64,000 nt of DNA, taken from an uncultured Desulfobacteraceae bacterium. Lineage in GTDB: Bacteria > Desulfobacterota > Desulfobacteria > Desulfobacterales > UBA5852. The DNA lies in NCBI GenBank assembly GCA_913060875.1, contig CAJXSL010000004.1, positions 1 through 64,000 on the forward strand. The letters run 5' to 3'. Positions 1 to 64,000 of this stretch are shown here, piece by piece. How positions within the stretch are numbered: position 1 is the first letter of the stretch; the number at the start of each line of letters is the position of its first letter. The notes beneath the pieces were generated by a model. The model was not told the origin of the DNA, did not search any database, and saw only the letters and a list, made by a program, of their open reading frames with translations. Position numbers and translations under genes: made by a program.

Positions 1-1
1 A

Positions 2-2977
2 AACTTCGGCCTCGACGTACCCGAAGATCTCAAACTGCGCGACCTCAACACCATCGCCAAACTGGCCGACTACCTCGCACAGAAAATGCCCGCGGCAGCC
101 GGTACGGCCGCCACCCGGGAAACCGCACCGGTTGCGGCAACCGCCGGCCCCGACGTCCTGGCCACGGTCAAAACCATTATCGCCGAGCAGACCGGCTACA
201 CCATCGACATGCTCGAAGACGGGCTCGACCTGGAAGCCGATCTCGGCATCGACACGGTCAAGCAGGTGGAAATCTTCGGCAAGGTCTCCGAAAACTTCGG
301 CCTCGACGTACCCGAAGATCTCAAACTGCGCGACCTCAACACCATCGCCAAACTGGCCGACTACCTCGGGCAGAAGGTGCCGCCAGCGGCCAGCGTCCCT
401 GCCCGGGAAAGCGCACCGGCCGCCGGGCCGGCCGCAATAGCGCAGGCGGCCGCCCATGATCCGTCCGACGGGCCCGTGAAACGTCTGGTGGTCAACGCAA
501 TCCCGGCCGCACGGCCATCCGCCATTGGGGATATGACCGGTCAACGTCTTCTGGTCACCACCAACGGCGGCCCGGCCGCAGCCGTCATGGTGGAGCAGAT
601 TGCATTACGGGGCGGCCAGGCCATCACCATCGGAACCGGTGACGGAGTCGCGATTCCCTGCGACTGGGACGATGCCGACAGTGTGGGAAATGCCCTGGAC
701 CGGCTGGCGGATAGCGATGATCGCTTCGACGGCATCATCCATATGGTGCCGCTGGAAGATTACGACCCGGCAGGGGCAGTGACACCCGCCCGTGTCGACC
801 GACAACTCAAGTCCTTCTTCCGGCTGATCCAAAGGCTGTACGACCCGCTCGACCGGGAAGGCACCTTGATTGCCATGCCTGCGGTGAATTCAACCGTATT
901 CCCCTACCGGGGAGACGGTGGGCCCATCGATCCGGTCATGGCCGGACTGGCCGGCATGTTCAAGACCCTTAACAAGGAACTGCCCCGCACGCGTGTCAAG
1001 GTGGTGGATTTCGCCGCGGACGATCCGGCGGCGGAGATGAACGCGCTTATGACAACCTTTATGGATGAACTGCTCTCGGACGATCCGCGCGTGGAATGCG
1101 GGTATGATGGGGGAGACAAATGGGTGCTGCAACTGTCACCCCGGGCGCCCCACGACGGGGAACGCCTGGTGCGCGAAGGCGAGACCCTCCTGGTCACCGG
1201 CGGGGCCCGCGGCATCACTTTTGAAATCCTGAAGACGCTGGTATCGAAAGTGGCCGTCAAACTGGTTATCCTGGGCCGCAGCGACCTGGCCGACCTCGAT
1301 CCGGCCCTGGCCGATCCCACCCTCGAAGCACCGGCCATCATGGCCCTGCTGAAAGAAAAGATGCCGGAGGCCAAGCCCCTGGCCGTCAAACAGGCCCTTG
1401 ATCGAATGTTGCGCCTGCGCGCCACGGCGATCAATCTCGAGCACCTGCGCACGTTGGGTGCACGTGTGACCTACCACCCCGTGGACGTGACCGATGCCGC
1501 TGCCGTTGCCGCCGTTCTGGCCGAGGCCGAACCGGTGGATGTTGTCCTGCATGCCGCCGGCATCGAAGAGAGCCAGGTCATCCCCAAAAAGGCCATGGCC
1601 TCCTTCGACCGGGTGTTCGACACCAAGGTCTACGGCCTTCAAAACCTGATCACGGCCCTGGGCGACCACCCGCCCCGCGGCCTGATGACTTTTTCCTCGG
1701 TCACCGCCCGCCTGGGCAACGAGGGCCAGGTGGATTATACCGCGGCTAACGACATGATCGGCAAAATGCTCCAGCAATACCGGGTGCTGCATCCCGAAAC
1801 CATCGTCAAGGTCCTGGACTGGACGGCCTGGGAAGGCGCCGGCATGGCCACCAACGAAACGGTCAACAAGGTCCTCAGGGAGCGCGGCCTGACCTTCCTG
1901 CCCCTGCCGGACGGGGTGGCTCATTTCATGCGCGAATTGGCGGATGCCCCCACCACCGAAGTGGTGTTCTCGGGCATCGATCATGCGTTTGACACCGACG
2001 GCCTGCTGACTGTAAAGGAAACGACGCCACCGGCACCCAAGGCCCCGTTTATCGATGCGGTGGTAGAGTCTTCCGAAGGCACCCGGGTGTACCGCCGGGT
2101 GCTCGACCTGCAGCGCGATCTGTTCCTGCTGGATCACAGCCGGGAGGAGATTCCCATTTTCCTGGGCGCCACCGGCATCGAAGCCATGGCCGAAGCGGCC
2201 GCCACCCTGGCGCCGGCGGGCAGCGTGCTGCAGGAGCTGCGCCGGTTCAACATTCCCTACGGCATCAAGATCCTCAAGCAGCGGCCCAAGGAAATCATGG
2301 TGGCAGCCGCCCGCCGGGATGCCTCCGCGACGACCCTGGACTGCCGGATCACCTCCCAGTTCCGCAACGCCAAAGGCATTGTCATGGGAGAACCCACCCT
2401 GCACTACCAGGGGACCTATCAATTCGGCCCGGAATCGCTGCCGGAGGAGCGCATCGACCTGCCGCCGTTTATACCGGTCGGTTATGACGGCAATGTCCAG
2501 GATCTGCTTTACCACCCCTCCCGCCTGTTCATGGACGGTTTGTTCCGCACGGTGGAAGACATCCTCTCCTTCGAACCCCACCGGCTGGTCTCCCGCATTG
2601 TCAACGGCAGCGACAAACCGTTCTTTGCAGACGATCCCCGGCCGGATTTTCTCACGGACGTGGCCATCGTGGATGCCATGTTCCAGACCGGCGGTATGCT
2701 CGAGGTGATGTCCACCAACGTTATTGTCCTGCCCTATGCCATCGGCCGCATGCGGTTCTACCGGCCGATGGAAAGAAACAGGCCGTATCTGTGCATCACC
2801 GAGAAAACCACCCAGGGCAAGGAAACCAACACCTATCAACTGCGCCTGGTGGACGCCGACGGTCGGCTCTATCTGGCCATTGACGACTTTGAAATGGTCC
2901 AGGTGGACCGCTTGGCCGAGGAGAACCAGATATTGAATGAACTGCAAACCAGGGAGGCCGCCCGACGTGCTTCCTGA
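2..2977 (+). CDS. PfaA-like polyketide/polyunsaturated lipid synthase, C-terminal part (ACP-ACP-KR-DH), 5' end outside window
   Basis: The reading frame is open from the first bases, so the gene starts upstream. Domains in order: the end of one acyl carrier protein (2-88), a complete ACP (about 155-376), the structural and catalytic halves of an SDR-type ketoreductase (about 530-1960; the nucleotide-binding Gly motif GGARGI is at 1199-1216 and the Ser/Tyr active-site region near 1690-1740), and a polyketide-synthase dehydratase-type double hotdog (about 2050-2950; His in an LDH context at 2135-2137, Asp in a DAMFQ context at 2672-2674). ACP-KR-DH is the C-terminal order of PfaA-type PUFA and secondary-lipid synthases, so KS and AT modules are expected upstream. 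Oddity: the ACP site reads LGIDTVKQ, with Thr where the phosphopantetheinylated Ser of LGIDS is expected. The next gene is a PPTase. The KR/DH family assignment is firm; the product is unknown. Confidence 0.85.
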   Translation, partial: NFGLDVPEDLKLRDLNTIAKLADYLAQKMPAAAGTAATRETAPVAATAGPDVLATVKTIIAEQTGYTIDMLEDGLDLEADLGIDTVKQVEIFGKVSENFGLDVPEDLKLRDLNTIAKLADYLGQKVPPAASVPARESAPAAGPAAIAQAAAHDPSDGPVKRLVVNAIPAARPSAIGDMTGQRLLVTTNGGPAAAVMVEQIALRGGQAITIGTGDGVAIPCDWDDADSVGNALDRLADSDDRFDGIIHMVPLEDYDPAGAVTPARVDRQLKSFFRLIQRLYDPLDREGTLIAMPAVNSTVFPYRGDGGPIDPVMAGLAGMFKTLNKELPRTRVKVVDFAADDPAAEMNALMTTFMDELLSDDPRVECGYDGGDKWVLQLSPRAPHDGERLVREGETLLVTGGARGITFEILKTLVSKVAVKLVILGRSDLADLDPALADPTLEAPAIMALLKEKMPEAKPLAVKQALDRMLRLRATAINLEHLRTLGARVTYHPVDVTDAAAVAAVLAEAEPVDVVLHAAGIEESQVIPKKAMASFDRVFDTKVYGLQNLITALGDHPPRGLMTFSSVTARLGNEGQVDYTAANDMIGKMLQQYRVLHPETIVKVLDWTAWEGAGMATNETVNKVLRERGLTFLPLPDGVAHFMRELADAPTTEVVFSGIDHAFDTDGLLTVKETTPPAPKAPFIDAVVESSEGTRVYRRVLDLQRDLFLLDHSREEIPIFLGATGIEAMAEAAATLAPAGSVLQELRRFNIPYGIKILKQRPKEIMVAAARRDASATTLDCRITSQFRNAKGIVMGEPTLHYQGTYQFGPESLPEERIDLPPFIPVGYDGNVQDLLYHPSRLFMDGLFRTVEDILSFEPHRLVSRIVNGSDKPFFADDPRPDFLTDVAIVDAMFQTGGMLEVMSTNVIVLPYAIGRMRFYRPMERNRPYLCITEKTTQGKETNTYQLRLVDADGRLYLAIDDFEMVQVDRLAEENQILNELQTREAARRAS

Positions 2978-3782
2978 CCAACACCCGGCACCGCCGGCAG
3001 CCGGAGGAGCAACCGGCCTGCCGGCGGCCGCCGCGGGGAACACCATACCCATGTCCAACACCCATTGCGACCGGAAGGCCATTCCGTTCAGCCTTCGGCG
3101 TCCGGGTCCGGGCTATCGCCTGGCCTTCGTCTCGATACCCGTCTTTCTGCAGACCTGTCTGGTCGTGCGCCTGGCGGCGTCCTTTCGAACGGCCCCGCCA
3201 GTGGTTTTCCACCGCCGCGACTTTGCCGTCGATATTTTCAGTCCGGACGAACTCGAACGCATCAACCGGTTCAAAGCGCTGAAAAAACAGGTGGAATGGA
3301 TGACGGGGCGTTATGCCGCCAAACAACTGGCCCGACACTTCCTGAGCGGCCAGCCGCCCCTTCCGGACACCCGGGTGGCCTACCGCGACAAAGGCGCGCC
3401 CTATTTCACCAGCGCACCGGCCTTGCCCCTGTCCATTTCCCATTCCTGGGACTACGCCGTGGCCGGCCTGGGCCTTCTGCCGGCATGTGTGCTTGGCCTG
3501 GACCTGGAAAAAATCCGACCGGAAAGCCGGGCCACCCTGCTGCGCACCGCCTTTTCGGAGCGCGAAGCCCGCGCGCTGCAATCCAAAGGCGATGACGCGC
3601 TCTACCTCAACTGGACCGCCAAGGAAGCCTATCTGAAATACATTGGACAGGGATTCCATGAGAGCCTCAAAAAGGTCGAAATCATCGATGATACCATCCT
3701 GCACGACACCCGCCCCGTGCCGTCCCTGACCCTCACCCGCCACCTGCTCCTGCCCGGATACGCTTTTTCCATGGTGTGTTAG
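2967..3782 (+). CDS. 4'-phosphopantetheinyl transferase (Sfp type)
   Basis: This enzyme would load phosphopantetheine from CoA onto carrier proteins, most likely those of the synthase just upstream. The two hallmark motifs are present: GLDLEK (3494-3511, Mg/CoA-binding acidic residues) and WTAKEAYLK (3611-3637). The length, about 271 aa, suits the Sfp/AcpT superfamily. I chose the GTG at 2967 because AGGGAGG lies nine bases upstream (2951-2957). It overlaps the synthase stop by 11 bases, implying translational coupling. Alternatives are ATG 2937, without a good ribosome site, and ATG 3051. The stretch before the conserved core is long and Pro/Ala-rich, so a later start is possible. Confidence 0.85.
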   Translation: MLPDQHPAPPAAGGATGLPAAAAGNTIPMSNTHCDRKAIPFSLRRPGPGYRLAFVSIPVFLQTCLVVRLAASFRTAPPVVFHRRDFAVDIFSPDELERINRFKALKKQVEWMTGRYAAKQLARHFLSGQPPLPDTRVAYRDKGAPYFTSAPALPLSISHSWDYAVAGLGLLPACVLGLDLEKIRPESRATLLRTAFSEREARALQSKGDDALYLNWTAKEAYLKYIGQGFHESLKKVEIIDDTILHDTRPVPSLTLTRHLLLPGYAFSMVC

Positions 3783-3858
3783 TAGCCGGCTGGAAAGGAC
3801 TCTTTGGTCCTGTCATGCCGGTCCTATGGATTTCCGAAGGCAATGAGGCACTGCCTAA

Positions 3859-3963
3859 TCAGGAGTCAGGAGGCAAAAAAAGTCAATTGACGCCTGTAGA
3901 CAAAGGGGGACGCCGACGGTTGCGGCAACAGCCATGCCCGGCTCCTGGATTCTGAATTCTGAC
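3859..3963. repeat. degenerate TCAGGAGTCAG-type repeat arms
   Basis: A left arm (3859-3872, TCAGGAGTCAGGAG) and an inverted right arm (3941-3963, CTCCTGGATTCTGAATTCTGA) flank about 70 bases. The same motif family recurs in direct array form at 20949-21022. The 478-base gap between the PPTase and the ligase otherwise contains only a weak candidate promoter. Function unknown. Confidence 0.4.
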
Positions 3964-4068
3964 CCCAGACCTCTCACCCGGCACAATCCGATTTCGAAAT
4001 CTATGCGGCAACCTCACCCGGGAGGCCAAGCAGCCCGGCCACAATAAAGTATTCACTTAAATTTTATA

Positions 4069-4096
4069 TTGACAGCCACTTTGTCTGTGGTATGCG
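4069..4096 (+). promoter_or_regulatory. weak candidate sigma-70 promoter
   Basis: TTGACA at 4069-4074 is followed after 16 bases by TATGCG at 4091-4096. The -35 box is perfect and the -10 box poor. It would give a leader of about 155 bases for the acyl-CoA ligase. Confidence 0.3.
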
Positions 4097-4260
4097 TCAT
4101 GCCCATGGTTTTTGACCGAGACGCGCTGTTGGGGAACACCGTCTCCTGAAAACGCCCGTATAAACCGATGATCGGAAAGGACATTGCCGTCCGGCACCGT
4201 CCACTGGCCGGCGAGCAGGCTCAGCCGGTCGTCGGCACCCTTAGGGCAAGGAGGATTGTA

Positions 4261-6054
4261 ATGGAAAACCGCCATTTAGCGACCATGATCGCGCAAAGTT
4301 GCCAAAAATACGGCAACCGTATCGCCATGCGCTATAAATCCGGGGACGACTGGCAGGAAATCAGCTACCATGAACTTGGCGATCGCATTCAACACCTCAC
4401 CGCCGCTTTGATCCAAATGGGCGTTCGGGCCGGGGACCGGGTCGGCATCTTCTCCCAGAACTGCGCCGAATGGGCCATTGCGGATTTCGCCATCCTTTCG
4501 GTGGACGCTGTTACCGTGCCGATCTATGCCACCAACACCGCTTCCCAGGCTGAATACATCGTGCGGGACGCCGGTCTCGAGGTCATCTTCGTAGGCGATG
4601 CGGAACAATACCAAAAAGTGCGAACGTTTGCCGACCAGGATCATCTTATCCGCCACATCATCCCGTTCGAAACGCCGGCCGCGCCTATGCCGGACGGTGA
4701 TCGTACCGTTGCGTTCGAAGCGCTCCTTAAACAGCGTTTTTCACCGGAAGAAACAAACGCACAGGCGGACAAGCACCCGTCTGACACTTCCCGGCACCTG
4801 GCCAGCATCATCTATACGTCCGGCACCACCGGCGACCCCAAGGGGGTCATGCTCAGCCACGGCAATTTCTTTCACCAGATCGACGCCGTCAACGCCAATT
4901 TCAAGGTCACCCCGGAAGACCGGTCCATGTGTTTTCTGCCCCTCAGCCATGTCTATGAACGCATCTGGTCGTATATTGTCTTCCACCAGGGCGCCCAGAA
5001 CAACTACATCAAAAACCCCCGGGAGGTCCTGCCTTATTTTGGCGAAGTCCGACCAACAGCCATGGTCAGCGTGCCACGTCTTTACGAAAAAATCTATGCG
5101 GCCATCATGGATCGCATCGAAAAAGCGCCTGTCATCCGCAAGCGGCTTTTCGGATGGGCCATCGGTATCGGGCGCCAATGGGCGGACGCCCGCCGCGCGG
5201 GCCGCGCCCCCGGCATGGGGTTGACCCTCCAGCACAAACTGGCCGATGGTCTGGTGCTCCGCAAGATCCGCGACATCGTCGGCGGCACAAAAAACTTCTT
5301 CTCCGCCGGCGGAGCCCCCCTGGCCAAGGAGATCGAAGAATTCTTCCTGGATGTGGGGCTCCTGGTCTGCCAGGGCTATGGCCTCACTGAAACGGCCCCC
5401 ATGATCAGCTACAATACCCCCCAGAACTTCAAATTCGGCACGGTGGGCCGCCCGGCGCCCGGCGTCCGGGTCCGCATCGGTACTGAAGGCGAAATTCAGG
5501 TCAAAGGCGCCAACGTCATGGTTGGGTACTATAACAATCCCGAAGCGACCGAAGCGGTCTTGGATGAAGGCTGGTTCCGTACCGGCGATGTGGGCATGAT
5601 CGATGAAGAAGGTTTTCTCGTCATCACCGACCGGATCAAGGACCTGATCATTACCTCCGGCGGCAAGAACATCGCGCCCCAACGCATCGAAACCGCTGTG
5701 GGCAAGGATCACTATATCGAACAGATCACCACCATTGGCGATCGCCGCAAGTTCGTCAGCGCCCTGATCGTGCCGTCCTTTGAGGCGATCGAGAACGTTG
5801 CCGCGGAAAAAGGCATTGCCTACCAATCCCGCGAAGATCTGGTCCGGCACCCGGACATCATCGCCTTCTTCCGGGAGCGCATCGATCAGCAGTCCAACGA
5901 TCTGGCACGCTATGAGACCATCAAGGCCTTTACCCTGCTGCCCCGGGAATTCTCCCAGGACAGCGGCGAGATCACCCCCACCCAGAAAATTCGCCGCAAG
6001 GTGATCGAGAAGCATTTCAGCCCGGAAATCGAGGCCATGTATCCCCATGAATGA
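4261..6054 (+). CDS. long-chain acyl-CoA synthetase / AMP-dependent ligase
   Basis: The 597-aa protein belongs to the ANL adenylating superfamily, long-chain branch. It would activate a fatty acid with ATP and transfer it to CoA. The P-loop motif YTSGTTGDPKG is at about 4816-4848, followed by the QGYGLTE motif (about 5371-5391), the GWFRTGD motif (about 5569-5589) and the catalytic Lys region near the C terminus (GEITPTQKIRRK, about 5965-6000). The start at 4261 has AAGGAGG at 4248-4254, six bases upstream; an upstream in-frame ATG at 4168 lacks such a site. It lies 480 bases after the PPTase. It may supply acyl-CoA to, or take product from, the lipid synthase, but that link is only positional. 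Confidence 0.9.
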   Translation: MENRHLATMIAQSCQKYGNRIAMRYKSGDDWQEISYHELGDRIQHLTAALIQMGVRAGDRVGIFSQNCAEWAIADFAILSVDAVTVPIYATNTASQAEYIVRDAGLEVIFVGDAEQYQKVRTFADQDHLIRHIIPFETPAAPMPDGDRTVAFEALLKQRFSPEETNAQADKHPSDTSRHLASIIYTSGTTGDPKGVMLSHGNFFHQIDAVNANFKVTPEDRSMCFLPLSHVYERIWSYIVFHQGAQNNYIKNPREVLPYFGEVRPTAMVSVPRLYEKIYAAIMDRIEKAPVIRKRLFGWAIGIGRQWADARRAGRAPGMGLTLQHKLADGLVLRKIRDIVGGTKNFFSAGGAPLAKEIEEFFLDVGLLVCQGYGLTETAPMISYNTPQNFKFGTVGRPAPGVRVRIGTEGEIQVKGANVMVGYYNNPEATEAVLDEGWFRTGDVGMIDEEGFLVITDRIKDLIITSGGKNIAPQRIETAVGKDHYIEQITTIGDRRKFVSALIVPSFEAIENVAAEKGIAYQSREDLVRHPDIIAFFRERIDQQSNDLARYETIKAFTLLPREFSQDSGEITPTQKIRRKVIEKHFSPEIEAMYPHE

Positions 6055-6084
6055 TGATTCCCCCGCGGAGCGGGAGGCATCAGG

Positions 6085-6105
6085 AAGCCCCCTCGAAGGG
6101 GGCTT
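6085..6105. terminator. stem-loop after acyl-CoA ligase
   Basis: A perfect 9-bp stem (AAGCCCCCT / AGGGGGCTT) with a CGA loop lies 31 bases after the ligase stop. No clear U tract follows, so it may be a 3'-end stabiliser or a weak terminator. Confidence 0.5.
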
Positions 6106-6412
6106 AAAATGATTTGCAGCTTTTGGTTTTGAAGTTCCCATTGTCCCGCGCCGAGCATCGGCGGGGCGGACGGAAAAAAGCGCGCGGACTGTCTGAACCC
6201 GCCGTAGCTAAAGCGTAGGCGGGTGAGTTTCCGCGTGCTCCGGCCGCCACGACGACGCGCAGGGTTAAGCGGGGCACGGGCGTGCTCTTTTGCTTCGGTT
6301 TCTGTCACGGAACAGAAAATGAAGAAATCCGTTCATAAAAACTCCCCGGATCGGTCGAACCTCTCCGGGTCCGCCACCAGTGATGGAGGGTTTAGATCAA
6401 TACTAAATTCCG

Positions 6413-6440
6413 TTGACACACCCCGAATCCATCTTAGAAT
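6413..6440 (+). promoter_or_regulatory. sigma-70 promoter of a candidate small RNA
   Basis: TTGACA (6413-6418), a 16-base spacer and TAGAAT (6435-6440) form a good promoter, with transcription expected to start near 6447. No convincing ORF follows before the terminator at 6494-6522. Confidence 0.55.
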
Positions 6441-6446
6441 TGATTT

Positions 6447-6522
6447 GAGGACCGACAACGATCCAAATGTCCTCCTTAACGACCTAACCTGAAGGGCGGT
6501 TTCCCTGGAAACCGCCCTTTTT
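6447..6522 (+). ncRNA. candidate small RNA of about 75 nt
   Basis: Between a strong promoter and a strong intrinsic terminator lies a short transcription unit. It begins with a potential hairpin (GAGGAC 6447-6452 pairing with GTCCTC 6469-6474) and ends in the terminator. The only coding possibility is a six-codon ORF starting at 6468 without a Shine-Dalgarno sequence. It could be a trans-acting small RNA or an attenuator leader for the gene at 6642. I recognise no RNA family. Confidence 0.45.
6494..6522 (+). terminator. strong intrinsic terminator
   Basis: An 11-bp GC-rich stem (GGGCGGTTTCC 6494-6504 / GGAAACCGCCC 6507-6517) is followed directly by five T. It is the clearest rho-independent terminator in this part of the window. 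Confidence 0.85.
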
Positions 6523-6641
6523 GATTTGGGCCTTTCCCGTTAGACAGCGCCCCGCTCATCCTGAAATCCCATCCTTTGTCGACTAAAACAGCCCCTGCCC
6601 CGTCTTACCAGTCAAAACCAACCCAAAGCGGAGGGGATACC

Positions 6642-7004
6642 ATGAAAAAGCATCTGATCATCGCAACAGTTATCGTCACCGGGCTCCTGGTATTTTCACA
6701 GACGGCCAGCGCCGGCAATCTGAAAAAACGCCTGCATCGGCAGGATCACCGCATCCAGCAGGGCATCCACAGTGGTGAAATCACACCCCGTGAAGCCCGC
6801 AAGCTGGACCGGGATCAACGCCAGGTCCGTCAGTTGCGGCGGCACTATCTGTCGGACGGTCATCTTTCCATGCGGGAACGCATAATTCTCAATAGCCGTT
6901 TGGATCAATCCAGCAAGCACATCTATCGGTACAAGCACAATCAACGCCATGTTCCGAAAACCCCTTATTATAGGGACTTTTTCGGCTTTTTCGCCTGGCA
7001 TTGA
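6642..7004 (+). CDS. small secreted protein of unknown function
   Basis: About 120 aa with a clear Sec signal peptide: MKKH followed by a hydrophobic stretch and cleavage after TASA (about residue 26). The mature part is very rich in Arg, Gln and His and contains two related helical segments (HSGEITPREARKLDRDQ and SDGHLSMRERIILNSR), spaced like an internal repeat. The start at 6642 is supported by GGAGGGG a few bases upstream; a longer frame from 6576 lacks this and would bury the signal peptide. It follows the candidate small RNA and may be periplasmic. I know no function for this family. Confidence 0.7.
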   Translation: MKKHLIIATVIVTGLLVFSQTASAGNLKKRLHRQDHRIQQGIHSGEITPREARKLDRDQRQVRQLRRHYLSDGHLSMRERIILNSRLDQSSKHIYRYKHNQRHVPKTPYYRDFFGFFAWH

Positions 7005-7063
7005 AGCATCGCGGAGCATGCCGCCGTTGATGGCGGGCGGCGGTATGCGCTCAGGATGCCCCT

Positions 7064-7298
7064 ATAGTGCCCATCCATAAAAGGCATCTTTCGGCCCCTG
7101 GCTGCGTTCTCGCTCGTTTTCAATCCTCGCAATAGCCGGCTATTCCTCCGGTTGACACCCACCGACCGGAATCGATTAGATGGGAAGTCCCGTCTAGCGG
7201 GATCATATCCCGTCAAGCGGGATTATATCCCGCGGAAAGGGAAAACGCGCTCGGGCCTTGCCAGGAACCAAAATCTACCATTTATGGACGGACACTAT
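7064..7298 (+). mobile_element. family 1 MITE-like repeat, copy A (235 bp)
   Basis: The ends are an imperfect terminal inverted repeat (left ATAGTGCCCATCCATAAAAGG, right arm reading ATAGTGTCCGTCCATAAATGG on the other strand). Related copies are at 12326-12473, 22990-23180 and 44258-44467. This copy carries an extra internal block of short CGGGA/TCCCG palindromes (about 7190-7240). It encodes no protein. It ends 98 bases before the ECF sigma gene and fills most of that intergenic region. Confidence 0.75.
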
Positions 7299-7396
7299 TC
7301 TAACCGGGACCGCTTGCCTATGCTGTTGGATGCAACGGGCTGGCCGCCAATCACTCCCATTGTGGACAGGAATGACGGGAACCGCTAAGATGCGCC

Positions 7397-8014
7397 ATGG
7401 TCGCAACTTCATCCAACCATAATCCTGATCGCGACGGCGAGGTCGGCCGACTTGCCGCCGAGGCCCGTGACGGCAGCCGCTTGGCCTTTCAGCAACTGGC
7501 GGCCCAACTGGAGCCCAGGGTGTTTCGGATGATCTATTACCGTACCCGGTCGCGTGAAGATGCCGAGGATATCTGCCAGGACGTATTCCTGACCGCCTTT
7601 CGCAGCATCAAAAAGCTCAAGCAGCCGGAACGGTTTGAAAGCTGGTTGTTCCGCATCGCCGTCAACCGCGTTAAAGATTATCACCGCCGGCAAAAGTTCC
7701 GCTCGCTCTTCAGTGTGCTGCACGATACGGACAGCGAAGACAACGGGGAACCACCGGCGGATCGAAGCACGGATACCATGGACGCCATCGTTCGCAAGCA
7801 ATTCTGGCAGAAAGTGCAGACCATGCTGGGGCAGCTTTCCAAGATGGAGCGCGAGGTCTTCTTATTGCGCTTTCTTGACGACCTCGGTATAAAAGAAATT
7901 GCCGAAGTCCTCAACAAAAGTGAAAGCACCGTCAAGACTCACCTGTACCGGGCGCTGGGAAAATTCAAGAACGATGCCGCTTTCCGTGCCTTTATCAAGG
8001 AGGCCCGACCGTGA
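7397..8014 (+). CDS. RNA polymerase ECF sigma factor
   Basis: A 205-aa sigma-70 family protein with only regions 2 and 4, as in RpoE-type extracytoplasmic-function factors. Region 2 (about residues 25-95) includes the typical SREDAEDICQDVFLTAF and FESWLFRIAVNRVKDYHRR segments; region 4 (about 140-195) has the HTH DLGIKEIAEVLNKSESTVKTHLYRA. The four-base overlap with the anti-sigma gene and the following periplasmic sensor-like gene make this a three-gene envelope or metal stress cassette. The ribosome site is weak. The upstream region is occupied by repeat copy A, so its promoter may lie in or beside the repeat. Confidence 0.93.
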   Translation: MVATSSNHNPDRDGEVGRLAAEARDGSRLAFQQLAAQLEPRVFRMIYYRTRSREDAEDICQDVFLTAFRSIKKLKQPERFESWLFRIAVNRVKDYHRRQKFRSLFSVLHDTDSEDNGEPPADRSTDTMDAIVRKQFWQKVQTMLGQLSKMEREVFLLRFLDDLGIKEIAEVLNKSESTVKTHLYRALGKFKNDAAFRAFIKEARP

Positions 8015-8529
8015 GTACGGACGCTGTTCATCATATCCCGGAAAACCGGATCATTCAGATCGTCGCCGACGGCACAGGGCTGACGCCCGAGGAAAACGCG
8101 CATCTGGAAGGGTGCGGTTCTTGTCGGAATATGCTGACCGCGCTCGAAGGGGATCTCGACCGGTTGCGCCGACAGGCCGCCCAAGTCGCACCGGCACCGG
8201 AGCGCCGCTTCGTTCTGCCGGTCGATCAGTCGGAACACCATCCATGGCGCCGCTGGCGGTTGGGTTGGGCCGCTCTCGGGACCGCGATCTCGGTCGCCCT
8301 GCTGGTCCTGTTTTTTAGGGTGGGGGGAGAAAACCGCCTGCCCGGGCTGCCCCCCACAGGACCCACCGTGGCCGCCTGGGTGGATCCGGAAATGGAAGAA
8401 GTCAACCGACTGGCGGAAAATGCCCTGCCTGAAGCCTATCTGGCCTTGTCAGAGAGCCTGGAAGGGGGCTATGATGAGGAATTCATTGATTTTCTGATCT
8501 CTCCGCTGGACAGCGATCCTGTTTCCTGA
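8011..8529 (+). CDS. membrane-anchored zinc-binding anti-sigma factor
   Basis: 172 aa. The N-terminal cytoplasmic part carries the ZAS anti-sigma signature H-x3-C-x2-C (His31, Cys35, Cys38). A single membrane segment follows at about residues 84-102, then a periplasmic tail. The GTG start overlaps the sigma gene stop (GTGA) and has AAGGAGG at 7997-8003. By position and topology it should bind and hold the ECF factor encoded just upstream until an envelope signal releases it. Sequence outside the ZAS motif is weakly conserved, so the call rests on motif, topology and context. Confidence 0.85.
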   Translation: MSTDAVHHIPENRIIQIVADGTGLTPEENAHLEGCGSCRNMLTALEGDLDRLRRQAAQVAPAPERRFVLPVDQSEHHPWRRWRLGWAALGTAISVALLVLFFRVGGENRLPGLPPTGPTVAAWVDPEMEEVNRLAENALPEAYLALSESLEGGYDEEFIDFLISPLDSDPVS

Positions 8530-8554
8530 GCGGCACGACGAAAGGAGTGAAGGC

Positions 8555-8962
8555 ATGCTGAAGCGCTACATTCCGGGACTCACCCTTATCATCCTGCTGA
8601 CCCTGGCAGCGCTGGCCATGGGGCAGACCATGCCCGGCGGCAAATGGTGGAAGGACCCCGACATCGCCCGCAAACTCGATCTGACGGCCACGGATGTCAA
8701 AAAACTCGACAAGCTCCTTGTCAAAAGCCGGCGGCAATGGATCAATTTGAAAAACCGTGTCGAAAAAGAACAGTTTGAATACGAGAACCTGATGGAATCC
8801 GATACTTTGGACGAAGCGGCCATCGATCGGCAACTGGCGAAACTGGAAAAAGCCCGCAGCGATCTCAGCGAAGCGCGCTCGCATTTCGTGGTGGGCGTCC
8901 GGAAAATTTTAGGCCGCGACCGTTTTCAAAGACTCCAGCGCATTTATTCCGAATCCCGGTAG
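8555..8962 (+). CDS. CnrX/Spy/ZraP-like periplasmic sensor or chaperone
   Basis: 135 aa with an N-terminal signal or anchor (residues 5-24) and an all-helical, charged mature region. The segments ARKLDLTATDVKKLDKLL and FVVGVRKILGRDRFQRLQRI match the pattern of the periplasmic heavy-metal-sensor / LTXXQ group (CnrX, ZraP, Spy, CpxP). It follows the anti-sigma gene by 25 bases, with GAAAGGAGTG upstream. The order sigma - anti-sigma - sensor resembles CnrH-CnrY-CnrX, suggesting that it modulates the anti-sigma factor. No His/Met-rich metal site is evident, so the signal may be misfolded protein rather than metal. Confidence 0.7.
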   Translation: MLKRYIPGLTLIILLTLAALAMGQTMPGGKWWKDPDIARKLDLTATDVKKLDKLLVKSRRQWINLKNRVEKEQFEYENLMESDTLDEAAIDRQLAKLEKARSDLSEARSHFVVGVRKILGRDRFQRLQRIYSESR

Positions 8963-9015
8963 ACCCAAGGGGAAATGATCCCAGGCCCGGCACCCGGCCG
9001 GGTAGGGCTGTTGGC

Positions 9016-9044
9016 TTGACAACATACCCGATCCCCGCTATGGG
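9016..9044 (+). promoter_or_regulatory. weak candidate promoter for dodecin
   Basis: TTGACA (9016-9021), 17 bases, then TATGGG (9039-9044). The -35 is perfect but the -10 poor; the leader would be about 190 bases. Nothing else is seen in the 8963-9238 gap except a CCCGGC/GCCGGG stem at 8986-9002. Confidence 0.3.
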
Positions 9045-9238
9045 TGGTGACTGACGATAATTGGTTTGCCGCCCCTCTCACAGCTTCTCCCTCATCCGCA
9101 ACGATACCGGTCAACCACTTCCGGCCCTGACTGCTCATCCGCTTTCACTGTCACCCCCTTTGCCAGACAACTTATCCATGTTTTTTGCCGTCATCAGTTG
9201 GGTTTCATCATCCATCCCATAACCAAAGGAGGCGCAAC

Positions 9239-9448
9239 ATGGCAGACAGCATCTACAAAGTTATCGAACTGGTGGGGACGAGTGCCAATTCATGGGAAGA
9301 CGCGGCCCGCAGCGCCGTGGAAACGGCCGGTTCCAACCTGCGCGACCTGCGTGTGGCGGAAATCACCAAAATGGACATGAAAATCGAAAACGGGAAGGTG
9401 GCCGCCTTTCGGGCCCGGGTCAGCTTGAGCTTTAAATACGAATCCTGA
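9239..9448 (+). CDS. dodecin (flavin-binding storage protein)
   Basis: 69 aa, the full length of the dodecin family. It begins MADSIYKVIELVG and contains the conserved SWEDAARSAVETA helix and the LRVAEI strand. Dodecins form hollow dodecamers that bind flavins and buffer free FMN/FAD or riboflavin derivatives in the cytoplasm. The start is fixed by AAAGGAGG at 9225-9232. It is a single gene closed by a stem-loop at 9462-9490 and converges on htpG. Confidence 0.95.
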   Translation: MADSIYKVIELVGTSANSWEDAARSAVETAGSNLRDLRVAEITKMDMKIENGKVAAFRARVSLSFKYES

Positions 9449-9461
9449 GGTCACAAAACGA

Positions 9462-9490
9462 CCGGCTTGGGCACATGATGCCCAAGCCGG
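9462..9490. terminator. bidirectional stem-loop between dodecin and htpG
   Basis: A 12-bp perfect stem (CCGGCTTGGGCA / TGCCCAAGCCGG) with a five-base loop sits between two convergent genes, 14 bases from the first stop and 9 from the second. U tracts are weak on both sides. Confidence 0.7.
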
Positions 9491-9498
9491 CTGTCAAT

Positions 9499-11445
9499 TT
9501 AGGCGTCCTTAGACGCCAACGCCGCCCCCATCATCTCGCCGATGAGCTTGCCGAAGCGGGAGGGGTTTTCCAGTTTGCCCCCCTCGCCGATCACCGCCAG
9601 GTCAAATAAGAGCCGGCTATAGTCTTCCAGGCGCGCATCATCCGAATTCTTTTCATAAATCTGCTTGAAATTTTCCATTACCGGATGGGTGGTGTTCAAC
9701 TCCAGCACCCGTTTGGTGGCGGGAACATCCTGGCCGGAGGATTTCAGGATTTTTTCCATATAGCCGCTCATGTCGTGGTCATCCCCTGAAAGACAGGCCA
9801 CCGAGTCCAGCAGGCGGGTGGAAGGTTTGACGTCTTTGACATGATCCTGCAGCGTCTTGCGAATATAGCCGAACAAATCCTTGAACTGCTCTTCCTTGTC
9901 CTTGGCATCATCCGCATCGATATCCAGATCGCCTTTTTCGGCACTCTTGAGGGATTTACCGTCGTATTCCGTCAGGGACTGCACCACCCACTCATCCACC
10001 GGGTCGGTCATAAGAAGCACTTCGTAATTCTGGGCCTTGAGCCGCTCCAGATGAGGGCTGTTCAACAGGGTGGCGGGATTGTCGCCGGTCAGGTAGTAAA
10101 TGGCGTCCTGGGATTCCGGCATGCGGTCCACGTAGTCTTTAAGCGATACCCAGGTACCATCTGAAGTCGTGGTCTTGAAGCGGGCCAGATCCGCCAGCTT
10201 GGTCTTGTTGGCAGGATCCGTGTAGATACCGATTTTGAGGATCGCGCCGAATTCATCGTAGAACTTGTCGTAATCCTCTTTTTCCATACCGTTGAGCAGG
10301 TCGAACAGTTTTTTGACCAGGTTTTTGCGGATATTGAGCACCAGGCGGTCCTGTTGCAGGATTTCGCGGCTGATATTCAGGTTGAGATCAGGCGCATCCA
10401 CGACCCCCTTGACGAAACCGAAGTACTCCGGCAGGAGTTCCTTACAGTCGTCCATGATGAAAACCCGGCGACTGTAGAGGTGAACGCCGTGCTTGTGCTC
10501 AGGCTGAAACAGGTCAAAGGGGGCCTTGGACGGCAGGTAGAGCAGGGCCGTGTATTCAGTGGTACCCTCCAGTTTGACATGCAGGTGTTTGAGGGGGGGA
10601 TTCCAGTCGTGACTGATGTGGGTATAGAATTGTTTGTACTCGTCCTCGCTCACTTCCGCTTTGTTGCGGGCCCAGATGGCCTTCATGGAATTGAGGGTTT
10701 CCTCGCGCTCCACCGTCCGGGTGGTTTCACCCACCGGTTTGCCGTCCCCGTCCAGAATCTGTTCATCCTCGGGAATCGGTTCCTGTTTTTCAACGTCCAT
10801 CACCACGGGGTAGGACACGAAATCCGAATGTTTCTTGATAATCTGCCGAACGGTCCACTCGTCGGTGTAATCCGGCTCGTCCTTACCGGGGGTGCGCAGT
10901 TCGAGCAGAATGCTGGTCCCCCGGCCGGGCTTGGTGGTTTCTTCGATGGTGTATTCGCCGTCGCCGGTGGACACCCACCGGGTGGCGGTCGTTTCTCCCG
11001 CCGCCCGGGTGGTCAGGGTGACTTTGTCGGCCACGATGAAAGCGCTGTAAAACCCCACGCCGAACTGCCCGATCAGTTCGGGGGTCAGCACCGCATCCTT
11101 GTGGTTGAGCGATTCCATGGCTTCCAGGAATGCCGCCGTTCCGCTGCGGGCGATGGTGCCAATGTTTTCGTTGACCTCGTCATAGGTCATCCCGATGCCG
11201 TTGTCGGCAATTTCCAGGGTGCGTTTGATGCCGTCCCGGGTGATCTTGATCTTGAATTCCGTGTCATCCCCCAGGAGGTCCGTCTCGGTCTGGGCCTTGA
11301 AGCGAAGCTTGTCGATGGCATCGGAAGCATTGGAAACCAGTTCCCGCAGGAATATGTCGCTGTTGGAGTATAGCGAATTGATAATCAGCTTGAGAACCTG
11401 CCGGACCTCGGTTTCAAATTGTCGGGTTTCTTTGCGCGCCGTCAT
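9499..11445 (-). CDS. htpG: Hsp90-family molecular chaperone HtpG
   Basis: 648 aa, the usual size for bacterial Hsp90. The N-terminal GHKL ATPase shows the [16 protein letters not shown] and DNGIGM motifs, and [11 protein letters not shown] forms the lid segment. The middle and C-terminal dimerisation domains follow in full. The start at 11445 ([14 protein letters not shown]) has AAGGAG upstream; the longer frame to 11553 would begin at the transcription start itself and has no similarity to HtpG. A sigma-70 promoter lies at 11555-11582. It refolds or stabilises client proteins in the cytoplasm. Confidence 0.97.
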
Positions 11446-11554
11446 GATATCTTTTATTCTCCTTGCCTGTTGATGTTTCGACACACTGCCAAAAAAGACG
11501 CCTCCCCGGAAGCAGGAGACGTCATGGCCGGACAACTCATTAAATTTCATCAAT

Positions 11555-11582
11555 AAAATACGTTTTAATCGGCGTTTGTCAA
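11555..11582 (-). promoter_or_regulatory. promoter of htpG
   Basis: On the minus strand TTGACA (11582-11577), a 16-base spacer and TATTTT (11560-11555) give a start near 11548 and a leader of about 100 bases. The rest of 11583-11801 shows nothing identifiable. Confidence 0.55.
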
Positions 11583-11801
11583 CCCCCCCGAACGCTTATA
11601 AGGCAGGCTTTCAGGTCGATTTTAAACCGTTTGAGAACGACCTGTAACAGGGCGCTCTGGGAAATGACAGGTGAAACCACCGGGAGGGTGTGAGCGGGAA
11701 TTTCAACCTGGCAGCTACAGGCACACCCGGAACTCACCAAAACCGGGTGCGCCTCCAGCCGGGAAGGTCATCAGGATCGCATAGCGGGCGCAAAAGCCCA
11801 T

Positions 11802-12293
11802 CTATTTTATGTCGCGTACGGCCAGCGCACGATAAGCGCGATAGTGCACCATGCGGTCCGTATAATGGTAGCCGCGATGGAAATTGAAGGCCGCGGCGGT
11901 GACGGCGGAAGCCGTATCGGACGTCCATACCCAGCCACAGGTCAGGCGGATGACGGCGGGCACCCGGACAACCTGGCCGCAGTCGGTTTCATACCCGGCA
12001 TAAGACCGGTCTTCCACGTGCAGGGATTTCAGCTCTTCCAGCGTGGGCAGGCGCCAGTCGTCATAGGACGCCTGAATGGTGTGGGGAAAGGTGAAACGCA
12101 CCCAGCGTTCGGCCTGCTTCCAACTGATGTCGCCATGATTATCGGTCTGGGACCACATGATGTTGAGCTGATGATCGGTGACGGTGCCGTCGCCGTTGTC
12201 GGTGAAACGCTCGCCGGCATCAGCGGGGGTAATTCCGGCCACGAGGCAGAAAAGGACTGTGGCGACCAGCCTGGCGATGAGGCATCTTGCCAT
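11802..12293 (-). CDS. DUF1566 (Lcl-like) secreted protein
   Basis: 163 aa with a signal peptide (cleavage likely after ADA, residue 26). The mature protein shows the DUF1566 pattern: RFTDNGDGTVTDHQLNIMW at the start, DDWRLPTLEELKSL in the middle and a C-terminal WTSDTAS...ALAVRD block. The domain is related to the lectin-like Lcl fold of Legionella and is usually extracytoplasmic; its ligand here is unknown. AAGGAGG precedes the ATG. It lies downstream of repeat copy B and the universal stress gene on the same strand. Confidence 0.85.
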   Translation of the reverse strand: MARCLIARLVATVLFCLVAGITPADAGERFTDNGDGTVTDHQLNIMWSQTDNHGDISWKQAERWVRFTFPHTIQASYDDWRLPTLEELKSLHVEDRSYAGYETDCGQVVRVPAVIRLTCGWVWTSDTASAVTAAAFNFHRGYHYTDRMVHYRAYRALAVRDIK

Positions 12294-12325
12294 AGCGTCC
12301 TCCTTTCAGGTGTGGCGGTTGGTTA

Positions 12326-12473
12326 AGTGTTCATCCATAAATGGCATCTTTCGGCCCCTGGCGGCGTTCTCGCTCGTCTTCAATCCTCGAAATAGTGGGC
12401 TTTTCCTCCGGTTGAGAAAACGCGCTCGGGCCTTGCCAGGAACCAAAATCTACCTTTTATGGACGGACACTAT
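12326..12473 (+). mobile_element. family 1 MITE-like repeat, copy B (148 bp)
   Basis: This is the shortest copy. The left end (GTGTTCATCCATAAATGG) and the right end (CCTTTTATGGACGGACAC) are imperfect inverted repeats. Internal sequence matches copy A but lacks its CGGGA/TCCCG palindrome block. It lies between the universal stress gene and the DUF1566 gene, both leftward, and encodes nothing. Confidence 0.75.
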
Positions 12474-12543
12474 ATAGCTATCTCGATGACGTTTATGCCG
12501 CGGTAGTGCGGGATCCTTCTACTGCAGGCAGGGAATCCGTCAA

Positions 12544-13044
12544 TCAGGGTCGGGCTTGGCGAAACCGTTTGCGCAGGCGTTTGGCGATGGTCTCGTCGCG
12601 GTACGAGATAACGGTCGCCGGCGAACGGCGGAATATTTTTTCGGCCACCGAGCCGACTAGAACCTGTTCCAGATCGGTACGGCCCTTGGGCCCCATCACG
12701 ACCACGTCGACACCTTCCTCGACGATCAGCTTGAGCAATTCTTCCAGGGGGTTGCCCACCAGGTAAATGGTGCGGATACGCTCCCGCGGCAAATCACTGC
12801 TAGCGGTAATGCTTTCCAGGATTTTCTCACGCTCCGCCTTGATGCTCTTGACATAGTGTTCGCCGTCGACCTCGTAGCCCATGGCGGAAATCGTACGCAC
12901 GGATTCCACGTCACGCTCGTTGATGACACTGGTAACGATGAGCTCCGCATCGGAACAATGGGCGAAATCGGCAGCGAACTCAAATGTGCCCTGGGCGTAG
13001 TCGGAAAATGCGAGGGCCACAAGCACTTTGCGGACATTTTTCAT
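12544..13044 (-). CDS. universal stress protein, ATP-binding type
   Basis: 166 aa, one UspA domain. The C-terminal part has the ATP-binding signature G-x2-G-x9-G-S intact (GPKGRTDLEQVLVGS), placing it in the nucleotide-binding branch. The start at 13044 (MKNVRKVLVALAFS) fits the usual beta-1 strand; the longer frame to 13071 adds an unrelated stub. It lies downstream of the TRAP transporter operon, in the same direction, separated by a strong terminator. This gene-transporter association is common in bacteria, though a functional link is inferred. Confidence 0.92.
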   Translation of the reverse strand: MKNVRKVLVALAFSDYAQGTFEFAADFAHCSDAELIVTSVINERDVESVRTISAMGYEVDGEHYVKSIKAEREKILESITASSDLPRERIRTIYLVGNPLEELLKLIVEEGVDVVVMGPKGRTDLEQVLVGSVAEKIFRRSPATVISYRDETIAKRLRKRFRQARP

Positions 13045-13060
13045 GGTATGTTCCTCTGGT

Positions 13061-13097
13061 AAAAAAATCACCCGCCGCCGTCAACCGACGGCGGGTT
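13061..13097 (-). terminator. intrinsic terminator of the TRAP operon
   Basis: On the minus strand, a GC-rich stem built from ACCCGCCGTC and GACGGCGG(C)GGGT is followed by a run of seven T (A tract at 13061-13067 on the plus strand). It sits between the TRAP permease stop and the universal stress gene. Confidence 0.8.
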
Positions 13098-13121
13098 ATG
13101 GATTGATTCGGTCACCTGGCA

Positions 13122-15197
13122 TCAAGCCGCCGCAGGCGTCTGCTCCACTTTGGGAATACGGGGCCGCTGCATCAGATAGATCACGCCATAGAGCGCCAGC
13201 CCGAGGAGGTACGTATAGTAGCGTTGCTCATGCGGCATGCCGATCAGGGATGCAATCAAGTCGGGCCGCATGAGCGACAAGGTCACCGCCAGCAACAGCG
13301 GCAGCTCCCAGATTTTATTTTTGGCCACGAACCAGCCTTGGGTGGCCGACGCAAACGCAAAATTTCCGAAACAAGCCATGATGAATATCAAAATTCCCTG
13401 GGGCCAGGAATTGACATTGTGCAAAATGAGATCGGCATTGAAAATGAACATGAACGGCAAAATCGCCGTGCGGATATCGTACATGAACCCCTGGATACCC
13501 GTGGGGATGGGCGGCGACTTGGCAATTGCCGCCGCTGCGTAGGCCGCCAGCCCCACCGGTGGCGTATCGTCCGCCAGGATGCCGAAATAGAAGCAGAACA
13601 GGTGCGCGGACATCAGGGGCACGATAAAATCGTTCATGGCACCAATTTCCACGATGGCCGGAGCCGTCAGGGAGGCCATAACGATGTAGGTTGCCGTCGT
13701 GGGCAGCCCCATTCCGATGACAAGGCTGGTGATCGCCGTGATGACCAGCATAAGGAAGATGTTGCCCCCGGACAGGGTGTCGATGATGGCCGTAATAAGC
13801 TGACCCAACCCAAGGGCCACCACGCCAACGATGATCCCGGCCGCGGCCGTGGCCAGGGCCACGGAAACCATGTTGCGCGCTCCGCTGGCCAGGGCCCCGA
13901 AAATGTCCTCGAAACTCTGCCTGAGGGCCGGTCCGATCGGCTCTTTACGTGCCATGGCCTGAACGGGTCGCTGGAACAGCATGATCAGGGCCATCACCCA
14001 GATGGCATTGAAGGCTGCCAGCTCAGGTGAATGCCGTACCACGATCAATTCCCAGAGCAGCATGCAAATCGGGACAAGAAAATGTGCGCCGGCAAAAAGT
14101 GTCTTAAAAAACGGGGGCAGTTCCTTGCGCGGAATGCCACGCAGCCCCAGCTTGGAGGCCTCGATATGGGTGATGAAAAAGAGTGCCGCATAGGAGGCAA
14201 AGGCCGGCACGGCCGCCGCCTTGATGACCTCCACGTAGGGCACGTTCACGTACTCGGCAATGATAAAAGCCGCCGCCCCCATGATGGGCGGTGCCAACTG
14301 GCCGTCCGTACTGGCGGCCACCTCGACCGCGGCCGCCTTCTTGGCGGGATAACCCACTTTTTTCATCAGTGGAATCGTAAAGGTCCCCGTGGTGACGATG
14401 TTGGCGATACTGGAGCCGGACACCAGTCCGGTCAGGCCGCTGCCCATGATGGCCGCCTTGGCCGGGCCGCCCTTGAAACCTCCCAGCAGACTCAGGGCCA
14501 GGCGGATGAAGTACTGGCCGGCGCCGGCCTTGTCCAGCATGGCGCCGAAGAGAACAAATAGGAAAACAATGGTGGCGGACACGTCCAGCGGAATGCCGTA
14601 AATCCCTTCGGTGGACATGGTCATCTGGCCTACGAACCGGTTCAGGGAAACCCCTTTGAAAGCGATCAGGTCCGGCATGTAGGGGCCCATGAAGGCATAG
14701 AAAATAAAGAGACCGGCAATCACGGAAAGCGCCGGGCCGATCACCCGTCGGGCCGCTTCCAGCAGCAGGATCGTCAATATCAGGCCCATGACGATATCGC
14801 GCAGGTTGGGCGCCCCGTAACGCTGGGTGATACCAGTGTAATCGATGGCAATGTAGAGGGCGGCCACTCCGGCCACGATGGCCATAATGAAATCAGCAAT
14901 TGGGATCCGGTCGGTGGCGGACAGAAATTTGAGGCCAAAGCGTGTCTTTTTGAGCAGGGGATAGTTGAGGAAAACGATTACCATGGCAAAACCCAAGTGA
15001 ATGGCCCGGATATATGTAGAATCGAGTACCATCCAACTGGCAATAGAAAGCTGGAAGAGGCTCCACATCACCCCCACCGTGGGAATAATGTACCGGACCC
15101 ACCCTTTCGGTCGGCGTCCGACACCTTCCTCTTCTTCAGCCATTCTTTTAGCAAGTTCCAGGCCCTCGTCATTATCCGTCACTTCAAACTTGCTCAT
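13122..15197 (-). CDS. TRAP transporter fused 4TM/12TM permease
   Basis: 691 aa, strongly hydrophobic. The N-terminal third is a DctQ-like four-helix subunit, and the rest is the DctM-like large permease (AAIMGSGLTGLVSGSSIANIVTTG, PPIMGAAAFIIAEY and GMGLPTTATYIV are family hallmarks). Such fusions pair with TAXI solute receptors, and one is encoded immediately upstream. Together they import an organic acid driven by an ion gradient across the inner membrane. ATG 15197 has AGGTGG five bases upstream; a GTG at 15206 is the alternative. Substrate not predictable. Confidence 0.95.
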   Translation of the reverse strand: MSKFEVTDNDEGLELAKRMAEEEEGVGRRPKGWVRYIIPTVGVMWSLFQLSIASWMVLDSTYIRAIHLGFAMVIVFLNYPLLKKTRFGLKFLSATDRIPIADFIMAIVAGVAALYIAIDYTGITQRYGAPNLRDIVMGLILTILLLEAARRVIGPALSVIAGLFIFYAFMGPYMPDLIAFKGVSLNRFVGQMTMSTEGIYGIPLDVSATIVFLFVLFGAMLDKAGAGQYFIRLALSLLGGFKGGPAKAAIMGSGLTGLVSGSSIANIVTTGTFTIPLMKKVGYPAKKAAAVEVAASTDGQLAPPIMGAAAFIIAEYVNVPYVEVIKAAAVPAFASYAALFFITHIEASKLGLRGIPRKELPPFFKTLFAGAHFLVPICMLLWELIVVRHSPELAAFNAIWVMALIMLFQRPVQAMARKEPIGPALRQSFEDIFGALASGARNMVSVALATAAAGIIVGVVALGLGQLITAIIDTLSGGNIFLMLVITAITSLVIGMGLPTTATYIVMASLTAPAIVEIGAMNDFIVPLMSAHLFCFYFGILADDTPPVGLAAYAAAAIAKSPPIPTGIQGFMYDIRTAILPFMFIFNADLILHNVNSWPQGILIFIMACFGNFAFASATQGWFVAKNKIWELPLLLAVTLSLMRPDLIASLIGMPHEQRYYTYLLGLALYGVIYLMQRPRIPKVEQTPAAA

Positions 15198-15356
15198 GTG
15201 CACCACCTAACGTCTGGACAACCGGAGATGGACAATCACCGGGTCTGTTTATAAACAATAGATGATTAAGTTGTCGTTTACTACCTTACACGATGATCAT
15301 GCTATTGCTGAGTAGAAAAGGAACTGGCGAATTTAATGCTATGCAAATACTATTGT

Positions 15357-15386
15357 GGCGGACGGCCAATACGAAGGCCGTCTGCC
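15357..15386 (-). terminator. stem-loop between receptor and permease genes
   Basis: GGCGGACGGCC and GGCCGTCTGCC form an 11-bp near-perfect stem with an 8-base loop, 17 bases after the receptor stop. There is no U tract. In binding-protein operons such hairpins often leave the receptor mRNA in excess over the permease mRNA; that role is inferred here. Confidence 0.5.
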
Positions 15387-15402
15387 ATAATCGCGATACA
15401 CT

Positions 15403-16395
15403 CTACTTCATCAAACCAACTTCCTTGTAGTATTTGATGGCACCTGGATGAAGAGGAGCCGAGAGGCCTTCCAGCATGCCCTCTTTGGTCAGGACGGCAT
15501 AGGCCGGATGGAGTTTCTTGAACTTGTCGAAGTTGTCGAAAACTTCCTTGACGATGGCATAAACCTCTTCGTCCGGCCGGACGGCGGAAGTAACAAAGGT
15601 CGCCTTGACACCAAAAGTGGGGACGTCGGCATCGTTGACCGCGCCCGGATAATTTTTCACCGGCACGACAGACTTGGCATAGTAAGTTTTCTTGGCAAAC
15701 AGCGCTTCCAGCCCAGCACCTTCAACAGGTACAAACATGACTTTGGTCTTGCCGGCGGTAGCTTCTTTTATCGCGCCGTTAGGATGACCCACCGTGTAGA
15801 AAAAGGCATCAATACGGCCGTCCTGCAGCAGGCCGGGGGCTTCCGCAGCCTTGACAAATTCGGCTTTAAGATCTTTCTCATAGTCAATACCAACGGCCTC
15901 CAGGGCATCTTTCGAGTTACCGAGCTGGCCGGATCCGGGGTTACCGATGTTTACCCTTTTACCTTTCAGATCCATAATGGTTTTGATCCCGGACTCTACG
16001 GAGGCGATCAAGGTAACCGATTCGGGATGGATGCTGAAGACGGCCCGCAGGTCTTTTTGAGGTTTGCCGGCCCATTCGGAGCCCTCCTCGCCGTTATAAG
16101 CCTGGTACTGGCGGTCGGACTGCACCACGCCGAATTCCAGATCGCCGGACATGATGGCGTTGACATTAAACACCGAACCGCCGGTGGATTCCACCGTGGC
16201 ACGGATGCCGTACTCTTTGCGTTTGGCATTGACCATCTTGGCGATAGCGCCGCCGGTGGGATAGTAAACACCGGTAATACCGCCGGTGCCGATGGTCACG
16301 AAGGTGGTTTTGGCCTGGACATCGGCCGGCGCGCCGCCCATCAGCAGGGCAAGGCCAAATACAACGGCTACAGTCAACATCAGTACTTTTTTCAT
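15403..16395 (-). CDS. TAXI-family TRAP transporter solute receptor
   Basis: 330 aa with a signal peptide (cleavage after VQA). The family core is visible: FVTIGTGGITGVYYPTGGAIAKMVN at the N terminus of the mature protein, ESTGGSVFNVNAI, and GSGQLGNSKDALEAVG in the middle. It would bind a solute in the periplasm and deliver it to the fused permease downstream. The start at 16395 has AAGGAGG six bases before; the longer frame to 16593 has no support. The downstream hairpin may favour its expression over that of the permease. Confidence 0.95.
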   Translation of the reverse strand: MKKVLMLTVAVVFGLALLMGGAPADVQAKTTFVTIGTGGITGVYYPTGGAIAKMVNAKRKEYGIRATVESTGGSVFNVNAIMSGDLEFGVVQSDRQYQAYNGEEGSEWAGKPQKDLRAVFSIHPESVTLIASVESGIKTIMDLKGKRVNIGNPGSGQLGNSKDALEAVGIDYEKDLKAEFVKAAEAPGLLQDGRIDAFFYTVGHPNGAIKEATAGKTKVMFVPVEGAGLEALFAKKTYYAKSVVPVKNYPGAVNDADVPTFGVKATFVTSAVRPDEEVYAIVKEVFDNFDKFKKLHPAYAVLTKEGMLEGLSAPLHPGAIKYYKEVGLMK

Positions 16396-16607
16396 GGGTC
16401 CCTCCTTGGAATTCTTAGCGTTAATGGCCAGTGAAAACTGTGTCGCCAGGTTGGTGTAAGGGGAATGCCTCCTTTCTGGTGATAACCTATGGATAATCAA
16501 TGCAAAATGAAAGTCGTAAAGAGAGGATCTAACTTTTCTAACAAAACTGTATCCCGAGTGCAACCCCCCTGTTCCGCCCATCGCCAGCGCCATCGGACGT
16601 CAACGCC

Positions 16608-16616
16608 TGTTATAAT
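16608..16616 (+). promoter_or_regulatory. extended -10 promoter upstream of the glycosyltransferase
   Basis: TGTTATAAT matches the extended -10 consensus TGnTATAAT exactly. No good -35 accompanies it. Transcription would start near 16623, about 130 bases before the glycosyltransferase. I see nothing else in 16396-16750. Confidence 0.45.
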
Positions 16617-16750
16617 TGATGTCGCGGAGGTAGCCCATTATTTCAAAATCACGCCAGGGATGGTATTGGAAGGCCAACGCAATCGGACAGGGGAATCGCT
16701 CGAACGGAAATAGACGGCTAAGTACGTCAATTCGCCATCCACCATTAAAA

Positions 16751-17617
16751 ATGACAATCGTTATGAACCCGTCAACCCACAACATCCGGGTAACCGTTAT
16801 CATTCCCACCTACAACCGGGCTTGGTGCCTGCCGGAGGCCATCGATGCCGTCCTGGCCCAGACCTACCGGGATTATGAACTGATCGTCGTGGATGACGGG
16901 TCGACGGACGAAACGGCTTCGATCCTGACGGGCTATGACGACAAGATCCGCAGGATCCGCCAGGCCAACCGGGGCGTCAGCGCGGCCCGGAACCTGGGTG
17001 TGCAAAAATCCCGTGGTGCACTGATCGCCTTCCTCGATTCGGATGACCTCTGGCAGCCGGGAAAACTGGCCCGGCAGGTAGCGTTTTTCGATCGGCAACC
17101 CGAGGCCATGATCTGTCAGACCGAGGAAATCTGGATTCGCCGGGGGAGGCGGGTCAACCCCAAGCAGCGCCACCGCAAACCCTCCGGCTGGATTTTCGAG
17201 CCCTCCCTGGCCCTCTGCCTGGTCAGCCCTTCGGCGGTCATGATGCGGCGGGAACTGCTGGAAGAAATGGGAGGCTTCGACGAAACCCTGCCGGCCTGCG
17301 AAGACTACGATCTCTGGCTGCGGGTAAGCCTGCGCCACCCCATCCATCTGATCGAAGATCCTCTGGTGGTCAAACGGGGCGGACACGCGGATCAACTGTC
17401 CGGCGCCGCCGGCCTGGACCGCTTTCGCATCCGGTCCCTGGATAAAATCCTGGCCCGGGAAAACCTCACGCCGTCCCAAAGACAGGCCGCGGCGGCCATG
17501 CTGCGTGAAAAATGCCGCATCTATGCCGCCGGATGCCGCAAACGCGGAAAGACGGGGGAGGCCGATCGATACGATAGGCTAGCGGCGCAATATGATCTTC
17601 ACGATCAATCCGGATGA
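16751..17617 (+). CDS. family 2 glycosyltransferase
   Basis: 288 aa, GT-A fold. VTVIIPTYNRAWCLPEAIDAVLAQTY opens the nucleotide-sugar-binding half, VVDDGSTD is the first acidic motif, and FLDSDDLWQPGKL carries the metal-binding DSD. The acceptor half has EEMGGFDETLPACEDYDLWLRV, with the ED motif expected for the catalytic base. No membrane segment is seen, so it probably acts at the cytoplasmic face on a lipid or protein acceptor. There is no neighbouring polysaccharide cluster. Starts at 16751 and 16763 are both possible; neither has a clear ribosome site. Confidence 0.9.
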   Translation: MTIVMNPSTHNIRVTVIIPTYNRAWCLPEAIDAVLAQTYRDYELIVVDDGSTDETASILTGYDDKIRRIRQANRGVSAARNLGVQKSRGALIAFLDSDDLWQPGKLARQVAFFDRQPEAMICQTEEIWIRRGRRVNPKQRHRKPSGWIFEPSLALCLVSPSAVMMRRELLEEMGGFDETLPACEDYDLWLRVSLRHPIHLIEDPLVVKRGGHADQLSGAAGLDRFRIRSLDKILARENLTPSQRQAAAAMLREKCRIYAAGCRKRGKTGEADRYDRLAAQYDLHDQSG

Positions 17618-17656
17618 TCAGCCCCCAAACGGCACAACAGTTAGATCTTGCTTTTT

Positions 17657-17695
17657 GCCCTAAAGTGTCATTAGACTGTCTACCGTTTTTAGGGC
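17657..17695 (+). terminator. possible stem-loop after the glycosyltransferase
   Basis: GCCCTAAA (17657-17664) can pair with TTTAGGGC (17688-17695) across a 23-base loop, 40 bases after the stop. Weak candidate. Confidence 0.3.
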
Positions 17696-17829
17696 CTTCC
17701 CGTCAGACATTCTAAATCCACTATTCATTGATCCAGATCTGTTTCCAGCATACGATGCGCCTGCAGCCTATGTAATACGCCTGTCATTGGCAGCTTTTGG
17801 TACTTGAACAGCTATACCAAGCGGAAAAC

Positions 17830-18948
17830 ATGAGATCATCTATCGGCCGCAAAAAAGAAACGCCTGTCTCACGATTGTCTTTCAGACTCCTGGTTTTGAT
17901 GCTCATCCTGCTCTGCGGCTGCACCGCCGTAGGTCCCAACACCATCGAAAGAGACCGCTTCGATTACGTCGCGGCGATTTCGGAATCCTGGAAGCGGCAG
18001 ACCCTGCTGAACCTGATCAAAACACGCTATATCGATGCCCCCGTCTTTCTGGATATCGCCTCCGTAATCAACCAGTATTCCATGGAGCACGAGTTGAACC
18101 TGGGGGTCGAGGGCGAGTTTTACAACCGCAGTGACCCCTCCTTTGTCTCACCGCGCATCGGCACCAGCGGGCGATACGCGGACCGCCCCACAATTACCTA
18201 CAATCCTCTGATGGGGCAAAAGTTCGCCCGGAGCCTCATGCGGCCGATTCCCCTGGCAGCCATCTTCACGCTCCTCGAATCCGGCTACCCGGCCGATACC
18301 GTCATGCGGATTTGTATCCAGAACATCCAGGGGCTTCAAAATTGCCGCAATAGCTTCATTGGAGCTCAAAAAGCCGATCCGGCGTTCTATGAACTGTTGG
18401 ATTTGCTTCGAAAACTGAAGGATAGCGACGCATTCACCCTGCGAACCCAAAGAACGGGTGGAAGGGCTAACATATCTCTATTTTTCAAGCCACAGGCGGA
18501 TGCGGCCACTGCGGGTCATTCAAGACGGGTCAGGCAATTGCTCGATCTGGATGAAATGCGCCAGGAATTCCGGATTGTCCGGGGAAGTGTTGCACTCAAC
18601 AACCAGGAGATCGCCATTCTCAGCCGATCGATCATGCAGGTCATGTTGGAATATGCCGCGTTTATCGATGTGCCGCCAGCGGATATCAGCGAGGGCCGCG
18701 TATATGCCATCGATCAAGAGATAGCGCAAACGGATCGCCAGTTACCGCCCCTGATCAGAGTACGTAACAGTGTTGACGAACCGGAGAGGCCATATGTGGC
18801 GGTACCCTACCGTGACAGATGGTTCTGGATCGATGACCGGGACATCCACTCCAAGGCCTTGTTCTACTTCTTGATGGTACTGTTCTCTTTTACCGAAAGA
18901 GACGACAGCAACCAGGCGACACCGATCATTTCGGTCCCCACGAATTGA
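17830..18948 (+). CDS. conserved lipoprotein of unknown function
   Basis: About 372 aa with a lipoprotein signal: a basic N terminus, a hydrophobic run and the lipobox LLCGC (modified Cys at about residue 31). The mature start GPNTIERDRFDYVAAISESWKRQTLLNLIKTRYIDAPVFLDIASVI resembles a widespread proteobacterial lipoprotein family without known function. An in-frame TTG at 17797 would lengthen the n-region; the ATG at 17830 gives a normal signal. It stands alone between a glycosyltransferase and a convergent methyltransferase gene. Likely anchored in the outer or inner membrane facing the periplasm. Confidence 0.8.
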   Translation: MRSSIGRKKETPVSRLSFRLLVLMLILLCGCTAVGPNTIERDRFDYVAAISESWKRQTLLNLIKTRYIDAPVFLDIASVINQYSMEHELNLGVEGEFYNRSDPSFVSPRIGTSGRYADRPTITYNPLMGQKFARSLMRPIPLAAIFTLLESGYPADTVMRICIQNIQGLQNCRNSFIGAQKADPAFYELLDLLRKLKDSDAFTLRTQRTGGRANISLFFKPQADAATAGHSRRVRQLLDLDEMRQEFRIVRGSVALNNQEIAILSRSIMQVMLEYAAFIDVPPADISEGRVYAIDQEIAQTDRQLPPLIRVRNSVDEPERPYVAVPYRDRWFWIDDRDIHSKALFYFLMVLFSFTERDDSNQATPIISVPTN

Positions 18949-19021
18949 TGTGGCTTTCAAATGTAAAAGGGCATAACCGGTTGAACACCAAGGGGGGACA
19001 GCCATTTCACGACAATCTCGA

Positions 19022-19972
19022 TCACTTCGACGGCCGCAGTTGCCTGGCTTCATCAGGAGGATCGATATGCCCCGTGATGTATCGAAGATGTTCAAGGCCG
19101 GTACCGCAACACCCTCCCAGAACCTTCACCCCATAATTCCGATTCAGGTCAATCATCCGTTCGCCCCAATCCTCCAGAGCGTCCATTTGCAGGCCGTCGG
19201 AACCGTCCAGCTCGGCATGATCCTGTGACGAGGCGTTGGCCTGGTAGCCCACCAGGCGGTGCATCACCGTGGCGGGTTGGTCGGCCGCATTGAGAAAGGA
19301 CGGGTAGGCACAATTGATCATGAAGCCCAGTGGAGGGCGTTGGCAAGCGGCGTCGATGGTCCCGATGGCCGTTTCCAGCGATGTGCCGTCCAGAATCAAC
19401 CCCCGGCGGTCGATAACGAAGCTGATGATGTAGGGAAGACCGGTGCCTTCCATGGCCCGCGCCATGCCGGCGGCTTCCGGCACGGCCGGCAGGGTGGCAG
19501 CCATAAGGAAATCCGCCCCGGCGGCGGCCAGTCGGTCCACCTGCCAGGTATGAAAGGCCGTTGCGTCCGCCGTCGAAAGACCTTCTTCCGGCCGGTAGCA
19601 ATCGTTTCGGCAGCCGATCAGCCCACCGACACCGATCCAGCCCAGCTGCTCAGGCCATTGGGCCTGAACCGCCTTAAGAAACCGGACGGCATCGCCGTTG
19701 ACGTCGTGCGCGACCTGCGCCTCCGCCAAACGCTGTCGATTGGCCCGCCAGGTAGGCGTTGTGATCAAAATAGGCACGTTGGCCTCTGCGGCCACGCCAA
19801 TGAACCCGCCGTAGACCTCTGCCATAATGTTGCGCGTCGTGGGGCTGTAGATCAGAAGGGCATTTTCCAAACGGGGGTGCAATGCCACCTGGGGGGAATG
19901 CCGGAGGGTTTCGATAACCGCGGCCTCCATCAGCAGGTAATCATTTTCTCGAATAATCGCTTCGGTATCCAT
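19022..19972 (-). CDS. homocysteine S-methyltransferase family protein
   Basis: 316 aa, a single Hcy-binding (BHMT/MetH N-terminal) barrel. The three zinc ligands are present: Cys221 in the INC motif and Cys288-Cys289 in GGCCGT. The enzyme would transfer a methyl group from a methylated donor (betaine, S-methylmethionine or similar) to homocysteine. The gene follows the DMT transporter by 11 bases in the same direction and probably shares its mRNA. The N terminus MDTEAIIREND...MEAAVIETLR is not the usual DGGLGT form, so the donor or even the acceptor could differ from classical members. Confidence 0.85.
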   Translation of the reverse strand: MDTEAIIRENDYLLMEAAVIETLRHSPQVALHPRLENALLIYSPTTRNIMAEVYGGFIGVAAEANVPILITTPTWRANRQRLAEAQVAHDVNGDAVRFLKAVQAQWPEQLGWIGVGGLIGCRNDCYRPEEGLSTADATAFHTWQVDRLAAAGADFLMAATLPAVPEAAGMARAMEGTGLPYIISFVIDRRGLILDGTSLETAIGTIDAACQRPPLGFMINCAYPSFLNAADQPATVMHRLVGYQANASSQDHAELDGSDGLQMDALEDWGERMIDLNRNYGVKVLGGCCGTGLEHLRYITGHIDPPDEARQLRPSK

Positions 19973-19983
19973 TTAAACAAAAC

Positions 19984-20922
19984 CTAGTTTTTGACTTCCT
20001 GATCGTAAACAAATAGGGCCAGACCGGCGAAAACCAGAACAACACCGGCCACGGCCATGGCGGTTGGCATCGGCGCCTGCAGCAAAAGGATTTCACCAAT
20101 CAGGGCGAAAACGACCTCGCTGGACTGGGTAGCATCGACGGCCGCCAGTTCGCTGGCCCGCCGGGATCGGCTACGGGCGTAAAGAAAAAGACTCGTGGCG
20201 CAAATGCCTGAGAAAATGGCCACCAGGGCGGTATTCACAACCTGCCCCGTGGACGGAAGGGCAGGAGCCGCCAATCCCACCAGAAGGCACCAAAACGGCA
20301 GCGATCCCAGTGACAGTAACAGGACTTTATTGAACGGGTTCTCAAGGTACGGGCTCTGGATACGCGGCAGGTAACGGTTGCCGTTCTGGGCTTCCCAGAC
20401 CAGTTGGTTGCCGATGGGATAACAAAAGGCCGCCATCAGGACCGGTAACGCCCCCCCCAGGAGGCCTTGCAGATGCCCGGTTTTAAAATGGCTCCAATTG
20501 ACCATCAAAACACCGGCAAAAACGATCAGCGAAAAAAGCCAGACGCGTTTCGGAAACGAGCGGCCGAAACAGACCAGAACCACAAGGGAGGCAATAATGG
20601 TAAGCTGCCAGGTCGTTGCCACGATCCACCCGGGGGCATGATCGGCACTGAAGCACAACAGGGAATAGAACCCGCCGAATCCGATGCTGCCGGAAATCGT
20701 CCAAAACAACCAATGGCGGCCGAAGAGGGCCAGAATATTCCTGACCGCGCCCTTGCCCTGGAATAATGGTACCGCCCCCAGGAGCAGAAGAATCATATAG
20801 GCGTAGCGCAGGGAAGCCGACCACACCCAGTGACCGCCCTCCAGACTCATCAGCCGATTCAGGATGAAGGTCGTGCTGAAGAACAGACCTGAAAGCAGCC
20901 CGATGGCGATCAGTTTAATCAT
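19984..20922 (-). CDS. DMT-superfamily (EmrE/EamA-like) multidrug or metabolite exporter
   Basis: 312 aa with about ten hydrophobic segments and the two-fold repeat architecture of drug/metabolite transporters. GLLSGLFFSTTFILNRLMSLEGGHWVWSASLRY matches the putative multidrug-efflux subgroup. The C-terminal half includes SSEVVFALIGEILLLQAPMPT, a typical DMT helix. It lies 11 bases upstream of the homocysteine methyltransferase gene, so it may export a product or precursor of that step. Substrate unknown. Confidence 0.85.
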   Translation of the reverse strand: MIKLIAIGLLSGLFFSTTFILNRLMSLEGGHWVWSASLRYAYMILLLLGAVPLFQGKGAVRNILALFGRHWLFWTISGSIGFGGFYSLLCFSADHAPGWIVATTWQLTIIASLVVLVCFGRSFPKRVWLFSLIVFAGVLMVNWSHFKTGHLQGLLGGALPVLMAAFCYPIGNQLVWEAQNGNRYLPRIQSPYLENPFNKVLLLSLGSLPFWCLLVGLAAPALPSTGQVVNTALVAIFSGICATSLFLYARSRSRRASELAAVDATQSSEVVFALIGEILLLQAPMPTAMAVAGVVLVFAGLALFVYDQEVKN

Positions 20923-20948
20923 GGGTTACGTCCGATTCCAAATCCTTC

Positions 20949-21022
20949 TGTATTCTGACTACTGACGCCCGGCACCTGTCTTCTGCCCCCTGACTCCTGA
21001 ATTCTGACTTCTGACTCCTGAC
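20949..21022. repeat. tandem degenerate TTCTGACTCCTGA repeats
   Basis: At least six degenerate units of the type (A/T)TCTGACT(C/T)CTGA fill the gap between the DMT and nitrilase genes. The same words occur at 3859-3963. No structure or coding function is evident. Confidence 0.6.
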
Positions 21023-21041
21023 AAATACGATCCTTCTTCGG

Positions 21042-22007
21042 CTAATCAATAATCGCCAAGGTACTCTGGCGCGTACGATTCACTTCCAGCTTGGTCACGT
21101 CCGGGCGGGCATAATGGCCGGCCGGATCGAAGTTCTGCCGCTCTTCCCGCACACGCCGGTGATCGATGGTGGCGATGATCAGTTTTTCTTCGCCGACACA
21201 GGGTTCGACCACCCATTCCCCGTCCGGGCCGGCCAGGCAGGATCCGCCGTTGGCCATCACTTCCGGGCAATTGGCCACAATCGTCTGGTAATGCGGGACA
21301 CCGGGGTCCACATTGCGGTTGCGCATCACGCCGGAGACGGAAAGCACGTAAGATCGCGCTTCCCGGGCAATAAAACGGGTAATCTCGCCGGTGTTGTGAA
21401 GGCCTCCGGGCCACACGGCCACGTGCAGGTCCTCGCCCTGGGCATACATGGCGGCACGTGCCAGGGGCATCCAGTTCTCCCAGCAGTTGAGCCCTCCGAC
21501 GGTAAACGGCGGCAACGGGTGTACCCGCAGGCCGTGCCCGTCGCCGGTCGCCCAGGCAAGCCGTTCCTCGTAGGTGGGTATTAACTTGCGGTGGACGGAC
21601 CGGATGACGCCTCCGGCATCGATATAGACCAGGGCGCAGTACAAGCTGTGTCCGCCGCGATCATGGGCTCGCTCGATGCAGCCGAGGTAAACGGCCACCC
21701 GGGCCTCCGCGGCCGCACGGCACAGGGGATCGAGATCCCCGGCCTCGATCTGGACGGCCTGGGTCATGTAGTGGCTGTGAATCTCTTTTTGAATATCGGA
21801 ATTGAAGCGGGCGCCATCCGTGTTTTCAATCCAGAAAGGATAGCCCGGCAGCAGGGCCTCGCCAAAGGCCACCAGCCGGCAGCCCTCTTTGCCGGCCTGC
21901 TGCACATAGTGGACGATCTTCTCCAACGTCTTGTCACGATGAAGCCAGACCGGTGCGATCTGGGCGATACCGACAGTCAATTGATCGGTTGTTTGATTCG
22001 ATGTCAT
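21042..22007 (-). CDS. nitrilase-branch carbon-nitrogen hydrolase
   Basis: 321 aa with the complete catalytic triad of the CN-hydrolase superfamily: Glu50 in FGEALLPGYP, Lys141 in HRKLIPTYEE and Cys175 in GLNCWENWMP. The CWEN(W/Y)MP signature and the GYP context after the Glu are those of true nitrilases (branch 1), which convert nitriles to carboxylic acids and ammonia, rather than amidases. It is 26 bases after the CPBP gene and upstream of the DMT exporter, in one leftward operon. Substrate (aliphatic, aromatic or cyanide-like) cannot be told from sequence alone. Confidence 0.92.
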   Translation of the reverse strand: MTSNQTTDQLTVGIAQIAPVWLHRDKTLEKIVHYVQQAGKEGCRLVAFGEALLPGYPFWIENTDGARFNSDIQKEIHSHYMTQAVQIEAGDLDPLCRAAAEARVAVYLGCIERAHDRGGHSLYCALVYIDAGGVIRSVHRKLIPTYEERLAWATGDGHGLRVHPLPPFTVGGLNCWENWMPLARAAMYAQGEDLHVAVWPGGLHNTGEITRFIAREARSYVLSVSGVMRNRNVDPGVPHYQTIVANCPEVMANGGSCLAGPDGEWVVEPCVGEEKLIIATIDHRRVREERQNFDPAGHYARPDVTKLEVNRTRQSTLAIID

Positions 22008-22033
22008 TTACAATATTTCCTTATCGTTGTCGG

Positions 22034-22834
22034 TCAGTCAGGTTGGCCCGGCCAACGAAACCAGGGCTTCGGCATCCAGATCACGGCCAGTCCGGCCGCC
22101 AGGATCCAGATCCAGTATCCCATCATCGAGCCGGGATAGCGCAAATTGAACGCAATCGCATTGGCGCTCTCATGAAAAAGAATGGCCGGCAGGATGCTGC
22201 CGCGGCATCGGTTGACCAGCACCCCGATGATCAGGGACCAGGCCGTCAGGAGAAGAACGAACAGCATAATCGAATCGCCGTATTGAAAAGACCCCTTCAG
22301 CCAGAACAGGGGCAAATGCCAGAGGGCCCAGAGGACACCCAGAACCATATTGCCCCCTGCGGATCCGAAGTGCCGCTGCAGCACAGGCAAGGCCAGGCCC
22401 CGCCACCCGATCTCCTCGCCGAACCCGTTGAAAAGCAGGAAGAAAATCAGAAAGCCCGGCCCGAAAGCCGGCACAAACCAGTCGGCGGGTGCCGTGGCCC
22501 CCATAAAGACCACGGCCACCGCGCTATTCACGGCATTGACGGCAAATGGAATCAAAATCGCCGCCAGATACCAAAACGGCGAAAATCGCCAGGCCAGGGC
22601 GCGCCGCAGCAACACCCCAAGCCCCCTGCGTTTCTCATGGAACGAGATCGCCAGGAAAGCGCTGATGGAAGGCCAGGCCGCTCCGATCAAAAAGAATTTT
22701 CCGCCCGGCACCCCCGGGTCCATGGCAAACGGAATCGCCAACCACCGCCCCACACCAAAGAGAAGCCACAGCCCGGCATAGGCCAGCAGCAGAAAAAGGA
22801 TGAATGATGCGGTCCGGTGGTGTTCTTTTGACAA
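22034..22834 (-). CDS. CPBP-family intramembrane metalloprotease
   Basis: 266 aa with about seven membrane segments. Motif 1 EE-x3-R is at Glu140-Glu141...Arg145, motif 2 has His173 in WALWHLPLF, and a third conserved His lies in the later FHESANA segment. These are the proposed metal ligands and catalytic residues of the CAAX protease / bacteriocin-processing group. Partner unknown. It is the first gene of the operon leading to the nitrilase; repeat copy C lies upstream. Confidence 0.9.
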   Translation of the reverse strand: MSKEHHRTASFILFLLLAYAGLWLLFGVGRWLAIPFAMDPGVPGGKFFLIGAAWPSISAFLAISFHEKRRGLGVLLRRALAWRFSPFWYLAAILIPFAVNAVNSAVAVVFMGATAPADWFVPAFGPGFLIFFLLFNGFGEEIGWRGLALPVLQRHFGSAGGNMVLGVLWALWHLPLFWLKGSFQYGDSIMLFVLLLTAWSLIIGVLVNRCRGSILPAILFHESANAIAFNLRYPGSMMGYWIWILAAGLAVIWMPKPWFRWPGQPD

Positions 22835-22989
22835 GAGCGTCTACCCTTTCCCCGATATAGGCGGATATTTCTATGCCGCAGGATTGTCAGGCATCTGGTG
22901 CGGCCAAATAGTGCGTCTTTTCTTTCTGCTCAGGATACAAAATATGCTTGTAACTGCCTCACACCAGGAGCAGAGCATCTATTTTGACA

Positions 22990-23180
22990 AGTGTCCATCC
23001 AGAAATGGTAGATTTTGGTTCCGAGCAAGGCCTGAGCAATTATTCCCGCTCCTCGGGACTTCCCGTCTGAACTATTCTCTGCGGTGGGTGTAAACCGGAG
23101 ATATAGTGGACTATTTCGAGGATTTAAAAATTGCGAAAACGCAGCTCGGGGCCAAAAGATGCCGTTTCTGGGTGGACATC
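22990..23180 (-). mobile_element. family 1 MITE-like repeat, copy C (191 bp)
   Basis: Same family as copies A, B and D but in the opposite orientation to A and B. The left end is GTGTCCATCCAGAAATGG and the right end GGGTGGACATC. It ends two bases from the hrpA stop codon (23183-23185), so hrpA transcription runs straight into it. No coding content. It occupies most of the 22835-23182 gap. Confidence 0.7.
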
Positions 23181-23182
23181 TA

Positions 23183-26100
23183 CTATACCATCCGGCTGAT
23201 CTCGCCGATGAGCTTCTCCAACCGCTTGGCCGAAACCGGCACGGCGGTCTTGAGTTCCTGGGCGAAAAGGGACACCTTGTATTCCTCGATCAGCCAGAAC
23301 AAATCTTCCAGGGCGGCCCGCTTGCGACCCGATGTCCGCGGCGTCAACCCGTCCAGGAAGCGCTGCAGGGTTTGGGTGAAACGGGCGACGTCTTCCGCCT
23401 TGAGGCGATCGCGGTCGAACTGCTGCAGCGCCCGCTGCGCCCGGAGCCCCACGGCCCGCAGATAGCGGGCCAGGTGCGGTAGGCGCTCCCGGGCATATAG
23501 GGCCACGAAGTTTTCCGGGACCAGTTTGTGGACCTCTGCCCGTCGCTGCTGCAAAAATTCCGCCACGGCCCCTTTTCCCCCGGCCTGACGCTCCAACCCG
23601 TAAAGAACCTCCCGCACCTCGTCCAGAGCCTTCAGCACGGGAGCAATGGCTTCGAGCAGTTGCTGTCCATCACGGATAAGCGTCTTACCGACTTTAGCGG
23701 CATGCGCGTTAAAGGCATCCGCCGTTCGCAGGTTGCAGTGCAGGCGGTCCCTGATCACGCGGTCGTACAACAGGGTTTCCATCTTTTTAGCCCCGCCTGG
23801 AAAACGCACCCGGCGGGCCAGGTCCGCCGGCAGGCGCAGTTGCCGCTTGAGATGACGCAAATCGCCGGCCAGGGCGATCGCCAGCAGTGCGGCCACCCCG
23901 TCACAATGGTGCTTCAATGCCTCCTGGTGGGTGTTAAAGAGTTGCAGGGCCACGCCGGGCGGACCTTCCTTAGGACGCACCAGGGCCGGGAACAAGGCCA
24001 GCCCAGCCGCCTTGTCCGCATCCGCGGCAATGCTTTCCGGCAGATCCCCGAAATCCCAGGCGGTGATCCCTTCCCGTTCCCATTGCCGGCGGACCGCCTC
24101 CTGAGCGGCCTCTTGCGGCAGGGCCGGCGCCGCCTGGCGGAGTATCGCCGCATCGCGACCCGTGGCCACCGCCTTGCCGTCCGGACCGGCCACCACAAAC
24201 CGCATCCTGAGGTGTCCCGGCAAAGCGTCCGTCTGCCAGGCCGTGGCCGGGATATCCACCTTGAAGCGCCGATGAATAAAATCGCCCATGGCCGTGGCCA
24301 GGTCTTCTTTGGTGCGCGGCATCTCCCGGGCGAGGATGTCGGCCGTATCGCTCACCGGCACCAGCTTGCGCCGGTAGGCTTTCGGCAGTGCTTTGAGCAT
24401 GGCCACGATTTTCTCCCGCAGCAGACCGGGCACCAGCCAGTCGGCGTCGGCCGGGTCCACCCGATGGGCGCTGGCCGCCGGCACGGCCACGGTGATGCCG
24501 TCGTCATCGGCACCCGGGTCGAATTGGTAGTCGGCTTTGAGCCGGGCCGAACCGAGCCTGATTTCTTCCGGATAAAGGGCCAGTTCGTCGGCATCCGGCT
24601 CGACCTGTAAAAGGTCTTCGGGGGCCAGGCGCAAAAAGGCATCGTTGCCCGTCTTTTTCAGCAGGTACGTCAGGGACCGAATATCGGCAATGTCGCCCAA
24701 CCGGTCGCGGTAAAACTGGTAGAGCACCTCTTCGTCCACCAGCAGGTCGCGACGCCGCAAGCGGTTTTCCATATCGGCCACGTCATCGATCAGCGCCTGG
24801 TTGTGCGCCATGAAGTCAAATGGTTTGCGCACGTCGCCGGCGATCAAAGCGCTGCGGACAAAAATCTCCGCCGCCTCATCGGGATCGATCTTGCCGTAGG
24901 ACACAGGGCGGCGTTCGACAATGGTGAGGCCGAACAGGCTGACCTGTTCGTCGGCCACCACCTCCCCGCGTTTGCGTGACCAGTGGGGCTCCAGATAGGT
25001 ATAGCGGCATTGCCCCCCGGCCATGGACTCCAGCCAGGCGCTGTCGATATTGGCCGCCATACGGGCAAACAGGCGGGAGGTGAGAACCATTTCAGCCGCC
25101 ACGATCCACTCGCCGGCACGGTTGAACAAGCCTGACCCCGGGAACAGCATGCATTCCCGCCCCCGGGCGGCCCGGTAGATGTTCTTCTCCTTGCGGTGGC
25201 CGATATTGGTCAGAAACCCGCTCAGCACCGACAGATGGATGGCCTTGTAGAGGGCGCCGAAAGTTTCATCACGACCCTCGGCGGCAGCGGCCGGCACCAT
25301 TGTCTCCGCTTTCGCGCCGGTTTGATCCAGCCCGGCCTCAGCGGCGATGGCGGCCAGCTGGCGATGAATGTCGCGCCATTCCCGCATCCGCCGGAAAGAC
25401 AAAAAATGCTCCCGGCAGAAACGCTTGAGCGGACCGGTACGCACCGCAGCTCGGGAGCGTTCCCAGATGTTCAGCAGGGTCACGAAATCCGATGCCGGGT
25501 CTTTGAAAACAGCATGGGCCTGGTCGGCGGCCTGTTCCTTGTCCACCGGACGCTCCCGGGGATCGTGGATGCTGAGGGCGGCGGCGATGACCAGCATCTG
25601 CGGCAGGCACTGCTGCTGGCGGGCTTCGATGAGCATCCGCCCAAGACGCGGGTCGATGGGCATGCGCGCCATAATGCGCCCCTTGTCCGTCAATCGAAAC
25701 CGCGCGGTGCCTTTGCGCCGGGCATGGTTGTCGGACTTGGCGATGGCCTCCAGTTCCATCAGGAGATTGAGCCCGTCGGTGATGCTGCGGGAATCCGGCC
25801 GATCAATAAAGGGAAAGGCGGCAATGTCCCCGAGTTTCAGGCTGATCATGCGCAGGATGACTTCAGCCAGATTGGCGCGCAGGATCTCCGGCGGCGTGAA
25901 ACGGGGGCGACTTTGATAGTTCTCTTCTTCGTAGAGGCGGATGCAGATCCCATTTTCCACCCGCCCGCAGCGGCCCATGCGCTGGTCGGCACTGCTGCGG
26001 GCAATGGGGCTTACCGGCAGGGCCGTGGTACGTGTGCGCGGCGAATAGCGGGGGATGCGGGCCAGGCCCGTGTCCACCACATAGCGGATGCCCGGAATGG

Positions 26101-27226
26101 TAATCGAGGTTTCGGCTACATTGGTGGCCACAATGATTTTGCACGCCCCGGTGGCGGCAAAAACCCGGCGCTGGTCGGCCGCCGACAGCCGGGCGTAGAG
26201 GGGCATGATCGCCGTCTTGGTATGGCCCCGGCCGGCCAGGAGGTCGCAGGTTTCGCGAATGTCCTGCTCGGTGGGCATGAAGACCAGCACGTCACCGCGG
26301 GCGCTCTCCCGCGCCAGCGTGTCCACCGCCGCCACGGCCGCTTCGACGTAGGTTTCCTCTTCCCCCGCACCTCCGTCATCATCCACCGGCCGATAGCGCA
26401 CATCGACGGGATACATGCGCCCCGACACCTCGATGATGGGGGCATCATCGAAGGCCCGGGCGAATTTCTCCGTATCGATGGTGGCCGACGTAATGATGAG
26501 CTTGAGGTCCTGTCGGCGCTGGACGAGCTTTTTGAGAATGCCCAGCACGAAATCGATGTTCAGACTACGCTCGTGGGCCTCGTCCACGATCAGGGTGTCG
26601 TAGGCGGTCAGGGCCGGATCCCCCTGGGTTTCCGCCAGCAGAATGCCGTCGGTCATGACCTTGATAAAACTGTCCGGGTTGGTGCGGTCCTGAAAACGGA
26701 TTTTATAGCCCACCGACTGCCCCAGGGGCTGGTTCAGTTCGTCGGCAATCCGCTGGGCCACGGTGGTGGCCGCAATGCGCCGGGGCTGGGTACAGCCGAT
26801 CAGCCCGCCCAGGCCCCGTCCGGCCGCCAGGCAGAACTTGGGCAGCTGCGTTGTCTTGCCCGAACCGGTCTCACCGGCCACCACGACCACCGGGTGTTCC
26901 CGGATGGCCGCAACGATCTCCGCCTGCCAGGCCGTAATCGGCAGGGTCTCGATGGCGTCCCATGGGGGGATCGCCTCCCGGCGCCGAAGACGCGCGGTGG
27001 TCGACCGTTCGAGACAGCGATCCATATCCTTCAGGCGCGCCTCCAGCCGCTTCACCTTGCGGCGCTTGCGAATCTGGTGGCGGATGTGACCGATCTCCCG
27101 CCCCACGTTATAACGATCCCGTGCCAGGGCGTCCGGCAAGCGGGCCTCCAACCCGCGCAGGCGAACGCCCACGGACGGCGGCCGGTCTTCAGGTCTCTTG
27201 ATTTTAGAGAGGTTGTCGGCAGTCAT
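23183..27226 (-). CDS. hrpA: ATP-dependent RNA helicase HrpA
   Basis: 1347 aa, close to the size of enterobacterial HrpA. Walker A GETGSGKT is at residues 118-125 and the DEAH box at 215-218, followed by the SAT motif (LIITSATID) and motif VI (SSADQRMGRCGR). The helicase-associated, OB-fold and long DUF3418 C-terminal regions are all present, so this is HrpA rather than the shorter HrpB. HrpA helps rescue stalled ribosomes and processes mRNA. The start lacks a clear ribosome site. Its 3' end abuts repeat copy C. Confidence 0.95.
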   Translation of the reverse strand: MTADNLSKIKRPEDRPPSVGVRLRGLEARLPDALARDRYNVGREIGHIRHQIRKRRKVKRLEARLKDMDRCLERSTTARLRRREAIPPWDAIETLPITAWQAEIVAAIREHPVVVVAGETGSGKTTQLPKFCLAAGRGLGGLIGCTQPRRIAATTVAQRIADELNQPLGQSVGYKIRFQDRTNPDSFIKVMTDGILLAETQGDPALTAYDTLIVDEAHERSLNIDFVLGILKKLVQRRQDLKLIITSATIDTEKFARAFDDAPIIEVSGRMYPVDVRYRPVDDDGGAGEEETYVEAAVAAVDTLARESARGDVLVFMPTEQDIRETCDLLAGRGHTKTAIMPLYARLSAADQRRVFAATGACKIIVATNVAETSITIPGIRYVVDTGLARIPRYSPRTRTTALPVSPIARSSADQRMGRCGRVENGICIRLYEEENYQSRPRFTPPEILRANLAEVILRMISLKLGDIAAFPFIDRPDSRSITDGLNLLMELEAIAKSDNHARRKGTARFRLTDKGRIMARMPIDPRLGRMLIEARQQQCLPQMLVIAAALSIHDPRERPVDKEQAADQAHAVFKDPASDFVTLLNIWERSRAAVRTGPLKRFCREHFLSFRRMREWRDIHRQLAAIAAEAGLDQTGAKAETMVPAAAAEGRDETFGALYKAIHLSVLSGFLTNIGHRKEKNIYRAARGRECMLFPGSGLFNRAGEWIVAAEMVLTSRLFARMAANIDSAWLESMAGGQCRYTYLEPHWSRKRGEVVADEQVSLFGLTIVERRPVSYGKIDPDEAAEIFVRSALIAGDVRKPFDFMAHNQALIDDVADMENRLRRRDLLVDEEVLYQFYRDRLGDIADIRSLTYLLKKTGNDAFLRLAPEDLLQVEPDADELALYPEEIRLGSARLKADYQFDPGADDDGITVAVPAASAHRVDPADADWLVPGLLREKIVAMLKALPKAYRRKLVPVSDTADILAREMPRTKEDLATAMGDFIHRRFKVDIPATAWQTDALPGHLRMRFVVAGPDGKAVATGRDAAILRQAAPALPQEAAQEAVRRQWEREGITAWDFGDLPESIAADADKAAGLALFPALVRPKEGPPGVALQLFNTHQEALKHHCDGVAALLAIALAGDLRHLKRQLRLPADLARRVRFPGGAKKMETLLYDRVIRDRLHCNLRTADAFNAHAAKVGKTLIRDGQQLLEAIAPVLKALDEVREVLYGLERQAGGKGAVAEFLQQRRAEVHKLVPENFVALYARERLPHLARYLRAVGLRAQRALQQFDRDRLKAEDVARFTQTLQRFLDGLTPRTSGRKRAALEDLFWLIEEYKVSLFAQELKTAVPVSAKRLEKLIGEISRMV

Positions 27227-27546
27227 GTGTCGAATCGATTTGGATCATGGCCAATAAAATGTTATGGAATAGGGTGCTGACAGGTTGTACCATCACACAC
27301 GGCAAGATGCCGGCATCCCGGATTCTCGCAAGGGTTCTTTTCGCGGCATATGCCCGCCATAGCCGCCGGCGATTCCGATCTTGACCTTGGTCGGGGCAAA
27401 CCCTTCGCCGAGACGCCCCTTGAAGGGTTGCTGCCCGGAGCATTCATCCTGTTTGCGACTGCCTATAGCCGTTTGGATCAACGGTTTCAAGGGCTTTATC
27501 CGCATGCAACCATCAGCGTTACGCCTTTAACCGACGGGAGGGTTCC
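27227..27546. other. divergent intergenic region, hrpA / flavoprotein
   Basis: 320 bases between divergent genes. I see no convincing promoter pair, hairpin or ORF. A ribosome site (GGGAGG) precedes the flavoprotein start at 27547. Confidence 0.5.
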
Positions 27547-28887
27547 ATGAAATTCGTCATCATCGGGGGAGATGCGGCCGGCATGAGTGCCGCCAGCCGG
27601 GCCAAGCGCCACCAGCCGGACCTCGACGTTACCGTTCTCGAAAAAACCGCTGACGTATCCTACAGCGCCTGCGGCATGCCTTACAACATCGCCGATCCCG
27701 ACCGGTCCATCGAAGACCTGGTGGTACGCCGGGCCGAAGTATTCCGGGAAAAACAGGGCATCAATCTCTTGACCGGCATGGAAGCGACTGCCATCGATCC
27801 GGAGACCCGCACCGTCGACACCCGGGACAGTGAAAGCCAGACCCGTCAATTTGAATACGACAACCTGCTGATTGCCACCGGTGCCGCGCCGATACGTCCC
27901 GCTGTTCCCGGTATCGACCTGCCCGGGGTCATGGTTCTCAAAAGCCTGGCCCACGGCCGCGCCATCAAACACTTCATCGACCAGTGGGACGTTAAAAAAA
28001 CGGTGATCATCGGCATGGGCTACATTGCTCTCGAAATGTGCGAAGCCCTCCGAGAGCGGGGTATTGACGTCGATATGGTCAAACCCCGGGAGACGTTTCT
28101 GCCCTGGATGGAAGACCATATGGCCGAACAGGTCAGGACCGAAGTGACATCCAAGGGGGTCGGCCTTTATCCCGGCCATGCGGTCGAAAAAATCGAAAAG
28201 GCCAACGGCCGGCTCGCGGTTGTCTGCCCGGACCTCACGCTGGAGGCCGATCTGGTGCTGGTGGCCATCGGCGTCGCGCCGGCCAGCGGTCTGGCTGCCG
28301 TCGCCGGGCTGCAAACCTCGGTGGCGGACGCCATCGCCGTGGATGCCCGCCAGCGCACATCGGTGAAAAACATTTTTGCGGCCGGGGACTGTGCCGATGC
28401 CTTTCACGTGGTCACCGGCCAACGGACCTGGATCCCGCTGGCCCTGCGGGCCAACCGGGCTGGCTGGGCCGTGGCCGACAATGTCTGCGGCATCGATCGC
28501 CGGCTCGCCGGCGTGGCCGGATCGGCGGTTTTCAAGGTTTTCGACTTTCAGGTGGCCCGCACCGGCCTCAATGAAGCCGAAGCACGGGAAGCCGGCCTGG
28601 AGCCGGCATCCGTGGTCATCAAGTCCCGCTCCCGGGCCCATGCCCACCCGGGCGCGTCCGATATCTGGGTTCACATGGTGGGGGATCGGGGTTCGGGACG
28701 CCTGCTGGGCGTCCAGATGGTCGGTCACGACGGCGTGGCCCACCGCCTGCACGCCCCGGCCGTGGCCCTGCACGCCCACATGACCGTGGAGCAGTTCAGC
28801 CTGAGCGATCTGGCCTACGCGCCACCCTTCGGCCCCACCTGGGACCCGATGCTGACGGCGGCCAATCAGTTGCTGAAAAAGCTATAG
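27547..28887 (+). CDS. FAD-dependent pyridine nucleotide-disulfide oxidoreductase, CoA-disulfide-reductase-like
   Basis: 446 aa. The FAD-binding GGDAAGMSAA is at residues 7-16. The single redox Cys42 in SYSACGMPY is the hallmark of the class III branch (CoA-disulfide reductase, NADH oxidase, persulfide reductase). An NAD(P)H-binding segment (TVIIGMGYIALEMCEALRERG) and the second FAD motif (NIFAAGDCAD) follow, then the dimerisation domain. Likely substrates are CoA disulfide, polysulfide/persulfide or O2; a sulfur role would suit the suspected host but is inferred. No rhodanese domain is fused. Its end overlaps the convergent corA stop by six bases. Confidence 0.92.
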   Translation: MKFVIIGGDAAGMSAASRAKRHQPDLDVTVLEKTADVSYSACGMPYNIADPDRSIEDLVVRRAEVFREKQGINLLTGMEATAIDPETRTVDTRDSESQTRQFEYDNLLIATGAAPIRPAVPGIDLPGVMVLKSLAHGRAIKHFIDQWDVKKTVIIGMGYIALEMCEALRERGIDVDMVKPRETFLPWMEDHMAEQVRTEVTSKGVGLYPGHAVEKIEKANGRLAVVCPDLTLEADLVLVAIGVAPASGLAAVAGLQTSVADAIAVDARQRTSVKNIFAAGDCADAFHVVTGQRTWIPLALRANRAGWAVADNVCGIDRRLAGVAGSAVFKVFDFQVARTGLNEAEAREAGLEPASVVIKSRSRAHAHPGASDIWVHMVGDRGSGRLLGVQMVGHDGVAHRLHAPAVALHAHMTVEQFSLSDLAYAPPFGPTWDPMLTAANQLLKKL

Positions 28888-29949
28888 CCATTTGCGGCGT
28901 TTGAAATAAACGAGCATGCCGGCGGTGATGGCACCAAAAAGGCCCCAAACCGCAAAATAGCCCCAGCGCCACTTCAGCTCCGGGATGACCTCGAAGTTCA
29001 TGCCGTAGATGCCGGCCACGAAGGTAATCGGGATAAAGATCGTGGCAATGATGGTGAGGACCTTCATGACTTCGTTCATACGCTGACCGGTCATGGAGAT
29101 ATAAAGGTCCTGGAGACTCGAGAGGACATCGCGCAGGGAATCGACCACCTCGCTTCCCTGAAGCAAATGATCGTAGACGTCCGCAAAGAACACACGGTTT
29201 TTGTCCTGCACCAGGGAATTCTCGCTTTTGTGGAAGCGGCTCAGGGTTTCGCGCAGGGGCCGAATCTGTTTGTGCAGATAGATCATTTCCTGCTTCAGGC
29301 GGAAAATGGCCTGCAGCGGATCGGGATCACCAGCGGCGTCGTAGAGTTGCATCTCAAGCGCCTCGATCCTTTCACCCAACTGCTCCAGGACAATGAAATA
29401 GTGATCGACGATGCAGTCGATCAGGGCATAGGCAAGGTAGTCGCTGCCGCTGCGCCGGATCCGCCCCCTTCCCTTGCGAATGCGTTCGCGCACGGCATCG
29501 AAGACGTCGCCTTCGGCCTCCTGGAATGAAATCAGGAAGTGGTGCCCCAGCACCATGCTGACCTGTTCCGCGACAACCCGATCGGCGGTCTGGTCGTAGC
29601 GCAGCATCTTCAGGACCACATAGATGTAATCGTCGAATTCCTCGATCTTGGGACGCTGGGCGGTGTTGACCGCATCCTCCAGCGTCAGGGGATGGATCAG
29701 AAAATGCTGGCCCAGTTTTTCGATCACCTCCATGTCATGCACACCATCGATATTGATCCAGGAGGTGGTGGGCGCGTCACGTAATGGGAAAACCGATTCC
29801 ACGTCATCCGGCACCTGCTCCGCAAATCGCTCGCCTTCGTAGTCCATTACCGTAATGCTTACTTTCTCCTGCTTCTGTTCTCCGATATGGACCAAGCTGC
29901 CGGGAGCCATTCCGGCCTTTTTCGACGTCTTTTTGATAAATCGCGGCAT
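28882..29949 (-). CDS. corA: magnesium/cobalt transporter CorA
   Basis: 355 aa. The N-terminal alpha/beta cytoplasmic domain and long stalk helices lead to two C-terminal membrane segments, with the GMN selectivity motif in YGMNFEVIPELKW between them. The extreme C terminus is basic, as usual. CorA forms a homopentamer passing Mg2+ (also Co2+, Ni2+). The start at 29949 (MPRFIKKTSKKAG) is preceded by a G-rich stretch; the frame continues to 29976 but without support. It follows the SLC12-like transporter by 83 bases on the same strand. Confidence 0.96.
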   Translation of the reverse strand: MPRFIKKTSKKAGMAPGSLVHIGEQKQEKVSITVMDYEGERFAEQVPDDVESVFPLRDAPTTSWINIDGVHDMEVIEKLGQHFLIHPLTLEDAVNTAQRPKIEEFDDYIYVVLKMLRYDQTADRVVAEQVSMVLGHHFLISFQEAEGDVFDAVRERIRKGRGRIRRSGSDYLAYALIDCIVDHYFIVLEQLGERIEALEMQLYDAAGDPDPLQAIFRLKQEMIYLHKQIRPLRETLSRFHKSENSLVQDKNRVFFADVYDHLLQGSEVVDSLRDVLSSLQDLYISMTGQRMNEVMKVLTIIATIFIPITFVAGIYGMNFEVIPELKWRWGYFAVWGLFGAITAGMLVYFKRRKWL

Positions 29950-30032
29950 ATCGACATCCCCCCTGCGGATGCACAACCTATTGGATCGCCAATCGGTCTT
30001 AGAAAAGCTTTATACCGATTTTGCCATAATCT

Positions 30033-32624
30033 TCAATCACCCGATGGGCTTTTCTCCGCGTCCTCCGCTTTTCCTGGTGGGAGAACACCGGCCAGACCGG
30101 CCTCCTGCTGGGCCTGCTCCAACTTGGCTTCCAGCTTGAGCGCCCGGCGGCGGCTTTTTTCGGCCTGCCGTTCGGCCTGGCCGACTTCCCGTTCCAGCGT
30201 TCTCTTGGCCTGGAGGTCGATGAAACCGGTTTCGGCATTGAGCATATCTGACAAGCGCTCCTGGCAGCGAGCCGCCGCCTCAGCCGTTTTGAGCGACTCC
30301 CTGCGCGCTTTCTCCAACCTGCCATGCAAATCTTCCAGGGCGTCACGCATGCCGGCGAGCTCGGCGGCGCGCCCTTCTTCGGGTTCCGCTTCCAGATCAA
30401 GATCGCGAGCGGCGGTAATCAACAGGGTGGTGGGAAGGCGATCGAGAAGTTCTTCGATAGGGCTATCCCATTCCAGTTGGATCAGATTGTCGCGAAAATG
30501 GAAGGGGAGCAGCAAGAGGGCCGCATCCGCCGTCTGCTGAACCAATTCTTCCTTGTCGCCGTTTGATAAAATCAGGGGATCTCCCTGGATGCGGTAAGCC
30601 GCCAGCAAATCCTTCAAAAGACGATTGTCTTCGTCGGGTGTTCCGGGAAGCATTTCGTCGGTGGCGATAACGCGAATGACCCCATCGGACCAATCGCTAT
30701 GCCGGGTGATGAGATAAGCCAGCAGAAGCATCAGCCGCCCGGTGGCGTCGTCGCGCCACCACACGTCAATGCGGGGAGAATCCGTCATCCGCTGCCCGGT
30801 AGCCGGCCATTTGGCTTCTTCGGTCGCCAGAATGACCGTATGACACCCCTGACGAAAGGCTTGCCGCAAATGCCGCCCGAAAAGAATCCCTTGGAATCCC
30901 TGGGTATCCGGCAGGCTGGTGCCCTGCCAGTTCACCAGGACGGTATTGGCTTTAAGAGGCCCTATGCCGGCCGCCTGGGCCAGATGGTGGATCCCGACTT
31001 CGGTGTCTTCCGAGGTTACCGCCAGCGGGAAGACATTGAAGCCCCCTTCGATAACAGCCGCGCGAAGTTCCTGGAGCGCCGTTTCACGCCGGGCCCGCAT
31101 TTTCACCCCATCGCCCTCGACAATCTGCACCAGGGTGGTCAGGCCGCTGCCGCCCTCGAGCCAGGCGGCCAGCATCAAGAGACGCTGACGACGTTCGGGC
31201 CGGTTGGAAAACGCCAATATGTATGGCCGCCAGTCCCGATCGTGCTCGGGCTCGGCCGCCGCCTTGATTAAATTCTCCCGCACGCGCTGAAGATGGTAGC
31301 TGCGGCGGCTGTCGGCCCAGCGGGCCGGGCCGGCGGTGCGCTTGACATACTGATAAATGGCGAAAAGGATGGCAAGCGCCATGACACTGGCCCGCCAGTT
31401 CACCGCCACCATGACCGCCAGGCACCCCACCGCGCCGGCCAGGCTGAGCCAGGGGTTGAAAAAGCGAAAGCTGGGCCGGAACGAGGGGCTGGCCGTACGG
31501 GCTTCGAAATAGGTGGCGTAGTTCAGCAGGCCGTACGAAATCAGGAAAAACATGGACACCACCGGGGCGATCAGGTTGAGGTTGCCGAGGGCCACGGTGC
31601 CATAGGCAATGGCGCAGGAAAGCAGCACGGCCCGGCGCGGGTTGTTGGTGGGTCCGGCGCCCTTGGCAAAATAATTCAGGAACCCGAAAATGCGGTCGCC
31701 CGCCAGGGATTGCAGGATGCGCGGCCCTCCCAGGAAAGAGGCCATGGCCGAAGACAGGGTGGCGGCGATCACCCCGGCATCCACCAGAACGCCAAACCGC
31801 GCCACGCGTTTCATGGCCGTATTGTCGCCCCGCAACATCTCCTCGGGCAAGACGCCAGCAAACAGGATCGCTACCGAAAAGTAAACCAGGATGGAAATGC
31901 CCACCGCCAGGAAGGTTCCCCTGGGGATGCTGCGCCCCGGGTCTTTGAGATCGCCGGACATGCTGACCCCCTGAGTAAAACCGGTGACGGCCGGGAAGAA
32001 AATGGCAAACACCATCCAGAAGGGCTGTGCGCCGGCCGGCGCCGACCAGTCCAGGACCAACTGGCCCGCATCCCACTGGCTGAAAGCGCCCGCGTAAAAG
32101 GATATCAGGGCCGCAATAAGCAGGGCCATCACCCCGTATTGAAACCGGGTGGCCCAATCGGCCCCCAGCCAGGCCAGGATGAAAAGGGCCGAGACGGCCA
32201 GGGCTGCCGCCAGGCGGGGACTCAAGTCCCATTCGGCCGGTACGATAACGCCCAGGGCTTCGCCAAAACCGATGCAGTAGAACGCAATGGACACGGATTG
32301 CGCCATGAAGAGGACCAACCCCAGGGCGCCGCCAAATTCCGGTCCCAGCGTGCGCGAAATGACATAGTAGTCGCCGCCGCCTTTGACTTTCAGATTGGTC
32401 GCAATGGCCGACAGAGACAGGCTGGTCAGAATGGAAATGGTATTGGCAAAAACAATGATGACCAGGGCCCGCGCCAGGCCGGCTTCGCCCACCACGTAGC
32501 CCAGCCGCAGGAAGAGAATGATACCCAGAATCGTCAAGACACTGGGGGTAAAGACACCGGCAAAGGTGCCCAATGTACCCGCTGCCGGAGTTGCGTTCCG
32601 ACCGGTTCCGCTGTCGCTGTTCAT
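30033..32624 (-). CDS. SLC12/APC-family cation-chloride or amino-acid transporter with C-terminal coiled coil
   Basis: 863 aa. About twelve membrane segments fill residues 15-430, starting with GTFAGVFTPSVLTILGIILFLRLGYVVG, which is typical of the Na-K-Cl cotransporter-like bacterial APC branch. A cytoplasmic USP-like alpha/beta region (about 450-730) follows, then a strongly charged coiled coil (about 740-860) rich in Glu, Arg and Ala. The start at 32624 (MNSDSGTGRN) has only a weak AGG upstream; the frame runs back to 32714. It could be co-transcribed with corA. Transported ion not certain. Confidence 0.9.
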   Translation of the reverse strand: MNSDSGTGRNATPAAGTLGTFAGVFTPSVLTILGIILFLRLGYVVGEAGLARALVIIVFANTISILTSLSLSAIATNLKVKGGGDYYVISRTLGPEFGGALGLVLFMAQSVSIAFYCIGFGEALGVIVPAEWDLSPRLAAALAVSALFILAWLGADWATRFQYGVMALLIAALISFYAGAFSQWDAGQLVLDWSAPAGAQPFWMVFAIFFPAVTGFTQGVSMSGDLKDPGRSIPRGTFLAVGISILVYFSVAILFAGVLPEEMLRGDNTAMKRVARFGVLVDAGVIAATLSSAMASFLGGPRILQSLAGDRIFGFLNYFAKGAGPTNNPRRAVLLSCAIAYGTVALGNLNLIAPVVSMFFLISYGLLNYATYFEARTASPSFRPSFRFFNPWLSLAGAVGCLAVMVAVNWRASVMALAILFAIYQYVKRTAGPARWADSRRSYHLQRVRENLIKAAAEPEHDRDWRPYILAFSNRPERRQRLLMLAAWLEGGSGLTTLVQIVEGDGVKMRARRETALQELRAAVIEGGFNVFPLAVTSEDTEVGIHHLAQAAGIGPLKANTVLVNWQGTSLPDTQGFQGILFGRHLRQAFRQGCHTVILATEEAKWPATGQRMTDSPRIDVWWRDDATGRLMLLLAYLITRHSDWSDGVIRVIATDEMLPGTPDEDNRLLKDLLAAYRIQGDPLILSNGDKEELVQQTADAALLLLPFHFRDNLIQLEWDSPIEELLDRLPTTLLITAARDLDLEAEPEEGRAAELAGMRDALEDLHGRLEKARRESLKTAEAAARCQERLSDMLNAETGFIDLQAKRTLEREVGQAERQAEKSRRRALKLEAKLEQAQQEAGLAGVLPPGKAEDAEKSPSGD

Positions 32625-32868
32625 AAAAGCCTGTCCGTTAGAATGTTGAAGACCGGATCTGCTGTCAAAAGGTAGATCACATCTCTTATCAGAATCCAAA
32701 AACGCGTCTGGCAATCACAGCATACTTCACCGCAGGGCAAGGGGCAACCGCCTGGTCGGCCGGTCCGTTTCTTCCGTAAAGGGACGCTACAGAGGGGATT
32801 TACAGGTGTGGCCGTTCCCTCCAATACCTTTGCAGCCTCAGCCGCCATTTCGGGCGGTTTCAGGTGCT

Positions 32869-35445
32869 TCAGCCGGAGGGTTCGGGCGGTCTCATCTTTT
32901 CCGGCAGCGTGCGGATGTGCAGATCCCGCTGGGGGAAAGCGATCTCGATACCCAGTTCGCGGAAGCGCCGGTCGATATCGAAGCGGATCCGGCTCGGAAT
33001 GGACCAGTAATCGTCCACGTGGACCCAGATGCGCAGACGAAAGATGAGGGCACTGTCGGCATGATCGATAAACAGGACTTCCGGCTTCGGGTATTTCAAA
33101 ACCCGGCGCCTGTCTTTCACGATTTCCAGCAGGGTGTTTTCCACCAGGTCGATGTCCGATCCGTAGGCCACGCCGACCTCGATATTGCGGCGCATACGCT
33201 TGTCCTTGAAGCTCCAGTTGGTGACCTGCTGACTGATGAAATCCGAATTGGGGATGATGACCGAAGCGTTGTCGAAGGTCTGCACCACCGTGGAACGCAC
33301 ATTGATCTTCTTGACCTCGGCCCAGAGACCGCCCACTTCAACGTAATCTCCCACCTGAATAGGTCGTTCGAACAGCAGGATCAGGCCGCTGATGAAATTG
33401 TTGAAAATGTTCTGCAGCCCGAATCCGATCCCGATGCTCAAGGCACCGAAGACTACGGCCAAAGAGGTGGCGTTGACGCCGAGAAGGCCGAGGGCAAGCA
33501 AAAGCCCAAACCCCCATCCGAGATAACTCGTGATGGTCAGGATGGAATCTTTGAGGCCCCGCTCCATGGTTTGCTGCTGGAGGATTTTTTCGTCCAATAA
33601 TGCCCGGCCGAGACGCACGGCCCCGTAGGTGATGAAAAGAATAACGGCCGCCAGCACGACGCCTTTGATGCTGAGATTCAAGCTGCCGACCGTTAAGGTC
33701 CAATTGAAAAATTGCCCCAACTGCTCTCTTAAGAAACCCGTGCGGTCCCACGCCCAGAGGAGACCTGCAGCCAGGCCGAGCAGCCAGCCGCCCTTGACCA
33801 ATTGGATCAGCATCCAGCGCCTCTGGTGGGTGATGGTAAGGGCATGATCGGTGTCGGCGGCCACGGCCAGGGCGCGATGCTCGCTGCGCCATTCCTGGAT
33901 CCCCCTCAGGCTGATCCAGGCCCAGAAAAGAAGGACCAGCGTCTCGGTCCAGGCGGTGGCCCACTGCCCTGCCAAGGCCCCATAACCGGCCACGGAAAGC
34001 ACCAGAGTGCCGCCAACGAAAAGATAAAAACCGCCCTTGAGGATACCCATCCACGTCGGGTTGGGTGCGGGTTGGCCTTCACGCCGCCCCGCCTGCAGAG
34101 CTGCATTCATATGCTGCCAAAATACCCCGGCCCAGGCCAGAAAAACAGCCGACACAAGAATTCTCACCAGCCAATAGAGCAGGCTGTCACGCCCCAAAAT
34201 CCATATCAAAAGGATCGAAATGAGGGCTACGATTCGAAAGACCCGAAAAAAGCGGGTCAGGTGCCGTGTGACGACCACGCGCAGAGCGGTATCCGGTCCG
34301 CGGAAGCCATGGGCCAGATAATCCAGCCCCCAGCGGGTGATCGCCAGGACCAGAAACGTCCAGGACAGTAAGCGGCCCAGCCCGATATTGAAAAGCGGCA
34401 TCTGCTGAGAAGTGTAGATACCAAACAGCAAGGCCATGCTGACAAACAACAGCGAATGCCGCAGTAGATAAATTGTCAGTCGGCGGTAATAGCGCTCCGG
34501 TGCTTCGCACATGGCTTCAAGGCGCCTTAAAAAGCGCCGCAACCGGCCTTGCAGGGCCAGGACCACGGTGAAAATAGCCAGGAAAAACGTCCAGCGGGCA
34601 AAGCCCCCCATTCGAATCTGGGTCCACTGAGTTTGCCAGGTGGCGGCGCTGAAAATCGCTTTGACACGGCTCCAGGCAAGCTGCAGTTCTTCCTTGAAGG
34701 CCTTGGCACTCAGGGCGCGAAGGGGGGTGGAGCGCTCTAAAAGAGACTCTTTTTGCCGGCTTTCCAGCTGGGCCGCCAGTTTTGCACCAATAGCCGTTTT
34801 TTCCGCCTGGGCGGCCTTCATCTGATCCAGCAAGCCACCGCAGATTTTCAGATAACGTTCACCCAGCTTCTGTTTTTCCTGAAGGACCCCAAGCAGTTTG
34901 CGGGTGGTGGCCTCCAGCCTCTTCTGCTGGTCACCCGGGAACTCGGCCTGACGGACATCGGCGACCTGCTTTTGGGCAACATCGATGCGCTCGACAACCT
35001 GCTCCAGCTGAATCGATACCGAATCCCAGCGCCCCTGAAAGCTTTTGATCCGCTCCTCCAGCGTTCTCAGGGCCAGGCGATTGTTTTTAAGGGCGTTTTC
35101 TAAATCCTCGATGCGCAGCTGCGGCACCAGCAGCAACTGGCCATGGGCCGCATTCTGGGATTCGTAGGCATTGATTTCCGACTGGATCGCATTCTGGAGG
35201 GTACCCAACTGCTGCAACTGCGATTGCAGGTCGGCCAGGTCGGCTTTCTGACCTTCCAGGGCATTCTCGAGCGAAACCAGCATGCGCTCGGGCGCGACCA
35301 TGGCCTCGCTCGTGCCATTAGTGTCCTGCGATCGCAGTGTTTCAGGGAATATCACTCCCGCCCAGACCAGCACCAATGCCAGCACGATGACAAACCGCCT
35401 CTTGGGGGGATTCCATTTGCCACAAAGACTGAGAAACAATTGCAT
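32869..35445 (-). CDS. large MscS-family mechanosensitive channel with periplasmic coiled-coil domain
   Basis: About 858 aa: signal peptide, a long periplasmic coiled coil (about residues 40-250), several extra membrane helices, then the MscS pore and beta domain. The pore-lining helix and the following segment read GIGFGLQNIFNNFISGLILLFERPIQVGDYVE, as in MscK/YbiO-type channels. It releases solutes on membrane stretch during osmotic downshock. The start at 35445 (MQLFLSLCGK) gives a normal signal peptide, with GAGG 11 bases upstream; ATG 35484 is an alternative. A second channel of the same design is encoded at 52946-55399. Confidence 0.92.
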   Translation of the reverse strand: MQLFLSLCGKWNPPKRRFVIVLALVLVWAGVIFPETLRSQDTNGTSEAMVAPERMLVSLENALEGQKADLADLQSQLQQLGTLQNAIQSEINAYESQNAAHGQLLLVPQLRIEDLENALKNNRLALRTLEERIKSFQGRWDSVSIQLEQVVERIDVAQKQVADVRQAEFPGDQQKRLEATTRKLLGVLQEKQKLGERYLKICGGLLDQMKAAQAEKTAIGAKLAAQLESRQKESLLERSTPLRALSAKAFKEELQLAWSRVKAIFSAATWQTQWTQIRMGGFARWTFFLAIFTVVLALQGRLRRFLRRLEAMCEAPERYYRRLTIYLLRHSLLFVSMALLFGIYTSQQMPLFNIGLGRLLSWTFLVLAITRWGLDYLAHGFRGPDTALRVVVTRHLTRFFRVFRIVALISILLIWILGRDSLLYWLVRILVSAVFLAWAGVFWQHMNAALQAGRREGQPAPNPTWMGILKGGFYLFVGGTLVLSVAGYGALAGQWATAWTETLVLLFWAWISLRGIQEWRSEHRALAVAADTDHALTITHQRRWMLIQLVKGGWLLGLAAGLLWAWDRTGFLREQLGQFFNWTLTVGSLNLSIKGVVLAAVILFITYGAVRLGRALLDEKILQQQTMERGLKDSILTITSYLGWGFGLLLALGLLGVNATSLAVVFGALSIGIGFGLQNIFNNFISGLILLFERPIQVGDYVEVGGLWAEVKKINVRSTVVQTFDNASVIIPNSDFISQQVTNWSFKDKRMRRNIEVGVAYGSDIDLVENTLLEIVKDRRRVLKYPKPEVLFIDHADSALIFRLRIWVHVDDYWSIPSRIRFDIDRRFRELGIEIAFPQRDLHIRTLPEKMRPPEPSG

Positions 35446-35613
35446 GATAAACGAGGCCTCGCCTGATAAACGGAAAATAGACATGTTGACAGGAACTGTG
35501 AACAGGTGCCGTGAACACGGTAACGTTCTAAGGAATATTGAATAACGTGGTGAGGATGTCAACTGCCACCATCGCAATGGGGAATGCAATAACCTAAAAT
35601 CAAATAAGGCGTC

Positions 35614-35732
35614 CTAACCCGGAAATTTCACGTGTTCGCGATGTTTATTGGACGGCATCTGGGGGGCCGCTGTATGCTTGTTCCGCAAGCCCCGATAACG
35701 CGGCCAAGGGCAATTCTCTTTTTTTGGCAGCC
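35614..35732 (+). repeat. family 2 palindromic repeat, degenerate partial copy
   Basis: CTAACCCGGAAATTTCACGTG and the following 100 bases match the left half of the palindrome at 51942-52203, but the matching right part is lost after about 35720. It lies in the 35446-35769 gap between the channel and the MarR gene. Confidence 0.6.
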
Positions 35733-35769
35733 ATTATGTCTAACAGCCCGGTCACTAGCAAAAGGGCCG

Positions 35770-36222
35770 TCAGCGTTCGGTGTGTTGGTCATGATGCCGC
35801 ATGAGATGTGCCAGTTTCTGCAGAGCGCATGTGATCATGCTTTTTTCCCAATCCGGCAATCCGTTGTTGAAATGAGCGACCAGCGGTTCGGGTAGCGGGG
35901 ACAAATCGGATGCAAGGACGCTGCGCCCTTTGTCGGTCAGGTGGATCAATATCTGCCGCCGGTCATCGGCATTTTTACCCCGGGTGATCAAACCGCCGGC
36001 CTCCAGCCGAACCATCGTTCCACTGAGGGTTGCCGCACTGAGATGAATCTTTTGGGATATCTTCGAAGCCGGCAGCGGCGACTCATCCGCCAGCGCCAAC
36101 AAAACGGAAAGCTGTGTCGCTGTAATGCCGATCTTTTTCTGCAGATATCGCGAGTGGATATCCATGTGCTGCGTAATGGATCGCAGGGCGTCGCTGAGCA
36201 CCAATAGATCTGTTGAGGCCAC
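35770..36222 (-). CDS. MarR-family transcriptional regulator
   Basis: 150 aa, winged-helix fold. The recognition region is PASKISQKIHLSAATLSGTMVRLEAGGLITRGKNADDRRQILIHLTDKG, which contains the conserved D-x-R-R wing. The GTG start at 36222 is chosen because AGGAGGTG lies seven bases upstream; an ATG at 36258 has no such site. Such proteins usually repress a nearby or divergent gene and respond to small molecules or oxidation. No Cys is positioned like that of OhrR. The target is not evident. Confidence 0.9.
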   Translation of the reverse strand: MASTDLLVLSDALRSITQHMDIHSRYLQKKIGITATQLSVLLALADESPLPASKISQKIHLSAATLSGTMVRLEAGGLITRGKNADDRRQILIHLTDKGRSVLASDLSPLPEPLVAHFNNGLPDWEKSMITCALQKLAHLMRHHDQHTER

Positions 36223-36592
36223 GCTTTCACCTCCTATGTTATGTTCAACCGTAACCAACCGCCCTGCACAGCGAAAACCATGCCATTCAAAATTTGCTGC
36301 AAATATCTAATGGTTTATGAAATGCAGCATGAAGGCCGGCCCATAACCGGAAACCTCAGTTCCGATTTTTGGTTTCAACTAAAACGATCCGGTCGGGGGA
36401 AAAATGCCTGGACACAAGCGCCGGGGCTTGTCCGCGACACGCTTGGCAAAGGGCAGGGAAAACAAACTTGGAAAGCTGGCGCCAGCACGGTGCGAAACAT
36501 CTTCGGAGAAAGGCATAAGGCGGGCAATCTCACAGAGCGAAAGAGGGAGGCGCACCTCCCCCTTCCCGGTTACGTGTACTCTGATGGCAAGA
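36223..36592. other. intergenic region, groEL / MarR gene
   Basis: 370 bases. A rightward frame at 36241-36747 runs through groEL antisense and looks spurious. A G-rich stem near 36541-36564 is listed separately. Nothing else recognised. Confidence 0.5.
36541..36564 (-). terminator. stem-loop after groEL
   Basis: On the minus strand AAGGGGGAGG and CCTCCCTCTT pair (one mismatch) with a TGCG loop, 28 bases past the groEL stop. The U tract is short (TTTCG). Confidence 0.5.
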
Positions 36593-38526
<1,934 letters not shown>

Positions 38527-38740
38527 TTTTGATCTCCTCTATCGCTGACGGCGACATCCATGGCAATAAACCCTTAGCAAAGTAAATGCCATGAACCACT
38601 CAAAGTGGTGCCAGGTTCAACGACATGCTAATACGCTGAATTGTTATGGAATCCTTGAGTAACAACCTGATTTTAGGCGCCACTGGTTGGCCAGCCCAAA
38701 TTGAATTCAACGGCAACCCAAGCACCGCCGGTTCTAATTA

Positions 38741-38917
38741 TTACAGAATCGGAACCCCTAATTCCATTTTCATGGCCCCGTTGGCATCTTTACCTCTAGT
38801 CGTCATGTGAAAAGGGACATACCCGCCGTCCTGGTTGCCGATCTCAGATGCGTCGATCACAACAATAAACATCGCGCAGCAGGCACCGCATTTCCGGCAG
38901 CGATTCTCTTCAACCAT
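38741..38917 (-). pseudogene. truncated YkgJ-family cysteine-cluster protein
   Basis: The 58-aa frame starts MVEENRCRKCGACCAMF, with the C-x2-C-x2-CC cluster (Cys7, 10, 13, 14) that opens YkgJ-family Fe-S/zinc proteins, and continues with an E-x-G-x-VP-like segment. It then stops at residue 58, before the second Cys-rich half (normally about another 50-60 aa). The 100 bases downstream carry no Cys-rich continuation in any frame I examined. It sits just after the HU terminator. Likely a deletion remnant, although a short functional form cannot be excluded. Confidence 0.55.
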
Positions 38918-38973
38918 GTATCTTGCCTTTGGTAGAGAAGCTAGATGGACGTTTGGTCGAGCCCCCAACCCGG

Positions 38974-39015
38974 CAAAAAACAAAACGGGGCGCCACCAAT
39001 TTGGCTGCGCCCCGT
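38974..39015 (-). terminator. strong intrinsic terminator of the HU operon
   Basis: On the minus strand the stem ACGGGGCGC / GCGCCCCGT (9 bp, 13-base loop) is followed by TTTGTTTTTT. It lies 36 bases after the HU stop. Confidence 0.85.
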
Positions 39016-39050
39016 ACGTCAAGCTGCCGGCATTTGCTGAACGCCTATGA

Positions 39051-39320
39051 TCAATTGACGGCTTTCTTCAACTGGACTCCCGGTGAAAACCGGACCGCAC
39101 GACGTGCTTTGATTTTGATTTTCTCGCCGGTGCGGGGATTGACGCCCTGGCGCGCCTTGCGCTGCACGCATTTGAATGTCCCCAGACCTCTCAGGGATAT
39201 GGTCTCCCCCTTTTTGAGGGACTGGGCAATGCCTTCCAGAAGCGAATCCACTGCCACTTTGGCCTGGTCTCGATTGCCGAGCGTTTTTTCAACCAATTCG
39301 ATAATGTCTGCTTTATTCAT
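39051..39320 (-). CDS. HU-family DNA-binding protein
   Basis: 89 aa, the standard HU/IHF length. MNKADIIELVEKTLGNRDQA forms the dimer helix, and GVNPRTGEKIKI contains the Pro-tipped beta arm that intercalates in the minor groove. The LRGLGTF segment is conserved. It binds and bends DNA with low specificity; whether it is closer to HU or IHF cannot be settled here. It starts three bases after the stop of the small upstream gene, so the two are translationally coupled. Confidence 0.94.
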   Translation of the reverse strand: MNKADIIELVEKTLGNRDQAKVAVDSLLEGIAQSLKKGETISLRGLGTFKCVQRKARQGVNPRTGEKIKIKARRAVRFSPGVQLKKAVN

Positions 39321-39322
39321 GC

Positions 39323-39667
39323 TTACGCTGCCTTTTCTGTTGTTTTTTCAATAAGTTCTATTTTATGTGTTTTGGTGTTGAACCAGCCTTCAAACAAGAT
39401 CAGGTCGGCGGCGTCATCAAATGATGCGAAATTTCGCACCGCCACACCAAGGGTATCGGCTCTGCCGGGGCTGAAAATGCGAATATCCTTGATATCCCTG
39501 TTTTCTTCCCGGCGGCGCATGACGGCCTTGAGGGTCCAGACCCAGTCCGGGTCCTTCTGCAAATCGACCACCAGATAACGACCGACCGTTTCAGGCAAAT
39601 CCTTGGGTTTCGTCATACCTCTGGCGTCCTGTGACGCATTGCTCTTCTTCCAAAATTTCCAGTTCAT
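39323..39667 (-). CDS. conserved hypothetical protein in HU operon
   Basis: 114 aa, cytoplasmic, with no recognised domain. It begins MNWKFWKKSN, then has a short linker and a compact alpha/beta-looking core (VGRYLVVDLQKDPDWVWTLKAVMRRREE ... IRIFSPGRADTLGVAVRNFASFD). AAAGGAT is placed correctly before the ATG at 39667. It is sandwiched between the DksA-type gene and HU in a leftward operon, suggesting a housekeeping or nucleoid role, but that is inference. Confidence 0.75.
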   Translation of the reverse strand: MNWKFWKKSNASQDARGMTKPKDLPETVGRYLVVDLQKDPDWVWTLKAVMRRREENRDIKDIRIFSPGRADTLGVAVRNFASFDDAADLILFEGWFNTKTHKIELIEKTTEKAA

Positions 39668-39691
39668 GGCGGTATCCTTTCCCAAAAGGCC

Positions 39692-40060
39692 CTAAAACCC
39701 ACTGACAATCTTTTCCCTGCTTTCCAGCTTGGTTTTACAGCGGATACAAAACGTCGTTACCGGTCGGGCGCGAAGGCGGGCCAGGTTGATGTCTTCGCCG
39801 CACATCTCACATTCCCCGAACTCCCCATCTTCGATGCGTCGGAGCGCAGCCTTGATTTTACGGATCAGTCTGCTTTCACGATCGCGAATTCGCAGGGTGA
39901 AACTGCGATCGGCATCAAGCGCGGAACGATCGATCGGATCGGCACATTGCGCCGAGAATTGCCGCAGTTCACTGACCGTGCCGTCGGCCATCCGCTGAAG
40001 CTCCTCCAACTGGCCGATCAGAAGCGCCTTGAAGTATGCCTGATCTTCCGTGCTCAACAT
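39692..40060 (-). CDS. DksA/TraR-family C4 zinc-finger transcription factor
   Basis: 122 aa. The C-terminal zinc finger has Cys84, Cys87, Cys105 and Cys108 (C-x2-C-x17-C-x2-C). The coiled-coil tip reads DPIDRS (Asp41, Asp44), matching the acidic D-x2-D-x-(A/S) tip that enters the RNA polymerase secondary channel. It would tune rRNA and amino-acid promoters with ppGpp. Shorter than E. coli DksA (151 aa). The start at 40060 has GAGGAG nine bases upstream; ATG 40084 is an alternative. It is followed by the hypothetical/HU pair. Confidence 0.88.
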   Translation of the reverse strand: MLSTEDQAYFKALLIGQLEELQRMADGTVSELRQFSAQCADPIDRSALDADRSFTLRIRDRESRLIRKIKAALRRIEDGEFGECEMCGEDINLARLRARPVTTFCIRCKTKLESREKIVSGF

Positions 40061-40214
40061 GGGGAGTTTCTCCTCGTGCAGCATGGGGTTCGGTGAAATG
40101 AATGCAATCACGGCACCACGGGCGCATCGACTGCTTGCGAAACACCTCCGCACATACGCTTCGCTGGTAGAAATGACGCGGGTCGCGGGGACAGCGGATC
40201 AAATCATCTTCCAT
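39969..40214 (-). CDS. possible small Cys-rich (zinc-binding) protein overlapping the DksA-type gene
   Basis: An 81-aa frame starts at 40214 with AGGAGA ten bases before. It overlaps the yitT stop by 11 bases and then runs into the DksA-type gene in another frame. Its first half has four Cys (8, 21, 34, 37) in a C-x12-C-x12-C-x2-C arrangement and a motif CPRDP...WCRDC typical of tiny zinc-binding proteins. The second half, lying over the DksA-type coding region, looks like random Arg/Gly-rich sequence. It may be a real coupled gene whose tail is tolerated, or chance. Confidence 0.4.
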   Translation of the reverse strand: MEDDLIRCPRDPRHFYQRSVCAEVFRKQSMRPWCRDCIHFTEPHAARGETPHVEHGRSGILQGASDRPVGGASADGRRHGQ

Positions 40215-41205
40215 GGATAAGCTTCTCCTGGCGCCCCGCGGCCGGCCCGCTAATGCCGGCAAATGTCCGTTGACCGGCCACCTCACTGATGTCGTTCACC
40301 ACCAGCAGCGCCTTCGCGTCCACACCCAGAGCGCAGGCTTTGAAGCGGGGCACGTCCGTCAACCGGACCACCGAACAAATGATTTTTTTCTCCCGGCGGG
40401 CGAATCCGCCCTCGCCCTGCAGGAAAGTCACCCCACATCTCATTTGCTGCATCAGGGCCAGGGCTATTGCTTCCGAATGGTCGGAAATCACCATAACAAT
40501 TTTCTGCGGATTGACGCCCACCAGGACGACATCCACAACCCGGGCACAAATGAATATAAAGACAGCCGAATAAAGCGCCGTTTGGAGATCATGAAACCAG
40601 GCCCCGGCCAGCAGAATGGCGCCGTTCATGGCGAACCCCAGCGATCCCAGCGAAAAGCCGAATTTCTTCCGCAGGTAGATTGAGATGATGTCCAGGCCGC
40701 CGGCCGATCCCTGTGAGCGCAGGATCAAACCGGCCCCCAGGCCGCAGAGCACCCCGGCCCCGATCGCCACCATGATAGGATCGTAGACCGGAAAGGGGCT
40801 CGGCGAAATCCATACGGCCGCCAGCGAGAAGAACGTCATGCCAAAGGCCGTGAGCATCATGAAGCGCCGGCCGATATGCCGCCATCCCAGCCATATCAAG
40901 GGAATGTTGAGCAGAAAGTACCACCACCCGACATCGAAAAGGGGAAGCGCGTAGTGAAGCAAAAGCGCTGCTCCGGTCAGGCCTCCGGCGATCAATTGAT
41001 GGGGGATCAGCAGGCCGTTCATGCCGATGGCGAACACAATGCACCCCGCCACGATGTAGGCCGCGTCCACCAGCCAGGCTTCCATTCTTGTGTGCAATGG
41101 CCAGCGGGCCGACACGCGGGTCGCAGGGAGCGCAACGGCAACGGCGCCGCCCGCGTTTCCGTTTTTAGAAACCATTTTTCTGGAAACGATCATCCCCATC
41201 TTCAT
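40204..41205 (-). CDS. YitT-family membrane protein (DUF161/DUF2179)
   Basis: 333 aa. Five or six membrane helices (residues about 45-230), with GMNGLLIPHQLIAGGLTGAALLLHY and LRSQGSAGGLDIISIYLRKKFG, are typical of the YitT family. The cytoplasmic C-terminal DUF2179 domain (about 245-320) contains GVTFLQGEGGFARREKKIICSVV. Function is unknown in the family. The ATG overlaps the previous gene's stop (ATGA). The N-terminal 40 residues exceed the usual length, so an internal start is possible. Confidence 0.9.
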   Translation of the reverse strand: MKMGMIVSRKMVSKNGNAGGAVAVALPATRVSARWPLHTRMEAWLVDAAYIVAGCIVFAIGMNGLLIPHQLIAGGLTGAALLLHYALPLFDVGWWYFLLNIPLIWLGWRHIGRRFMMLTAFGMTFFSLAAVWISPSPFPVYDPIMVAIGAGVLCGLGAGLILRSQGSAGGLDIISIYLRKKFGFSLGSLGFAMNGAILLAGAWFHDLQTALYSAVFIFICARVVDVVLVGVNPQKIVMVISDHSEAIALALMQQMRCGVTFLQGEGGFARREKKIICSVVRLTDVPRFKACALGVDAKALLVVNDISEVAGQRTFAGISGPAAGRQEKLIHGR

Positions 41206-41498
41206 TCATCCTCAATCACGCGGAAGGAGTCCACGACGATACTTTTATAGTCGATCTCGTCTTTGACCGTGCCGGTCACTTCCACTTTATAGCCAATGTA
41301 TTGCAGCACGAGTTCGTTGCCTTTATCCGTATCTTCCACCTCATAGGGATACCCGTCTTCGCTCACAATCCGGAAGCCATCCATCACGGTTCCCACAATC
41401 GTTACGTTCTCGGCGGCTATCGCCAAACCGACCGAACCGCTGGATATCAATACGAACGCAGTGACGGACAGAACCAGTTGTTTGATGGTGATGGACAT
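41202..41498 (-). CDS. small secreted OB-fold-like protein
   Basis: 98 aa with a signal peptide (cleavage after AIA, about residue 28). The mature 70 residues (VTIVGTVMDGFRIVSEDGYPYEVEDTDKGNELVLQYIGYKVEVTGTVKDEIDYKSIVVDSFRVI) alternate strand and turn like a small OB-fold that would bind a short ligand in the periplasm. It is the first gene of the yitT unit, with GGGGG sequence upstream as a possible ribosome site. No specific function known. Confidence 0.8.
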   Translation of the reverse strand: MSITIKQLVLSVTAFVLISSGSVGLAIAAENVTIVGTVMDGFRIVSEDGYPYEVEDTDKGNELVLQYIGYKVEVTGTVKDEIDYKSIVVDSFRVIEDE

Positions 41499-42042
41499 GC
41501 CAGCCCCCTTTTTCCGTTTAGCGTTACCCGGTTATCTCCTCGGGACGGGAAATGCCCCCCCCTTTAGCAACAGTTGTGCCTAAACATATATTATTGTTAT
41601 TGTTAAAGATTTTATTGTTCTATCGTAAAATCGGAATTAAGCGTTCCTCTTTTGCGGAGAACGGGGAGATGAAATGGCCTTAAACGCTTATGAACCTGAG
41701 GTAATATTCTGCTATTTTTAGATAAATCCATCAGGAAGTTCCGGTTCCGATTTTTACGAAAAGGGAACAGCGCTTCCGGTTTTGACCTTACAGCCATCCC
41801 CAATATCCAATGTCCGTGACGGATCCCGCCAGCCACTGCCGGCGCACTGCTATCCAGCATGCCCATTACCCTCCGATATAACGGCAATAAGAAGCAATCG
41901 AGCCCTCATCAAGGAAGGAGAAACCCGCCAGTACGCTTGCGACGGCCTTTGCTCATTTTGGCATTGTCTTTGCTGGTATAGACGGTTTTTGAAGATATCG
42001 GAGCATCAAGCCAAAAGAACCTATCTGATGCGGAGAAAAACG
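41499..42042. other. intergenic region with AT-rich tract and sigma-54 promoter
   Basis: 544 bases between divergent genes. It contains a C8 run (41551-41558), an AT-rich tract (about 41580-41650) and the sigma-54 promoter listed separately. No further gene is supported. Confidence 0.5.
41959..41974 (+). promoter_or_regulatory. near-consensus sigma-54 promoter
   Basis: TGGCA (41959-41963) and TTGCT (41970-41974) match the -24 and -12 elements, with GG (41960-41961) and GC (41972-41973) exactly ten bases apart. Transcription would start near 41985, 58 bases before the zinc-ribbon gene. A sigma-54 activator is encoded 500 bases downstream. Confidence 0.75.
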
Positions 42043-42261
42043 ATGAAGGACCTGATGCTGTTTTGCGTTCAATGCGACGAACCATTTATATATTCCACCA
42101 AGGAACAGATCCGCCACAGTCGACAGGGGTTCGACCCTCCCCGCCGTTGTCCGGCGTGCCGGCAGCACAAGGTGCGCATGGATGAATCCGAGGCCAGCCG
42201 TAAAAATCGCCGCAAGCCAATTAATGCGCGGCACCGCTCAACCCACATCGACGAACTGTAG
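42043..42261 (+). CDS. small zinc-ribbon protein under sigma-54 control
   Basis: 72 aa. Two C-x2-C knuckles (Cys8/Cys11 and Cys36/Cys39) form a zinc ribbon like the probable zinc-ribbon domain found in small prokaryotic proteins: FCVQCDEPFIYS...RQGFDPPRRCPACR. The C-terminal third is Arg/Lys-rich and may contact nucleic acid. GGAG precedes the ATG at 42043 by seven bases. A longer frame reaches back to 41782 but crosses the promoter. It converges with the sigma-54 activator gene. Confidence 0.8.
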   Translation: MKDLMLFCVQCDEPFIYSTKEQIRHSRQGFDPPRRCPACRQHKVRMDESEASRKNRRKPINARHRSTHIDEL

Positions 42262-42543
42262 TATGGTGAGTTCGTCTTGCCTGACGGACCTTCACGGATA
42301 TTTTGCGTATCCAACGGCTAAAGCGTATCTGCGGTCGTACGCGATAGCCGGCCATGTTATCCGCTTTCGACAGGGCGCATGTCTGGCAACTTCCGCAGGG
42401 AGCTGACACGAAACATTGGCTGTTGGGGAAAATACCCCAAAAAGAAACGTCAAAAAAACGATGGGGCGACATCAATGGCAGGGTCTGTTTATCGTGAAGG
42501 GACCCAGAGGCAAAATTCTACATTCATCATGACAAAGTGATGC
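42262..42543. other. convergent intergenic region with a short stem-loop
   Basis: 282 bases. TTGGGG-AAAATA-CCCCAA (about 42423-42440) is a 6-bp stem without a U tract in either direction. Nothing else seen. Confidence 0.4.
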
Positions 42544-43968
42544 TCAATGGCGTGTTTTAAATTCTTCTTTGCGGAATCCATACTTCTTCATGAGCTTGTG
42601 CAGCTGGCGGGTGGTGATCCCGGCCTCTTCGGCCGACCGGTTGATGCGCCCCTGGTGGCGTGTCAGCAAATCCTTCAAATAACGCCGCTCGATCTCCTCG
42701 ACGCCTTCCGACCGCACCTGGGCTAACGTCTGGGAGGTGTCGATGGGCACTTCCGCGGTCAACCATTCCGCCTCGAAAAAATCAGGCGGAAGGCTTTCGG
42801 GGGTGAGGGTATCCGACTGCTCCAGAATATAGGCCCGCTCGATCAGGTTCTCGAGTTCACGGATATTGCCGGGCCAGTTGTACCGCTGCAGGGCCTTGGT
42901 GACCGTGGGGTGCACCTGACGGATCGTTTTGAGGCCGTAATCGTTGAGCCTGGACAAAAAGCCTTCCACCAGATGGAAAATATCCCGGGAGCGATCCCGC
43001 AGGGGCGGCAGATCGATGGGGAAGACGTTCAGGCGGTAAAACAGATCTTTGCGGAAGAGGCCCTCGTCGGCCATAGCCTTCAAATCGGCGTTTGTTGCGG
43101 CCACAACACGCACGTCGGTCTTAAGGGTGCTCTCGCCGCCAACCCGTTCGAACAGCCCCTCCTGCAAAACCATTAGGAGCTTGACCTGGGCCGAGGGGGT
43201 CAGCGTGCCGACCTCGTCCAGAAAAATCGTCCCGCCGTTGGCAATCTCGAATTTACCCAATTTGCGGCGCACCGCCCCGGTAAACGCCCCCTTTTCATGG
43301 CCGAAGAGTTCACTCTCCAATAGGGTATCGGGAATGGCCCCGCAGTGCACGCTGATGAACTGGGCCTCGCGGCGGTTGCTGTGGCGATGGATCAGTTTAG
43401 CCAGCAGGCTCTTGCCGGTGCCGGTCTCTCCGGTCAGCATGACGGTGGTGCGTGTCGGCGCCACCGAGCGAACCAGGTCATAGACTTTCTTCATATTGGC
43501 GCAGCGGGTACGGACGAACTCGCGCACATCCGCCTCCCAGAACTGTTCCCGCAGGTAGTCGCGTTCCGATTCCAGGATCTGATCTTCATGGATTTCGCGC
43601 GAAATCAGGCCAATTTCTTCCGAAGCAAGCGGAAGCTTGAGATAGCTGCGGGCACCTGCTTTTACGGCCAGAACGGCTTCCGGGATGCGCTCCGGAGGGG
43701 TGATGATGAAAATGTCGATGGAAGGACGCACCCGCCAAACAGCTTTAAAAAAGGTGTCGAAATCATATTCCGTCACGGGCGCCTTGTCCGTCTTCGGAAA
43801 GACGTCCAGGTCGATAAAAAGATAATCCAAAGGCCCTTTTTCGATCCTTTGGATGATGCCCGCGGATCCGACCCGCTCCAGACTGTTGTTCGGATCCATG
43901 CCGGCTTGGATCACGGCAACGGCCTCGGCATTTTCACTGCTCACAAGATATTTTTTCTTGGGCATCAT
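42544..43968 (-). CDS. sigma-54-dependent transcriptional activator with degenerate receiver domain
   Basis: 474 aa. Residues 1-125 have a receiver-like fold: a central Asp53 (FIDLD) and a conserved Lys111 are present, but the acidic pair after the first strand is replaced (SSEN), so classical phosphorylation is doubtful. The AAA+ domain is complete: Walker A GETGTGKS 180-187, the sigma-54 contact loop GAFTGA 227-232, Walker B GGTIFLDEV 245-253. The Fis-type HTH is at the C terminus (RINRSAEEAGITTRQLHKLMKKYGF). No histidine kinase gene is adjacent. Nearby sigma-54 promoters are the likely targets. Confidence 0.95.
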   Translation of the reverse strand: MMPKKKYLVSSENAEAVAVIQAGMDPNNSLERVGSAGIIQRIEKGPLDYLFIDLDVFPKTDKAPVTEYDFDTFFKAVWRVRPSIDIFIITPPERIPEAVLAVKAGARSYLKLPLASEEIGLISREIHEDQILESERDYLREQFWEADVREFVRTRCANMKKVYDLVRSVAPTRTTVMLTGETGTGKSLLAKLIHRHSNRREAQFISVHCGAIPDTLLESELFGHEKGAFTGAVRRKLGKFEIANGGTIFLDEVGTLTPSAQVKLLMVLQEGLFERVGGESTLKTDVRVVAATNADLKAMADEGLFRKDLFYRLNVFPIDLPPLRDRSRDIFHLVEGFLSRLNDYGLKTIRQVHPTVTKALQRYNWPGNIRELENLIERAYILEQSDTLTPESLPPDFFEAEWLTAEVPIDTSQTLAQVRSEGVEEIERRYLKDLLTRHQGRINRSAEEAGITTRQLHKLMKKYGFRKEEFKTRH

Positions 43969-44160
43969 GGTATTGCCCCCTGGGAACGGACCACTGCCAT
44001 CGCCTGCATGGCCCGATCCGAACGCCTTTATCTTGCAGGGATGAACAGGGGAACATCAGTTACCCTGATTTAGGCAAATTAGGCATCAATCTTCAGCGAA
44101 AGAAGGGTAGCGAAAATTTATCGCATCAGCATATTGGATCGACGATTTCTAATCTGGCGC

Positions 44161-44189
44161 TTTCTAAATGATGAATCATGCAATGTCAA
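44161..44189 (-). promoter_or_regulatory. candidate promoter of the sigma-54 activator gene
   Basis: On the minus strand TTGACA (44189-44184), a 17-base spacer and TAGAAA (44166-44161). It would give a leader of about 190 bases to the start at 43968. Confidence 0.45.
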
Positions 44190-44257
44190 TTCGTTATGAC
44201 TGTGGTCGACACGTCCCATATCAATGATGGGACCAGATGGGATCAGCGGTATCCGTT

Positions 44258-44467
44258 AGTGTTCGTCCAAAGATGGTAGATTTTGGTTCCGAGCCAGGCC
44301 TGAGCGATTTTTCCCGCTTCGCGGGATATTATCCCGATAGACGGGACTTCCCGTCTGACCTATTCTCTGCGGTGGGTGGAAACCGCAGGAATAGTTGACG
44401 ATTTCGAGGATCTCGAAATTGCGCAAACGCGGCTCGGGGCCCAAAGATGCCAGTTATGGATGGACAC
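44258..44467 (-). mobile_element. family 1 MITE-like repeat, copy D (210 bp)
   Basis: Same orientation as copy C and very similar to it through the first 45 bases. Ends: AGTGTTCGTCCAAAGATGG (left) and ATGGATGGACAC (right). It includes a CGGGATATTATCCCG palindrome like that of copy A. A short leftward frame across it (44256-44444) is an artefact. It lies between the GNAT-like gene and the sigma-54 activator. Confidence 0.75.
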
Positions 44468-44512
44468 CAGTTAACCAATGCAGAGGTTGGGGGGGGATGA
44501 ATCGGGAAGGGA

Positions 44513-44552
44513 TGGAAGCCACCCTAAAAATCGTTTTCGTGGGTGGCTTCCA
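44513..44552 (-). terminator. stem-loop after the first GNAT-like gene
   Basis: TGGAAGCCACC (44513-44523) and GGTGGCTTCCA (44542-44552) form an 11-bp perfect stem with an 18-base loop, 65 bases past the stop at 44618. The U tract is poor. Confidence 0.5.
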
Positions 44553-44617
44553 GGATTGTTTCGTATTCTGTTAGGCGACAGAAAACGGAAAAACCATTTC
44601 GATATGAAACCGACTGA

Positions 44618-45517
44618 CTAGCGCTGCGTATCCGTCATGCGACATGCTTCCATCGTGCCGGCCGGTCGGGAATCCCCGAACAGGAGAATCCGGATCCGCT
44701 CGCAGGTGTAACCGTAGACATTGCGAACAATGTTCGAAGGCCGCAGCATGCCCCCTTTCTTAAACATTTTCATGTTTTTAAAAGGTGTTGTCGTTTTCAG
44801 GGTGCCCACCTGCATGATGTCGTCCCCGCCCGGATAATCGAGACGGGCCAGGCAATAGTCATTGAAGAAGGCTTTGCGGTGCTTGGGAACGGTCTCGGTC
44901 GTATCCGGAAACAGGGTGGTGCCGTCGGCCATCAGGCGAAACCCTTTGATGATGAACCGCTCGTCCACCTCGGGGGGCACGCGCATCTGGAATTCTTTCA
45001 TATAGGAGGCCATCAGCATATCGCGGGCAGCCAGATGAAAGGGCTCCGGTTGGGCGTCGGGGTCGCCGTTGGGGAAAACGTTCTCGTAGGCTTCCGCCAC
45101 GGCCCCGAAAATTTTGGGCGTATGGGTCAAGCTCGTAATGTAGATCTTCCGGAAACCGGCATGATATTGCATGTAGAGGCTGGACCAATAGTAGAGCAGC
45201 TGCATCTGTCCTTTGTTGCCTTCGAGGGAATAGACCGACCCCAGATGGACCACCGGGCGTTTTTTGTACCGGCCGATATACACCATGGCGTTGAAGCAGC
45301 GGTCTTCACCATTCAGGGAACAAATCGTAATCAGTTTGTTGTTGAACGATTCCAGATCCGCAAAAAAACCATAATTGGGGCGTGATCCCAGGCGGGCCTC
45401 GGCAACGGCGACCAGCCGGCTCTGCAGCGCCTCCAGGGCCTCGGGTGTCATCCACTCGCCGGGACGGTGGTAGAGTTCGTAGGTAAAACTTTTAAACCGA
45501 AACTTCAGGTATTTCAT
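44618..45517 (-). CDS. unknown-function protein, possible divergent GNAT acyltransferase (paralogue 1)
   Basis: 299 aa, soluble, no signal. I know no named family for it. The middle part suggests the GNAT fold: a strand VVHLGSVYS (residues 89-97), then a Gly-containing turn LEGNKGQMQ (98-106) leading into a helix, as in the acyl-CoA pyrophosphate loop, then a strand KIYITSL (124-130) and a helix TPKIFGAVAEAYENVFP (133-149). The C-terminal part is basic (MKMFKKGG) with several Cys. Start at 45517 (MKYLKFRFKSFTYEL). A sigma-54-like promoter lies 90 bases upstream. A closely similar copy is encoded at 45861-46760. Confidence 0.7.
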   Translation of the reverse strand: MKYLKFRFKSFTYELYHRPGEWMTPEALEALQSRLVAVAEARLGSRPNYGFFADLESFNNKLITICSLNGEDRCFNAMVYIGRYKKRPVVHLGSVYSLEGNKGQMQLLYYWSSLYMQYHAGFRKIYITSLTHTPKIFGAVAEAYENVFPNGDPDAQPEPFHLAARDMLMASYMKEFQMRVPPEVDERFIIKGFRLMADGTTLFPDTTETVPKHRKAFFNDYCLARLDYPGGDDIMQVGTLKTTTPFKNMKMFKKGGMLRPSNIVRNVYGYTCERIRILLFGDSRPAGTMEACRMTDTQR

Positions 45518-45606
45518 GGTATGGCTCCCATCTACATAATTGAACGACAACCGGAATACGGCCTGCACTCGATTTGAGTCGCAGCACCTTTTCCCGGTCA
45601 TCTTTT

Positions 45607-45622
45607 AGCCAAAACCATGCCA
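45607..45622 (-). promoter_or_regulatory. candidate sigma-54 promoter of paralogue 1
   Basis: The minus strand reads TGGCATGGTTTTGGCT (45622-45607). GG and GC are exactly ten bases apart; the -12 element has one mismatch (TGGCT for TTGCT). Start expected near 45596. Confidence 0.5.
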
Positions 45623-45690
45623 CCCGCGCTATAAATTCAATAACTTATTGATATTATATTATTATTATATAAATAAGTCTCGTTTAAACA

Positions 45691-45727
45691 AAAAACTGGA
45701 TGCGGCATTTTCGCCGCATCCAGTTTT
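45691..45727. terminator. bidirectional intrinsic terminator between the paralogues
   Basis: AAAACTGGATGCGGC (45692-45706) and GCCGCATCCAGTTTT (45713-45727) form a 15-bp perfect stem with A and T flanks, so it can work in both directions. It ends transcription of the upstream paralogue, leaving the downstream one to its own promoter. Confidence 0.85.
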
Positions 45728-45835
45728 GAATGTGATTCTTTTTAGTATAAATTTCAATAATTTATAAATAAGTACGCAAACTGCGACATAATTGCCGCAA
45801 CCAGTGCCGCTTCCAACACAGTCAACGGGTTCGGC

Positions 45836-45863
45836 CCGAATTTTTCATGAAATGTTCGGGTTA
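45836..45863 (-). repeat. isolated family 2 repeat end / palindrome at a stop codon
   Basis: CCCGAATTTTTCATGAAATGTTCGGG is a near-palindrome matching the right end of the 51942-52203 element. It includes the TAA stop (45861-45863) of the adjacent gene. Confidence 0.55.
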
Positions 45864-46760
45864 GCGCCGCAGAAAGGACGCAATGATATTATTCCAGCCG
45901 CAAGCGCGCTGGGGATACCCTTTCAGGATGCCGCCGGCGCATTCCCTTCCATACCCGACCACATTTCGGGCGATATTGGAAAGCCGCAGCATCCCTCCTT
46001 TCTTGAACAACCTCACGTTCTTGAAGAGCGTGGTCGGCTTCAGGATGCCCACCTGCATGATGTCGTCGCCGCCGGGATAATCGATGGTGTCCAGACAATG
46101 GCGATTGTACTGCGGTTTGCGATGTTTGGGTACACTTTCAGTCGTGTCGGGATAAAGGGTCGTTCCGTCTGCCATGAGACGAAAGCCCTTGATGATAAAC
46201 CGCTCGTCCACCTTGGGGGGAACGCGCATTCGGAATTCCTGCAGGTAGGTTTCCATCAGCATGTCGCGTATCGCCACGTGAAAGGGCTCCGGCCTGGCAT
46301 TGGCATCCCCGTTGGGAAAAACCTTTTCGTAGGCCTCGGCCACCGCGCCGAATATCTTGGGCGTGTGGGTCAGGCTGGTGATATAGACCCGCCGGAAGCG
46401 GGCGTGGTACAATACATACAGACAACTCCAGTAGTATAGCAGCTGCATCTCGCCCTTGTTGCCCTCGAGGGAATAGACCGCCCCCAGGTGAACCACCGGA
46501 CGTTTTTTGTACCGGCCGATATACGCCATGGCGTTGAAGCAGCGATCCTCCCCGTTGAGGGAACAAATCGTGACCAACTTATTGTTGAACGATTGCCGGT
46601 CCACGAAGAAGCCGAAATTCGGACGTGATCCCAGGCGCGCCTCGGCAACGGCGATCAGCCGATGCTGAAGGACCTCGAGGGCTTCAGGTGTCATCCACTC
46701 TCCGGGACGGTGGAATATTTCATAGGTATACCGTTTGAATCGGAACTTTACATAATGCAT
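45861..46760 (-). CDS. unknown-function protein, possible divergent GNAT acyltransferase (paralogue 2)
   Basis: 299 aa, the same length as paralogue 1. It is nearly collinear with it from residue 1 to about 265, including CSLNGEDRCFNAM, the VYSLEGNKG loop, YITSLTHTPKIFGAVAEAYE and VDERFIIKGFRLMADGTTL. The last 35 residues differ (GILKGYPQRACGWNNIIASFLRR). AAGGAGG lies before the ATG at 46760. No sigma-54 site is visible upstream, so the two copies are probably regulated differently. The strong terminator at 45691-45727 separates them. Confidence 0.7.
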   Translation of the reverse strand: MHYVKFRFKRYTYEIFHRPGEWMTPEALEVLQHRLIAVAEARLGSRPNFGFFVDRQSFNNKLVTICSLNGEDRCFNAMAYIGRYKKRPVVHLGAVYSLEGNKGEMQLLYYWSCLYVLYHARFRRVYITSLTHTPKIFGAVAEAYEKVFPNGDANARPEPFHVAIRDMLMETYLQEFRMRVPPKVDERFIIKGFRLMADGTTLYPDTTESVPKHRKPQYNRHCLDTIDYPGGDDIMQVGILKPTTLFKNVRLFKKGGMLRLSNIARNVVGYGRECAGGILKGYPQRACGWNNIIASFLRR

Positions 46761-46972
46761 GGTGCGCCTCCTTCGATCTTTGCCCTCTGCATGAAACATG
46801 GTTTCTTGGTTATACATGACGTTCCGTGCTGCAAAGACCACCAAAGGTAAGACCGAACCGGTAAATACCAAGGTTAAAATTATGTTACCGCTGCCAAAAC
46901 GGTTTCATCACCTGACCGCCCCGCGTCCGAGGGCCTGTGCGAGCTAAAACGCCAAGGTTCCTTCTTTTTCGG

Positions 46973-47019
46973 TTGACAGCCAATGCCGCATGATTAATTA
47001 ATGAGTAATATTATATAAT
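46973..47019 (+). promoter_or_regulatory. AT-rich promoter region of the small heat shock gene
   Basis: TTGACA is at 46973-46978 and a perfect TATAAT at 47014-47019, but they are 35 bases apart, so each would need a weak partner. A palindromic ATTAATTAAT lies between. No heat-shock sigma consensus was found. Confidence 0.35.
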
Positions 47020-47078
47020 GATTCTATTATGTTCCATTTCATTTGGACCCTTTTACGACAGAACCACAGGAGGAACCA

Positions 47079-47525
47079 ATGGCCATCATCAAATGGAGTC
47101 CGGCACGCGAGATCGCCAGCCTTCAGCAGGGCATCAACCGCCTTTTCGAAGATGTTTTTACACAGCCGGGCAGTTACGACGCCGATACCATGGGTGCCTG
47201 GCGCCCCCCCGTGGATATCGTGGACACCCCCGAAGCCATTATAATTTTTTTCGAAATACCCGGTGTAGACAAAAACGAGGTCGATATCGAAGTCAAAGAC
47301 AATGTCCTGACGATCCAGGGCGAGCGGGTGGTGGACAGCAGCATCGGCAACGGCAGCTATTACCGCAGCGAACGGGTTTTCGGCAAATTCGGACGGTCCT
47401 TTGCCCTCCCGGCCATGATCCGCACGGAAAACATTTCCGCCGTTTTCAAAAATGGTGTTCTCAAAATTGCCATCCCCAAGCCCGAAGAGGAAAAACCCCG
47501 GCAGGTCAACATCAAAGTTGAATAG
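47079..47525 (+). CDS. Hsp20/alpha-crystallin small heat shock protein
   Basis: 148 aa. The alpha-crystallin domain (about residues 45-140) contains VDIVDTPEAIIIFFEIPGVDKNEVDIEVKDNVLTIQGE and ends with FKNGVLKIAIPK, the conserved G-x-L motif. The N terminus MAIIKWSPAREIASLQQGINRLFEDVF is typical. It holds unfolding proteins in the cytoplasm without ATP. The start at 47079 has AGGAGG five bases upstream; an earlier ATG at 47043 does not. Confidence 0.95.
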   Translation: MAIIKWSPAREIASLQQGINRLFEDVFTQPGSYDADTMGAWRPPVDIVDTPEAIIIFFEIPGVDKNEVDIEVKDNVLTIQGERVVDSSIGNGSYYRSERVFGKFGRSFALPAMIRTENISAVFKNGVLKIAIPKPEEEKPRQVNIKVE

Positions 47526-47639
47526 CCATCGTCTGCCGTTTCGATTATCGGCTATACCGCACCCAGGAGGGGCAACCGCCAACCGGCAGGTCATGGCGCC
47601 GTGCCGCTCAAATTACCTTAGGCGTCATGAGGATCGTTT

Positions 47640-48935
47640 ATGAAAGCACGCGTCACCACCGGCATTCGGGATTTGGACAACCTTTTCGGCGGCCTTTTCG
47701 TCGGGGATAACGTCATCTGGTATGACGATGCCGGCAGCCTGGCCGATGTGTTCTACCTCAACCTGATCCGTTCCTCCCTCCAGGATGAGGCCCCCCTGAT
47801 TTATGTCAGTTTCGACCGCTCCCTGAAAAACCTGATCGAGAAACTGGGGCCCCTTGCCCAGTCACCGGCCCTGACCATTATCGATTGCTTCACCTATGGC
47901 AAAGGCAACGGAGCCGATATCTTTGCGGACTACCACAAGCAGATACCCGAAAACTGGCCCGGCACCCTGTTGACGGTCAAACAGCCCCATCACATGGAAG
48001 CGGTCGCGAAAACGTTCTATGAACACCATGGCCGCCTGGACGGAACCGTGCGCTTCATTTTCGAGAGCCTCACCGGCATGCAGGAACTCTGGGGCGGCGA
48101 AGAGCAGCTGGTCAATTTCTATGTGCGCACCTGCCCGCGCCTGTACGACCTCAACACCATCGCCTACTGGCTGATCGAAAAGGAGGCCCATTCCGGCAAA
48201 CTGCGGGCCCGGATCAACCAGATCGCCCAGGTGGTGGTGGACCTTGCGGTGCAGCGGGGCAAAACATCCCTGAGGATCATCAAAGCTGAAAACCGGACAC
48301 CGGACCGGCTCAACCAGCCCCTGCCCTATTTCAGCAAGGAGACATCCATCCGCTTCAGCCCGGAGGATCAATCCACCGGCAAGACCGATCTGGGAACACG
48401 CCTGCGGTCCCTGCGCACCCAGGCCCAGCTCTCCCAGACCGAACTGGCCAAACGCGTGGGGGTCACACCCAGCAGCATCTCGCAGATCGAAAGCGGATTG
48501 ATCTACCCGTCCTTACCCGCCCTCTTCCGTATGGCGGAAGTCTTTTCCGTAAACATGGGCACCTTCTTCCAGACGCCTGACGACCCGCCGCCCGTCGTTT
48601 TCCGGCAGACGGATATGCAGGCCGCCGCCCCCCCCGAAATGGCCGCTTCCGGCACTCACTACTGGCGCCTGCCGCAGATGGAAACCCGGGGCCGCCACAC
48701 CCCCGGCATCATCGAGATCCCGCCGCGAACAACCCTGTCCACGCATTTCTATCAGGGCAAAGGAGATGAAATCGGCTACCTCATCGAAGGGGAACTGGTG
48801 ATGACCTACCAGGGGAAATCCCATGATGTCGCTGCCGGGGATTTCGTCTTCTTTGACGACGGCTGGCCCTCCGCCTGGGAAAACCCCGGCGAGAAAACAG
48901 CCCGCCTCTTGTGGCTGGTAACCGCCCGCCCCTGA
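47640..48935 (+). CDS. KaiC/RadA-like pseudo-ATPase fused to XRE HTH and cupin
   Basis: 431 aa with three parts. Residues 1-225 resemble a KaiC/RadA-type RecA fold: TGIRDLDNLFGGLFVGDNVIWYDD aligns with the KaiC start, but the Walker A Lys-Ser/Thr is absent (DDAGSLADVF), while the Walker-B-like LTIIDCF remains. Residues about 250-310 are an XRE/HTH_3 domain (LRSLRTQAQLSQTELAKRVGVTPSSISQIESG). Residues about 340-425 are a cupin (HFYQGKGDEIGYLIEGELVMTY...GDFVFFDDGWPSAW). HTH-cupin regulators are common; the added KaiC-like domain is unusual. Probably a ligand-sensing repressor. It lies 114 bases after the Hsp20 gene. Confidence 0.88.
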   Translation: MKARVTTGIRDLDNLFGGLFVGDNVIWYDDAGSLADVFYLNLIRSSLQDEAPLIYVSFDRSLKNLIEKLGPLAQSPALTIIDCFTYGKGNGADIFADYHKQIPENWPGTLLTVKQPHHMEAVAKTFYEHHGRLDGTVRFIFESLTGMQELWGGEEQLVNFYVRTCPRLYDLNTIAYWLIEKEAHSGKLRARINQIAQVVVDLAVQRGKTSLRIIKAENRTPDRLNQPLPYFSKETSIRFSPEDQSTGKTDLGTRLRSLRTQAQLSQTELAKRVGVTPSSISQIESGLIYPSLPALFRMAEVFSVNMGTFFQTPDDPPPVVFRQTDMQAAAPPEMAASGTHYWRLPQMETRGRHTPGIIEIPPRTTLSTHFYQGKGDEIGYLIEGELVMTYQGKSHDVAAGDFVFFDDGWPSAWENPGEKTARLLWLVTARP

Positions 48936-48960
48936 ATCACTGAGCGCCACATCAAAAACA

Positions 48961-48993
48961 ATGCCGGGCAGCCCATCATGGGCTGCCCGGCAT
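48961..48993. terminator. bidirectional stem-loop between convergent genes
   Basis: ATGCCGGGCAGCCCAT and ATGGGCTGCCCGGCAT form a 16-bp perfect stem. On the minus strand TGTTTTTG follows, so it is strongest as the terminator of the PASTA gene. Confidence 0.85.
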
Positions 48994-49037
48994 CTGAAGT
49001 ACTTCGCGTCGCTATCAATCCCCGAAGATATGCATCC

Positions 49038-50567
49038 TCAGGGGGTCAGGGTCGTCGTCATCCAGTGATCCGTGCGGGTATAGGCGGTCGGCGGTTCCCC
49101 CAGGCCATAGGCCGCCGGCGAACCGATCCCGCTGGAGTTGCTGCTGTATTCGCTGACCAGGATGCGCCAGTCGCCGGCCGGAAACGGCACCGGGTAAGAG
49201 GGATCGTCCCAATCCGGCCTGAGGTCGTAGTTAAACACGCATCCATTGGCGTTGCCGGCGTAATACTCCGAACTGACCAGGGTGCCGTGGGGATCATATA
49301 GGGACACGGTCACCCGTTTGCCGGACGCCAAGCCCGCGTTGGCAACATCGATGCGCACGTTCTTCGGTTCATTGATGCGGATCTTGTAGTAGTCGTTGAA
49401 ACCCACGTGGGCGCCACTGCTGTTGATGACGTTGCCGAGAAAGGCTCTGCCGGTGCTGAATGTCTTGGCCTGGGCAAAGCTGTCGTTGGCCTCGTAGGCA
49501 TCATTCAGCTGCCGTTTGGAAATGCGGACCCGGTAGGCGCTGCTTGTGGACCCGGTGGGCCGGACCTCGAAGTAGAAAGGCGTGCTGGGCGCCAGGGCGA
49601 TCCATACCTTGCGACGGCCCCCGTCCAGATAGGTCCGGGTGGGGCCGTAGAGGTAGAGTTCCGCACTGCCGGAGACCACCTCCACCTGCACCAGGGTGCC
49701 GGTGCCGGCAGCCAGGGCCGTCACCCGGCCGAAATCAGCGGCATCGTCGCCGCCCACTTCGCCGTTGACATAGCCGAAGTCCAGCCGGGCCGCGCCGCCG
49801 ATGGCATTGTTGCCGGGTTCGCTGTCGGCCATGGCGTGGTCGTCCACCGGGACAATCCGCTCATGCATAAGACCGGCGTACCGCGCAAGATTGCAGGGGA
49901 TGCGGTCCCGCGGGTCCCAACGCATGGGCACGGCCGTGGGGCCCGGTTGGGGCGTAATGCCGAGATAGATGGTGCCCCCGTTGGTCTTGCGAAGGCTCGC
50001 GGTGACATCGAACTGCCGGCCGCGGCCGAATGTCTGCAGGACCTTGCCCTTGCTGTCGTATACAACAACCCCCGGCACCGTGCCGGCAAAGGTCATCAAA
50101 AGCTTCTTGTTGCCGGACTGGAATCGGGGTTTAGGTTGTTCCCGGGTTCCGGCCGCCTGCCCGGGCCGCTGTAACGCCACGCTGCCCGATGCCATGACCC
50201 AGATATTCACCGCACTGCCTTTGGCGGCCGGCGTTTTGGCAGCGGGGCTCTGCTTGATCACCGTCCCCGGACGACCCTTGCCGGCCAGGCTTTGCTGGAC
50301 CATCCCGATCCGGAAACCGGCCTTCACCAACACTTGCTCGGCATCCGCCCTGGTCTTTCCGATCACCCCCGGCACCGTTACCTTGACTGCCAGGGCCCGG
50401 GTCGGATTCACCCGGGGTTGCATCGACGGGACGCTCCTGGCAGGGGCTTCCTGTAAATCGACGACCGGCACTTGTTTCGGCTGGCCAAACGCACTTGCGG
50501 AGAGGCTCAAGAGAAACACCAGCGTCAACCCAACCACCTTGTTCGGAACCATCTGAAAACGTGCCAT
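49038..50567 (-). CDS. secreted PASTA-domain protein with PPC-like beta-sandwich domains
   Basis: 509 aa with a signal peptide (cleavage after AFG, about residue 28). Residues about 60-125 form one PASTA domain (VPGVIGKTRADAEQVLVKAGFRIG...VIKQSPAAKTPAAKGSAVNIWV), the module that binds peptidoglycan fragments or beta-lactams. Residues 260-505 look like two prepeptidase-C-terminal (PPC) beta-sandwiches, with the usual N-D-x-F-x-x-A start (YEANDSFAQAKTF). No kinase, transpeptidase or protease domain is present. AAAGGAGG precedes the ATG. Likely a periplasmic or surface protein that binds cell wall; role unknown. Confidence 0.8.
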   Translation of the reverse strand: MARFQMVPNKVVGLTLVFLLSLSASAFGQPKQVPVVDLQEAPARSVPSMQPRVNPTRALAVKVTVPGVIGKTRADAEQVLVKAGFRIGMVQQSLAGKGRPGTVIKQSPAAKTPAAKGSAVNIWVMASGSVALQRPGQAAGTREQPKPRFQSGNKKLLMTFAGTVPGVVVYDSKGKVLQTFGRGRQFDVTASLRKTNGGTIYLGITPQPGPTAVPMRWDPRDRIPCNLARYAGLMHERIVPVDDHAMADSEPGNNAIGGAARLDFGYVNGEVGGDDAADFGRVTALAAGTGTLVQVEVVSGSAELYLYGPTRTYLDGGRRKVWIALAPSTPFYFEVRPTGSTSSAYRVRISKRQLNDAYEANDSFAQAKTFSTGRAFLGNVINSSGAHVGFNDYYKIRINEPKNVRIDVANAGLASGKRVTVSLYDPHGTLVSSEYYAGNANGCVFNYDLRPDWDDPSYPVPFPAGDWRILVSEYSSNSSGIGSPAAYGLGEPPTAYTRTDHWMTTTLTP

Positions 50568-50624
50568 GGGACAACCTCCTTTAGAGTTTCTTTAACCGTT
50601 GGTGGTGGAGGCCGCCCAAAAGGT

Positions 50625-51794
50625 TCAAAAAGATTTTGCCGCTGACGTCCGACGATTGGCGAGACCAAGCATGCCGGCGATGACAGCGTACAGAACGCCC
50701 AGAACCAGAAAGCCCATTTTATCATGTCCCGCATCACCGATTATGCCCATGACCATGGGCCCAAAGAAATAGCCCACGCCCCAGAAAAGATAGTAGGCTC
50801 CCGAAATGGTTCCCCGGAGATGCACGTCAACCTGATCGTTTAAAAAAGCCAGGGATGCCACGAGAAAAACACCCAGACCGAAAGCGGCAAGAAACAGTGC
50901 CGCGAGGGCGTATACGAGCGGCAAGCAGGGAAATACCATCATGCCGAAAGCCATCACCGCAAGGCCGCTGATCATGGGCATGACGCGGCCGGCGCGATCC
51001 GCGATCGGACCGGCGATGATTTGGGCCAGGCTGATGGCGACATAGAACACCACAAACGACAGGCCGACCGCAGAGGCCCCGGCCCCTTTGTGCATTAGCA
51101 GGAAAGCCGGAATGACGGTGAGAAAAATGCCGTACCCCAGACCGTACAGCATGATGCCGGCACATACAAATAACACGGTTCGGTTCTTGAGAAGCCGGCC
51201 GATGTCAGCTGAAGCACCTCCCGGACCAGCCCCGCTCACCGCGCCCCCCGTATCACGCAGGGCCAGCAGGGTCCAGATCCCACCCATCGCACTGACGCCG
51301 GCAAACAGTAGAAATGGTTCCGAGCCGGTCCAGACCGCTGACACCAGAACGCCGGCCAGACTGCCGGCCGTCAGCCCCAGGTGGATCGAAGCATTGTACC
51401 ACCCCATCGCCCGGGCTTTGTTAGAGGGGTACAGAACGGACAGCAGCGCCGGTGCCAAAGCCCATAGCGGCGCCTCACCAAGGCCCTGGATCATGCGGCC
51501 GATCATCATCGCCGCCGCCGTTTCGGCCTGGTAATACACCAGCCCCACGATGGCACAGATAAAATAACCGGCGGTCAGAAACCATTGGGTGCCGAAACGA
51601 TCCGCCAGTTTGCCCAACGGTATTTGGGCCAGGATATAGGAAACCGCAAACGCCGATGCCAGGCCGCCGACCAGGGTGACCGAACCCGAGATCGTCAGGA
51701 CCTTCTGCGGAAGCAGCGCAACAATCATCCCAACCCCGAACATGAGTAAAAACACGGAGCCATTCAAGGCAACAATCCATTTGACCTTCGCCAT
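50625..51794 (-). CDS. major facilitator superfamily transporter
   Basis: 389 aa, twelve membrane segments. The loop 2-3 motif is visible as GKLADRFGTQW and repeats as GPIADRAGRVMP in the second half. MFS proteins of this size exchange sugars, organic acids or drugs by proton symport or antiport. The start at 51794 (MAKVKWIVALNGSVFLL) has AAAGGTG upstream; the frame extends to 51911 but that part is not MFS-like. It lies upstream of the PASTA gene, same direction, 57 bases apart. Substrate unknown. Confidence 0.9.
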   Translation of the reverse strand: MAKVKWIVALNGSVFLLMFGVGMIVALLPQKVLTISGSVTLVGGLASAFAVSYILAQIPLGKLADRFGTQWFLTAGYFICAIVGLVYYQAETAAAMMIGRMIQGLGEAPLWALAPALLSVLYPSNKARAMGWYNASIHLGLTAGSLAGVLVSAVWTGSEPFLLFAGVSAMGGIWTLLALRDTGGAVSGAGPGGASADIGRLLKNRTVLFVCAGIMLYGLGYGIFLTVIPAFLLMHKGAGASAVGLSFVVFYVAISLAQIIAGPIADRAGRVMPMISGLAVMAFGMMVFPCLPLVYALAALFLAAFGLGVFLVASLAFLNDQVDVHLRGTISGAYYLFWGVGYFFGPMVMGIIGDAGHDKMGFLVLGVLYAVIAGMLGLANRRTSAAKSF

Positions 51795-51941
51795 TGGAAA
51801 CACCTTTTCTATGTCATGCGGGTTGAAAGTCGATGAAAGCCTCTGGTTGGGCGCACCCCGCCGGTAAAAACGGGAGATGCAAAAAATTTCCCGATACGCA
51901 GGAGTCCCCAAAGGCTTCCTACCTCATTCGTCAATACAGCT

Positions 51942-52203
51942 TAGCCCGGATATTTCACGCGTTCGAGATGTTCATGGGCAAGGCATCAGGGGCGCCGCTG
52001 TACTTCTGCTACCGCAAGCCCCTGATAACGCCGCCAAGGGACATCTCGAACGCGCCTGTAGGGTGAAATTTTATCGATGATTTTGGAAATCGATCAAGGG
52101 TACAAAGGGTCACCTAAAAATTATACCCCGAATAGCTTTTAGGCCCCTGAATATTTACATGAAATTTATGGTGTAGAAAAAATTTCATGAAATGTTCGGG
52201 CTA
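51942..52203 (+). repeat. family 2 palindromic repeat, full copy (262 bp)
   Basis: Outer ends: TAGCCCGGATATTTCA (left) and, on the other strand, TAGCCCGAACATTTCA (right). Nested inside are inverted pairs TTTCACGCGTTCGAGATG / CATCTCGAACGCG...GTGAAA and ATCAGGGGC / GCCCCTGAT, so about 51952-52071 can fold into one long hairpin. Partial copies are at 35614-35732 and 45836-45863. No protein is encoded. It fills most of the 51795-52363 gap. Confidence 0.65.
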
Positions 52204-52209
52204 GAATGA

Positions 52210-52220
52210 GGGGGGGGGGG
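52210..52220. repeat. G11 homopolymer tract
   Basis: Eleven G in a row, followed by AGGAGGGAG. It is intergenic, just outside the family 2 repeat and about 145 bases past the end of the gene at 52364. Confidence 0.8.
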
Positions 52221-52363
52221 AGGAGGGAGAATGCTATGAATGGTATGTGTCATTAGAATAAATGGTCTGGCAGCTCGAGTTGATGTTCCTGTTAGGGGTA
52301 GCGCCTCGCCATTTTTTTTGCAAGCCTTTTCCAGCGATGACCGTCGCTGGACGCTGTGCCGCT

Positions 52364-52894
52364 TCAGGCAGGCGCCAAATGTCTTTCCAGGATGGCACTG
52401 ATCTCTCGGCGGCAATCCGGGATTGTGGCATAGCTGTAGCCGGCGATCAGGCGGCCCCGGTCGTAGACATCCACCGCAGGGGTGTGGGGCGGGTGGGCGA
52501 AGAGAACGTTGACGATGGTCTGGAAATCATTCCTCCGGCAGGCCAGGAGGATGCCGGCATCCGGGGCGTCCTCCGGCCGCTGCCCGGTGGGCTCCGTTTC
52601 GTTCGCCGGGGGACCGCCCATCATCTGCTGGCGTACGCTCGGGGAAATGAAAAGGGCGGTTGCATTGGAGGGCACATCGACTTCCGGATAGAGGGCCTCG
52701 AAGAAGGTTTTTTCTTCGGGGGTCAGCGTATGGAACGTGACCAGCCGGCCGGCCGTGAGGTGAGGCGCCATCTTTTCCAGAAGCTCGGCCAGCATCTGCT
52801 GCCAGCCGGCCACCAGGTCATTCGCCCCCGCACCGACCCGCTTATCGATGATATCCGCCACCCGGCGGTCGTTTTCCCCGCTTCGATCCGACAT
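52364..52894 (-). CDS. hypothetical soluble protein
   Basis: 176 aa, no signal peptide or membrane segment. I do not recognise a family. The N-terminal 50 residues look helical and charged (MSDRSGENDRRVADIIDKRVGAG...LEKMAPHL), and the C-terminal half has a compact alpha/beta look with AVDVYDRGRLIAGYSYATIPDCRREISAILERHL. GGGGGA precedes the ATG. It is the last gene of the long leftward envelope cluster, 51 bases after the MscS gene. Confidence 0.65.
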   Translation of the reverse strand: MSDRSGENDRRVADIIDKRVGAGANDLVAGWQQMLAELLEKMAPHLTAGRLVTFHTLTPEEKTFFEALYPEVDVPSNATALFISPSVRQQMMGGPPANETEPTGQRPEDAPDAGILLACRRNDFQTIVNVLFAHPPHTPAVDVYDRGRLIAGYSYATIPDCRREISAILERHLAPA

Positions 52895-52945
52895 GGAATT
52901 CCCCCGAATTCTATTGAAGGTTTCAAGATTAACCCACGGACTGTG

Positions 52946-55399
52946 TTAGGGTAGCGCCTTCTCTGGCGATGTCAAATCCATCCTGACGCTTTTGATCCCA
53001 TCATCGACACTGCGCAGATGCAGATCCCTTTGCGGAAAGGCGATCTCGATATTTGCTTCCCGAAAACGTCGGTCTATTGCCTGGTGAAGCTCGCTTTGTA
53101 CTTTTACGCGTTGCTCCGCATCCAACACCCAGACGCGAAGTTCGAAATTTAGTGAGCTTTCCCCGAAACTTAGAAACAGCACTTGCGGAGCAGGTGTTTT
53201 CGCCACCGTTGAGCTTGCCTCGGCGCACGCCATCAGCGTCTCCATCACCAGGGTTACGTCCGAACCATAGGCCACGCCCACCGGAATAATAAGCCGTACG
53301 CGGCGATTGCTCAGGGTCCAATTGGTCACTTGATTGGTGATCAGATCGGCGTTGGGGATGATGACGTCGGCCTGGTCAAACGTTTGAACGGTAGTGGCCC
53401 GCAGCCCTATTTTTTCGATTTCAGCCCAGTTTCCGCCGATTTCGATATAGTCCCCCGTCCTGACCGGGCGTTCAAAAAGCAGAATGAGTCCGCTGACAAA
53501 ATTATTGACGACCGCTTGCAGACCAAAACCGATGCCGACCCCGAGCGCACTCAATATGATGGTGAGTTTGGTAAACTCGAATCCGAGTGCCAGAAGTGCC
53601 AACACGAAGCCGACAAAAATGAGAACATAGTGAACCAGTTTGGCAATTGAAACACGAACCCCCGCTTCCACGCGACGCCTGGCAAGCACTTCATCGACGA
53701 GCAATTTTTGAATAATCCAGGATAAGAAAAACGACCCGTAAAGGATACCGGCAGATATAATCACCAGGCCGACACTAATTCGTTGGGACCCCAGGTTGAC
53801 CCCAAGTGTCAGCAATCCTTTTGTTGCTGCTTCCAGGCTGTTGTATACGCCCCAGATCATCAGAACAGACGGCAGTAAAACAAGCCCGCATATAGCGACG
53901 TCGATGAAGCGTGCCACCCGGCGAATGATGGCATCGGGATCCTTATACAGCACTGTCGTTCTCCGCAGAGGCGAGCTGCGGAAGGCCCATTCTAAAGCCC
54001 CATTAATCATATAAAGTAACAGCATGAAGACCAGCGCCGTTGCGATCGAATCGATCAAAGACATGAAGATATCCTGGGCCAGCGCGGCTTTGCCCCAAAG
54101 CTCCGCAATGATGATGGCAACAAAAATGAGCGCGCCTAATCGAAGCGACCAGGTGTAAAAACCCGAATCCTTTTGACGAATGCTTTCTCCGGCCCACCGA
54201 ATGCAAAGGATTAGAAAGACCAGTGCTGCTAAAACCGTGTACAATCGGAAAAGGGGGAGCGGAAAGTCGAGCACATCCAAAAGTTCGGTGATGATGTAAA
54301 CGACCATCAACCCATATAAGCATTGCCGCTTCCATGACGCCTCGACGATGCCTCCGGCAAGCCGGGCAAAGGAGAGACCGGCAATGGTATCAATCAATAG
54401 TTTCCATATGGCTGAAGCCCCTCCAAAATAATAAAACCAGATGGTCGTTATCGCGCCATAAAACAATCCCGCCGACAAAGGCCGTGCCGCAAGAAACCGC
54501 CAACGCTTGGATTCGTTTAAGGCCCGCCTGTTTCGAAAAACGGTAATGATCACAACAAGCGTGAGGAAACCCTGGAGAAGGAAAATCCCGCCATGACGGG
54601 CAAAAAACCGGCCGCCTGACCATGAGATCTCATCCAGTCCCTCTCGAATTGTGTATGACAACTCGCTCGAGACTTGATGAAAATATATAGCGGATAACAT
54701 TGGAGGCGATGCGTAGAGCAAAGCGTCACGCTGGTCATCCATTATGAGGTTGTCTAATCCGATGGTAAGGGCATCTATTTTGGCCTGAGTAGTGGCCGCT
54801 TTTTCCTGTAGAGACAGCAACGCCTCCAGCTCTGGTATGAGGAGACTAAGGGCTGATTCGATGGTGGCATTCGCCTTTGCGAAGGTCGATTTGAGTTGAT
54901 CGAAGTCCGCATCTTCGAGCACGGCAGATTGCCATTTGTTCCACCGTTGCTTCTCGGTTAGCCACTCCGTTCTCCACGCCCCGAGCTGACGGATGGACTG
55001 GTTAAGAGGTTTGCCGGTTTGCTCGAACAATTTATTTTCTTTCCCGACTGCCTCCCTGAGGTCCACAAGATGACGGTACCGGTACTCTCTCGTTTCCTTA
55101 AGCCGTTGTACTTTGCCTGTTAGATCTTTCAAACTGGACTCGACTTCGGTATAGCCCTCCTGAACTGCAGAAACATCCCGTAGATCGGCAATCTGATTTT
55201 CGAGGACGGCCAGACGGCCGGACAGTTTTGTCCCTAAGGGTATAATGTCTGCCAAATCCGGGACTACTAAGGCTGATTCTTCTCTAACCTCGGGGCCTTG
55301 ATCGCTCGGGGATGGTTCCTGGGCCAGTAGATGACTTGATGCCAGGAATACGCCCATCAGCTGCACGACACAAAGGGTTTTGGTTATAGAAAGTTTCAC
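52946..55399 (-). CDS. second large MscS-family mechanosensitive channel
   Basis: 817 aa. Signal peptide (cleavage after LLA), a periplasmic coiled-coil region (about 50-230), extra membrane helices, then the MscS core. The pore segment reads GVGIGFGLQAVVNNFVSGLILLFERPVRTGDYIEIGG and the beta domain ADVIIPNADLITNQVTNWTL. It has the same design as the channel at 32869-35445 but is clearly diverged from it. It lies 69 bases after the K+ channel gene and close to an OprB porin gene, consistent with a turgor or envelope role. Confidence 0.92.
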   Translation of the reverse strand: MKLSITKTLCVVQLMGVFLASSHLLAQEPSPSDQGPEVREESALVVPDLADIIPLGTKLSGRLAVLENQIADLRDVSAVQEGYTEVESSLKDLTGKVQRLKETREYRYRHLVDLREAVGKENKLFEQTGKPLNQSIRQLGAWRTEWLTEKQRWNKWQSAVLEDADFDQLKSTFAKANATIESALSLLIPELEALLSLQEKAATTQAKIDALTIGLDNLIMDDQRDALLYASPPMLSAIYFHQVSSELSYTIREGLDEISWSGGRFFARHGGIFLLQGFLTLVVIITVFRNRRALNESKRWRFLAARPLSAGLFYGAITTIWFYYFGGASAIWKLLIDTIAGLSFARLAGGIVEASWKRQCLYGLMVVYIITELLDVLDFPLPLFRLYTVLAALVFLILCIRWAGESIRQKDSGFYTWSLRLGALIFVAIIIAELWGKAALAQDIFMSLIDSIATALVFMLLLYMINGALEWAFRSSPLRRTTVLYKDPDAIIRRVARFIDVAICGLVLLPSVLMIWGVYNSLEAATKGLLTLGVNLGSQRISVGLVIISAGILYGSFFLSWIIQKLLVDEVLARRRVEAGVRVSIAKLVHYVLIFVGFVLALLALGFEFTKLTIILSALGVGIGFGLQAVVNNFVSGLILLFERPVRTGDYIEIGGNWAEIEKIGLRATTVQTFDQADVIIPNADLITNQVTNWTLSNRRVRLIIPVGVAYGSDVTLVMETLMACAEASSTVAKTPAPQVLFLSFGESSLNFELRVWVLDAEQRVKVQSELHQAIDRRFREANIEIAFPQRDLHLRSVDDGIKSVRMDLTSPEKALP

Positions 55400-55468
55400 A
55401 AGCCATCTCCAATCAGGAAAAATGTGTAACTTCTGAATATTTTTTTGATGTCAGCCTATATGGACTTT

Positions 55469-56161
55469 CTATTTCGATTTTTGCGAGACGTGCATACCCA
55501 CCAGCCAGGCGACGACGACCACCAGGTAAATTTGCCCAACGAGGGACTCCAGCGTGCTCAATGCGGTGGCCATCTCCGTTATCGGGGTGATGTCGCCATA
55601 GCCCAGAGTCGTAATCGTAACCAGACTGAAATACAAAAAAACCTGCGTGTGACCCTCGACCAGACGATCCGGAATATTGAACGCGCCCGGTTGTAAAAGT
55701 TCTAAAAGCAGGTAAACCAGTTCCCACATAACGGCCATCAGCAGATAGACAACAATGGCGGCAAAGATAACGTCCTTGGTGACGGCCTCCGATCGATAAA
55801 TAAACTTTGAAACTTGAACGATGACAAAACCCAAAAAGGCGATCCCGAAGAACTTGCCCAGAACAACGATGCCTTCGCTGACCAGAAAATACTTGGACCA
55901 CAGCGATAAAAGCATGGGCAATGCCAGGATAACGGCCAGCGCAATGTGATGCTTTTTACGGCTGGCCGCAAACATGGCTATGATGATGGTGATGGATGAC
56001 AGAATGTCTAATAAAATACGAAGTCGGATGTATGGCTGTAGAAGAGGCGCCACCATAATCTGCAATAAGATGGCAGCAATCAGGTAAAGGTAAACACTTC
56101 TAAACCATGGTTGGCTATGGCTTATGCTGGTGTTTTGTTCCAATTCCAGACCACCCTTCAT
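55469..56161 (-). CDS. two-TM-pore potassium channel family protein
   Basis: 230 aa. Hydrophobic helices (residues about 25-175) lead to a pore loop with the selectivity filter TLGYGD (in LVTITTLGYGDITPITEMATAL) and a last helix. No RCK domain is attached. The start at 56161 has no clear ribosome site, but it clears the porin stop by 38 bases; the longer frame to 56236 overlaps that gene. It would conduct K+ across the inner membrane; gating unknown. Confidence 0.85.
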   Translation of the reverse strand: MKGGLELEQNTSISHSQPWFRSVYLYLIAAILLQIMVAPLLQPYIRLRILLDILSSITIIIAMFAASRKKHHIALAVILALPMLLSLWSKYFLVSEGIVVLGKFFGIAFLGFVIVQVSKFIYRSEAVTKDVIFAAIVVYLLMAVMWELVYLLLELLQPGAFNIPDRLVEGHTQVFLYFSLVTITTLGYGDITPITEMATALSTLESLVGQIYLVVVVAWLVGMHVSQKSK

Positions 56162-56199
56162 GATTCGGGCTTCGCATGTCGGCACCACTCGGTTCGTCT

Positions 56200-57522
56200 C
56201 TAAAACGACAATCGCGCTCGCAGGCCGTAGACCCAAATATGATCTTCTTCCGGGTTGAGTGCCGGATCGACCAGGAATTGAATATCCGGTGTAATCGAAA
56301 ATTCCTTTGAGACCTGCACGCGGTAATAGGCTTCCAGCGTGTACTGATCATCCAGATCGGAGCCGAAAAGGGCATCGTTGGGTCGACCCCAGTTGACGCC
56401 AAAACCCAGTTGATGGCCGAAACCGGGCGCCCCGATGCCGCCTGGAGCAAACCCACCACCGATGCTGACGGACCGCTCCAGGAGACTGCCGCCGTCTTCC
56501 GCGAACCCGCCTCTGGCAAATATCAACCATTTTTCGGCGAAGGTATGCGAAAAAGACAAAAATGCTCCCCAGCCGTCTTCCACGTCGATTTCATCCCGTT
56601 CGTCTGCATGCCACAGGGTGAGATGAATGTTGTCGAGATAATACTGATCCCTGGTGGAGGTGACCCAGCCGATCTCGATGTGCTTGAAGTACTCGTGATC
56701 GCTGAAAAAGGTTTCAAATCCCTCAAAGGGATCGGTGGGATCCGAGTTCAGGTCCTCAAAACCGGCGATTAGGTAGACGGTCTCTGCCAACCACCCGCCG
56801 ACCCCAAGTCCCAAAGCGGCATCGTCCGGCAAGTCCATGGTCGCCGCCCCGATACTGAATACGAAGTTATAAAAATCCGTCCAGGGGCTGGTGAGTGCCC
56901 AGACATCGACCCAGTCGGTTACGTCGAGAAATCCGGCCGCAAATCCGAAACCATTCTGCCACTCCTGATTCCAGTAAAGGTTGGTCAGATGCCAGCCGTC
57001 GTCGGTGAACGGAATTCCAATGAAACCTGTGTAACCAAAGCTTTCCAGAGCAAATTCCCCCGGCAGGTTATCCGTGTATCGATGACGATGCTCGGCCAGG
57101 TAGACCAGCGTGCCGCTTGATTTTGAATCTTCAGCGCGCCCCATAAGCTGCCAAAATCCGGAAAAACGCATTACGGCGCTGGCGGCATCATCATCTGTTC
57201 CCGGCAGGCTGTCACTGGCTTTGAGATAGATCGGATAGTAATCCAGGGCATAGGTGTAACCATACTTTTCTAAAATTTCGTCTTTCCATTCATAGTAGGG
57301 TTTCAGAAACGCGAACTCATAGAGTGTATCCTTATCAACGCGTTCCGATTCGATCCGGTTGGGAACCGTATCCGGCCCCCCGAACTTGGCATGTTGCGAC
57401 TCCGTTAGCTGTCCGGATGATTGAGCGAATCCGGGGTATACCGACACCAGGACAAGCAGCATAACAAGCAAGCAACCGGACCATTTTCTTGAATCGTATC
57501 TGATGGTTTTAACTCTATTCAT
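56200..57522 (-). CDS. OprB-family carbohydrate-selective porin
   Basis: About 440 aa with a signal peptide (cleavage after GFA) and alternating beta-barrel sequence ending in a terminal Phe (GLRARLSF), as outer-membrane porins do. WQLMGR, GFAAGFLDVTDWVD and a long series of strands resemble the OprB family. Unlike Pseudomonas OprB, it follows a channel/stress context rather than a sugar operon. ATG 57522 has GGAAG upstream; ATG 57534 is equally possible. Confidence 0.88.
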   Translation of the reverse strand: MNRVKTIRYDSRKWSGCLLVMLLVLVSVYPGFAQSSGQLTESQHAKFGGPDTVPNRIESERVDKDTLYEFAFLKPYYEWKDEILEKYGYTYALDYYPIYLKASDSLPGTDDDAASAVMRFSGFWQLMGRAEDSKSSGTLVYLAEHRHRYTDNLPGEFALESFGYTGFIGIPFTDDGWHLTNLYWNQEWQNGFGFAAGFLDVTDWVDVWALTSPWTDFYNFVFSIGAATMDLPDDAALGLGVGGWLAETVYLIAGFEDLNSDPTDPFEGFETFFSDHEYFKHIEIGWVTSTRDQYYLDNIHLTLWHADERDEIDVEDGWGAFLSFSHTFAEKWLIFARGGFAEDGGSLLERSVSIGGGFAPGGIGAPGFGHQLGFGVNWGRPNDALFGSDLDDQYTLEAYYRVQVSKEFSITPDIQFLVDPALNPEEDHIWVYGLRARLSF

Positions 57523-57712
57523 AGCGTCTTCCATATAGCCTGCGTTTTAAAAAGCAGTGCTGGTTGCCTTGCTTCAGCAACACGGGGTGGGCTTGCAAGA
57601 AGCAGGGCGGGCGAGAGCCGCCGGAGCCAGGGCTTCCTCGGCTCGAACCACTGCCCATTTTTCAACGGCAAAGCCAACACCCGGTTGTGCAACGGTCAAC
57701 CCAGCCGGACGC

Positions 57713-58624
57713 TTAGGCTTCTTTTACATTTGCTCGCACGTCGTAGCTTTCAGAACCAAACCAGTCCAGCATCCGTACGTTGACGTCGTCCGGGTGATCC
57801 AGCATGGACCAATGGCCGCCTTGAATGAATTCAATACGGCACTCAGCATCCACACGTGAAGGCGTATCAATGGCCTGGGTCGGCCACAAGAACATGTCTT
57901 GCTCAGGGTAAATCACCATGACCGGCACCTTGACGTTCGGATAGACGTTCGGATCTTTGGCCGTTGCCAGGTAGTCCATGACCATTGGGTTGGCTATGTC
58001 ATAGTTCAGCCATTCGATACGGCCGGTTTCTTTGATTGCGTTCTTGACCGCTTCTTTTTCAGGATGGGAACAGAAAAAAAGATCGAAGTATTTGAAGTCG
58101 TTCGCCATATAGAGTTCTTCCATACCAGCCTGAGTATGATGGTAGGTAAACCAGTTGGTCTTAACGGATTCAAGCATGCGCTCGGGGGTGCCTCGTTCCT
58201 GAGTCATGTCGTGGGCCTGGCCAAACACACAGCCCAAGTGGCCAACTGACAAGGAGCAGTATTTTCTGAACAGCTCCGGTTTCTGCATGATCATGGGCCA
58301 TGTAATGGCAGAGCCCCAGTCATGGCCCACTAAGTTGATATCTTTAAGACCCAGTTTTTCGATAATCTCGAACATATGATCAATGATTTTTTCAACTTTG
58401 TAATGCTCAACTTCAACTGGACGGTCAGTGCGACCGTAACCCAGCGTATCTGGGACAATACAGCGGTACCCTGCGTTTAATAATGCCGGTACCTGGTATT
58501 TCCAACAGCTGCCGTCATCGGGCATGCCGTGCACCAGCATTACTACTCCTTTGTCGCCGCTTCCTTGATCGCTTACATGATAGTTCCAACCGCCAATTTT
58601 CATGGTTTTTCCGGGTAAACTCAT
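57713..58624 (-). CDS. alpha/beta hydrolase, epoxide-hydrolase/haloalkane-dehalogenase-like
   Basis: 303 aa. The nucleophile elbow is GHDWGS with Asp102 as nucleophile, which points to the epoxide hydrolase / dehalogenase branch rather than esterases (Ser). The oxyanion segment VHGMPDDGSCW and the closing His in QGGHWSMLDHP are present. No signal peptide, so cytoplasmic. AAGGAG lies six bases before the ATG. It sits between two outer-membrane protein genes in the leftward cluster, suggesting use on a lipophilic compound, but this is speculative. Confidence 0.9.
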   Translation of the reverse strand: MSLPGKTMKIGGWNYHVSDQGSGDKGVVMLVHGMPDDGSCWKYQVPALLNAGYRCIVPDTLGYGRTDRPVEVEHYKVEKIIDHMFEIIEKLGLKDINLVGHDWGSAITWPMIMQKPELFRKYCSLSVGHLGCVFGQAHDMTQERGTPERMLESVKTNWFTYHHTQAGMEELYMANDFKYFDLFFCSHPEKEAVKNAIKETGRIEWLNYDIANPMVMDYLATAKDPNVYPNVKVPVMVIYPEQDMFLWPTQAIDTPSRVDAECRIEFIQGGHWSMLDHPDDVNVRMLDWFGSESYDVRANVKEA

Positions 58625-58730
58625 TGTTTTCTCCTTTTTCTGTGTTGATGATGGTTTATTCAGACCCTAACCAGTACCTGCGACAATGGTCTCAAGAACA
58701 TATTCAGACAGCGACAGATTTCACCCCCTC

Positions 58731-59567
58731 TCACCATATGATCTTGTAGCCACACTCAAGGGATCCATCCACAGGCCGATCTGCACCGATCTGAAAACCG
58801 GGGCGCAGGTAGATGCTGTGGCCTTTCGTTCCGAAATACTTGTCGATCATGGTCCCGACTTCAACATCGATATTGAGGAATTCCGTGTTGTTCTCGTAGT
58901 CTAGCACACCCGTCGGGTTGAGCAGGACCCAGCGCTGTTTGTCGGACGACATCTTGAGGAAGTAAATGTCGATCAGCCCCTGATGGATGTCGCTGCGGCC
59001 GTCATCTTCCTCGATGCTGAACTTGTGCTGGTAGGCCGGTGAGATCAGATCAAACAGGCCCCCGAAAGGCTTGAAGAAAACGGCAAACACTTGCGGGCCC
59101 AGGGAGGTGGCGCCGGAACCTAGGCTGTCTTCTTCCGCCGTGTCCAGAAACGCTTCCAGGCCGGTTGCGATCGCGAACTTCTTCTCCATGTTCATGTAAG
59201 GCACAATGAGGAAGCGGATGTCCGTGTCCCCGAAACCCGAATCGTCAAGATCGTCGGTTCCGTCGTCATCCAGGTCGGCGCTGATATCGAGATATCGTGC
59301 CTTGACGCGGAACTGCAGTTTGCCGTCTAGCAAAGGCGCCCTGAACTCAAACGTAGTGATGTTCTGGTTGCCGTCGCCATCCGTGTTCAGCCACTGGTAC
59401 TCGTTGTAGATCCTGGCATCGAATGTAAAATTGATAGGATTGGTACCGGTCTTGTCCGCTTTCATGTCCAATTGCGGATCCTCTTCGGCCGCAGCATCGA
59501 AAGTTATTGCCACTATCGACAAGATCGCCGCCAAGACGATGCCGCAGCACCTTTGCAGTGGTTTCAT
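58731..59567 (-). CDS. outer-membrane beta-barrel protein of unknown function
   Basis: 278 aa with a signal peptide (cleavage after AAA) and an alternating hydrophobic pattern ending GYKIIW, the aromatic C terminus of outer-membrane barrels. An Asp-rich turn DLDDDGTDDLDDSGFGD (about residues 100-116) could bind calcium. The start at 59567 has GGAGGTG upstream; the frame to 59603 lacks a signal. Part of the leftward envelope cluster. Confidence 0.75.
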   Translation of the reverse strand: MKPLQRCCGIVLAAILSIVAITFDAAAEEDPQLDMKADKTGTNPINFTFDARIYNEYQWLNTDGDGNQNITTFEFRAPLLDGKLQFRVKARYLDISADLDDDGTDDLDDSGFGDTDIRFLIVPYMNMEKKFAIATGLEAFLDTAEEDSLGSGATSLGPQVFAVFFKPFGGLFDLISPAYQHKFSIEEDDGRSDIHQGLIDIYFLKMSSDKQRWVLLNPTGVLDYENNTEFLNIDVEVGTMIDKYFGTKGHSIYLRPGFQIGADRPVDGSLECGYKIIW

Positions 59568-59731
59568 TCCGGTCACCTCCAATGCGTGATCATGTCTGCC
59601 CACGACGATGAGTGCTCAGCCGGAACTCCGTTTCAACGCCACCCCCTCATAGGTTCCGGGTTCCGGATTCACCGTTCGAAGGGTTGGGTTTCAGCCTTTG
59701 AAGCGCTGAACCTGAACGCTTTATCCTTATT

Positions 59732-61276
59732 CTATTTCACCAACTCTATTTCCCCCGGCCGCCAGGTCAGGTCGATCCAGGGCTGAAGCGGGCCGTACAT
59801 GCGCAGGGCCAGCCACCAGCTCTTGCCGGGGATGGTCTGCAGCCAGTTTCCTTCCTTGCCTTTGGGCGGTTGCGGTGCGAAGTAGATGTCGTACGAGCCA
59901 TCGGCGTTTTTCTTCACGCCCTCGGTCTGGCTGCCCAGCGTCGGGAACTGCTGGTCGGTCTGCAGCTGGGAGCGGGTCTGGGTGTCATACAGGGTTAACG
60001 CCCAGAAGTCCTTCACCGGGGGATCCGGGGGCAGGTGAAGCTTGTAGGTCTTGGAACCGTTCAGCGGTCGTCTCTCGGAATCCAGCGCGATGAGGCCATA
60101 GTCGGAGCCCTTGCCGGCAACGGTCACCGCCATGGCCGGCGACACGCAGATGTAACCGAAGTGGAAGAGCGCCCGCGCGTCGAGATTGTAAGCGCCGTTC
60201 TTCTCAAAGGCGGTGTTTTTGCTGGCATAGGCCATCATCCAGGCGCTGTCGTCGCCATAGATCAGGTTTCCCGCCTCGCGCGGAAAGAAGCTGATGGCGC
60301 GAGTGGCCGCATTGCCGATGGCGGCGGCATCGGTGAGGATCTTCTGCATGCGCGCATCTGGATTGAAGGGCTTGCCCTTCTCGATACCGATGGCCGCCAT
60401 CATCCCCTTGGCTTCCGACCCCAGGTAATCGTCGGGTTCGCCCTGAATGAGGTCATGCAGTTTTTCGAAAAAGCTGTCGTCGTTTGGCAAAATCGTGTTC
60501 ATCTCCTTGCCCGAAACGTTGAAAAATTCCATTGGAGGAGGATTGGTCTTCGCGGTGAACGCGTAGACCTTGAGGTTGTTGCGGATGTTGGCGGATGCCG
60601 CCGGGATCGCCTTTTCCAGCGGCAGCGTCTTGTCGAGGTATCCACGCATGAACACCCACACGCCACTGGTTTTCGACGGGACGACAAAATATCCTTGCGG
60701 CACATCGCCTTTGTATCCGGGAGGCAGCACCAGATACTTGCCGCCCTTGCCCTTGTCAGGGCCGGCAACGCCCAGGTCGGTCATGTAGCGAAAGGCCATG
60801 TCATCCAGAATACCGAGCATCCCGGGTGGCAGATCGATGACCGTGGGACCGTCCTTCAGCAGGTCGAGAAAGCCCACGGCATACATGGTCGAGGTGTTGC
60901 CGGTCAGAAGCAGGGTCGTGGAATCCATAAGGTTGTCCCAGATGCAGATCTTGTGACTGGCATCGGCACCAACGCTCGCCTGCCCCTCCCGCAAGGTGTA
61001 CATCGACATCATCGGGATGGAATTGATAAAAACGTTCACCGCACGCGAGCGATCGAGGTACTCGTACACGGTCGCCACCGTTTTATCGGTTGGTACGCCA
61101 TCAAAGAAATCGAGGGTGCCGATCGATGTCGACACCGTGTCCGGGGCTGTAATCGAGGCCGGAATATCGGTGGACATCTTCATCTTGGGCGGCTGCGCCG
61201 CAAGCGTTGCCATAATGCTGGTTGCTATTAATCCGGCCGTCAGGATGATGATTGATTTCGCATTCATTTTTTTCAT
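59732..61276 (-). CDS. DUF1254/DUF1214 protein, secreted (copy 1)
   Basis: 514 aa with a signal peptide (cleavage after LAA, about residue 27). DUF1254 occupies roughly residues 60-200 and DUF1214 the last 110, ending FWALTLYDTQTRSQLQTDQQFP...NWLQTIPGKSWWLALRMYGPLQPWID, a well-known DUF1214 ending. The function of these families is not established. The copy at 61370-62890 is closely related in layout. The start could also be ATG 61267, nine bases in. Confidence 0.92.
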   Translation of the reverse strand: MKKMNAKSIIILTAGLIATSIMATLAAQPPKMKMSTDIPASITAPDTVSTSIGTLDFFDGVPTDKTVATVYEYLDRSRAVNVFINSIPMMSMYTLREGQASVGADASHKICIWDNLMDSTTLLLTGNTSTMYAVGFLDLLKDGPTVIDLPPGMLGILDDMAFRYMTDLGVAGPDKGKGGKYLVLPPGYKGDVPQGYFVVPSKTSGVWVFMRGYLDKTLPLEKAIPAASANIRNNLKVYAFTAKTNPPPMEFFNVSGKEMNTILPNDDSFFEKLHDLIQGEPDDYLGSEAKGMMAAIGIEKGKPFNPDARMQKILTDAAAIGNAATRAISFFPREAGNLIYGDDSAWMMAYASKNTAFEKNGAYNLDARALFHFGYICVSPAMAVTVAGKGSDYGLIALDSERRPLNGSKTYKLHLPPDPPVKDFWALTLYDTQTRSQLQTDQQFPTLGSQTEGVKKNADGSYDIYFAPQPPKGKEGNWLQTIPGKSWWLALRMYGPLQPWIDLTWRPGEIELVK

Positions 61277-61369
61277 TCCTATCTTTCTTCTCCGGAGCTA
61301 ACGTCAGGGCTTCGATCCCGGAGGCATTTATCAAGATTTGCGTTTCGCGGCCCCCTGAATACCAATGTG

Positions 61370-62890
61370 CTATTTCACCAACGTCGGGTCCCCCGGCCGC
61401 CATGTCTTCTCAAACCAGGGATCAAGGGGACCGTAGAGCCGGAACAGCATGTTCCAGCCCTTTCCGGGAACTGTCTGGATCCAGTTGCTGGCCTTCCCGG
61501 CCGGGGCCTCGGGAGCGAAGTAGACATCAAACGAACCATCGGCGTTCTGCTGCATGCCTTCGTCCAGGCTGCTGACACCCGGGAACTGCTGATCAGTCTG
61601 AAGCTCGGCGCGCGTCTGATTGTCGTACAGGGTGAAGGACCAGAAATCCTTAGCAGGCACATTGGGCGGCAAATGAACCGTGTAGGTCTTGCCGCCATCT
61701 AGGGTGTTGCCCTTGGCATCGGTGTAGGCCATCGCATATTGCGATCCCTTGCCGACCATCTTCGAAGTCATCGCCGGGGTGATGCCGGTCGCATAGAAGT
61801 GGAAGTAGGCGCGGCCGTCGAGCACGACGGCGCCGTCTTCAATGAATTCATGACTGCCGCCGGGAAACGGCGTCGCCCAGACGCCCTCGCCGGGATAGTA
61901 GTAGAACCTTTCCTCACGCGGGCGTGCCGCGAGGGTGCGCACCGTGGCGGCGCCGACATCGGCGGCCTCGGTCAGGATTTTCTTCATCCGGGCGTCGGGC
62001 TTGAATGGCTGGCCCTTCTTGATGCCTATCGATGCCAAAAGGCCGAGAAGTTCCGGGCTCTGGCCCTCGGTAGGTTCGGCCTGCACAACCTCGTTGATCT
62101 CCTCGTAGATCCCGTAGTCCATTCGATGAATCGTATTGTGGAACTTGCCGGATACATTAATAAAGTTCATCTTCGGCGGATTGGCCTTCTGAGACAGCGA
62201 ATACACGCGAAATATCTTCTTGGTTGTATTGACGGCTGGAGCGGTGTCACCGTCCACCTGGAATCCGCGCCAAATGACCCAGTTCCCGTAGGTGTTCGTA
62301 GGTGCCACATGGTATCCCTGCAGGACTTCACCCGCATAACCTGGAGGAATAATCAAAAACTTGCCGCCCTTGCCTTTGTCCGGTCCGGCGTTGCCGAAGT
62401 CAGCCACATAGTGAAACCAGTGATCGTCAATAATACCAAGCACGTTGGGCGGCGTCTCGATGACCATCGGCTCATCACTCAATTCAAGCCACATCGCCAT
62501 GTAGATGCTCACCGTGTTCGGTGTCAGCCACAGCGCCTTGGAATCCATGAGGTCTTCAAATAGAAGGACCGTCGTATTCGCCGGCCCAAAGTTTAGAAGA
62601 CCCTTACGCATACCAGCCATGGATGCGATCGGGATGCTGCTCAAATAAGCCTGTACACCTCGCTGAAAATCCAGGTTGTCATAGACCTTCTGCGCGGTTT
62701 TCTCGTCGGGAACGCCATCGAAGAGATTCAGGGTGCCAATGCGTGTCTGCAGTTTGTCCGGTGTGGCGATCCCCGGCGGGATGTCGGTGGTCATCTTCAT
62801 TTGGGGCGGCGGGGTGGCCACATGGGAGCACGCCATGCCGGCGCTCATGACGAGGACCGCGATCAGAATAAACAAACGTTTGGTTTTCAT
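61370..62890 (-). CDS. DUF1254/DUF1214 protein, secreted (copy 2)
   Basis: 506 aa, same domain order as copy 1, 93 bases upstream of it. The N terminus MKTKRLFILIAVLVMSAGMACSHV is a signal with a possible but imperfect lipobox (GMAC). The C terminus has FWSFTLYDNQTRAELQTDQQFP...NWIQTVPGKGWNMLFRLYGPLDPWFEKTWRPGDP, as in copy 1. AAGGAG precedes the ATG. The pair probably arose by tandem duplication; clear divergence suggests an old event and different substrates or partners. Confidence 0.92.
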   Translation of the reverse strand: MKTKRLFILIAVLVMSAGMACSHVATPPPQMKMTTDIPPGIATPDKLQTRIGTLNLFDGVPDEKTAQKVYDNLDFQRGVQAYLSSIPIASMAGMRKGLLNFGPANTTVLLFEDLMDSKALWLTPNTVSIYMAMWLELSDEPMVIETPPNVLGIIDDHWFHYVADFGNAGPDKGKGGKFLIIPPGYAGEVLQGYHVAPTNTYGNWVIWRGFQVDGDTAPAVNTTKKIFRVYSLSQKANPPKMNFINVSGKFHNTIHRMDYGIYEEINEVVQAEPTEGQSPELLGLLASIGIKKGQPFKPDARMKKILTEAADVGAATVRTLAARPREERFYYYPGEGVWATPFPGGSHEFIEDGAVVLDGRAYFHFYATGITPAMTSKMVGKGSQYAMAYTDAKGNTLDGGKTYTVHLPPNVPAKDFWSFTLYDNQTRAELQTDQQFPGVSSLDEGMQQNADGSFDVYFAPEAPAGKASNWIQTVPGKGWNMLFRLYGPLDPWFEKTWRPGDPTLVK

Positions 62891-62919
62891 AATATCTCCT
62901 TGGGAGCATAGGTTTCAGA

Positions 62920-63738
62920 CTAAAAGGCGACCACCAGACCGAGAATGGGGCCGTGCAGGGTCACGTCCCACTCGAATTGGTTCACCCCGCTGCCGTCTTC
63001 GTAATCCCAGGAAAGGGCGCGGTAACCGCCGATGAATTTGGCATCTTTTTCCCCGAACAGATCAAACCGGAAGCCCACCAACCCGCCGGCGTGCCAGGTG
63101 ACGTCGGAAGCCACGCCGAACCCACCGATACTGCCTTCCAGAGAGAGGGTCCAGCGCTCCGAGAGATCGAAGAGCGCCCGCAGGCCGACAACCGGATCGA
63201 GCCAATCCTGATCGCCGCTGACCTTACTGAAGCCCTTGAAATCGAGCTCGAGGTCGAGATAGGTGTAGCGACCGCCGGCCGTGCCATCGATGCTCACCGA
63301 GGGTCCGCCCCGGGCCGGTCCATCGGTAAGCGCCCAGTTGCCGAACCGGTAAAACCCGCCCAGCGACATCACGATCAAATCCATAGAGGGTTCGATCTTG
63401 ATGCCCTTGGTGTTGGTATCCTGGCCCAGGTTGGCATAGATAACGTTGGAGAGAATCCCCCAGCGATCGTTGCCGGCCTCGAAGGCGATCATGGCGCCGA
63501 TGTTCATCTCGTCCCAGATATCGCTGAAGTCCATGTCGATGTCCGATGTCCGGCCTTTCATAGTCACATCCCCTTCTAGGGAGACAAACCAGGCATAGGG
63601 GGCCACCGCGTAGGTCCATTCGGTGTCACCGATAGCGTCTCCGGCCCAAACGGTCGACGGCCCAAACAGAAGTACAAGGCCAATTGTCATCCGCACGACC
63701 ATCGTCCCGCCGGATCTCCTTCGGAGTGCCTTCAACAC
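62920..63738 (-). CDS. outer-membrane beta-barrel protein
   Basis: About 272 aa. The signal region (ending VWA) leads into an alternating barrel sequence finishing in a C-terminal Phe (GPILGLVVAF), as for beta-barrel assembly signals. WTYAVAPYAWFVSLEGDVTMKG at the start of the mature part resembles a common family of small proteobacterial barrels. The GTG at 63738 has AGGAAGG close by; ATG 63702 is the main alternative and also gives a good signal. It lies 29 bases before the first DUF1254 gene. Confidence 0.75.
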   Translation of the reverse strand: MLKALRRRSGGTMVVRMTIGLVLLFGPSTVWAGDAIGDTEWTYAVAPYAWFVSLEGDVTMKGRTSDIDMDFSDIWDEMNIGAMIAFEAGNDRWGILSNVIYANLGQDTNTKGIKIEPSMDLIVMSLGGFYRFGNWALTDGPARGGPSVSIDGTAGGRYTYLDLELDFKGFSKVSGDQDWLDPVVGLRALFDLSERWTLSLEGSIGGFGVASDVTWHAGGLVGFRFDLFGEKDAKFIGGYRALSWDYEDGSGVNQFEWDVTLHGPILGLVVAF

Positions 63739-63829
63739 AACACCTTCCTGAAAAAAGCGAGAGCACGCACGGGCATTGCGTTCCCGTATCGAAAAAAGGC
63801 CAACACGCCGGGTAGGGGCATCATTTCCG

Positions 63830-64000
63830 TTATTGGCTCCCACCGTGAACATTGTCGAAAAAGGTTCGAATCCTTTCTGCCCAAAACTTGAACGCCTCTT
63901 CCGCAGACCCCCATGCGCTGAAGCGCTCGGTAAAGCCGGCACTGCGCTTGTCTTTGGCCACCGCAATAACCTCCTTGGTCGAGGTGTCCAGAACCATCAG
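63830..64000 (-). CDS. DUF3313-like lipoprotein, C-terminal end only
   Basis: The last 56 codons of a gene that begins beyond the window. The translation LMVLDTSTKEVIAVAKDKRSAG...WGSAEEAFKFWAERIRTFFD matches the C-terminal pattern of DUF3313 proteins (Asp-x-x-T-x-E-V-x-A, then a W-x-x-x-E-A-F-x-x-W-A helix). These are usually outer-membrane lipoproteins of unknown role. It ends with TAA at 63830-63832, 91 bases before the barrel gene, and is probably the start of the same cluster. Confidence 0.65.
   Translation of the reverse strand: MMVLDTSTKEVIAVAKDKRSAGFTERFSAWGSAEEAFKFWAERIRTFFDNVHGGSQ

Follow-up and report, generated by a model that had tools for sequence, protein, structure and literature searches.

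The stretch of DNA analysed here, 64,000 nucleotides long and referred to as the window, carries an open reading frame (ORF) at 47640-48935 on the forward strand that starts with ATG, has no internal stop and encodes a 431-residue protein. The product was classed as a regulator combining a pseudo-KaiC domain, an XRE-type helix-turn-helix (HTH) and a cupin on the basis of 110 aligned rows of like architecture, a set that includes the window protein, comprises 97 distinct sequences and has two members, L030 and L112, that are truncated where their contig stops. From the N-terminus, a domain of predicted RecA/KaiC fold without Walker A (residues 1-246; 47640-48377, +) is followed by the HTH (residues 250-312; 48387-48575, +) and a cupin barrel (residues 341-428; 48660-48923, +). 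Located directly upstream is an Hsp20-family gene (47043-47525, +; HSP20, E 1.6e-21), and directly convergent with the regulator is a 509-residue ORF (49038-50567, -) that by eye only has a secreted, PASTA-type look. Two tandem ORFs on the reverse strand (44618-45601 and 45861-46871; 327 and 336 residues) resemble paralogues by eye.

An earlier note had proposed a fusion to an XRE HTH and a cupin, both intact. The fusion was borne out by the 110 rows and by Pfam, which matched HTH_31 (residues 250-302, E 5.3e-14), HTH_3 (residues 255-306, E 7.5e-14; 52.0 bits against a cut-off of 23) and Cupin_2 (residues 357-426, E 3.8e-12; 46.2 bits against 27.2) in the window protein, while an XRE HTH and a cupin were each matched by 58 of 58 rows. 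The HTH was indeed intact and was the best-conserved part of the protein, with a mean pairwise column identity of 0.705. The cupin was so only in part, as it scored above the Cupin_2 cut-off but has Gly at position 373 in the window protein, where His occurs in 51 of 58 rows; H369 and E377 were found in 58/58. The best likeness in NCBIfam was to PuuR (E 2.1e-20 over residues 250-424; 73 bits against a cut-off of 211), and no NrpR, NtrC or GlnR-type domain was matched in the window protein by Pfam or NCBIfam at E <= 1. The regulator is single-copy in its own genome, where six other matches cover the HTH-cupin part or the HTH only; a 570-residue frame of the same genome (L003) was matched solely over the HTH-cupin part.

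An XRE HTH followed by a C-terminal cupin, with metabolic enzymes as neighbours, is the arrangement of the XRE-cupin regulators (ErfA, PauR and PsdR of Pseudomonas; PuuR; 1y9q). XRE regulators were described as the XRE domain alone, with peptidase S24 or with a cupin, and the XRE-cupin proteins of Pseudomonas as repressors that act locally on the metabolic genes next to them (PMC7901475). Unlike the two-domain proteins described there, all 110 aligned rows have an additional 246-residue pseudo-KaiC domain at the N-terminus.

This domain had been read in the earlier note as RecA-like with the layout of KaiC and RadA, and a predicted model and profile matches both upheld that reading. An AlphaFold2 model built without templates from a 58-sequence alignment (mean pLDDT 87.0, pTM 0.59) was aligned with VIA-align to PH0284 (2dr3_F; model residues 3-246, Z 24.3, rmsd 2.5 over 221 aligned) and to KaiC (7s65_B; model residues 1-241, Z 24.3, rmsd 2.2 over 205 aligned), and the top Foldseek rows for the model were HTH-cupin enzymes and regulators, and KaiC. 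A profile of the domain searched against the PDB matched a designed KaiC with E 2.3e-8 (the sum of two stretches that singly gave 0.012 and 0.041), natural KaiC (1u9i_A) with E 8.7e-5 and PH0284 with E 0.0096. The Pfam KaiC family (PF06745) was matched weakly and under its cut-off by the window protein (residues 5-69, E 0.053, 13.3 bits against a gathering score of 26.6). It was matched by 36 of 58 rows at E <= 1 (best 3.1e-8), and the gathering score was passed by fragments of some relatives, L111 (36.0 bits) and L097 (28.2 bits). As judged from the predicted model, residues 1-246 are of the RecA/KaiC fold, shared with KaiC and KaiC-like RecA ATPases (PF06745; PH0284, SSO2452). Unlike those ATPases, the domain lacks Walker A and the Glu pair, is single and is fused to DNA-binding and cupin domains.

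Two other family assignments were considered and set aside. DUF7090 (PF23365) gave weak matches only (E 0.038-0.19), with 11.8 bits against a cut-off of 27 in the window protein. PAXNEB (PF05625), the family of the Elongator subunit Elp4, was matched by 45 of 58 rows at E <= 1 (best 4.7e-7), extending in the scanned fragments over roughly the first 65 residues; the window protein was not among the matches at E <= 1, and the best of ten fragments, from L097, reached 28.0 bits against 28 over 67 residues. The match is partial, does not exceed the cut-off in any of the ten fragments, roughly equals the KaiC match in strength and is without an Elongator context, and membership of the Elp4 family is not claimed. 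What Elp4 and Elp456 offer is an earlier example of a RecA-like ring that is described as being without the Walker A consensus (PMC11050213, PMC5286394), though one of the two texts elsewhere refers to a conserved P-loop motif (PMC11050213).

A fixed motif, GDNVxWxDDaGSLA, replaced Walker A family-wide and was delimited from row conservation as residues 22-36 (GDNVIWYDDAGSLAD; 47703-47747, +). HMMER aligned the KaiC P-loop GTSGTGKT with it, over D29-D30-A31-G32-S33-L34-A35 and position 36, and aligned KaiC FEE with F58-D59-R60, so that the Glu pair after strand 2, which has a catalytic role in KaiC, is absent. The loss of the Walker A Lys that had been noted earlier was therefore confirmed and goes further, since the Lys is missing together with the Glu pair and the greater part of the P-loop. 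The proposal to check by alignment whether all members lack Walker A could be answered in the affirmative: the pattern GxxxxGK[ST] occurred in 0/110 rows (97 distinct; first 260 residues searched) and in 0/46 wider sequences with the domain (44 distinct, L119 and L120 being repeats of L133 and L136; first 300 residues searched). It is present in the proteins of that genome which by eye are RadA- and RecA-like.

Residues G22, D23, N24, W27, G32, S33, F58 and D59 were invariant in the 110 rows, and D29, L34, A35 and R60 were conserved in 109. The pseudo-KaiC domain as a whole was more conserved than the cupin (mean pairwise column identity 0.631 and 0.536, respectively). In RecA folds the ligand usually sits at and after the ends of the core strands, and sixteen of the 42 invariant columns of the domain fell within the 40 of 237 positions located there for five core strands (p 1.9e-4, for strand-end windows set after the data had been seen). 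On the strength of this conservation and of the position of the invariant columns, we infer that the former nucleotide pocket has been remodelled and is not decaying.

The regulator occurs in many bacteria of the sulfate-reducer type. The N-terminal domain was matched in 145 of 395 genomes of the phylum and the close form of the regulator in 54 of the 395 (a count of the matches listed, at 42-58% identity, with the window's own at 100% included). The 80 loci kept of 103 were titled deltaproteobacterial lineages or unspecific Proteobacteria, in a scan that detects close relatives only, and no match to the regulator was found on plasmids at E 1e-3. Fifty-seven of the 80 close relatives entered the alignment A1, from which rows with X, short rows and rows sharing 85% identity or more with a retained one were excluded. 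The earlier note had suggested that the architecture was new. In support of this, no description of a KaiC-XRE-cupin or KaiC-PPDK architecture was found in the open-licence PMC text searched, itself weak evidence of absence, and the parts are of known kinds while their combination is new; the architecture is not singular, given the 54 genomes with the close form.

The pseudo-KaiC domain occurred in three settings, an HTH-cupin regulator, a cupin-less regulator and a PPDK-type fusion. Twenty distant regulators were divided between ten of 431-442 or 534 residues and ten of 350-400 residues, and six of the latter that were scanned contained HTH_3 with no cupin match at E 0.001. In a sample of the remaining weak matches, which lie in frames of approximately 870-940 residues, twenty-four distinct proteins of about 860-910 residues bore the domain at the N-terminus (E 5e-21 to 1e-29). 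All five of these proteins scanned matched PPDK_N (E 1e-43 to 7e-55), with no HTH or cupin in those scans, and the PPDK fusions share the GDNVV motif and are without Walker A. They are located near GDH, GOGAT-type or NrpR genes, at L121 (1889-4567, +), L142 (3381-5987, -), L118 (102-2693, -) and twenty-one further loci. A tree of 56 rows (the window protein, eleven sequences chosen from the 80 close relatives and 44 wider sequences, excluding L119 and L120) placed the PPDK fusions on one side of a branch with support of 100/100 and the cupin-less regulators on another with 100/99; the program warned of long branches meeting, and L154/L155 (branch 2.54) are unreliably placed.

The neighbourhoods of these genes were examined in flanks of up to 6 kb, many contigs being shorter, with the repeats L119 and L120 excluded. 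Recurrent flanking clusters at the 80 regulator loci, each identified from one representative by Pfam, included a Glu_synthase FMN-domain protein, GAF-ANTAR, GOGAT-type, AmtB, GltD-like, GlnA, GDH and PII; five of the 80 regulators were missing from the main neighbour cluster, probably owing to an ORF-overlap rule, and their loci were still counted. Core nitrogen genes, labelled by one uniform rule in all sets, were present at 46 of the 80 regulator loci (83/683 ORFs; Fisher p 1.0e-6 by locus against controls), a count that is partly circular as the gene labels were chosen after the regulator neighbours had been seen. This applies less to the other two sets, in which core nitrogen genes were present at 14 of 20 distant regulator loci, two of them (L142 and L143) picked for holding both architectures (23/146 ORFs; p 3.3e-6), and at 20 of 20 PPDK-fusion loci (34/197 ORFs; p 1.5e-11); in all three Fisher tests the loci are related by descent. 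Twenty control stretches of 14 kb, taken at round-number positions with their content unseen from five single-contig genomes carrying the regulator, contained no core nitrogen gene (0/20 stretches, 0/249 ORFs). Some of the GDH matches were only 30-38% identical to the probes and three of these were the sole core gene at their locus (L135, L136 and L139), where Pfam identified them as full ELFV dehydrogenases; without these three, 17 of the 20 PPDK loci keep a core gene at 50% identity or more. In at least 29 of the 54 genomes a Glu_synthase match was located no more than 5 kb from the regulator, where approximately 0.5 would be expected from 2-6 matches per genome of about 4 Mb.

The nitrogen repressor NrpR (PF01995) is unrelated in sequence to the pseudo-KaiC regulator and differs in its domains, yet a gene with its NRD1_2 domain was found near the PPDK fusion at 4 of 24 loci (L121, L123, L134 and L142) and adjoining it at three of them; L124 was excluded from this count as its 112-residue frame has the winged-helix domain only. 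A single cluster at L142 (G160 contig 18) contains a PPDK fusion, NrpR, a GS-like gene, an ELFV dehydrogenase, a cupin-less pseudo-KaiC regulator and GOGAT-type genes. The GS-like FMN protein at L181 (7817-9451, -; cluster 1) has approximately 545 residues and an N-terminal Cys-rich motif, with no NCBIfam match at E 0.001 and a Pfam Glu_synthase match over about 130 residues only.

No match to the probe nitrogen genes was found within the 64-kb window. On the same contig outside it, a GDH gene at C4:68102-69481, 94% identical to the GDH of L038, is followed by a GS-like gene at C4:69819-71420 (93% identical; Glu_synthase, E 4.3e-14) and then by a GAF-ANTAR-like gene. Oriented as elsewhere, the pair lies approximately 19 kb downstream of the regulator, a distance at which the window alone would hide the nitrogen link. 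In L038, a 75%-identical relative (a contig apparently identical to G395:C4), the distance from the regulator is 1.3 kb to the start of GDH and 3.0 kb to that of the GS-like gene. In the three remaining genomes of the genus, GDH is the gene directly facing the regulator and the GS-like gene comes next. GDH is thus no more than 1.3 kb away from the regulator, and the GS-like gene no more than about 3 kb, in four of five genomes of the genus. The regulator-GDH gap of about 19 kb in the window genome, against about 1.3 kb in the 75%-identical relative, was read as a lineage-specific insertion or rearrangement. A small ORF of the intervening stretch (52410-52871) is common to the window genome and the 75%-identical relative, and the Hsp20 gene is also found upstream of the regulator in that relative (L038/L182; synteny by blastn to L182).

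The usual arrangement of the regulator and the GDH or GS-like gene is convergent, so they do not have a promoter in common. No common operator was found when upstream stretches, 86 of the 110 after removal of redundancy, were searched for gapped palindromes and k-mers. The palindrome TTTCnGAAA was present in 9 of the 86 (mean 1.45 and maximum 4 in 20 shuffles) and was rejected as an operator, as six of the nine exact copies start at position +4 of the gene and are coding. The true operators may lie elsewhere than in the upstream stretches searched.

The explanation we favour, with a probability of roughly 60%, is that the protein is a local transcription regulator of ammonium and glutamate assimilation in which the pseudo-KaiC domain serves as the main signal input. 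The regulator probably represents a type of nitrogen-status switch that has not been described before, a reading that derives from the recurrence of its gene beside genes of ammonium and glutamate metabolism. The P-loop would have been lost from a KaiC/RecA fold, probably before the family diversified, and the pocket rebuilt around invariant Asp, Trp, Ser, Thr and Lys residues. The domain would most likely bind a ligand reporting nitrogen or energy status, or a partner protein, and the signal could be passed on through a change in assembly that alters DNA binding; the assembly might be a ring like those of KaiC and Elp456. The XRE domain is expected to bind DNA and the cupin to act as a second, less conserved sensor or as a dimerisation unit. 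By analogy with the Pseudomonas XRE-cupin proteins the regulator is probably a repressor, and its likely targets would be glutamate dehydrogenase and the glutamate-synthase-like flavoenzyme, with GlnA, PII, AmtB or GOGAT in relatives.

It is conceivable, with some way to go before it could be called likely, that the N-terminal domain is only a platform for oligomerisation or for docking of a protein such as PII or a neighbouring enzyme, and that all small-molecule sensing falls to the cupin. KaiC relatives form rings. Elp456 is described as a ring as well, sensing in XRE-cupin regulators is predicted to lie with the cupin (PMC7901475), and six PII ORFs were found among the 80 loci. Against such a division of labour, the N-terminal domain is the more conserved of the two and its invariant residues cluster at strand ends, the conserved cupin His is lost in the window protein, the ten distant regulators of 350-400 residues are too short for a cupin, and the domain also occurs on the PPDK-type proteins, which in the five scanned showed neither HTH nor cupin.

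It is unlikely that the domain has kept the ability to bind, and perhaps to hydrolyse, ATP or a different nucleotide through an unusual loop and is an energy-charge sensor rather than a pseudo-ATPase. The loss of Walker A does not prove that ATP binding has been lost. An acidic residue is kept at what the fold suggests is the Walker B place (E142; Glu in 103/110 rows, Asp in 7/110), and S143 (110/110), K88 (109/110) and K215 (110/110) are conserved. Elp456 was reportedly presented in the title of its study as 'a hexameric RecA-like ATPase', though its subunits are described as without the Walker A consensus (PMC11050213). Two acidic residues, D29 and D30, at the would-be phosphate site and the replacement of the KaiC Glu pair by D59-R60 argue against nucleotide binding of this kind.

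Control of some other process, for example stress or central carbon metabolism, with the nitrogen neighbours reflecting inherited gene order, also appears improbable. A core nitrogen gene was absent from the flanking stretch examined at 34 of the 80 regulator loci and 6 of the 20 distant loci, which was counted against the nitrogen reading, and the Hsp20 gene directly upstream in the window and in L038/L182, together with the convergent orientation, would fit control of this sort. The nitrogen genes differ by lineage, however, being GS-like, GDH, GlnA-PII-AmtB or GOGAT, and the other architectures with the domain keep like company. The remaining alternative, an annotation artefact in which two genes are fused by a frameshift or the likeness to KaiC is due to chance, stands refuted despite the sub-threshold KaiC match of the window protein alone, as the architecture is kept as a single ORF in each of the 110 aligned rows (97 distinct), predicted fold and profiles tie the domain to KaiC and the L111 fragment exceeds the Pfam KaiC cut-off.

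Returning to the regulator as a nitrogen-status switch, a broader and more speculative extension, which we hold only tentatively, is that the KaiC domain without P-loop constitutes a new sensor module for nitrogen status, common to a transcription regulator and an enzyme of PPDK/PEP-synthase-like type. The rebuilt pocket would read one signal, such as glutamine, 2-oxoglutarate, ammonium or adenylates, by way of a change in ring assembly, and would so couple gene expression and carbon-skeleton metabolism in Desulfobacterota.

These observations suggest a role for a domain that has no name and is found repeatedly across the phylum. They also describe a RecA/KaiC fold in which loss of the P-loop was followed by strong constraint in two kinds of nitrogen-linked architecture. 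If the favoured explanation is true, a nitrogen-control regulator would be added to those of Desulfobacterota, and the family would provide a bacterial parallel to the Elp456 pseudo-RecA ring.
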